Shown here: in pieces, positions 1 to 30,640 of the stretch
Position numbering within the stretch: position 1 is the stretch's first letter
Layout of the letters: each line of letters opens with the position of its first letter
Virus record (IMG/VR): IMGVR_UViG_3300030430_002981
Span: 1-30,640 of that record
Origin: a virus
Direction: 5' to 3' (one strand)
DNA: 30,640 nt
The notes under the pieces: generated by a model
Seen by the model: only the letters and a program-made list of their open reading frames with translations
Told to the model about the DNA's origin: nothing
Database searches by the model: none
Program-made: the position numbers and the translations under genes

Positions 1-104
1 GCCAGTTCTTCGCGTTTCTTTTGTAAGCGCAGCCGCTCCCGGTTGCGATACTTGGCAGCTTGTTTTTCGAGTCTAGTTTTTTTTCTACGTAATCTAGTTC
101 CCAT
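1..104 (-). CDS. Small basic protein, 3' end cut by window edge
   Basis: Only the first 34 codons are present (starting MGTRLRRKKTRLEKQ); the frame runs open to position 1. About half of the visible residues are Arg or Lys, with a helical, coiled-coil-like pattern. The ATG at 104-102 is preceded by an AGGAG Shine-Dalgarno sequence at 113-117 and by a promoter at 137-165 with a leader nearly identical to those of two other genes in the window. I do not recognise the family. A basic DNA- or RNA-binding role is only a guess from composition. Start confidence is high because the leader is duplicated elsewhere; function is unknown. Confidence 0.6.
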   Translation of the reverse strand, partial: MGTRLRRKKTRLEKQAAKYRNRERLRLQKKREEL

Positions 105-136
105 TCTTTTTTACTCCTGAGTTAGAATGTCCGCTT

Positions 137-165
137 AGTTTATATGGGATCGATCCCATGCACAA
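137..165 (-). promoter_or_regulatory. Leftward promoter with 16-bp palindrome in its spacer
   Basis: On the minus strand, TTGTGC (160-165) and TAAACT (137-142) are separated by exactly 17 bp. The spacer contains the perfect palindrome ATGGGATCGATCCCAT (144-159). The predicted start lies near 130, giving a leader of about 25 nt with AGGAG before the ATG at 104. A dimeric repressor bound to this palindrome would sit between -35 and -10. Promoter strength and regulator are inferred. Confidence 0.55.
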
Positions 166-170
166 CACAC

Positions 171-196
171 AAAAAACCCGGCACTTGGCCGGGTTT
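171..196 (-). terminator. Intrinsic terminator after the 216-1105 operon
   Basis: An 8-bp stem (AACCCGGC at 175-182, GCCGGGTT at 188-195) encloses a 5-nt loop. On the minus strand it is followed by a run of six T (171-176). It ends the transcript carrying the genes at 1105-216. The promoter for the next gene begins only a few bases further on. The T-rich sequence on the other side could also let it work rightward. Confidence 0.75.
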
Positions 197-215
197 GTTT
201 GGTTTGTGGTCAGGG

Positions 216-419
216 CTAACCGAGTTCACGTTTTACTAATTCATCAAAGATGAATCGCGCGTTCTCAGTCATATTTTCGAGATGTTGATCACTCTCACTC
301 GGACTGTAATAGCTAAGTATTTTGCAGAGTCGTTCATACTTCCTCGAAGATAGTCCCTCGTGATACTGCACAAAAAAGTGGTAGTAAGCCGATACAATGT
401 CGAACCTATCAAACCACAT
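216..419 (-). CDS. Hypothetical 67-aa protein
   Basis: The protein is small and rich in aromatic and acidic residues (MWFDRFDIVSAYYHFFVQYH at the start) with a helical C-terminal half. It has no signal peptide, membrane segment or recognisable motif. The start overlaps the end of the preceding gene by 11 bp, consistent with translational coupling, and a strong terminator follows its stop. It is the last gene of a three-gene leftward unit that starts at the promoter at 1140-1168. Codon use and tight packing support a real gene; function is unknown. Confidence 0.6.
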   Translation of the reverse strand: MWFDRFDIVSAYYHFFVQYHEGLSSRKYERLCKILSYYSPSESDQHLENMTENARFIFDELVKRELG

Positions 420-684
420 TGAATTGTCTCCGCTCTAGGATTCTTTCCGCAGTGTTTTGTAGATTGTAGCTTTGGCATACGAAACCCCCGCCAAAATTTT
501 TACCTCGATACTTTGAAAAGCCGAGCAGCTTGGCAGTCGTGTACGCGCTATCGTAGTCGGTGCCGAAAGCAAGCCAGTGGATCACGTAACGAGGATTACC
601 GTTAACATCGTTTTTTGCAATGTAGAAAGAATGACCGAGCGCGTCGGCTGTTTCTTTGTCCAATTCTCCATAACATTTATTCAT
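409..684 (-). CDS. Hypothetical 91-aa protein
   Basis: The core reads like a compact conserved alpha/beta domain: GNPRYVIHWLAFGTDYDSAY near residues 29-48, then KYRGKNFGGGFVCQSYNL near residues 58-75. The glycine-rich FGGGFV segment is its most distinctive motif. I do not recognise a named family. It overlaps the upstream gene by 8 bp and the downstream gene by 11 bp, so the three genes are probably co-translated. No membrane or export signal is visible. Confidence 0.65.
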   Translation of the reverse strand: MNKCYGELDKETADALGHSFYIAKNDVNGNPRYVIHWLAFGTDYDSAYTTAKLLGFSKYRGKNFGGGFVCQSYNLQNTAERILERRQFNVV

Positions 685-1105
685 CCGCTATCACCAGGTT
701 AACGTTTTGGAGTAGGTCTTGGACCATCCGGGACACCGGCTCTTTCAAGAAATCTTCGACGTAGCTAGAAAAATCATAGTTCTCTATATGTTCTTTCATT
801 GCCGCTAGAACCCGGTAATGGATATCTTCTTCGATTCGTTCTTTGACCATGAAATAAATACGATCTTCGAGCGGTTCGGCATCTTGATCAAATATTTCTT
901 TATTGAGATCTTCCGTTTTTGCAAAGTCAGTGATCATTTGATCGACGGTTAAGTTTCCAAACAAGTCTCGCACAATGTTGCGGTTCGTAAGATCGCAGGC
1001 CGCGAAAGCTTTGTGCAACTCACTAATAGCCTCAGTAATCGCAACCGCGCGTGTAGAGGCTAATCCGGCCTCATGTAATTGAGCTTTATAAAGGTTTGCA
1101 GTCAT
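677..1105 (-). CDS. Hypothetical 142-aa helical acidic protein
   Basis: This is the first gene of a three-gene leftward unit. It is predicted to be almost entirely alpha-helical, with a high share of Glu, Asp and Lys and no membrane segment. The ATG at 1105 is chosen because AGGAG lies just upstream and the leader back to the promoter at 1140-1168 matches the leaders of the genes starting at 104 and 1851. No family is recognised. Being under the same type of promoter as the clamp-like gene suggests co-regulation with it. Confidence 0.65.
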   Translation of the reverse strand: MTANLYKAQLHEAGLASTRAVAITEAISELHKAFAACDLTNRNIVRDLFGNLTVDQMITDFAKTEDLNKEIFDQDAEPLEDRIYFMVKERIEEDIHYRVLAAMKEHIENYDFSSYVEDFLKEPVSRMVQDLLQNVNLVIADE

Positions 1106-1139
1106 TCTTTTTTACTCCTAAGTTTTAGAATGTCCGGTT

Positions 1140-1168
1140 ATCTTATCTGGGATAGCTCCCATCTTCAA
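1140..1168 (-). promoter_or_regulatory. Leftward promoter with GGGA(4)TCCC element in its spacer
   Basis: On the minus strand, TTGAAG (1163-1168) and TAAGAT (1140-1145) are 17 bp apart. The spacer holds GGGATAGCTCCC on the + strand (1149-1160), in the same register as the palindrome of the promoter at 137-165. The predicted start near 1133 gives a leader with CATTCTAA and AGGAG before the ATG at 1105. Confidence 0.55.
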
Positions 1169-1171
1169 GCC

Positions 1172-1197
1172 AAAAAAACCCGGATCACTCCGGGTCT
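1172..1197 (-). terminator. Intrinsic terminator after the clamp-like gene
   Basis: A 7-bp stem (ACCCGGA at 1178-1184, TCCGGGT at 1189-1195) has a 4-nt loop and is followed on the minus strand by a T run (complement of 1172-1177). It isolates the clamp-like gene from the downstream three-gene unit, whose own promoter starts within a few bases. Confidence 0.75.
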
Positions 1198-1218
1198 TTT
1201 CTATCTGACAGGATACGG

Positions 1219-1851
1219 TTACGACTTCTTCGGATTAGTTAATGGCATAATTACCATTTCAACATCGTCCCTACCACCAATATCGACGCGATGCGCGCAG
1301 TTAGTCTCCCCGTAGAGTCTGCAGGTTGTCTCTTTTTTGTTCCTATTCAAAAGCCTTGCAGCCTTCGCGATAAGTTCCAAATACTGAGATTGAAATGATG
1401 AGTCGGATTGTTTGGTTTGGTTTTCGGAAGGGATCACCCTCGTAACATCCGGGTACTGGCCGTCGATTATTTCAAGTTTGTGTACCGTATCGTTTATAAA
1501 CAATCGCGCCACCCGGCTATACTCTGTCACCGTATCGTTCCCATGCGGGACCGGGGTTTCGGTTTCCTCTATTGATATCGCGCACCCAGGATTTGAGGCT
1601 TTGACAGTGAATTTGGGCAACGCCAGAACTATTCCATCCGGGCCAAGATCCAAATCTTGCCCGTAACATATTCTTAATAAAACGTGTCCATTCGTAGCCG
1701 TAACATGGTTTCGGTCTATGTGTATCCCGTTTAACCAATATCTAACGTCATTTTTTGCAGAAAACAAATCTAATGCTTTTAGATCGTTCGCGTTCTCAAA
1801 AGTTAACAAAGTCTCTTTCACTACGGGTGTTGTGTCTATTGCTTCCGCCAT
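1219..1851 (-). CDS. DNA polymerase III beta-clamp-like protein without domain I
   Basis: The likely role is a DNA sliding clamp that tethers the phage polymerase to its template. Residues 35-60 (VRYWLNGIHI...TATNGHVLLR) match the start of DnaN domain II, for which E. coli reads VRYYLNGMLF...VATDGHRLA. Residues 128-141 (IIDGQYPDVTRVIP) match the DnaN segment VDGRFPDYRRVLP. The C-terminal VEMVIMPL matches the DnaN C-terminal strand (VVMPMRL). Length is 210 aa against about 366 for bacterial beta, so the region equivalent to domain I is missing. A two-domain protomer would need a trimer to build a six-domain ring. It has its own promoter, leader and terminator. Family assignment rests on these motifs; ring stoichiometry is inference. 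Confidence 0.75.
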   Translation of the reverse strand: MAEAIDTTPVVKETLLTFENANDLKALDLFSAKNDVRYWLNGIHIDRNHVTATNGHVLLRICYGQDLDLGPDGIVLALPKFTVKASNPGCAISIEETETPVPHGNDTVTEYSRVARLFINDTVHKLEIIDGQYPDVTRVIPSENQTKQSDSSFQSQYLELIAKAARLLNRNKKETTCRLYGETNCAHRVDIGGRDDVEMVIMPLTNPKKS

Positions 1852-1886
1852 TCGTTTTACTCCTAATTAGAATGAATGTGGGATAC

Positions 1887-1915
1887 ATCCTATAGAGTAA
1901 ATCAATCGTCGTCAA
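1887..1915 (-). promoter_or_regulatory. Leftward promoter of the clamp-like gene
   Basis: TTGACG (1910-1915) and TAGGAT (1887-1892) on the minus strand are 17 bp apart. The imperfect palindrome GGGATACATCCT (1880-1891) overlaps the -10 and the predicted start. The leader then carries CATTCTAA and AGGAG, as in the other two leaders. The -35 lies within the end of the 58-aa upstream gene. Confidence 0.5.
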
Positions 1916-2078
1916 ATGCCATGCCTAATTCTTTTTCGCGCTGCCGGATATGATTATCCCAATACCGTATCGTTTCCATCCGACGCTTACGGTCATCTTC
2001 GAGTTTGAGTTCGCCAGCGGTTTTTTGATCCTCATTTGGATACAGCCACGACAAAACCTTTTCGATAAGAAAAAACAT
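1902..2078 (-). CDS. Hypothetical 58-aa protein
   Basis: Translation gives a hydrophobic start (MFFLIEKVLSWLYP) followed by a charged helical body rich in Lys, Arg and Glu, ending GMAFDDD. The N-terminal hydrophobic stretch is too short for a confident membrane helix. The ATG at 2078-2076 overlaps the TGA of the nuclease gene by one base (TGATG), the same coupling seen throughout the window, which supports a real gene despite its size. It fills an otherwise empty gap. The promoter of the clamp-like gene overlaps its 3' end. Function is unknown. Confidence 0.6.
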   Translation of the reverse strand: MFFLIEKVLSWLYPNEDQKTAGELKLEDDRKRRMETIRYWDNHIRQREKELGMAFDDD

Positions 2079-2524
2079 CAAGCGGTTTTAACATGGGATG
2101 GTATAGGACTGTCAAGTCGTTTTGATGTCTTGATCCAGTAAATGAAAGTTTCGAAGTCTTCTACCAGGTCGAATATCAGATCGGGTGCTACTTCTTTCAA
2201 ACCATGTTCTGCCAGTTTCATCACGCTGTTTGCTCGATACAGATAACACTTATTACCTTCAGACTTTTGGACCTCGACCAACATCCAGACACGGGCGTTC
2301 GCATGACGAGTTGCAAAAGATACTTGATGGGGGCTGATATTTACTTTGTTACCCGTGCAAACTTTGAGTTCAATCAGATGAAGGTTTTTGTGACCGTCCA
2401 TCAACAGTATGTCAGGAACCCCGGGCGTTGAGCTGTTTTCTATCCGGGTGACGGTTGGGCACTCATAACTTGTGTCAATCCTCTTTTTGAGACGCTTCCA
2501 GAAGTTCGACTCCGTTTGCTTCAT
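2078..2524 (-). CDS. PD-(D/E)XK nuclease, VRR-NUC-like
   Basis: A likely small DNA endonuclease of the restriction-endonuclease fold. In the long frame (start 2542) the core is E35, then STPGVPDILLM with P43-D44, then LIELK with E58 and K60, followed by SPHQ with Q73; this order is typical of VRR-NUC and Holliday-junction-resolvase-like phage nucleases. Two starts are possible: ATG at 2542 (154 aa) or ATG at 2524 (148 aa). I prefer the second because it reduces the overlap with the terminase gene, but neither has a strong Shine-Dalgarno sequence. Its place directly after the small terminase subunit suggests a job in packaging, replication-intermediate resolution or host DNA breakdown. Substrate is unknown. 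Confidence 0.7.
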   Translation of the reverse strand: MKQTESNFWKRLKKRIDTSYECPTVTRIENSSTPGVPDILLMDGHKNLHLIELKVCTGNKVNISPHQVSFATRHANARVWMLVEVQKSEGNKCYLYRANSVMKLAEHGLKEVAPDLIFDLVEDFETFIYWIKTSKRLDSPIPSHVKTA

Positions 2525-3014
2525 GTTCGATAACCTTTTCACCGAGTTGACGTTTCAAATCATTCAGAGCTTGTTGGACTTCTTCTTTTGACATTTGATC
2601 GATACTACCGTGTCGAATCTCACTTCGGTTGACGTACAATCCCGCAGCTTGACCTCTCGCTTTTTCAGCCGCCGTCGCCGCCGCGAAGTTTCCTGCGGCT
2701 ATCGATTGGTCTCGAATCTTGCCAAGGTCAGCCAGGTGTTGACCAAAATTAACTGCATATTTTTCGTTAAGCTCGGCCCTTCGTTCTCGCACGGCTTTGC
2801 AGATATGCGGGCTTTTTTTGGGGTTGAGCATTTCATAGGCTCTTGTGTGGGCACCAGACTTTGAAAAGCCTGCCTCGATTGCCAGGTTTTGAAGTGTTTC
2901 AGTTCCTTCGCGAGTGCAATACAGTTCTACGAACTTTGCCTGTTTGCCGGTAAGTCGTGTGTTCTCAGATATCGGGGGTCTTCCCCGTGTTTCTGTTTTG
3001 ATAGCTTCTGCCAT
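2475..3014 (-). CDS. terS: Terminase small subunit (Terminase_2-like)
   Basis: The likely role is recognition of phage DNA and regulation of the large terminase subunit in genome packaging. Residues 22-75 (LTGKQAKFVELYCTREG..., IEAGFSKSGAHTRAYEMLN, then VRERRAELNEKYAV) carry the N-terminal helix-turn-helix typical of Terminase_2/XtmA proteins. The remainder is helical, as expected for the oligomerisation region; 179 aa is a normal length. A GRPP segment near residues 11-14 is AT-hook-like. The large subunit is not in this window. The start is the ATG at 3014; a promoter at 3023-3051 would place the transcript start almost at this ATG. Confidence 0.82.
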   Translation of the reverse strand: MAEAIKTETRGRPPISENTRLTGKQAKFVELYCTREGTETLQNLAIEAGFSKSGAHTRAYEMLNPKKSPHICKAVRERRAELNEKYAVNFGQHLADLGKIRDQSIAAGNFAAATAAEKARGQAAGLYVNRSEIRHGSIDQMSKEEVQQALNDLKRQLGEKVIEHEANGVELLEASQKED

Positions 3015-3022
3015 GTCTCGGG

Positions 3023-3051
3023 AGTTTAATAAACGCGCTTTCCACTAGCAA
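3023..3051 (-). promoter_or_regulatory. Leftward promoter of the terminase operon
   Basis: TTGCTA (3046-3051) and TAAACT (3023-3028) on the minus strand are 17 bp apart; the -10 hexamer is identical to the one at 137-142. The expected start near 3016 is only two bases from the ATG at 3014, so the mRNA would be leaderless or nearly so. There is no GGGATA element here. Confidence 0.45.
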
Positions 3052-3127
3052 CTTTTCAGAACAAATAATTTTTCAACAAAATTTATTTTTTTGGCCCCTA
3101 TATATGGTTTTTGGGGTATAAGCGAGC

Positions 3128-3168
3128 GGGTTACACCATTATTGGGTGGTGTAACCCTGGTGTAACCC
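3128..3168. repeat. Three exact copies of an 11-bp repeat (TGGTGTAACCC)
   Basis: TGGTGTAACCC occurs at 3147-3157 and 3158-3168 in direct tandem. Its exact reverse complement GGGTTACACCA is at 3128-3138. A partial fourth copy, GGTTACAC, is at 3194-3201. The inverted pair can form a hairpin with a loop of about 8 nt. The pattern resembles iterons or multimeric operator sites. Confidence 0.85.
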
Positions 3169-3200
3169 TTGAAACGCCCATTTTTAAAGGGAAGGTTACA

Positions 3201-3218
3201 CTATCGACACTATCGACA
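3201..3218. repeat. Tandem 9-bp repeat (CTATCGACA x2)
   Basis: CTATCGACA is repeated directly at 3201-3209 and 3210-3218, immediately after the partial 11-mer copy and before an A/T-only tract. It is probably part of the same control element. Confidence 0.8.
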
Positions 3219-3300
3219 CCATTTTGAAAAAATATTTTTTTACAAAAAACTTTTTTCTCCAGAAAAGTGTAATAGGTAAGGCGAATTAAGGTAAAAACGC

Positions 3301-3329
3301 TTGTTTTCGTATGCGATGCACGATATTCT
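3301..3329 (+). promoter_or_regulatory. Rightward promoter of the small-gene operon
   Basis: TTGTTT (3301-3306) and TATTCT (3324-3329) are separated by 17 bp. The expected start near 3336 gives a leader of about 26 nt before the ATG at 3362. No GGGATA element is present, unlike several leftward promoters. Confidence 0.5.
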
Positions 3330-3361
3330 CCCATATTCCCATACAAAAAACGAGTAAATTC

Positions 3362-3511
3362 ATGATCGAAATCAAGCTTACGTTGACGGATGAACAAGCT
3401 GAAGAGCTGTTTGCCCGTGTTGAACGGATCGAGAAAGACATTGATACGATCTTGAAGGCGATCTATTTACTCAATGAAAATCTTAAAGAGGAGAAAGATG
3501 ACAAGGATTGA
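3362..3511 (+). CDS. Hypothetical 49-aa coiled-coil protein
   Basis: It begins MIEIKLTLTDEQAEELF and continues as an amphipathic helix with regular hydrophobic spacing (RVERIEKDIDTILKAIYLLN), then an acidic tail. It looks like a short dimerising coiled coil. The frame is open from an ATG at 3311, but 3362 is preferred because 3311 lies within the -35/-10 region of the promoter at 3301-3329. It is the first gene of the rightward operon and overlaps the next gene by 14 bp. Family and function are unknown. Confidence 0.6.
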   Translation: MIEIKLTLTDEQAEELFARVERIEKDIDTILKAIYLLNENLKEEKDDKD

Positions 3512-3677
3512 GTTTTTCGAGTGGCTGGACACTTGTCCTGCAAACTGGAACAAGGATGGAAGCCGGGCACAAAACAACGGGCCTATACCTAATTTTGAGA
3601 TTATCAATGATGATTTCGAAAATACGACGATTCGTTTTTTTTATGACGAAGAGATGATTGCAGAGGAGGAAAAATAA
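3498..3677 (+). CDS. Hypothetical 59-aa acidic protein
   Basis: The start is the ATG at 3498, 6 nt after an AGGAG Shine-Dalgarno sequence (3488-3492); the open frame extends upstream to 3474 but without a ribosome site. The protein (MTRIEFFEWLDTCP...) is acidic, especially in its last third, which ends in a Glu-rich tail. It contains a PxNFEIINDD segment and no known motif. The stop and the next start form a TAATG junction. Small acidic early phage proteins often inhibit host enzymes, but nothing here identifies a target. Confidence 0.6.
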   Translation: MTRIEFFEWLDTCPANWNKDGSRAQNNGPIPNFEIINDDFENTTIRFFYDEEMIAEEEK

Positions 3678-3892
3678 TGGAGATACCAAACGACTTTGTG
3701 TATTTCGTACAATCTCTACGGATGGCACTGACTGCATCAACCGAAGAACAATCAGAGCGTGTACTGAATCTTTTGTACAAAACGTCCTTGGATATATCTG
3801 AACGAGAGATGGAACTGGCAAAAAGCCTGGTGGAGTTTGATCTGGCTAACCATCGAGCGAACATGCTGGAACTTGAGGAAGAAATTCATTGA
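3677..3892 (+). CDS. Hypothetical 71-aa helical protein
   Basis: The start codon overlaps the preceding stop (TAATG), with AGAGGAGG upstream as ribosome site. The sequence is predicted to be two or three helices with many Glu and Leu residues and no Cys or membrane segment. It is the last of three small rightward genes before a terminator-like hairpin at 3931-3962. No family is recognised. Confidence 0.6.
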   Translation: MEIPNDFVYFVQSLRMALTASTEEQSERVLNLLYKTSLDISEREMELAKSLVEFDLANHRANMLELEEEIH

Positions 3893-3930
3893 ACAGGCCG
3901 AGGCAATACTCCTGCCTTAGAACACCCGTT

Positions 3931-3962
3931 CCCGTCCGGGTGGGCCGTCTGGCGGGGTTTTT
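3931..3962 (+). terminator. Probable intrinsic terminator or attenuator
   Basis: CCCGTC (3931-3936) pairs with GGCGGG (3951-3956) with one G-U pair, around an inner CGG/CCG hairpin. A run of five T follows (3958-3962). A competing hairpin CACCCG/CGGGTG (3923-3928, 3937-3942) overlaps it. It separates the first three rightward genes from the rest, with no clear promoter after it, so partial read-through is likely. Confidence 0.5.
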
Positions 3963-3974
3963 GAGGAGAAGTAA

Positions 3975-4226
3975 GTGAATAAAAAGAAACTGGTAGAGCT
4001 TGCAGATGAAGTTTTGTTGGATGTCGATTACGAATTTCAGGACAAAGCGCGAGAATACTTTGAAAAAAGATTATGTGAGCGTCTAAGTTGGACATTTAAC
4101 GCTGCGGGACATCATATATACGGCAGCAAATCCAGCACAGACTATGACACGAACAAAAAATGTTACGAGTCTGTCAAACCCGTGTTGGATGACTGTCTGG
4201 ATAAAATCTTAGGGGATAAGCAATGA
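3975..4226 (+). CDS. Hypothetical 83-aa protein, GTG start
   Basis: The start is a GTG at 3975 placed 6 nt after GAGGAG (3963-3968), the best ribosome site in this region. The protein is charged and mostly helical, with three Cys spread through its second half (near residues 33, 63 and 73) that do not form an obvious zinc site. It overlaps the 372-aa gene by 4 bp (ATGA), so the two are probably co-translated. Function is unknown. Confidence 0.6.
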   Translation: MNKKKLVELADEVLLDVDYEFQDKAREYFEKRLCERLSWTFNAAGHHIYGSKSSTDYDTNKKCYESVKPVLDDCLDKILGDKQ

Positions 4227-5341
4227 GCGAGATGGAACTTGGTGAGCTGAAACAAGAAGTTATCCACGCTGTACAAAAACCGTATGTCCGTTTGCATGGT
4301 CTGGATCGATATCATAATCCCGCCCCTTGGAAAGCATCAATGAAAAAGGGTGTAAAAGAAAACACGCAAAGACTACAAAGCAGTGTCGTTTACGAGATTA
4401 CTAACGAAATTCTTGAGTATCTTGAGCCGTCTGTGGTGAAAGGCAACCAACACCAACTCTACAAAGCAATGCTCAATGGTAAACCAAGGCACTACAACCA
4501 GTGGATTGAGTTTGACTTGGGACACTTGTACGAGGGCGAAGGGCTACAAGCATTCCATGTGTACAGCACTCAATTCGTGGGCAGGGTAGAGAATCGTCGT
4601 GTAGGAACACAGTGGGATGCGGCTCTGGTCGGTCACCGTAAAGACGTGGGATTTGGTGATGTTTATTTGATAAACCATTATTACGAGACGTTCCAAAAGA
4701 AAAAGGTCGGGTTTCACCCATACAGTTCAAAAACTTGTGTTTGGAGTCTTAGCGGAAGATATATCGATGAATCCTCTACCGGTATGACGGAAGAAGAAAA
4801 GCGTGAGCGAGAAAACGCCACGCTTGCGTTGTGGTTACTCGGGGACAATTACCGAAAGTTTAGTAACGATATGCAACCCTTGATAGATAGATGGTCAGGG
4901 GGTCTCAACGATCTGATAATGGATTTACAAGAAAACAAAGTAAGAGAGTTAGTTGCTGACAAAACCAATATAAACCGTTACGCCCGGTTAATAGCCATTT
5001 TAAGCTTGATGAATTATGAGTGGTTCGTTGAAGAACCCAAGGATCTCGGAATACAGGGACAAAAATTTAAACAGGAGGTCGTTCCTGGAGACGCGCACCA
5101 TCGTATCGTTTTGAAGTTGCCCAAAACAAAAGGGCGAGTCATTGTTCCAAAAATGCCAAGAAGATCAGAACCTTACGGTGTCAAAAGGCACGAAGTTTCT
5201 GGGCACGAAAGAAAATATCGGGATAGCCACGGGAACGTGTACAAAACGATTTATATCAAGCCGCATTGGCGCGGTGACGAGAGACTAGGAATCATCACAA
5301 AAGATTATGTCGTTGAGAGGGACGACAAAAAAGACGATTAA
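4223..5341 (+). CDS. Hypothetical 372-aa protein, largest of the rightward operon
   Basis: It has no signal peptide or membrane helix. The N-terminal half is mixed alpha/beta with many aromatic residues (LNGKPRHYNQWIEFDLGHLY near residues 88-107; FGDVYLINHYYETF near 144-157). The C-terminal segment near residues 323-360 is basic and ordered as SGHERKYRD...YIKPHWRGDERLGI, a pattern I have seen at the ends of uncharacterised phage and plasmid proteins but cannot name. Being by far the largest product of an operon of small early genes, it may be its main effector. I cannot identify catalytic residues. Confidence 0.6.
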   Translation: MSEMELGELKQEVIHAVQKPYVRLHGLDRYHNPAPWKASMKKGVKENTQRLQSSVVYEITNEILEYLEPSVVKGNQHQLYKAMLNGKPRHYNQWIEFDLGHLYEGEGLQAFHVYSTQFVGRVENRRVGTQWDAALVGHRKDVGFGDVYLINHYYETFQKKKVGFHPYSSKTCVWSLSGRYIDESSTGMTEEEKRERENATLALWLLGDNYRKFSNDMQPLIDRWSGGLNDLIMDLQENKVRELVADKTNINRYARLIAILSLMNYEWFVEEPKDLGIQGQKFKQEVVPGDAHHRIVLKLPKTKGRVIVPKMPRRSEPYGVKRHEVSGHERKYRDSHGNVYKTIYIKPHWRGDERLGIITKDYVVERDDKKDD

Positions 5342-5377
5342 TTATTCCACCTGACAACAATAGTAAAGGGGCACAGT

Positions 5378-5581
5378 ATGGATTGTAGGTATAAGGGAGT
5401 CCGTGAGGACTGTCTACAAGAGGGGTTGGTAATCAAGAACGGCGATGCTGTTTGCAAGCAATGTTATATCCGGGACAACCATCCCGCTGAATACAGAGCG
5501 ATCAAACACGCTGGCATGATTGCTGACGCATTTTTTGGAAAGATAGGAGAAGAGAATGAAAAAGAAAGCAGAGTTGGTTGA
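5378..5581 (+). CDS. Hypothetical 67-aa protein, possible zinc-binding Cys4
   Basis: Four Cys occur at residues 3, 12, 26 and 29 (CxxC at 26-29), a spacing that could bind one zinc ion as a small zinc ribbon. The rest is a charged helix. A purine-rich AAAGGGG sequence precedes the ATG. Its 3' end overlaps the next gene by 26 bp, and the ribosome site of the next gene lies inside it. Small zinc-ribbon proteins in phages are often DNA-binding or host-takeover factors; that is inference. Confidence 0.55.
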   Translation: MDCRYKGVREDCLQEGLVIKNGDAVCKQCYIRDNHPAEYRAIKHAGMIADAFFGKIGEENEKESRVG

Positions 5582-6056
5582 AGACGTTGAGAAGGCTGAA
5601 AAGCTTGCTCAACACTGGAAACGGAAGGCAGATAAATATCTCGACAAGATCACGGGCTTGAACAAAGACGCCGTTGAATCCAAAGAGAAGATTCACAAGC
5701 AACAAGAGAAAATCGTGGACCTGGAGATGCAGAACGATGAACTCAGGAAGACGTTGTATGGCAAAAAGTTCGTTGCAGAAGATGTTGTGGAGATTCTGGA
5801 TGACCTAAGCCTCAACGACTTCACGTTTTTCCTATCGCATTTCTTGAAGAACCTTCGGTTCAGTTTGCAACTCAAAGAAGAAGAGAACGATTCCCGCAAC
5901 GTAATATTGAAGCTGGACGATAGGCATGACCAGCCGATAGCGTATGGGGGTGACGTTTATTTACATTTTGTCCCGGACGACCATCCGACGTGCCGGGTCA
6001 AGTTCAGTAGGTTTGTTTGGTTAGAAGACATGGAGAAAGACAATGAAGTGGAATGA
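5556..6056 (+). CDS. Hypothetical 166-aa coiled-coil protein
   Basis: Residues 1-70 form a long amphipathic coiled coil rich in Lys, Glu and Gln with regular heptad spacing. Residues 73-166 look like a separate alpha/beta domain (VEILDDLSLNDFTFFLSHFL; GGDVYLHFVPDDHP). AGGAG lies 8 nt before the ATG. It overlaps both neighbours. No family is recognised; an oligomeric scaffold or regulator is possible. Confidence 0.6.
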   Translation: MKKKAELVEDVEKAEKLAQHWKRKADKYLDKITGLNKDAVESKEKIHKQQEKIVDLEMQNDELRKTLYGKKFVAEDVVEILDDLSLNDFTFFLSHFLKNLRFSLQLKEEENDSRNVILKLDDRHDQPIAYGGDVYLHFVPDDHPTCRVKFSRFVWLEDMEKDNEVE

Positions 6057-6234
6057 TAAAACAAAAGAGCAATACAAAGCCTTCGTGACAATGGTGTTCG
6101 GCGGCGACAGTGACTACGAGGTTCATTTGACAGAAGATGAATTTGCTCTTGTGCAACCGGCTCTGGATGAGATCATGGAGTCAAGGAAAAGCTCGGCGGT
6201 GACTGAGGGCATTAAGGAGCTGATCAATGGTTAG
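6043..6234 (+). CDS. Hypothetical 63-aa protein
   Basis: A small acidic protein (MKWNDKTKEQYKAFVTMVFG...) with an internal LTEDEFALVQPALDEI helix. It overlaps the preceding gene by 14 bp, with GGAG upstream of the ATG, and the next gene by 8 bp. No motif, membrane segment or export signal is visible, and no family is recognised. Confidence 0.55.
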   Translation: MKWNDKTKEQYKAFVTMVFGGDSDYEVHLTEDEFALVQPALDEIMESRKSSAVTEGIKELING

Positions 6235-6496
6235 AAAGTTTACAATGGCGGTTACGTATCAACATCTAGCCACGGCAAAACCGACCACAGTGGTCTATCA
6301 ATCGTTGTCTTTGAACCAGGTCCGTGAACACTCGTTGATGAAAAAGATTGAAGAGGGCATGAAACAAAACCCCCCTACATATCAATTGATGGGTATGACC
6401 ATGACAAGTGAACCGCACCACCCCGATGCGTTGAAAGAACAGACTCAGTTCCTAGCTGGAGACGATTTCAACGTGACACCAAAGAAGATCCTGTGA
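6227..6496 (+). CDS. Hypothetical 89-aa protein, last of the rightward operon
   Basis: The protein begins with a beta-like stretch (MAVTYQHLATAKPTTVVYQS) and continues into a Met-rich segment with several Pro. It has no recognisable domain. Translation probably couples to the preceding gene through an 8-bp overlap. The stop at 6496 is followed by inverted repeats marking the meeting point of the rightward and leftward transcripts. Function is unknown. Confidence 0.55.
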   Translation: MVRKFTMAVTYQHLATAKPTTVVYQSLSLNQVREHSLMKKIEEGMKQNPPTYQLMGMTMTSEPHHPDALKEQTQFLAGDDFNVTPKKIL

Positions 6497-6502
6497 TATC
6501 TT

Positions 6503-6551
6503 GTCAATGACCCCAAGGGGGCCTGGTTTCACTCCCATTGACCGGCCCCTT
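6503..6551. terminator. Convergent inverted-repeat cluster, probable bidirectional terminator
   Basis: GTCAATG (6503-6509) pairs with CATTGAC (6536-6542) around a CCCCAAGGGG hairpin (6511-6520). AAGGGGG-CC (6515-6523) can alternatively pair with GGCCCCTT (6544-6551). It lies exactly between the convergent gene ends at 6496 and 6554. No clean T run is present, so mechanism is uncertain. Confidence 0.4.
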
Positions 6552-6553
6552 CC

Positions 6554-6739
6554 CTACCTCATCGCGCATTCGCAAATCATGTAAGGTCCCGCCTTCTCGC
6601 ACATTTTAATCGTCTTACGATCAGGACAGTTCACGTACTCATGCCCCTTGTATGCCCAGCCGGAGCGTTTGGCAGGCTCGAAAGCATTACAACCAGGTAG
6701 TAATAAAAAGAAAAAGAAAAGGTGCCGCCATCGCGACAC
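6554..6739 (-). CDS. Possible small lipoprotein (61 aa)
   Basis: With a GTG start at 6739 the product begins MSRWRHLFFFFLLLPGC: a short basic start, a hydrophobic core and an LPGC lipobox with the modified Cys at residue 17. The mature part has four further Cys (NCPDRKTIKMC...ICEC). It would be an exported, lipid-anchored envelope protein, possibly acting in lysis or superinfection exclusion; this is inference. An ATG far upstream (6925) gives a longer frame whose N-terminus looks non-coding. The GTG lies inside a strong terminator stem and has no Shine-Dalgarno sequence, and the hydrophobic core is encoded by the terminator T tract, so the N-terminus, and even expression, are doubtful. The Cys-rich C-terminal half looks like real protein. 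Confidence 0.45.
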   Translation of the reverse strand: MSRWRHLFFFFLLLPGCNAFEPAKRSGWAYKGHEYVNCPDRKTIKMCEKAGPYMICECAMR

Positions 6740-6740
6740 C
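6704..6740 (-). terminator. Strong intrinsic terminator of the replication/RHH transcript
   Basis: GCGACACC (6733-6740) pairs with GGTGCCGC (6721-6728) over 8 bp with one G-U pair and a 4-nt loop. On the minus strand it is followed by a 17-nt tract containing only T except for a C at every sixth position or so. It lies about 150 bp after the RHH gene and overlaps the N-terminus of the lipoprotein-like ORF. Confidence 0.75.
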
Positions 6741-6893
6741 CGGGCGGCTCGGGCCGTGTCAGGCCGTAAAGGGTTGGCCTTCTGGTCGCTACCTTTCGAC
6801 TGAGGAGAAGAAAAGGATTGCCGGATAATGATTGATTGCGGCTTTCGGGTCAAGGCAGCCGCGAACCCACGGAAGGTCTGATGAAACCTTGCC
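6721..6893 (-). ncRNA. Candidate structured 3' RNA (or long structured 3' UTR)
   Basis: This 170-bp stretch after the RHH gene is richer in G and C than its surroundings and holds several hairpins on the minus strand: AAGGT/ACCTT (loop TTCATCAG), GCGGCT/AGCCGC, GGCC/GGCC, then the terminator at 6704-6740. Reading frames across it look non-coding. It may be a 3' UTR-derived small RNA. No known RNA family is recognised. Confidence 0.3.
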
Positions 6894-7064
6894 CTACCTA
6901 TGGGAAGAAAGCGATTCCGCTTCATTGATGCGGTCTTGCTTCCATTCCTTTAGGATCTTTGCAAGCTGCTTTGATATTGGCCGGTCTTCATGCTTCGCAA
7001 GTAGTTTGATGTCCTGATAAACATCTCGCGGCACTGCAACTGACTTGTATTTTTCTGTGTCCAT
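6894..7064 (-). CDS. Ribbon-helix-helix DNA-binding protein (56 aa)
   Basis: The sequence fits an Arc/MetJ/CopG-type ribbon-helix-helix domain: a basic beta strand (YKSVAVPRDV), helix A (YQDIKLLAKHED), a turn (RPISK) and helix B (QLAKILKEWKQ). Such proteins bind operators as dimers through the strand. The ATG at 7064 is chosen over an earlier one inside the polymerase gene because the RHH domain begins there and because a near-consensus promoter (7072-7100) points directly at it, with a predicted transcript start at about 7065, so its mRNA may be leaderless. The promoter spacer carries TATCCCGGATA, suggesting autoregulation. Similar sequences occur at four other promoters in the window. Confidence 0.7.
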   Translation of the reverse strand: MDTEKYKSVAVPRDVYQDIKLLAKHEDRPISKQLAKILKEWKQDRINEAESLSSHR

Positions 7065-7071
7065 ACGGGAA

Positions 7072-7100
7072 ATTATAGGACTATCCGGGATATCACGCAA
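7072..7100 (-). promoter_or_regulatory. Near-consensus leftward promoter of the RHH gene
   Basis: On the minus strand TTGCGT (7095-7100) and a perfect TATAAT (7072-7077) are 17 bp apart. The spacer contains the inverted repeat TATCC-C-GGATA. The -35 lies inside the last codons of the polymerase gene. The expected start is about 7065, next to the ATG at 7064. Confidence 0.65.
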
Positions 7101-9003
7101 GCTCTTTTGCCTCACCCCATGACGGACCAATATCGATGTCACATTTGTTGGGAACCCGTAGTTCGATGGCGTTTTCCATGACTTCTTTGATCCGTCGTGC
7201 GTGTTCCGCATCCATCACACTGCAACCCAACTCATCGTGAACCTGTATCAATGGTAGCTCTCCGGCTTCATAGAGGTCCACCATCGCTTGTTTTGTCATA
7301 TCCGCAGCACTAGCCTGGATCAACCGGTTGAGGGCCTTGTACGTGAATGCACGTCGCAATGGCGTAGTATCGCCGTAGGTGGCCTTGGCTTCGGCTTTGG
7401 GCATCGCTTTCTTCAAGTCATACCCCACTGGCTCATACATGTTAAAACGGCACTTGCGGCCCTTGAGGCTGCGTATGGCCCCATCATCCTTGGTATCTAC
7501 CGATCTTGATACGCCTTGCATTAACTCACGCACAAAAGGCACCCGGGCATGATATTGCTGGGTGATTTCTTTTGCCTCGTCTACGGACAAGTCAAGCTCA
7601 CCAGCCATCTTGTTGACACCCATTCCGTACATCAAACCCAGATTGATAGTCTTGGCTTGCTTACGAGGGATCTTTGCCATTTCAGATACCATCGTATGGA
7701 AGTCAGTATCCGGATCATTGTTATATGCGTTGACAAACTCCCGTGCTCCTTTCAATGGATTGTTTTTCCACTCGCCAAATATATCTGCGTAATGGACCAA
7801 GATCCGTGGCTCCTGTTGCGAGAAGTCAATTGCCGCCCACTGCTCGTCTTCTTCCGGCAGGAACAAACTGCGGATCAAGGGACCGAGTTTTGGATCACGT
7901 GCCGGGATCTGTTGTAGGTTGGGGTTGTTCATCGACAACCGTCCGCTGACAGTCCCGCCCTCGTCACTTCGTAGCTGGTTAATATGACCGTGGATGCGGC
8001 CCTCTTTCGATACATACTTCATAATCGAAGTAATGAACGTGCCCTGTACCTTGTTCAGATTACGCGCCGCAACGACCAACTTCGCGAACTCGTGAGGGTG
8101 CTCAGACAAAAAAACCTTGGTAAATGAAGGCTGGCCGGTCTGTGTCCGGGCATATTTTATGTTCAATTTATCGAACGCTTTTGCCAAAGATGCGGCTGCC
8201 CAGATCTCAACGTCCATACCCGCTAAGTCATTGATTTGCTTGAGCTTTTGTTTTTCTTCCTTTAAGAGCTCTTGCTTAGTCCTTTCGCACTTTTCGAGGT
8301 CAATTCGCACCCCCCGGAAGGTCATATCAATCAGGCAGGGAGTGAGCCGTGTTTCGAGATCGAAGATTGTCTCAAGTCCCTCCTTGTTGATCTCAAGCTT
8401 GAAAAACTTGTAAAGGTCAAAAGCCAACCTCGCATCTTGTTCGCCATACGGACCAACAAACTGTGACGGTAGCTTCCATAACTCACCCTTCGGATCGACA
8501 CCAAATTCGACCGCCGCCTCGGTCAAAAGTTTTTCCGATTTAGCCTCACCCAGGTAATCGTATGACAGCGCGTTCAAGCTGTAGCTGTATCGGTTTTCAT
8601 CCAGCAGGGCGGCCATGACCATCGTATCTACGATTTCGCCGTTTACTTCGACACCCAATGCTTTCAACCAGCCAAGGTCATAAGGTGCGTTGTGCATGAT
8701 CTTGATTGCGTCAGTCCGCATTTGTTTTTGCAGCCAGCGCATAACTATCCCTTTATCCAGGTTGCCGCCCCCGGTATGGGCAATCGGGTAATATGCTTCC
8801 CAGCCTTCGGTCGCAACGGCAATGCCAACGACATCACCGTCTTTTCTGGGCCAGCCTGGTCCGTTCTGTTTGAGGTTCGGGTCTCGTGTTTCGAGGTCCA
8901 CGGCTATCTCTTTGCAGCCCGTCAGATCTCGTAACTCGAATGGTGGTGTCCACTCCGATGTCGGGGTGAACAAGGGGAACTGAAGTCTAGTCTCTTTTTG
9001 CAT
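7093..9003 (-). CDS. polA: Family A DNA polymerase with 3'-5' exonuclease
   Basis: This is the replicative phage DNA polymerase (636 aa; no 5'-3' exonuclease domain). Exonuclease motifs are Exo I DLE (D36, E38), Exo II NAPYD (N105, D109) and Exo III YGEQD (Y186, D190), so proofreading should be intact. Polymerase motif A is D393-E398-R400 (IDFSQQEPR), motif B is R447-K451-L455-Y459 (RKQAKTINLGLMYG), and motif C is VHDE (588-591). Position 455 aligns with E. coli Pol I Phe762 and is Leu, one of the three states (Phe, Tyr, Leu) described in virioplankton PolA; Leu has been linked to slower synthesis and a temperate or less virulent lifestyle. It overlaps the DUF3310 gene by 17 bp. Assignment is secure. 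Confidence 0.97.
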   Translation of the reverse strand: MQKETRLQFPLFTPTSEWTPPFELRDLTGCKEIAVDLETRDPNLKQNGPGWPRKDGDVVGIAVATEGWEAYYPIAHTGGGNLDKGIVMRWLQKQMRTDAIKIMHNAPYDLGWLKALGVEVNGEIVDTMVMAALLDENRYSYSLNALSYDYLGEAKSEKLLTEAAVEFGVDPKGELWKLPSQFVGPYGEQDARLAFDLYKFFKLEINKEGLETIFDLETRLTPCLIDMTFRGVRIDLEKCERTKQELLKEEKQKLKQINDLAGMDVEIWAAASLAKAFDKLNIKYARTQTGQPSFTKVFLSEHPHEFAKLVVAARNLNKVQGTFITSIMKYVSKEGRIHGHINQLRSDEGGTVSGRLSMNNPNLQQIPARDPKLGPLIRSLFLPEEDEQWAAIDFSQQEPRILVHYADIFGEWKNNPLKGAREFVNAYNNDPDTDFHTMVSEMAKIPRKQAKTINLGLMYGMGVNKMAGELDLSVDEAKEITQQYHARVPFVRELMQGVSRSVDTKDDGAIRSLKGRKCRFNMYEPVGYDLKKAMPKAEAKATYGDTTPLRRAFTYKALNRLIQASAADMTKQAMVDLYEAGELPLIQVHDELGCSVMDAEHARRIKEVMENAIELRVPNKCDIDIGPSWGEAKELA

Positions 9004-9229
9004 GATCTTTTCGCGGGTCGTCTGAGATAGCGAACCTGAGATACCAAATCGCCTTTTTAATATCCTCCACCTCTTTGCCTTTGTGCAGGCATCTCCAGAG
9101 GTACTTGAAAGCGTTACACAAGCAATACATTTTCACGGCCTTACCGCCAAATACCATGACCATCGCGTCGATAGCCTCAATATCTCCAATCAAGTAGTGC
9201 TTGGGCTGGTTCACGTTATCTTCAGTCAC
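8987..9229 (-). CDS. DUF3310 protein (80 aa)
   Basis: The sequence follows the DUF3310 pattern: NQPKHYLIGDIEAIDAMV, then FKYLWRCLHKGKEVEDIKKAIWYL. This domain occurs in many phages and in T7 gp1.7, a nucleotide kinase, which has it as part of a longer protein. Here only the core domain is present and no P-loop is visible, so kinase activity cannot be claimed. Its position between the SF1 helicase (4-bp ATGA overlap) and the polymerase suggests a role in nucleotide supply or replication. Family confidence is high, function low. Confidence 0.85.
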   Translation of the reverse strand: MTEDNVNQPKHYLIGDIEAIDAMVMVFGGKAVKMYCLCNAFKYLWRCLHKGKEVEDIKKAIWYLRFAISDDPRKDHAKRD

Positions 9230-10752
9230 AACGCATAACTCCTGTTGTAATTTTCGGGTTCCACGATGAAAAGGTTTTGCTTCGAGCGTGTGACAGCAAC
9301 ATAAAACACCCGATGGATGGAATCAGAATCCTGCTCCATCGACTGCTCTGCCGCTACCGTCAAGTCCGTATACAGGACTACGTTCTCTGCTTCACCACCC
9401 TTTGCGCCGTGGATCGTGCTCAGTCTTATACGAGGTGGTTGGGTGAGGTCTTCGCCTCTTCGCACCAGTGCGTTGATGTAAGCCACATCGACACCCGGTA
9501 TCTTATCCAATGCCTCATTCCACGCCATGTCTTGAGTCGCCAGCAAACCATGATGGTCTCGTAGCTCTTCAAAAGTAAACGTGTCGTCTTCTTCCCCAAT
9601 TATTTTCTTGTGTCCTCTAGCTATCCGGACACCGTTGCCTGACATGTATTGATACAGTGTTTTTGTAAGATCAAAGGTCACGGGCTTGCCCTGTTGTAAC
9701 AATCGCCATGCTTCTAATGCTTGCCGTACCTTCAATCGCACACTATGTGTTGCATCTGGATATTGAAAAAAACGACCCTGTTGTTTCATAAAATACTGTG
9801 CGCTGTTCAGATGAAACTTCGCTTGAGCCAAAAACAACCACGTGCCCTGACTAAGATCTAGTTCTTCAAATCCAGTGATCCGTTTGGCAACCCCCTCTTC
9901 TCGTCGCGGCAGATACTTCTTTGGGAACCGTCGCTTGATTCTTGCACTAATACGCTCTGCGATCTCATGGATCTTCCGAGGCACACGGTAGCTTTGCTCC
10001 AGTACCTCACTGCCACCGGGCAGGTTGATGAAATGGTCTACATCTGCCCCACTCCATTTATAAATAGCCTGGTCATCGTCACCCGCGCAATACATGCGGT
10101 CGGATTTCTTTTCAATGGCGTGGGCAATGTCCCACTGTAAGGGTGAAAGATCTTGTGCTTCATCAAGCATGGAAAGCTCAAAGTGAGGGCAAGTATCCTG
10201 TGCAGACTGAGCAAACAATTCCAACATGTCTGTGTAGTCGTAAAGTTGATGTTCCTTTTTGTATTGTTTCAAGGACCGTGCAACGTAGTCCACTTCTACC
10301 CACTTGTATTCAATCTCACTGAAGTTGTACTCATGCCGCAGCAATGTCTTTTTCAAGCGCGACAAGGTGATCAACCGCAGTATCGGTGATTCTTTTCGCA
10401 GACTATTACTGAGATCCTCTTCGACCTCATGCAGTCTGGTCTCGCCAGACACCAAGCTAATACCAATTTTTTTTTCAACTTCCCGGTAATGTTCTGCTGT
10501 CATAAGTTGATCACTCTTCAAACCGGTTAGGAAGAACGCCAATGAGTGTATTGTACGAAAAAACGGCAGATCAGCTTTGGGGTCCAACCCAAACCGCTCT
10601 GAGGCTCTCTCTTTTGCCTCTGAGGCGGCTTTTCGTGTAAACGCAAAGAATGCTATCTTGTGCGGTGCTACGCCTTCAGACAGTGCCTTATCAACCAGAT
10701 CGAGTAATGTGGTAGTTTTTCCGCAGCCAGGTGGACCAAAGATGCGCTGCAT
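9226..10752 (-). CDS. SF1 (UvrD/Rep-like) DNA helicase
   Basis: An ATP-dependent DNA helicase for replication or repair. The motifs are in order: Walker A GPPGCGKTT (6-14), motif Ia AFTRKAA (37-43), Ib TIHSLAF (67-73), Walker B LDEAQD (196-201), motif III GDDDQAIYKWSGAD (224-237), motif IV QSYRVP (253-258), motif V STIHGAKGGEAENVVL (445-460) and motif VI FYVAVTRSKQNL (483-494). At 508 aa it is shorter than UvrD and lacks most of the 1B/2B insertions. It starts on a TAATG junction with the primase stop, which couples their translation. In the absence of a DnaB-type helicase here, it may be the fork helicase. Confidence 0.93.
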   Translation of the reverse strand: MQRIFGPPGCGKTTTLLDLVDKALSEGVAPHKIAFFAFTRKAASEAKERASERFGLDPKADLPFFRTIHSLAFFLTGLKSDQLMTAEHYREVEKKIGISLVSGETRLHEVEEDLSNSLRKESPILRLITLSRLKKTLLRHEYNFSEIEYKWVEVDYVARSLKQYKKEHQLYDYTDMLELFAQSAQDTCPHFELSMLDEAQDLSPLQWDIAHAIEKKSDRMYCAGDDDQAIYKWSGADVDHFINLPGGSEVLEQSYRVPRKIHEIAERISARIKRRFPKKYLPRREEGVAKRITGFEELDLSQGTWLFLAQAKFHLNSAQYFMKQQGRFFQYPDATHSVRLKVRQALEAWRLLQQGKPVTFDLTKTLYQYMSGNGVRIARGHKKIIGEEDDTFTFEELRDHHGLLATQDMAWNEALDKIPGVDVAYINALVRRGEDLTQPPRIRLSTIHGAKGGEAENVVLYTDLTVAAEQSMEQDSDSIHRVFYVAVTRSKQNLFIVEPENYNRSYAL

Positions 10753-12281
10753 TAGAACGGAATCTCTTGGTCACTGGTAAACTGTGGGGTGGTCAATTGA
10801 GATTTATCCGTATCAAAAGATGGAATACGCCATAGTCTGATTTGCTTACCCTGTATTTTCAATAAAGACGAATGACCGTTCAAGTCTCGCAGTCGTTGTG
10901 CGATCTGGTGTGTTTTGAAGTGTTTGAAGTTCGCTTTGATCAAATGAGATTCCAGATCTTTGAGTCTGAAATAGGTTTCTCCACGATCTTCATCTGTCCA
11001 CGGACGCTTCAACAGTATTTGTTCTCGATCCTCTGCGGCTTGGTGCCCAGTGCAAAAATCTTCGAGATGGTCATTGAACTGTCCGTTTATTGAAACATCG
11101 TCAGACACCTCGATAATACTGCCCTCTGTCTCTGACATTTCGTTTAACAACCCGTTGATTCGAGTCTCCCACATGTCTTTTTTCATCGTGCGGGGCAAGA
11201 AGTTCAACTGATCCACACACGCTTTCTGAAACGCACCTTGATTCAATAGATCATCCGTCTGCATTTCGAGAGGCTGACCCATCACATCCAAGAACCAAAC
11301 TGGCGGTACGCTGTTATATTTACGCAGATTGGCTATCTGCACCCCTGTCGTGACGCCCTCTATGCCAAACTTACGTGTCATACAAAGTTCACGGTTGCAG
11401 ACGCTGTTTATAGGCGCATCACTACACTTATAAGCGTAGTCTTTTCTCTCCAACTGTTTGGCTACTGTATTGACTTCGCCCAACGGCAATGGCGGGTGGA
11501 TAAACTTCATGTTGTGTTCGAGGATTGCCGACTCCCAGCCTTCGGGGTCAGATTTGCGTAGATATACGCCCAGATTGAACAGGCCATTGTTCCTAGCCCC
11601 TTCTGGTATCCCGTCCTTACAAAGCATCTGTAGGCAGGGTGGACCGTCTTTCAGTGGCAGATCCGGGTCATCTTCTACCTTGAGTGCCAATACCTGTTCA
11701 TGAGTCTGTACGTTCTGATCGTATAGATCAAAAAACTCTTCGATGGTTGCTGCAGTCCCGTCTGGCTTGAATGCGTAACGTAGACCGTTCTCGTGGTCAA
11801 AGTACGGCGTATTCAAAAAGTTGCCTACATCACCACGCTCCAAATGCAGAACAATTTGTTTTGGAAATATTTCGCAAGAACCATATCCAAGCGATATGGC
11901 AAGTCGTTTCAAGGTCTCCTGCATGTCCTTGGCGGGTATGAACTCCGTAGTAAACAAAAATACGTGAGCACCACCCGATTTACTACGACATACGACCAGT
12001 GGCAGTTTAGCCTTTTGCAGTCGTTCTATGAGTTCTTGATGGTTGAAATTGTATTCATCGACATCGATACAGCCCCATTTGCACTGATTGTCTTCGTTGA
12101 TAGGGATAATGCCGATAGATTGTTGACCAGAGAGATGAGCTTCCCATGTCTCCGTGGTCCGTGATTCTTTGACGACCGTAGCTTTTCCGGTTGCTTTGCC
12201 TTTCGTGTCGCGACCATTGATCTTGTAGGTCCCGTAAGCTGCCTTGAGGCCGTCGAATATGTTTGAAAATTTATCTATCAT
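10752..12281 (-). CDS. Archaeo-eukaryotic-type primase (TOTE-like), with C-terminal PriCT/Cys region
   Basis: The likely role is primer synthesis for phage replication. The catalytic AEP core has GCIDVDEY (acidic D73 and D75) and SKSGGAHVFLF (S100, H106), followed by EIFPKQ and GNFLNTPYF. This order matches primases of TOTE-type conflict systems and many marine phage primases. Residues 225-270 (GARNNGLFNLGVYLRKSDPEGW) resemble a PriCT helical domain. A Cys set (C216, C221, C286, C295, C300; YKCSDAPINSVCNRELC) could hold zinc or an iron-sulfur cluster. The C-terminal 200 aa may be helicase-loading or regulatory. It is followed directly by the SF1 helicase. Confidence 0.85.
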   Translation of the reverse strand: MIDKFSNIFDGLKAAYGTYKINGRDTKGKATGKATVVKESRTTETWEAHLSGQQSIGIIPINEDNQCKWGCIDVDEYNFNHQELIERLQKAKLPLVVCRSKSGGAHVFLFTTEFIPAKDMQETLKRLAISLGYGSCEIFPKQIVLHLERGDVGNFLNTPYFDHENGLRYAFKPDGTAATIEEFFDLYDQNVQTHEQVLALKVEDDPDLPLKDGPPCLQMLCKDGIPEGARNNGLFNLGVYLRKSDPEGWESAILEHNMKFIHPPLPLGEVNTVAKQLERKDYAYKCSDAPINSVCNRELCMTRKFGIEGVTTGVQIANLRKYNSVPPVWFLDVMGQPLEMQTDDLLNQGAFQKACVDQLNFLPRTMKKDMWETRINGLLNEMSETEGSIIEVSDDVSINGQFNDHLEDFCTGHQAAEDREQILLKRPWTDEDRGETYFRLKDLESHLIKANFKHFKTHQIAQRLRDLNGHSSLLKIQGKQIRLWRIPSFDTDKSQLTTPQFTSDQEIPF

Positions 12282-12291
12282 GTATATTAGT

Positions 12292-12344
12292 CCCGGACGG
12301 CCCAGCTAGTCGAAGACGATTTTGCTGGGCCTGTGGAGACCGGG
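12292..12344 (-). other. Nested hairpin in the SSB-like/primase intergenic gap
   Basis: GGCCCAGC (12299-12306) pairs with GCTGGGCC (12324-12331), with an inner TCG/CGA stem and an outer CCCGG/CCGGG pair (12292-12296, 12340-12344). No T run follows, so it is unlikely to be a terminator. It ends 10 nt before the primase ATG at 12281 and could control primase translation or processing of the operon mRNA. Confidence 0.55.
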
Positions 12345-12357
12345 TTCCCCATAGCGG

Positions 12358-13137
12358 TTAGAAAGGCTCTGTAGTCCTCTCTGTGGTTGTCTCCTGTTCA
12401 TGCTTAACTGTCACTTCTCCACCCTTGATGGATTCGTGAAAAGCTTTTGCAGACCGGTAGACATTCGCGTCTTCGACCACACCGTCCAGTTCGATGTTCC
12501 AGCCGTGCCATGAACCCTTGTCGTTTTTCTCAGACGAGGTTGATAGCTTGTACACGTGACTAAATCGCGGGGGCTGAAAGCTTTCGCCCTTCGCATTAGT
12601 CATCGTCCTGGATGCAATCATCGAGTTCCATTTCCGTGACTTCTTCAACTGTGTCGATTTCATTGAGATCAACGCAGTGTTTGCAGAGCCATCATCTTCA
12701 AGGACCATTACATAATGTTGATGAGTCTCGTCGATATACGAACCTTCACCACCTACAACGTAATCTTTGTTGTCGTTTTCGTCCCTCTTGGTCTCTGGAC
12801 GCTGATCATCGGGTCCATAGATACTGATTGGTGCTCCTGCGCCACTTCCACGGGGTGCCCAGTGCAGAAATCTACGCTCGTAGTGAGCGGGGATCACCCT
12901 GACACCTTCCTTACCGTTGTAGACAGTGTTTGTAACCGTGTTGTACAAGTCACCGGCCTTCGCGTCTATCTCGCCCTCTTGGATCAAAGGGTCGAGTGCC
13001 GATAAAACTTTCAGAAATGGCAAAGCCAAATCATCCTGATCCATCGTCATGCCAGCACCGGCATCCTCTTCGAACATGGCGGCATCTAACACCGCTACCT
13101 TTCCTTCCTTCTTTTCGCTTACTTCTTTGTCAGCCAT
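12358..13137 (-). CDS. Probable phage ssDNA-binding protein (259 aa)
   Basis: I place the start at the ATG at 13137 (MADKEVSEKK), with GAGG upstream and an 8-bp overlap with the preceding gene; the frame remains open upstream but only through that gene. The central part is beta-rich (VRVIPAHYERRFLHWAPRG; HYVMVLEDDG) and could be an OB fold. The C-terminus is a disordered Thr/Glu-rich tail ending EPF, reminiscent of the terminal PF of bacterial SSB and the terminal Phe of T7 gp2.5, both used to recruit replication proteins. Its place directly before the primase and helicase fits such a role. This is an inference; no family is certain. Confidence 0.5.
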   Translation of the reverse strand: MADKEVSEKKEGKVAVLDAAMFEEDAGAGMTMDQDDLALPFLKVLSALDPLIQEGEIDAKAGDLYNTVTNTVYNGKEGVRVIPAHYERRFLHWAPRGSGAGAPISIYGPDDQRPETKRDENDNKDYVVGGEGSYIDETHQHYVMVLEDDGSANTALISMKSTQLKKSRKWNSMIASRTMTNAKGESFQPPRFSHVYKLSTSSEKNDKGSWHGWNIELDGVVEDANVYRSAKAFHESIKGGEVTVKHEQETTTERTTEPF

Positions 13138-13702
13138 CGTTATTCCTCTTGATTTCTGCTCGTTGTCCAACCCACACACCGAAAAGCTCCATGTCCAGTT
13201 CCAAACCATCCTCGACTCTGCCCTTCACCCAAGCTCTGAGGGTTCCAGGGTGAATCGTAGAGGCTTGCTCTGGTTGCATGTCCTTCCCACGCAGATCCTC
13301 AACCAAGGCTCGTGCCTCGTTGTCTTGCTCTTTGTTGAAACGAACCGTCACGGTGTTCTTAATGAGATCAGCCTCGTTACGCTGTCGTAACCACTCGAAA
13401 GCCTCCTGCTCTTTGTCTTTTGGTATCCTCGCACCATAAGTCGGTTTGAGAGATACCTGACTGCCATCCGCCAGCGCAAAAGCACTGAGATTCAACTCCT
13501 GCATTGCTGCTGGAAGTTCTTCATCTGTCAGTTTCAAAAGTTTTGCCTTGGCCGCTTTTAGATCCCCTTCAAGGTTTTCTACTCTTTGCTGTTCAGCAAG
13601 GATTTGTTCAGCAATATTTGATACACTGGACAATTGGCCGTCTTGGGGGAGGTCGAGTGACTTCTTGGCGTCACCAGCCATCTCATCATAGAGGTCATTC
13701 AT
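13130..13702 (-). CDS. Hypothetical 190-aa coiled-coil replication-operon protein
   Basis: First gene of the leftward replication operon. Residues 28-70 form a coiled coil (AEQILAEQQRVENLEGDLKA). The second half is alpha/beta (FALADGSQVSLKPTYGARIP; FEWLRQRNEADLIKNTVTVRF) and ends with TIHPGTLRAWVKGRVEDG. This layout occurs in uncharacterised proteins next to phage SSB or recombination genes. The ATG at 13702 has GAGG about 8 nt upstream. The divergent SNF2 gene starts about 100 bp away. Function is unknown. Confidence 0.7.
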   Translation of the reverse strand: MNDLYDEMAGDAKKSLDLPQDGQLSSVSNIAEQILAEQQRVENLEGDLKAAKAKLLKLTDEELPAAMQELNLSAFALADGSQVSLKPTYGARIPKDKEQEAFEWLRQRNEADLIKNTVTVRFNKEQDNEARALVEDLRGKDMQPEQASTIHPGTLRAWVKGRVEDGLELDMELFGVWVGQRAEIKRNNDG

Positions 13703-13759
13703 TCGTCAGTCCTCGTTCGTTGTTGATTGTTCAAGTGTCTTTCAACACTTCCCAACATA

Positions 13760-13789
13760 AGAGTAATCCCGTACTATCCTAGATGTCAA
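13760..13789 (-). promoter_or_regulatory. Leftward promoter of the replication operon
   Basis: A perfect -35 TTGACA (complement of 13784-13789) is followed after 18 bp by TACTCT (complement of 13760-13765). The spacer contains GGATAGT, a heptamer also found in the RHH promoter spacer. The -10 is weak, so an activator or release of a repressor may matter. Confidence 0.45.
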
Positions 13790-13795
13790 TATATT
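13790..13795 (+). promoter_or_regulatory. Candidate -10 of the SNF2-helicase gene
   Basis: TATATT lies 9 nt before the ATG at 13805, so a transcript from it would be nearly leaderless, as predicted for two other genes here. The -35 position (TCCCGT) is poor. The CTATCC element lies in the spacer and is shared with the opposing promoter. Confidence 0.3.
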
Positions 13796-13804
13796 AGAAA
13801 GATT

Positions 13805-15247
13805 ATGTACACATTCAAAACAGAACCTTACGACCATCAAAAGATTGCGCTTGAAAAGTCTTGGCAGAAGAGTGTTTTCGCGCTTTTCATGGAGATGGGA
13901 ACTGGTAAGACCAAGGTGACAATCGACACGATGGGTATGCTTTTTCAACAAGCCGAGATAGAAGCTGCGCTCATAATCGCGCCTAAAGGTGTGTACGCAA
14001 ACTGGCACTCGAAAGAGATACCGCAACACATGTCAGACGATGTAAAGGTTGACTCGCTGCTATGGGAGCCGAAAACGACACAGAAGTTTCAGAAAAGACT
14101 GATCCAAGTAGCGCGGGGGTCGGGCGATGCACTGCGGATCCTTATCATGAACGTAGAGGCACTATCGACAAAGCGTGGCACCCAGGTCGCCCAAGATTTT
14201 GTAAAGATGAACCCGAACTGTTTTGTGGTGGTGGATGAAAGCACCACGATCAAGAATCGCCAAGCCCAACGAACCAAGAACATTATTGCACTGGGCAAAG
14301 CCGCAAAATACAAAAGAATACTGACGGGCAGTCCAGTTACCAAGAATCCAATGGACCTTTACTCACAATGTGCCTTTCTGAACACCCGTATGCTTGGTTT
14401 TGATAGCTACTATGCTTTTCAAGGTCGGTACGCCGTGGTACAGCAACGCCGGTTCGGGGCCAGAAGTTTTCAACAGATCACCGGGTACAGGAACCTCGAA
14501 GAGTTGAATTGCAAGCTGGAGAAGCACAGTCACCGGGTGCTAAAAGAAGATTGTCTCGATCTACCAGACAAGATTTACATGCAAAGACAAGTTGCTTTGA
14601 CTGAGGAGCAAACCAAAGCGTACAAACAGATGCAGGAGTTTGCACTGGCAATGCTTGACCAGGGTGAGTTAGCAACGACACAGAGCGTGTTGACACAGAT
14701 CATGCGACTGCAAGAGATTTGCTGTGGTCATTTACGAACCGATGATGGAGAGATACAACCGCTTGCAAGCAACCGTATGACAGAAATGTTAGAGGTGATA
14801 GGGGAGATGATTGGCAAAGTCATCATCTGGGCGAGTTATGTGTACGACATTGAGCAGATACAACAGACGCTGGCAGAGAAGTTTGGTGAAGATTCGGTAG
14901 TCACTTTTTATGGTGCCACGCCGCAAGAGGAGCGGGACCGGATTGTAGAGCAGTTTCAAGATAAAGAAAGCCCAGTGCGTTTCTTCGTGGCAAACCCAAA
15001 GACCGGTGGCTACGGATTGACTTTAACTGCTGCCACTAACGTATTGTATTACAACAATTCTTATGACTTGGAGATCAGGTTGCAGTCAGAAGACCGGGCG
15101 CACAGGATTGGGCAGGACCACCACGTTCTGTACGTGGATCTTGTCAGCCCCAAGACCGTGGATGAAAAGATAATCAAAGCGTTGAAAGGAAAGATTGACA
15201 TAGCACAACAGGTGCTAGGGGAAGAAGCTAGGGCTTGGTTGGTTTAG
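13805..15247 (+). CDS. SNF2-type SF2 helicase / ATPase
   Basis: An ATP-driven DNA translocase (480 aa). It has a Q-motif-like YDHQ (9-12), Walker A MGTGKT (31-36), motif Ia IIAPKGVYANW (57-67), a DEST Walker B (144-147), motif III LTGSPV (173-178) and C-terminal SNF2 motifs including GGYGLTLTAA and the motif VI pattern RLQSEDRAHRIGQ. Small SNF2 helicases of this type are common in phage replication modules. The ATG at 13805 starts the domain; an earlier in-frame ATG at 13727 would add a tail overlapping the opposing promoter. It is the only rightward gene between two leftward operons and its stop overlaps the end of the zincin gene by 20 bp. Confidence 0.9.
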   Translation: MYTFKTEPYDHQKIALEKSWQKSVFALFMEMGTGKTKVTIDTMGMLFQQAEIEAALIIAPKGVYANWHSKEIPQHMSDDVKVDSLLWEPKTTQKFQKRLIQVARGSGDALRILIMNVEALSTKRGTQVAQDFVKMNPNCFVVVDESTTIKNRQAQRTKNIIALGKAAKYKRILTGSPVTKNPMDLYSQCAFLNTRMLGFDSYYAFQGRYAVVQQRRFGARSFQQITGYRNLEELNCKLEKHSHRVLKEDCLDLPDKIYMQRQVALTEEQTKAYKQMQEFALAMLDQGELATTQSVLTQIMRLQEICCGHLRTDDGEIQPLASNRMTEMLEVIGEMIGKVIIWASYVYDIEQIQQTLAEKFGEDSVVTFYGATPQEERDRIVEQFQDKESPVRFFVANPKTGGYGLTLTAATNVLYYNNSYDLEIRLQSEDRAHRIGQDHHVLYVDLVSPKTVDEKIIKALKGKIDIAQQVLGEEARAWLV

Positions 15248-16403
15248 GCACTGCTCTTGGCGGGTAATACAGATTGCCCCTTGTTTCGCCCGTTTTGATA
15301 TCTGACGTTTCATTCAAAAATATTCTCAAAGCCGCACTGGCTTTTTCAACTACATCGAGTTTTTCAACGTCCTCCGGGTCCATTTGTTGTTTGACCAGAA
15401 AATCTACAGGGTCTCCACCGCGCTCATTGATTGAAACCAACTCTTCGAACTTTGCTATTTCTTCTTCGTTCATGCCTCGTCCGGTTTGGTTTTTTGCTCT
15501 AATCGAATCAATATTTTTCAAAATGGTGTCTATGCCGCTTTGTCCGTCTTCGCCTTTTTTGGTCAAATCTCTGTAGCGTTTTTCATAATCATCAAGCGGA
15601 TATAAAAATTTATGATTATCCACCACCATCTCAGCAATACCTTTTTGTAAATCCGGGTCCAATTTACTGTAGTTCTCAGAGACAATGAAGTCGGTGATGC
15701 GAGGATGTTGCGATCCAGCGTGGAATAATTCGTGAAACAAAGTCCCGCCTTGTCTGCCCGCATCGTATCCGCTCAGACTTTCCGGTAGCCTAGACAAAAG
15801 AATAGAACGGGATGTTGGACCGGTCAGAAACCCAGGCCCAACCTCGCCCTCCTCCATATCTACAACATTAAATTTTTTCGCAGGAGCAGCGGATTCGTAG
15901 AATTCTTCACCAATCAAACTTGGCATAGCAATATCTGAGTATGGTGGCCCGTATTGCAAAGTAGTACCGCGTCTAGCACTTTGAAGAAAGTTGTCGCCAA
16001 TAACCTCTTTTGCTCTTTGTCTTGCTCTCGAAAGATCTGGTATAAAACTTCCCAAAATAGCACCACCGTCTGGATTCGTTATCGTGGGATAGGTCGCCTT
16101 GATTCGTGCTCTGCCCATCGCGGTTTTTGACATTTTCTTTCGCTTGTCTTCTAGTCCTTCAAAAGCTTCGCGGTATCGGCCCGGAACTTGGCCGAAAGTA
16201 TGATATTGAAGATCAGGAAACGACTGGCCCAAAGTGGATAGTAAAGAATAAATCCCACCCGGTTGAAATTCAGGGGGCAGACCACTCATCATTTCAAGCT
16301 CAAACTCTTGTTTGTTAAGTCGTTCCCGGGCGACTCTTTCGGCTGCTTCCTCCTTGGTTTCTGGAAAACCTTTCAGAGCAGAAATGCCCTCTCGCTCGGC
16401 CAT
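15228..16403 (-). CDS. Large virion-operon protein with HExxH zincin motif
   Basis: The protein (391 aa) carries HELFHAGSQH at residues 224-233 in the context GGTLFHELFHAG, a typical zincin helix; H224 and H228 would bind zinc and E225 act as catalytic base. H233 or E258 (GIAEMVVDNH) could be the third ligand. The rest is mostly unassigned. It is the last gene of the late leftward operon, joined to the 1256-aa gene by TAATG, so it may be an ejected or maturation protease, or an enzyme that acts on host proteins. No signal peptide is visible. The motif is seen; the function is inference. Confidence 0.65.
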   Translation of the reverse strand: MAEREGISALKGFPETKEEAAERVARERLNKQEFELEMMSGLPPEFQPGGIYSLLSTLGQSFPDLQYHTFGQVPGRYREAFEGLEDKRKKMSKTAMGRARIKATYPTITNPDGGAILGSFIPDLSRARQRAKEVIGDNFLQSARRGTTLQYGPPYSDIAMPSLIGEEFYESAAPAKKFNVVDMEEGEVGPGFLTGPTSRSILLSRLPESLSGYDAGRQGGTLFHELFHAGSQHPRITDFIVSENYSKLDPDLQKGIAEMVVDNHKFLYPLDDYEKRYRDLTKKGEDGQSGIDTILKNIDSIRAKNQTGRGMNEEEIAKFEELVSINERGGDPVDFLVKQQMDPEDVEKLDVVEKASAALRIFLNETSDIKTGETRGNLYYPPRAVPKPTKP

Positions 16404-19400
16404 TACCCTCTCGCTTGCGGCAGTGTTCCTATGCCTTGTGCTTCAATTAGCGGAGATATCGGATCATCTGGATAAAGGGCCGCGAACCGTCGTCTCGTTT
16501 GCTGGTTTGCTGGTGCAGCAGCCTGAGTTGGTAGTGCAGGGGGCAAAGGCGGCCCTATCACTTGCATGGGCGGATCTATTGGAGGTTGGGGTGCTGGTAT
16601 ACCCCGATCTCTCAGACCACCGAATCCTCTGGGCCTTGGGGTCCCAAAAGGTGTTTCTTCGAACTGACGGATTGCAGCCTGTTCTTCTGGCGACAAATCT
16701 TGTGTCATAATTTCTTCTGCCGCCCCTGTACCCAACGCACTGTTTATGAAAGCGTTGAGTCTTCGCACATTGAAGACTCGCTTTGCGACATCTTTAGTGC
16801 TTTGCCGCTCTCCGGTAATCAAACCTTTTTCCAGCAACAAAGCCATCATCTCTGGCTCTTGTATTGCTTTTTGTAATAATTTGTTTGTGTCGGTCGTTGG
16901 AATTCTATCCAGCATTTTCAAAGCCGCTTGGGAACCCCCCGAGGCCGCAATCAAAGTTGCGTTACCGGGTAATATCGCAGATAGCTTTTGACCCGCTCCG
17001 GCACCTGCTGATCTAACGATCAAATTAGTCAACACATCCATGCCCGATTCTAGCTCTTCAACAATATCGTAACCAGGGTTGGCTATTTTCTTTTGTGCGC
17101 CCTCACCCGCAGTCAAAAGTTGCTCAAGACGCACTCTTTCCATGTCACTGAACAGACCCACTTTTTTGTCAGTCAGAGTTTTGATCAAAGGCTCGTTTTT
17201 TCCACGAGTGGCAAAAAAGAAAGATCTGAATTTGCTGAAATCGGGTGGAGCACCTACCGAGGCGAGATCTGGACGGCTAGACTCGTCGGCAATCTGGAAA
17301 AAAGCGTCACGTAATTCTTCCTCGACTTGGGGGACGGTAATCTCAATTCTTTTACCGTCAACAAAAACCGGTCCCTCTTTTTCTGATCTGCGGGCCGCTG
17401 CCCGTAAACGGTTTGTCAAGTTGCGTATTTCTGCGGCAGGCTTATCGGAGTTCAAAGCCATATTGATGGCATCGTGAGGATTCTCACCCGTTAAAGCAGA
17501 AAACAAATTGTTGAAGCTTGATCTGATTTTGAATAAACCTTTTTCTTGTCTCAGTCTGGCTCTGTCCAATAACGTCTTTCTTGTTGAAGCGTTTTCTAAA
17601 TCCGCTTTCAGTTGCGGCATCAACGAGAGTGTTTCTTCGTTTTTTGTCAGGAAATTAGCTAACCCTGCTTGGTTTACCTCACCGGTTTGGTTGTTCACCA
17701 AATTCGACCCTGCAAGAGCGCGAACCACGGTGTCATAACTATCCGATAACAAGCCTAATCGTTCCGACGCAACAAGCTCCTCGGTAGGATCACCCGCCAA
17801 GCCACCGGGCGTAAGATCATTGACTAGCATCTTCACTGCGTTATCAATGTCTCGCAGTCGCAAAATTGTCTCATCATCGGTTCCACGTAAGATGTTTTGG
17901 TACAACAATTCTGGTTGAATAAAAGCCTCACCCGTGGCTCTGTCAGCCATAATCTTATTTGGGAAAGCTCTTTTGAATACATCTGCTTTTGCTTTGGTGA
18001 ATGCTCGTGCAGTATCAATGGCGGATAAAGTTTCCAAAGTGAGTTCTTCACCATTCAATTGAGCTAACTTGTCCTGGTCTCCCAAATCATCGGCAATAGC
18101 TTTTGCCATGCGGGTATAAACTCGGGCATCCGCCATTCCAGGATTCTGACCAGAGGCCGCCAATCTTGCTTGCGCGAGAAAGTAACTTCGAAGATTGTTT
18201 TGTTGCTCAAAGGTTGGGGAATCAATATCTTGGTCGCCCAACTGCTCTCTTTGTTTCACGAGCTTACTTAACTCGTACGAAATTCTCTGAGACGACGCAA
18301 GTTGATTTGCTGATAACCCTGTGGCTTCGACAGCGGTTTCTATTTCTTGCGGGGTCGAAGGTGGCATATCAACAAAGTCTTGCAAAGTTTCTATTCGAGC
18401 ATCAAGCAACTTCACTTCGGCTTGTTCCCCTAACCGGACTCCAGCATCTCGGACGATTTTATCAACCACACGAGAAAACTGTTCTTTGGTCAATGTCCCT
18501 TGTAAATATTCTATTTCGTCCGCGAAATTATCTTCGCCAACTAAAACACGCTCACCTTGGACCTTTTTATACAAAGCGTTTTCTTGTTTATTAACGTCTG
18601 CAAACGCACTTTGAATGATGTCTGTTACCCTTGTGCTTGCAGCGCGTCGAGATTCTGGTGTAACACTTTTTATTTGGTTGGTTGCTCTATTTGCTTGATC
18701 GATTGCGTGAGCAAACCGGTCTTCAACTAATGACTCGAAATGCCTTTTTCTTAATATAGCGGCGGATCTCAGCGCGTTTGTCCCGCCGGTTAAACGTAAA
18801 GCCTTCAATATTTTGGCAACACCTTGCGCTTGGGCATCTAAATCATTTTGTACTTCTGTACCAAAACGCCCGTTCAACGCACGAAGACGGCCTTCCAATA
18901 GCTCGAGAGTCACACTATCTGTCAACGCACGACTGTTGGGGCTTGGTATATCTACACCAGCGAGGAGAGGCCGCTTGGTCTTGTCAACCAAATCTTCTGC
19001 ATCTTTGATAAGTTTGTCGAACTCTGGCCGTCGTAAGGCCCTGATCAAATCTTCTGGGTTTTCTCCTCTTTCGAGTAAGAAATTCACCAAGGCCATCCCC
19101 ACTCGTTTTTCGACTGCTGACTCCGAGGTTGCCTCGCCTAACAATTCTTTTTGTTCTAACGCAATTTCTTTGAAATTTTCGTAGTATGGGAGCCATTTAA
19201 AAGGATTCAAAAGAACAGATGCGAAGCCTCCCCCTATTTCAGCAGGGACTCTCACGTATGGATCACCAGGGGATATCAATTCAGCACCAGTTGCCCCTGC
19301 GGCAGCACCCGCAATCGCACCCGTCTCCGCCGCTTGAAACATTTTTGGAGATTTTTTGTAAGTATTCAAAAACTTGAACATGACGGGATCAGCAACTTGC

Positions 19401-20173
19401 AGATATTTCATGTCTTTTGGCATCGCACCCGCCTGATAAACAGGGTTTTCTCGCAGATTGAAACTGCGAAGCCGTATCGAGTCTCCTAGTTTTTTGAGGA
19501 AACCCGATTCTGCGGTCAGTGCTTTTTCACCAATTTTCATAAAAGCACGAGGAGCCGCCAACATAGTCAGCCCTTCACCTAAAACCTTGCCGCCTTCCAG
19601 CAAAGCGCGAGTTTGATCTTCGAGGATAGGCTCGTCGGAAAAAAACTGGTCCTCCGCAAACATGCCGATACCGGCCCCAATGAGCAGGCCCCCACCCCCT
19701 GCAATAGCTATTCCGGGCAAACCAAAAAGACTCCCGTATTTAGCTCCCGCTATCATCCCAGCCGTAGCAGGAGCACCAATGGTCAAGCCCCTAGCTACGC
19801 CCTCGGCCGCCGCTACATCCGCAGCGAGTTCTCGGTTTTTGATAAAAGCAGCAGCAAAATCAGACGGTTTAATACCTTGGTTTGCGAGATCTCGCGCTTC
19901 ATTGATTCCCAAATCCTGCACGAATATATTTAAGATTTCGTCGGTAGTAAGACCTTGACTACGCAAAGACTGTATCGGCACGTCAATTTTGGGCAGCTCG
20001 AGATATTCTTTAATTAGATCTAGGTCCGTGAGTCCTGCACCGGCCCTCAAATCAGCATAAGTTCCCGGCCCTTCGGCAGCATCGACCATGCCTTGCACCG
20101 CGTCAGATAGCCCAAACTCCCTCACTAAGGGTGCAAACTCCTCATTAAAATCGAGGCGTAGCTTTTCTGCCAT
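16403..20173 (-). CDS. Giant internal virion / ejection-like protein (1256 aa)
   Basis: The largest gene in the window. Residues 130-172 are a Gly/Ala-rich hydrophobic segment (GAPATAGMIAG..., GIAIAGGGGLLIGAGIGMF) able to enter a membrane, and a second Ala/Gly-rich patch lies near residue 290 (AAETGAIAGAAAGATGAEL). Most of the rest is predicted to be helical with many Glu, Leu, Lys and Arg, including long coiled-coil-like stretches. A disordered Pro-rich end (RPRGFGGLRDRGIPAPQPP) follows. No lysozyme or transglycosylase motif is visible. Size, membrane-active segment and position fit a podovirus internal or ejection protein. Homology is not established by eye. Confidence 0.6.
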   Translation of the reverse strand: MAEKLRLDFNEEFAPLVREFGLSDAVQGMVDAAEGPGTYADLRAGAGLTDLDLIKEYLELPKIDVPIQSLRSQGLTTDEILNIFVQDLGINEARDLANQGIKPSDFAAAFIKNRELAADVAAAEGVARGLTIGAPATAGMIAGAKYGSLFGLPGIAIAGGGGLLIGAGIGMFAEDQFFSDEPILEDQTRALLEGGKVLGEGLTMLAAPRAFMKIGEKALTAESGFLKKLGDSIRLRSFNLRENPVYQAGAMPKDMKYLQVADPVMFKFLNTYKKSPKMFQAAETGAIAGAAAGATGAELISPGDPYVRVPAEIGGGFASVLLNPFKWLPYYENFKEIALEQKELLGEATSESAVEKRVGMALVNFLLERGENPEDLIRALRRPEFDKLIKDAEDLVDKTKRPLLAGVDIPSPNSRALTDSVTLELLEGRLRALNGRFGTEVQNDLDAQAQGVAKILKALRLTGGTNALRSAAILRKRHFESLVEDRFAHAIDQANRATNQIKSVTPESRRAASTRVTDIIQSAFADVNKQENALYKKVQGERVLVGEDNFADEIEYLQGTLTKEQFSRVVDKIVRDAGVRLGEQAEVKLLDARIETLQDFVDMPPSTPQEIETAVEATGLSANQLASSQRISYELSKLVKQREQLGDQDIDSPTFEQQNNLRSYFLAQARLAASGQNPGMADARVYTRMAKAIADDLGDQDKLAQLNGEELTLETLSAIDTARAFTKAKADVFKRAFPNKIMADRATGEAFIQPELLYQNILRGTDDETILRLRDIDNAVKMLVNDLTPGGLAGDPTEELVASERLGLLSDSYDTVVRALAGSNLVNNQTGEVNQAGLANFLTKNEETLSLMPQLKADLENASTRKTLLDRARLRQEKGLFKIRSSFNNLFSALTGENPHDAINMALNSDKPAAEIRNLTNRLRAAARRSEKEGPVFVDGKRIEITVPQVEEELRDAFFQIADESSRPDLASVGAPPDFSKFRSFFFATRGKNEPLIKTLTDKKVGLFSDMERVRLEQLLTAGEGAQKKIANPGYDIVEELESGMDVLTNLIVRSAGAGAGQKLSAILPGNATLIAASGGSQAALKMLDRIPTTDTNKLLQKAIQEPEMMALLLEKGLITGERQSTKDVAKRVFNVRRLNAFINSALGTGAAEEIMTQDLSPEEQAAIRQFEETPFGTPRPRGFGGLRDRGIPAPQPPIDPPMQVIGPPLPPALPTQAAAPANQQTRRRFAALYPDDPISPLIEAQGIGTLPQARG

Positions 20174-22518
20174 TATTTTCTATCCTGCAGGAGATTTTCG
20201 AAACGTTTTTGAGATTGCGCCGCTCGACCTCCAATCACATCCGCCCCGGGTCCTTGGTCTACGACGCCCCTTGTTGCCACACCCAACGAGTCAATCAAGT
20301 TTTCAAAGCTACGCAACAGTATGGGTAGTTGGTTTTCCACCATGTTCTTGGCAATAAGAAAATCTTTATCGTCGTGAGTGCCTTTTGGATCAATTTTGTA
20401 AATTTTGTTTGCTTGTTGCTCTGCTTCTAGCAGCTTCTTATACAGAATTTGTGCCTGCTGGTAGGCCTGAGTATCTGTTGACACGGCACCTGGTCGTATC
20501 TTCGCAACTTCTGCTTGTATAACATCGACGATTGCTTTCAAACGTGCATTTCCAAGCTCTTCGTACAGTAGTTTCAATGTCTCGTCTGCAAGCGCATTCA
20601 GATGTACATCCGACTTCACGATGTCTTTTTTGGCATCATCAGGGATTGACATTGCATCCCGATAAAAGCCGGTAGGATCAACGTCCACTAATTGATCGTT
20701 GATGTACCTTAACACCCTAGCGGGGCCACTCAACCCACCGAAACTACCCTCTATGTTCAAACCTTCTGGGATAAACGTTTTTAGTTTTTCGCCTTGGGCT
20801 GCCAGACTTTCCGCCTCTGACAAAGTAGTGTTTACGGGATCTGCAACCATTTTTTGAGCGTCTTTGATGATTGTCTCATCTATATTCATCGGGAACCCAG
20901 CTTTTGCCCGTTTATCTATCGCAATAGCAAGATTCAAAGGTAGCCCCTCTGAAAGTATCTTCTGAGGACCAGTGGGTTTGTAGATGATATCTATTGAGCT
21001 TTCAACGTCTGTAGTGACCTCTGGTGACAACGTTCCAGAGCCATAAGATGTTACGTTTTTGAGTACGCCCTGCCGCATTTTGCCGGGGCTGTCCATAGCA
21101 AATTTACCCTCTTGACCAACCCCAAATACGGTCGTTTGTCCATCCGGGAAAATCCTCAGAACTTGCTGATTGCCCATACCGTCACTCAAAACTTTGTCCA
21201 CGGGCTTGTTGTTCTGCGCCGCGTCACGCTTCATGTCAAGAATGTTTTGTATGTTAGATTCTCGTACCTTCAAATCAGACCCCAAGACGGCCGTCTGACG
21301 AGCTTGGTCGCCTTTTGCAGCGATTTGTTCTAAAGCCTGGTCGCCTTTCACATCGAGTTGTGTTAACTCCTGTTCTGCTTTTGCCTCTTGGCGTTTACCT
21401 TTTCCTTCTTCTGTCAAACGAAGGCGATCCATCAAACCACCCTCTTTTATCAATAGTTCGGCGAGCGATCTATCCAGTTTGGTTTGTTCCAAAGCCATTT
21501 GACGTGTCGCGGTATCCGCAGCCGTCTGGGCATCTATCGCTGCCTTGGCTGCCATAGACCGTAACGCGCTGTCACTCTTTCTTTCTCCAGCACGAATCGC
21601 CGCCAAATCACCTAAAGCTGTCTGCCCTACAGTGCCCAGTTGCGATAAAAATGGTCTGCCCGCTATATTTTCACCTTTCGGCCCTACGCCTGCTGCAAAC
21701 TGGAAACCCGCACGGGCTAATGCAAGAGCACGGTCCTTTTCCCGGTTTTCGGCGTCAACGCCTTGGATATTTTGAAAAAAAGGGAGATATTGTTGGAATC
21801 TTTGTTCCAAAGAGGGATCTCCTGCCTCTGCCATACGAACCACAGGGCCGCCCGCCGCAAACTGCTGCACGGGCTGTTCTGGTGCTCCTGCCATCATCAA
21901 TGCGCCGACACCCTGACCCATGTCTGTTGGCGCACCACCTTCCGTAGCCATTTCGACATCTGAGGTGAGTTGTTGCATCAATTCACCAATGCCTGAGTTC
22001 ATAGCCCCTTCTTCGGTCATCATTATGGTGGGCTGCACCATTGCCAATACAGACTCTGGGGTCCGCATAGCATCTTCTTCACCAACATATTCTGCAAGTT
22101 CCGTGCGCCGTGCTGATATGGGCATCTCATTGCCCCGCAGTGCGTTGATCAGGCCCTCTGCATCTTCTGCCATGTCAATGCCGCCCATCTGCTGGGCCAG
22201 ATAGTCAAGGCCAAGCTGTTCGCCCTCTGCTTCGGCAGCCATCTCGACTTGAGCTATCGCCTGCTCTGGGTTGACTGCACCGCCTTCTTGTTTCTCGATG
22301 ACACCACGGCCTATCAATATGTCTTTTTGGGTTACTTTGCCGTCACCACTAAGGTCAGGAAACTTGTTTGCACCACCGCCTTTTTTGAACATAGGACGGT
22401 CCATCACGTCACCGCCCTGTATCTTGATACGGATGTCTGCTATGCCGTTTTCAGGCAGATCCATCTGCTGAACGTTGCGTATGATGTCTTTGATCTCGCG
22501 GGGCATACTATCCTGCAT
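20173..22518 (-). CDS. Virion-operon protein with EF-hand-like loop (781 aa)
   Basis: Near residues 40-72 it contains RPMFKKGG followed by DLSGDGKVTQKD, a perfect 12-residue calcium-loop pattern (D55, S57, D59, K61, T63, D66) then ILIGRGV. This MFKKGG/EF-loop block recurs in marine phage structural proteins. Residues 85-230 are Met/Ala/Glu-rich and low in complexity; residues 300-400 form a long helix (ALRSMAAKAAIDAQTAADTA). The C-terminal part is helical and ordered. It is joined to both neighbours by TAATG. The probable role is an internal or tail-associated structural protein. Confidence 0.6.
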   Translation of the reverse strand: MQDSMPREIKDIIRNVQQMDLPENGIADIRIKIQGGDVMDRPMFKKGGGANKFPDLSGDGKVTQKDILIGRGVIEKQEGGAVNPEQAIAQVEMAAEAEGEQLGLDYLAQQMGGIDMAEDAEGLINALRGNEMPISARRTELAEYVGEEDAMRTPESVLAMVQPTIMMTEEGAMNSGIGELMQQLTSDVEMATEGGAPTDMGQGVGALMMAGAPEQPVQQFAAGGPVVRMAEAGDPSLEQRFQQYLPFFQNIQGVDAENREKDRALALARAGFQFAAGVGPKGENIAGRPFLSQLGTVGQTALGDLAAIRAGERKSDSALRSMAAKAAIDAQTAADTATRQMALEQTKLDRSLAELLIKEGGLMDRLRLTEEGKGKRQEAKAEQELTQLDVKGDQALEQIAAKGDQARQTAVLGSDLKVRESNIQNILDMKRDAAQNNKPVDKVLSDGMGNQQVLRIFPDGQTTVFGVGQEGKFAMDSPGKMRQGVLKNVTSYGSGTLSPEVTTDVESSIDIIYKPTGPQKILSEGLPLNLAIAIDKRAKAGFPMNIDETIIKDAQKMVADPVNTTLSEAESLAAQGEKLKTFIPEGLNIEGSFGGLSGPARVLRYINDQLVDVDPTGFYRDAMSIPDDAKKDIVKSDVHLNALADETLKLLYEELGNARLKAIVDVIQAEVAKIRPGAVSTDTQAYQQAQILYKKLLEAEQQANKIYKIDPKGTHDDKDFLIAKNMVENQLPILLRSFENLIDSLGVATRGVVDQGPGADVIGGRAAQSQKRFENLLQDRK

Positions 22519-24323
22519 TAGAACGCCCTCCCGAGTGCAGCGGCACCGAGTGCCAAACCAGCTACCTGTTGCCCAAGACCTGGGTTGGGTGCATTTTGTT
22601 GCAAGATTGAGCTTTGTGATGAAGGCAGTGCCTTGGTCAAGTCACCCAAGAATCCGAGTTGTTGGAGAGGCTGTGCATACGCCGCCTGTTCAGCGGCAAA
22701 CTGTGCGTTCAACACATTTTGTGCCTGCTGTTGCTGCATTCCACCAAAGCCTAATAACTGTTGAGCGTCAGCGGCTCTTTGCTGCTGCGCCTGTTGACCA
22801 AGAGCAGCTTGTATTTGACCCATCGAAGCCAATCTACCGCCTAGCTGTCCGCCTTGGGCCGCCAATGATCCGATTCCTTGTGCGGTTTGCGCTTGTTGTC
22901 CAGCCAATGCAGCTAGTTGACTAACATCTGCTTGCCCAAGCTGACCGAACTGGAGTCCCAACTGACCGCCGGTTTGTGCTATGTTGGCTCGTTGAGCTGC
23001 CATTTGAGCTAATGCCTGCTGACCTTGCAAGCCAAGCTGACCGCCAACTTGCGCCCCACGTTGCGCCATTTCGGCGGCGGATAGACCTAACTGTGCGCCC
23101 GTTTGAGCGGCCTGTTGTCCAATCCCCGCAGCTTGCAGACCAATCGATCCTCGTAATTGTTGGGCTTGAGCAGCTTGTTGAGCTAATGCTTGAGCGTTTC
23201 TAGCAGCTTGTTCTTGTGCAGACATGCCAAGACCAGCCCCGGCTTGTGCCAGTTGCCCAGTAGTTTGCGCTTGCTGAAGCTGTCTGCCTTTACCAGCTTC
23301 GAAAGCTTGTTGTGCAGCACCTAATGCTTGACCGAACCCTTGACTCAATAAACCAGCCGTTTGCCTAGCAATTTGTTCATTGACGGCACGGTCTATTTCA
23401 CCGCGTTGGACCCCGGTTCGTGATCCGCCAAACGCCCCTGCTGCTATAGCTTGAGCGTCTGCCTGTTGTTTTTGTAGCTCACCCGTTCTCATAATCTCGC
23501 GTCGGGTCGCCTCTACCACTTGTTGTGTATAGGGGTCCATAAACTGTGCGATCCCACTAGGATCAAATTGGTCTGCGACTCCGGCCAGACCCTGACGAGC
23601 GGCCAATAAATCTCTTTGGCCCTGTGCAGCGGTTTGTAGTTGACCTTTTGTCGCCGCGCCTAATTGTCTTCCTAGAGCACGAGAGGTCCCTAACGCGCCA
23701 ATCCCAACGTCTCCAGCCAACTCTCTTGCTTGTCTTGCACCAAGGCCCAGACGGGCTTGTGCGTCTTGTGCGGCCCTTTGACCCAATACGTCTGCCGCTG
23801 CAATACCCTGCTGTGCGGCTTGAGTTTGCAACGGCACACCAGCCTGTGCTCCCGTAATGTCAGAAGCGGCGGCTGATAAGCCTCTAAGTGCTTGATCTCT
23901 AAAGGTAAAAGGCTCTGCTCTTGTCGCAGCAGCGAGGGACTGTGCATCGCGTAAAGTCTGCAACGAACCTCTTTGTACCCCCAAAGCCTCTTGTATACCT
24001 GGTAAGGCTCCGGCTGTAATCGCCTGCTGACCGGCTTGTGTGCTTGCTAGAGCACCTTGCAAAAACGGCTCGTAACCACCAATACCCGTCCTAATTAAGT
24101 CGCCTGCGTCAATTTGTTCTGCTGTAAGACCGGCGATAGCTTGAGTTGGCGGTAACACCGGTCCAAGCTCCCTACCCTCTGCATCCACAAGCGGTTGCCC
24201 AGTGGCAGGATCGATGCCTTGCATTCGGGTAATGTAATCTTGAGCCGACTCGTATAGACCTAACTTATACGCTTCGACCGGTGCAGATTCTCGTACCTCT
24301 TGTATTTGGGTTGTAGTAGCCAT
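22518..24323 (-). CDS. Ala/Gln/Gly-rich long-helix virion protein (601 aa)
   Basis: Ala, Gln and Gly make up a very large share of the sequence. From about residue 190 to 550 it repeats units such as GQLGLQ, AQLGLSAAEMAQ and QQALAQMAAQ with period near 11 to 15, ending in Met/Gln-rich runs. A conserved-looking spot, AIAAGAFGGSRTGVQRGE, lies near residue 290. Such proteins form extended helices; a fibre-like or internal channel component is plausible. The N-terminal 100 residues look like an ordered adaptor region. The same composition makes sequence-based family detection unreliable. Confidence 0.6.
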   Translation of the reverse strand: MATTTQIQEVRESAPVEAYKLGLYESAQDYITRMQGIDPATGQPLVDAEGRELGPVLPPTQAIAGLTAEQIDAGDLIRTGIGGYEPFLQGALASTQAGQQAITAGALPGIQEALGVQRGSLQTLRDAQSLAAATRAEPFTFRDQALRGLSAAASDITGAQAGVPLQTQAAQQGIAAADVLGQRAAQDAQARLGLGARQARELAGDVGIGALGTSRALGRQLGAATKGQLQTAAQGQRDLLAARQGLAGVADQFDPSGIAQFMDPYTQQVVEATRREIMRTGELQKQQADAQAIAAGAFGGSRTGVQRGEIDRAVNEQIARQTAGLLSQGFGQALGAAQQAFEAGKGRQLQQAQTTGQLAQAGAGLGMSAQEQAARNAQALAQQAAQAQQLRGSIGLQAAGIGQQAAQTGAQLGLSAAEMAQRGAQVGGQLGLQGQQALAQMAAQRANIAQTGGQLGLQFGQLGQADVSQLAALAGQQAQTAQGIGSLAAQGGQLGGRLASMGQIQAALGQQAQQQRAADAQQLLGFGGMQQQQAQNVLNAQFAAEQAAYAQPLQQLGFLGDLTKALPSSQSSILQQNAPNPGLGQQVAGLALGAAALGRAF

Positions 24324-25963
24324 CAGGCCATTGCCTCAAAATTACTCATCATGTTGTACATGTTTCTCATCCCCCGTTGGCGGGATCCGTTACCGGCACC
24401 CCTGACGGCTTTTGCTGTCATTACAAACTCGCCATCTGAAAGCATCGCGGGTATATCGTCCGAAGTTTCAGTACCCGGACCTTCTATAGGACCCATCATG
24501 CGTGGAAAAATATTCTCGTCGATGCCGCCGCCTTCAGCAACACCGGGTACAGGCTTATAAACGGATGCCGTTGTCGGTACAACAAAGTCTTCGGGCTTCA
24601 AAGTTTTTATTGTGTAGGTGGGTCTAGGTAAAAATGTGCCGGGTGAGTACCTACGATCTCCGATCAAAGGGTTTTCTACCGTTTCCGCCACGTTGAAATC
24701 TTCCGGTTCTTCGCGACTTAATGCGTCAACCGCCATAATTGCCCCGATTCCCGGACCATATTTACGAGCAAACCCAGAAATTCCGGTCAATGCTCCCGAC
24801 GTAGATTCTTTGACATATTCCTCCAAAGACGAGCCTGACAAGCCCAATACTCTCTGTCCATACTCTCGTGCCCGTGCGGACAAAGATTGTTGAGGTAAGA
24901 ATATGTCTTTTAAGCCCGACAATGGTCGGAAGCCGACTTGACCTGTTTCGCCCTCTTGTAAACCGGGAATGAGTTTATTTATGCCACTGCGAAGACTTGG
25001 AGCTTGAAAGGTTCTATCTGCGCTCGGTTGAATGGAAGCCTCTAAACCTTGCGGCTGACCGGCAGCATCAAGTTGCATAACCCCTCCACCCGCAGGCAGA
25101 GCTGAAGTTTGTGCTGGAGCCTGTATTTGTGGGGATGTTTCTATGATTTCTCTAGCTATATCTCCTCCGCCTCCTCCAGATCCTGCCGTTTGGATAGCGG
25201 TTTGCACGGGATCTTCAATCAGTGATTCTACGAGAGCCTTTTCTTGCGCTTGTTTAGCTAAAACCGATTTCGCCCCCTCTTCGAGAGCTTTCTGACCGGG
25301 TTCTGCTAAAAACCCAGCTTTTGCACCGGTCAATATATTCCCGCCTTCTTTTGCGGCCCCTATGGCCCCAGAAGCAGCTTTAAAAGCTCCTGCAGTGATA
25401 CCGCCCAACGCGGCACCTTTCAGAGCACCTTGTAGTCCTTTACCACTAGCTAAACCCATAATCCCACCTGAAATCGCACCAGACACTATGGTGCCGAGTC
25501 CCGGTGCTATCACGTTCAGACCAGCAGTTAATAAGACCGGTGCCACAACCTTGAAGACTTTCTTGATGCCCTTGAATAATTTTTTGAGAAAAAACTCAGG
25601 CTGTCCCGTTACGGGGTTGATTGAGTTGAATTCACTACCTACAACATACCGCTCTGGCTCAAGGCCCATGTCGCGCATTTGTTTGTAGATGTTTTCTTTC
25701 AGAATGGGGTTTTTACGAAAAACCTCCATTGGAATAACTGTTTCGCCGTGTGCTGCGTGGACCATGTATTCATCTTCATGGCGACCAAACTCTGCTAATT
25801 GGTCTGCAACGGCTTTGACTTGGGCTATACCACCTTGTGGGATGTTGTCATCGTCTGCGAACATACCCTCTTTGGCGGTGAGGAAGGTAGCAATGCCACC
25901 GGCAGGTATCTCTATCGGCTCGATATCTTCAAATTCGTCGTATTGTAGAGCAGGTTCCGCCAT
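24323..25963 (-). CDS. Virion-operon structural protein (546 aa)
   Basis: The N-terminus (residues 1-125) contains a conserved-looking block: HAAHGETVIPMEVFRKNP, then MGLEPERYVVGSEFNSINPV. It is followed by a basic/hydrophobic segment (FLKKLFKGIKKVFKVVAPVLL) and a Gly/Ala-rich hydrophobic stretch (residues 140-205) likely to be membrane-active. The C-terminus has IPAMLSDGEFVMTAKAVRG and GMRNMYNMM, seen at the ends of many marine phage structural proteins. No enzyme motif is visible. The hydrophobic part suggests a role in DNA ejection across the membrane. Confidence 0.6.
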   Translation of the reverse strand: MAEPALQYDEFEDIEPIEIPAGGIATFLTAKEGMFADDDNIPQGGIAQVKAVADQLAEFGRHEDEYMVHAAHGETVIPMEVFRKNPILKENIYKQMRDMGLEPERYVVGSEFNSINPVTGQPEFFLKKLFKGIKKVFKVVAPVLLTAGLNVIAPGLGTIVSGAISGGIMGLASGKGLQGALKGAALGGITAGAFKAASGAIGAAKEGGNILTGAKAGFLAEPGQKALEEGAKSVLAKQAQEKALVESLIEDPVQTAIQTAGSGGGGGDIAREIIETSPQIQAPAQTSALPAGGGVMQLDAAGQPQGLEASIQPSADRTFQAPSLRSGINKLIPGLQEGETGQVGFRPLSGLKDIFLPQQSLSARAREYGQRVLGLSGSSLEEYVKESTSGALTGISGFARKYGPGIGAIMAVDALSREEPEDFNVAETVENPLIGDRRYSPGTFLPRPTYTIKTLKPEDFVVPTTASVYKPVPGVAEGGGIDENIFPRMMGPIEGPGTETSDDIPAMLSDGEFVMTAKAVRGAGNGSRQRGMRNMYNMMSNFEAMA

Positions 25964-25972
25964 AAGTTACCG

Positions 25973-26302
25973 CTAACTGATTGTTACAACCGTAGAACCG
26001 TTGGTAGCTACCGTAACGGTCCCGACACTAACTGTTGCGCTTAACCCCGATGTTGACGGAGAAGATATATTCTGCCAGACGTTGCCGGTATACACCTGTA
26101 AAACGCCTTCAGTCAGATTCCAGATTATATCACCAGCGTTAAATTTCAACTCATCTCGACGAGCTGCGGTAAACTGCGGTGTCGCATCTGGATCAACAGA
26201 GTCTAAGCTAAGTTCGAGCAAACGTACAGTTCGATTGAAGGTGCCAGTATCTACCTGTTCGCCCTGTGCAAACGGCAATCTGCCCTGTAAAAGCTTACTC
26301 AT
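25973..26302 (-). CDS. Small virion-associated protein (109 aa)
   Basis: It starts MSKLLQGRLPFAQGEQVDTG and contains FNAGDIIWNLTEGVLQVYTG, a beta-rich pattern typical of small phage tail or neck proteins. The last 30 residues are Ser/Thr/Val-rich and probably beta-stranded. The start overlaps the stop of the nozzle-like gene by 4 bp (ATGA), so the two are translationally coupled and may act together. A TAG stop is followed by a 9-bp gap before the next ATG. Function is unknown. Confidence 0.6.
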   Translation of the reverse strand: MSKLLQGRLPFAQGEQVDTGTFNRTVRLLELSLDSVDPDATPQFTAARRDELKFNAGDIIWNLTEGVLQVYTGNVWQNISSPSTSGLSATVSVGTVTVATNGSTVVTIS

Positions 26303-28182
26303 CTACGCCCGTTGGGTTGCAGATCAAGCCTTGTGCCACCGAGTCGAAAACCAACCCCTAGAGTAACGTCTGTGCCAGCGTCATCGTCCGATTCGAAACG
26401 AACAGAAGCCTGTCGTCCACGCGCTCTCATATCTATTTTAGTGGTCGTTGCAGTAAAGCTGCTTGTTTGGTCCGAGGTCAGTGATTGACCAGGGAAGTTC
26501 CGTGTCTTCATTACTACGTTGATGGCCTGATCACTACCACCATCACCGGTGAACTTCACGTCTGGGATCATACGGCGTATGAACTGAAACTCCTCGCCGT
26601 CACCGATATCGAAGTCAGCAGATTCAATAAATACGTTAGTCATAGGACTGCCGTCGTCATCGTGGCCGGTTTCATGCTGGAACAAAAAGTGTGTGGAGTC
26701 TGATTTACCCGCTGCCCGTGGAAACGCCACAATACCCTCGTCCAGCCACGCTGTGCGGGACAATTGACCAATATTCCATGTCTGTTCCACATAATTGTAT
26801 ACAACATACCGATCTATAACCGTCGCATCCTCTGAGCAATAGAACCAACCGACCTCATCGAACTGCTTGTTTACAAAAGCGAAGTATTGAAATGCCTGTT
26901 TTTCGTTGATGTCATCGAATACATACGATTGAACGCTACAAGGCAACGGGGTTACGGACCCGTTGTAGTTGTAAAAACCTTTTTTATCCATCCAAAACAC
27001 ACCACGTGGTGTGTTTACGGCGGCATTGGGTCCGATCATGCTGACCCCTTCATTGACCAAATTCAAACCAAAAGTGAGGGGCGGACCTATGAATTGCAGG
27101 CTATATAACGCTACATCAGTCCAAACCAACGTTTCCTGTCGAGCACGAAGACCTCCAATAATCTCCGAACCAGCAGAACAACGTAACGATCCTGCTGTGG
27201 TGGTGGCCGTTGGCTCCCATTCTGCGGCGTTTTCTTGGTCAGAAAATGCAATCAGCAATGGATCTATCGTTCCACTACGAGAACCCCCGCTGATAGGATC
27301 TGCCCCCAATACAAAAACGTGACGATCAACGTCTGATACGATGACTTGAAGACCTCGTGTTGGTGCCAGATTGGCCCCCGGTAAGCTTGTTAGGGCGACT
27401 GCACGGGTGTTCAGCCCGTTTGTTTTATCCCAATAGTAGATACTCCCTGCTCTTGGATTAGAAATCAGATCCTCACCAAAGTTATCCATTGACCAAAGCC
27501 TCAACTGGTTCGCATCTCCCAAAGAGGTTGTTGAACCCCATGTGCCAGCACTCCACGCTCCTACGCCCCAACCTGTGCCATCTACGAATACATCGAGACC
27601 ACTGTTAATTTGATAGGTACCGACTACAGACCCTCCACCATTACCGGTGTCACTACTATTTGCCGTGACAGTAGCGTCTGAAGTGTCTTTTGCAGTAATC
27701 GTAAACGTATTTGCAGTAGGCACTGTGTCTACTTGATATTCTTGATTTAATACCGCCGCAGTTATGTTGCCACCCAAAGACGCTGCGCCAGAAAATGTCA
27801 CAAAATCTCCGTTTACTGCACCGTGGCCGGAATCTGTTACCGTAATCGTGCTTGATCCGTTAGTCGCGGCAAAAGTTACGTCACCTGCACCGGTTGTGGA
27901 TCGAATCGGTGTTATGTCGTTGTAAGAGGTGCCCTCTTGTATATATAACTTGAACCGTGTGCCGAGGCCCAAAAGCTTTGTACCGTCGAGATCAACCCAA
28001 CCGTGCAGTTTACGACCGGTGCCTTCGTAAGATGTTTGGATATATTTGGTCCACCCACCGATCTTTTCGGGCAGTCCTTTACGGAAACGCACCAGATTGC
28101 CATCGAACCAGCCACCCTCTGCCGTGTACGCAGTGCCTTCTTTATTGATACCTGGGTTGAATATAAACTTGGCTAAAGGCAT
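26299..28182 (-). CDS. Tail nozzle / DNA-stabilisation-like structural protein (627 aa)
   Basis: The N-terminal phrase LVRFRKGLPEKIGGWTKY, then LDGTKLLGLGTRFKLYI, is the hallmark start of P22 gp10-like tail or nozzle proteins of podoviruses. The body is beta-rich with short Trp-containing repeats (GWGVGAWSAGTWG), RGVFWMDKKGFYNYNG and YNYVEQTWNIG, suggesting a beta-propeller. An inserted Ig-like module lies near residues 99-180 (FAATNGSSTITVTDSGHGAV). I prefer the ATG at 28182, which forms TAATG with the endolysin stop, over the one 12 bp upstream. It would close the virion and form the distal tail tube. Confidence 0.65.
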   Translation of the reverse strand: MPLAKFIFNPGINKEGTAYTAEGGWFDGNLVRFRKGLPEKIGGWTKYIQTSYEGTGRKLHGWVDLDGTKLLGLGTRFKLYIQEGTSYNDITPIRSTTGAGDVTFAATNGSSTITVTDSGHGAVNGDFVTFSGAASLGGNITAAVLNQEYQVDTVPTANTFTITAKDTSDATVTANSSDTGNGGGSVVGTYQINSGLDVFVDGTGWGVGAWSAGTWGSTTSLGDANQLRLWSMDNFGEDLISNPRAGSIYYWDKTNGLNTRAVALTSLPGANLAPTRGLQVIVSDVDRHVFVLGADPISGGSRSGTIDPLLIAFSDQENAAEWEPTATTTAGSLRCSAGSEIIGGLRARQETLVWTDVALYSLQFIGPPLTFGLNLVNEGVSMIGPNAAVNTPRGVFWMDKKGFYNYNGSVTPLPCSVQSYVFDDINEKQAFQYFAFVNKQFDEVGWFYCSEDATVIDRYVVYNYVEQTWNIGQLSRTAWLDEGIVAFPRAAGKSDSTHFLFQHETGHDDDGSPMTNVFIESADFDIGDGEEFQFIRRMIPDVKFTGDGGSDQAINVVMKTRNFPGQSLTSDQTSSFTATTTKIDMRARGRQASVRFESDDDAGTDVTLGVGFRLGGTRLDLQPNGRR

Positions 28183-28532
28183 TAGTACACCCAAAGAACC
28201 GGTGTTGTGGTTCGAATATCAACGTGAATAAAATTTTTGTCTACACCAACACCTGTAAATCCCATGTCTAGGGCTTTTTCTACCAGTAACCGACGTTGTG
28301 CGCCTCCGACAACTTTTATATCCGCAGCGATACCTTGTGCATGTTGTCCGGGTTTTTCTTTCCTAGCTTCGATGCTGTGATTCGGGGATCTGTAACCAGA
28401 AGTAACAATGAACGGAAACTCACAAACGTGTCGCAGACCATCAAGACGTTCTATAAATTCTTCCGACATCTGGTTTTCACCAGTTTCTTGGCAGTCAAAA
28501 TCTTCTAGTTTGAAGTATCTATAATCACTCAT
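28182..28532 (-). CDS. M15 peptidase endolysin (116 aa)
   Basis: Peptidase_M15_3 family, a zinc D-Ala-D-Ala-type peptidase that cuts peptidoglycan cross-links. The signature is VTSGYRSP (43-50), GQHAQGIAADI (62-72) with zinc ligands H64 and D71, and FIHVDIR (101-107) with ligand H103. Length is normal for a single-domain enzyme; there is no export signal, so it depends on the adjacent holin. It follows the holin gene directly. Assignment is strong. Confidence 0.9.
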   Translation of the reverse strand: MSDYRYFKLEDFDCQETGENQMSEEFIERLDGLRHVCEFPFIVTSGYRSPNHSIEARKEKPGQHAQGIAADIKVVGGAQRRLLVEKALDMGFTGVGVDKNFIHVDIRTTTPVLWVY

Positions 28533-28916
28533 TTACTTGCCTACACCTTTGACCCTTTCGAATGAACGAGCACCGCCTAGACCTAACATACCAAGAAGAA
28601 GAGGCATCATTACGCCAGCGTCTGCCTGCGGTATCACAAGGCCAAATCCCGCTGCAATCGGGGCCACAAGAAAGTTTACCATCAGACCTAGCACACAAGT
28701 ATATCCAGCCAACGGCCTCCAACTCGATTGGAACCAGTTTCCTTTTGCATCTAACTTATTGATTTCTATCTGACCTTTGGCAAGCTCTTGGGCGTGTTTT
28801 TCCGCCATCGTGGCAATTTCATGGGCGAGTGCGGCCTTTTGATCCTTGTCCTCGATGACTTTATCGAGGAGCTTGGTTGCTGGTTCAATTAAAGATCCGA
28901 GGATGCTCATGCCCAA
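28533..28916 (-). CDS. GTA-type 3TM holin (127 aa)
   Basis: Matches the pattern of the GTA_holin_3TM family: an N-terminal charged helical region (residues 5-60), then NWFQSSWRPLAGYTCVLGL, a hydrophobic helix, and PQADAGVMMPLLLGMLGLGG before a short basic end (ARSFERVKGVGK). It would permeabilise the inner membrane and release the M15 endolysin encoded immediately downstream. An alternative ATG two codons in (MSILGS) is possible. It overlaps the nuclease gene by 10 bp. This holin family is best known from alphaproteobacterial gene transfer agents and phages. Confidence 0.88.
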   Translation of the reverse strand: MGMSILGSLIEPATKLLDKVIEDKDQKAALAHEIATMAEKHAQELAKGQIEINKLDAKGNWFQSSWRPLAGYTCVLGLMVNFLVAPIAAGFGLVIPQADAGVMMPLLLGMLGLGGARSFERVKGVGK

Positions 28917-29287
28917 ACCTTTGTTTTTTTGCCGCCGTAATATTCTACTGCATGGCCTGTTTTGATCATAAGTTTACAGATGTCTATTCCGGTTTCTGAA
29001 TAAACTATACCAAGAATTCGGCCAAACTTACCCCGACCCATCGAAGCTATCGTAAATTTGTTGCGGCACTGTTGAGTAAGAAATTCTTTCGCAGCTAGAC
29101 CAAGAACTTTTTCTGCTTTGTTTCGAGTTCTCGACTCTGGAGTATCGATTCCATGCAGCCTAACTCTTTGATTTCGAAGCCAAACATCAAATCCAAGATC
29201 AATATCAACATCAATCGTGTCGCCGTCTACGACTTTGACCAGTTGGCATTTATAGTTGTATACCTCTTTTTGTTTTGCTCTTGGCAT
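28907..29287 (-). CDS. Staphylococcal-nuclease-like endonuclease (126 aa)
   Basis: SNase fold nuclease. Calcium and catalytic residues are in order: VVDGDT (D21, D23), RLHGIDTPE (R43, D48, E51), then KFGRIL with R90, equivalent to SNase D19/D21, R35, D40, E43 and R87. It has no signal peptide, so it acts inside the host or virion, perhaps degrading host DNA or trimming DNA. It sits in the lysis region, starting on a TAATG junction with the EF-hand protein. Phage-borne SNase homologues are widespread in marine viruses. Confidence 0.9.
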   Translation of the reverse strand: MPRAKQKEVYNYKCQLVKVVDGDTIDVDIDLGFDVWLRNQRVRLHGIDTPESRTRNKAEKVLGLAAKEFLTQQCRNKFTIASMGRGKFGRILGIVYSETGIDICKLMIKTGHAVEYYGGKKTKVWA

Positions 29288-29610
29288 TACGGCCTCTTGC
29301 TCATGTAAGCGGTCGCCCCAAAGTATAATCCAACGATGGAGGCTTGGCTAAGAAACAGCATGTCGCTTATGCTGGCTAGGGTGTCAAGGCGGTCACTTGG
29401 GACAAAAGGAGCAATAGGCAAAAGAGCGAAAAAGCACATACTCCCAACAGCAACCCAGGCCATCTTTCTTTGACTGTCTGCTTTTTCTTCTTGGAGTTCA
29501 AGTTGCAGCATCTCCGTATGTTTTGCTAACTCTTCGTCAGTGACAGTGCCGTCACCGTCAACATCGTATTCTGAGTATCGAGATTTTGGCTCGAGTTTTT
29601 TAGCATTCAT
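29287..29610 (-). CDS. EF-hand membrane protein (107 aa)
   Basis: Residues 16-27 (DVDGDGTVTDEE) form a complete EF-hand calcium loop. A charged helix follows, then two membrane helices near residues 49-69 (MAWVAVGSMCFFALLPIAPF) and 83-103 (DMLFLSQASIVGLYFGATAY). The topology suggests the calcium loop is exposed on one face of the inner membrane. It lies upstream of the lysis genes in the same operon. It may sense calcium or modify lysis timing; this is inference. It overlaps the next gene by 4 bp. Confidence 0.7.
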   Translation of the reverse strand: MNAKKLEPKSRYSEYDVDGDGTVTDEELAKHTEMLQLELQEEKADSQRKMAWVAVGSMCFFALLPIAPFVPSDRLDTLASISDMLFLSQASIVGLYFGATAYMSKRP

Positions 29611-29831
29611 ACCGTGACTAAAATGTGTTGACCCGTGACTTTAGGAGTTGTGTGACTGAGTTGCCCACCTTTATATGTGTAAACTTTGGCGTCGTATATG
29701 GTAGTGATAATCTCTTGTTTCGCGTTTGTTTCCCTACCCTGCATCCGCTCCGTGTCTATCTTTTGAATCTGGTGTTTTGGAACCTGCTGTACAGCATTCA
29801 CACTATTCGGGAAGGGAGGTATATCACTCAT
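29607..29831 (-). CDS. Hypothetical 74-aa protein
   Basis: A small soluble protein starting MSDIPPFPNSVNAVQQVP, with a second half of beta-like alternation (IITTIYDAKVYTYKGGQLSH). It has no membrane segment or known motif. It is embedded in the late operon with short overlaps on both sides (4 and 8 bp). The upstream gene encodes a likely exported protein and the downstream gene a membrane protein. Family is not recognised. Confidence 0.6.
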   Translation of the reverse strand: MSDIPPFPNSVNAVQQVPKHQIQKIDTERMQGRETNAKQEIITTIYDAKVYTYKGGQLSHTTPKVTGQHILVTV

Positions 29832-30084
29832 CTTCTTTCTTCCTAACAGGGTCTCTGAATATGTATTTACCTTTCCCAGCCTCTGACGAAGGAATCAATC
29901 TCACCTCACAAAAACCATCAAACTTGTTGGTCTTACTGCGTAACCAATTATGAGTATGAACGCTTTGATGGACTAATGCATCACGATATTCAAGGCAGCT
30001 AGTCAGTTCTTGAAAATACAACTCCGTTCCGGTTGGCACCCCACCTGGAGTTAAAAGCACCAGAACAAATATCATCAGCGTCAT
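29824..30084 (-). CDS. Hypothetical 86-aa protein with N-terminal signal or membrane anchor
   Basis: The start MTLMIFVLVLLTPGG is a strongly hydrophobic segment that could be a signal peptide or membrane anchor. The rest is soluble with two Cys (near residues 30 and 59) that could form a disulfide after export, and a basic/acidic end (RKKEDE). Located close to the lysis genes, it may be an envelope protein such as a spanin component, although no lipobox is present. Its ATG overlaps the TGA of the upstream gene (ATGA). Confidence 0.6.
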   Translation of the reverse strand: MTLMIFVLVLLTPGGVPTGTELYFQELTSCLEYRDALVHQSVHTHNWLRSKTNKFDGFCEVRLIPSSEAGKGKYIFRDPVRKKEDE

Positions 30085-30365
30085 AGTCTACGCTTCTTTT
30101 TGAGTGCTTGAGTTCTTTCTGCTTGCGGGGCAACAAGCTCCCATGTCAAGACATCAACATCTACTTGGTGGGCTGTGCCTAATACTCTTGGCATCGAGTT
30201 TCTCACGTAAATCATCGCCCCGTAGCCACACTGTTGATGGTTGAACCTTAACCAGTCCATTGCGACTTGATGGCGTTTTGCCGGTGGGTTGACAAGCTTG
30301 AGTTTATTCCACTCTCTCAGGTCGCAAAACCGATCAGGGTTTTCGGGATCGTAATCTAGTCTTAC
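30081..30365 (-). CDS. Hypothetical protein with unresolved start (59 to 95 aa)
   Basis: The frame ending at the TGA at 30081-30083 encodes convincing protein: LDYDPENPDRFCDLREWNKL, then HQVAMDWLRFNHQQCGYG and a basic end (QALKKRRL). The only ATG before the upstream stop that keeps most of this is at 30260 (59 aa). The coding-like sequence extends further upstream, past the stop of the preceding gene, with no ATG, GTG or TTG. I mark the left part as supported and place the upper boundary at the junction with the preceding gene. A rare start, a -1 frameshift from the upstream gene, or a sequence error could explain it. The ATGA junction with the gene at 30084 supports the stop. Confidence 0.5.
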   Translation of the reverse strand, partial: VRLDYDPENPDRFCDLREWNKLKLVNPPAKRHQVAMDWLRFNHQQCGYGAMIYVRNSMPRVLGTAHQVDVDVLTWELVAPQAERTQALKKKRRL

Positions 30366-30640
30366 TGCTTCTGTAGCATTATCTGGATCAGTTGCGCCAG
30401 CTTCTCGTCCGTTGACTTCAACGTCTCCTGCTGTTGACTCAGACTGTCTACCACTGCTTTGATCTGTGTCTGGTTGACTGCTGAAAGCTGCCCGTTGGCT
30501 ACCGCTTTCTCCGCTGTCTCCTTTACCACCTGCTCGATTCTAGCCACCTCCGAACTTGTCGCTTGTGCCTGTGCTTGCATGGACCCCCATGCAATAGCTC
30601 CAGAAATGGCAGCAGCCCCTATGGGTAATGCCCAGGTTGG
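30362..30640 (-). CDS. Membrane-anchored coiled-coil protein, 5' end cut by window edge
   Basis: The frame is open through position 30640, so the true start may lie outside the window. The visible N-terminal part (PTWALPIGAAAISGAIAWGS) is a membrane helix, and the rest (QAQAQATSSEVARIEQVV, ending QLIQIMLQKQ) is a long Gln/Glu/Ala coiled coil. An internal ATG at 30580 would remove the membrane helix. An N-terminal anchor with a periplasmic coiled coil is the layout of an inner-membrane spanin, and it lies in the lysis region; this is an inference from layout only. The stop at 30362 is out of frame with the gene that follows. Confidence 0.55.
   Translation of the reverse strand, partial: PTWALPIGAAAISGAIAWGSMQAQAQATSSEVARIEQVVKETAEKAVANGQLSAVNQTQIKAVVDSLSQQQETLKSTDEKLAQLIQIMLQKQ

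Follow-up and report, generated by a model that had tools for sequence, protein, structure and literature searches.

A cluster of six short repeat units, packed into 90 bp and lying upstream of a putative small terminase gene (terS), probably represents replication-origin iterons bound by the C-terminal winged helix of the phage's own primase. The comparison of related phages suggests that the reader of the array is the wing of this TOTE-type primase, with a quickly diversifying code between wing residues and bases. The key wing residue and the letters of the repeats appear to change in step, the protein and the origin evolving as a matched lock and key. Iteron origins are a known general kind; the wing of a TOTE primase as the proposed reader is new relative to the literature searched. 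In the open-access literature searched, no description was found of this array, of a TOTE primase reading an origin, or of the origin of any phage with a TOTE-type primase.

The repeat array and its flanks

The window, that is, the whole stretch of DNA analysed here, is a viral fragment of 30.6 kb from IMG/VR. Near-complete relatives are about 57.7 kb long, and the window is therefore roughly half a genome. Its replication genes encode PolA, a UvrD-like helicase, an AEP-TOTE primase and an SNF2-like helicase, and resemble those of phage DSL-LC04 and of HTVC023P-type pelagiphages (PolA approximately 54% identical). Several other genes were noted. A small RHH (CopG/Arc-like) protein is encoded directly after polA (6894-7067) and accompanies polA in the relatives examined, more weakly in the HTVC023P-type phages. 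The product of 1219-1851 matches a RusA-like PHROG and DNA polymerase processivity factor PHROGs, and is 73-80% identical even where terS is 99% identical. A 372-residue protein (4223-5341) has no Pfam or PHROG match and is patchy in close relatives, while three large ORFs of 1256, 781 and 601 residues (16403-24323) without PHROG matches perhaps encode ejection or tail proteins.

The array occupies one intergenic region between divergent operons. The features identified there are as follows.

2475-3014, minus strand: terS-like gene (Terminase_2/phrog_51, weak scores), adjoining the array
3053-3095: A/T tract on the terS side, 81% AT
3130-3136, minus strand: direct unit D4, GTGTAAC, within the 11-mer 3128-3138
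3149-3155, plus strand: inverted unit I2, GTGTAAC, within the 11-mer 3147-3157
3160-3166, plus strand: inverted unit I1, GTGTAAC, within the 11-mer 3158-3168
3178-3192: spacer core, CCCATTTTTAAAGGG-like and hairpin-like, in relatives too
3195-3201, minus strand: direct unit D3, GTGTAAC, 9 bp from D2
3204-3210, minus strand: direct unit D2, GTGTCGA, 9 bp from D1
3213-3219, minus strand: direct unit D1, GTGTCGA
3222-3258: A/T tract beside D1, 89% AT, candidate melting region

The original prediction of three exact copies of an 11-mer, two direct and one inverted, was borne out: TGGTGTAACCC is present at 3147-3157 and 3158-3168 on the plus strand and at 3128-3138 on the minus strand. The partial fourth copy that it had proposed is TAGTGTAACCT at 3193-3203 on the minus strand, with two mismatches to TGGTGTAACCC. 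No further exact copy of the 11-mer was found in the 30.6-kb record. The window has one case of an exact 11-mer occurring at least three times within 100 bp; among 200 dinucleotide-preserving shuffles there was none. The tandem CTATCGACA pair was also located (3201-3218), but it is not the separate element that had been assumed. Read on the minus strand, this pair and the 11-mers form a single family of units of approximately 9 bp with the consensus GYGKNAC. Their order is three direct units, a spacer, two inverted units and one direct unit, with A/T tracts outside. The AT-rich flanks were likewise correctly described, the window as a whole being 52% AT.

The outward promoters placed about 80 bp away on each side did not hold up: a scan for sigma-70 promoters returned two weak sites, with 1.4 expected by chance. 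Both weak sites overlap the repeats, which removes the argument that the repeats point to an origin or an activator site since they avoid the promoters. The choice left open between these two functions now falls on the side of an origin, based on the single array per genome, the A/T tracts and the co-variation with the primase presented below.

Arrays in related phages

IMG/VR was scanned for relatives of terS, PolA and the primase, yielding 46 loci with both an array and a primase. In one group (L029-L062) the arrays lie beyond 430 bp upstream of terS; they were found by scanning downstream of the primase and were recovered in members long enough to reach the array. Long GC-rich degenerate repeats (ggtccgcgatcc-like) were observed between the array and terS in this group. 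Each of five near-complete relatives (49-58 kb) contains exactly one array per genome. The cumulative GC skew of these five genomes is almost monotonic, and the skew is therefore uninformative as a test of the origin.

The architecture of the array is conserved. In the 46 arrays the first step between direct units is 9 bp and the second is 8 or 9 bp, the inverted pair comes next, and A/T tracts flank both sides in every case. The 45 bp before D1 are at least 78% AT in 46/46 (mean 84%; locus mean 51%); beyond the array, the best stretch of 45 bp likewise averages 84% AT. A hairpin-like CCC...GGG or GCCGCATAAAC core tends to persist in the spacer between D3 and I1 (3178-3192 in the window, and in relatives).

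Conservation in relatives, which the original prediction had proposed as a check, applies to the architecture and not to the letters. The cores differ among phages (GTAAC, GTTAC, GGGAC, GGTAC, GGAAC, GTCGA, GTGAC, GTCCC), and the units of an array change together from phage to phage. At positions 4-5 of the three direct units the mean difference was 0.10 within an array vs 1.08 between arrays.

A scan of GTDB placed most of the closest primases in MAG contigs, which are probably mis-binned phage. One array-like match (L419) has an ACGTAAT core and a primase with S at residue 473, which fits the residue rule given below; L413-L418 from the same scan gave no credible array. Triple repeats with a 9-bp period (ACCTTAC, CTAGGAC) were seen in Mesorhizobium and Rhodospirillaceae contigs (L446, 12338; L451, approximately 2982-3008; L459, approximately 4217). 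They lie directly downstream of an ORF beginning with a TOTE-type primase match, which is where the origin of SaPI-like elements is found.

The primase wing and the letters of the units

The primase is encoded approximately 7.5 kb from the array, with the following features.

10752-12281, minus strand: primase, with an AEP-TOTE catalytic domain, a PriCT-like region and a C-terminal winged helix; proposed to bind the array
10812-11096, minus strand: C-terminal winged-helix domain, residues 396-490, based on AlphaFold2 models and structure comparison
10863-10865, minus strand: codon of L473, which tracks the unit core in relatives
10839-10844, minus strand: codons of Q480-I481, second wing position tracking unit type

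The catalytic domain is complete and clearly of the AEP type, as judged from Pfam PF22548 (55 bits vs a cut-off of 27) and from the match to CAPP (7nqe, Z 20.8); the PriCT-like stretch scored below the Pfam cut-off. No helicase domain was found in the primase, the UvrD-like helicase being the product of a separate gene. AlphaFold2 modelled the C-terminus as a winged helix whose two wing strands span residues 470-476 and 479-487. Residues 473 and 480 are on opposite wing strands, beside the conserved basic residues 475 and 482, and both side chains would face the DNA. The top PDB match of the domain was TcpK bound to oriT (Foldseek E 0.009, Z 7.3-7.6), followed by the C-terminal domain of the SCCmec helicase Cch (5dgk, Z 7.0-7.2). 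Both matches are modest: their Z values are about 7, and the best score obtained by chance is often 7-8. The likeness therefore supports plausibility rather than family membership.

Co-variation with the unit core was scored for nine proteins, with 2187 variable columns between them, encoded in half of the genome of approximately 57 kb. Mutual information placed residue 473 of the primase at the top and residue 480 next. In a co-change test on the PolA and helicase tree, which holds only about 15 core changes, residue 473 again ranked first and residue 480 second, or third with random resolution of ties. Against a maximum-over-columns null with the same number of changes placed at random, P was 0.016-0.022; for two top columns no more than 10 residues apart in one protein it was 0.013-0.015. 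Within a clade of 16 phages with repeated switches, residue 473 was the sole perfect partition with the core among 1119 columns (Q with GGNAC, V with GTAAC, L with GTTAC). The code over all phages is Q with GGNAC, V, S or T with GTAAC, and L with GTTAC.

Closely related pairs show the same changes. The primases of L139 and L136 have four differences in 512-513 residues, including T472M and V473L; between these phages TAAC becomes TTAC in every unit, with hardly any change in the A/T tracts or outer flanks. L145 and L133 are separated by V473Q (GTT to CAG, three base changes), their units changing from GTAAC to GGGAC. The wings of L503 and L466 are identical save for V/L473, with units GTAAC vs GTTAC. 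The rule for residue 473, fixed beforehand, was applied to held-out arrays from two further scans, and was right in 13/13 unique arrays (9 TA, 4 TT; no GG-type in the set). A perfect 9/4 split has a chance of 1/715 if the arrays are independent, and their independence is only partial.

The array of the window obeys this rule in part. L473 goes with TCGA in D1 and D2, and D3, I1, I2 and D4 carry TAAC; the one-residue code is thus incomplete in the clade of the window, since residue 473 is L although four of the six units are TAAC. Unit types in this clade are separated by residues 480-481 (QI, TT, RV). Between the window and L177, which has the same unit type, residues 441-490 show 27 synonymous and 0 non-synonymous codon changes. 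In L173, overall closer to the window but of another unit type, 8 of 14 primase changes fall in 480-494, and residues common to the window and the same-type L177 and L178 but absent from L173 cluster at 480-494.

Other functions and other readers were weighed against these results. The location between divergent operons would suit regulation of both operons by the primase, or by some other protein with a wing, acting at an operator or activator site; winged helices are often regulators. This is unlikely, as the protein that tracks the units is a primase whose catalytic domain is complete, no credible promoters lie at about 80 bp from the array, and a single site per genome with conserved A/T tracts suits an origin better.

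Given that the co-variation covered nine proteins and half of the genome, and about 15 core changes, the array could instead be read by another phage or host protein, the link to the primase being a by-product of relatedness. The first rank of residue 473, the perfect partition despite repeated switches, the near-identical primases that differ at the wing and the held-out arrays make such a reader quite improbable. In the RHH protein encoded after polA, the DNA-binding strand does not vary between unit types, and no cluster of nearby genes tracks the type by its presence or absence, save the repeat region itself. The sliding-clamp-like protein (1219-1851) and ORF 677-1105 were also rejected as candidates, their identity not following unit type (L007 and L014 vs L004).

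The position upstream of the terS-like gene raised the possibility of a packaging site (pac or cosB-like) recognised by the small terminase that this neighbouring gene encodes; lambda-type cosB sites contain repeats. TerS is 98-100% identical across six unit types (L004, L005, L009, L010, L013 and the window); in L004 it is 100% and in L010 99% identical to that of the window, and the units differ. TerS therefore does not set the sequence of the array, and the site does not follow TerS in the manner of pac or cos. The units are tracked by another protein, the primase, and the array lies further from terS in the L029-L062 group, all of which renders a packaging role very unlikely. Least probable of all are RNA or single-strand hairpins (D3-I1, I2-D4) with the unit changes as compensatory base changes. 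In their favour, the window has a stronger fold than its shuffles for either strand (z -4.5 and -4.0), and two-sided changes occur in 12/31 pairs. Across the 12 types, however, pairing was seen in only 73% of cells; for helix 1 the figure is 54%, and in helix 2 the variable position is unpaired in 4/12 sequences. Pairing also leaves both the agreement of D1, D2 and D3 and the tracking of the core by the wing unexplained.

Known systems and a proposed mechanism

Origin iterons read by the primase wing have partial counterparts elsewhere. The P4 ori-crr system combines the alpha primase-helicase with short direct and inverted repeats beside A/T-rich DNA. As for P4 alpha and its cognate site (PMC6092414), a primase protein is proposed here to recognise short direct and inverted repeats near A/T-rich DNA. 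Alpha belongs to another family and combines primase and helicase in one protein, whereas the TOTE/AEP primase described here has no helicase fused to it; its predicted binding domain is a winged helix that would read through its wing. SaPI/PICI elements and SCCmec share the combination of iterons and an A/T region, and SaPI Rep and Cch read their origins by a C-terminal domain (PMC6092414, PMC7581432); Cch binds the direct repeats of the putative SCCmec origin, as does its isolated C-terminal domain (PMC7581432). There the reader is an initiator helicase with the origin just downstream of its gene, in contrast to the candidate reader here, a primase encoded far from the array. In this phage the candidate reader is thus neither a helicase nor joined to one.

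TcpK binds the tandem 9-nt boxes of the pCW3 oriT via its beta-wing (PMC6137059; structures 5vfx and 5vfy). It resembles the present system in the winged helix and the 9-nt tandem units, and ranked first among matches to the primase C-terminus in both Foldseek and VIA. It differs in being a free-standing conjugation protein acting at oriT, with 14% identity, and the available text of that source describes no concerted diversification of the boxes. In the PLE of V. cholerae, RepA and the origin iterons co-vary as a module, and diversification of the target has been proposed as a means of evading the phage nuclease Odn (PMC7145576, PMC8263062). PLE is a satellite with a RepA_N initiator and iterons of approximately 30 bp, unlike the lytic-type phage replication genes and single-residue wing changes observed here.

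The HTVC023P-type pelagiphages and DSL-LC04 (OR003939, MN698239, MN698241, MW574966) have the same replication gene set, but their primases are 29-50% identical and the units and spacing differ. HTVC027P (L093, MN698241), a cultured Pelagibacter phage, carries GTGTTACA/TGTTTCAC units in 10-bp steps near terS (14780-14875), possibly a related origin in a culturable phage. HTVC023P (L085) has a cluster of CTAGGAAA repeats upstream of terS (11672-11776); the available text of PMC9599517 describes no origin for phages of this type. In DSL-LC04 the array detector was negative, and only degenerate ACGTGAT/GCGTAAC-like repeats were seen near terS.

From the sequence evidence, the following mechanism is proposed. 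The C-terminal winged helix of the primase would physically bind the units of approximately 9 bp, mainly via its beta-wing, with residues 473 and 480-481 reading unit positions 4-5. The bound primase, as the putative initiator, would mark the origin, and the A/T tracts beside the array would melt. The UvrD-like and SNF2-like helicases and PolA of the phage would then join and replication would start; the inverted units may assist by hairpin extrusion.

More tentatively, the primase wing and the iterons might form a rapidly diversifying recognition code (at residue 473, roughly, Q reading G, V, S or T reading TA, and L reading TT) that shields origins from co-infecting relatives, satellites or origin-targeting nucleases; we regard this as possible but not favoured. 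If true, closely related phages would fall into origin compatibility types, and a switch of type would take one or two residues together with the concerted conversion of five or six units. The favoured reading itself would give a large, mostly marine phage family a sequence-defined origin with the primase as the probable reader, and origins could be called in metagenomic phages from sequence alone. It would also provide a natural library of dozens of protein-DNA pairs, with the recognised bases predictable from a single residue of the wing, informing the evolution of DNA-binding specificity and the separation of replication among related phages.
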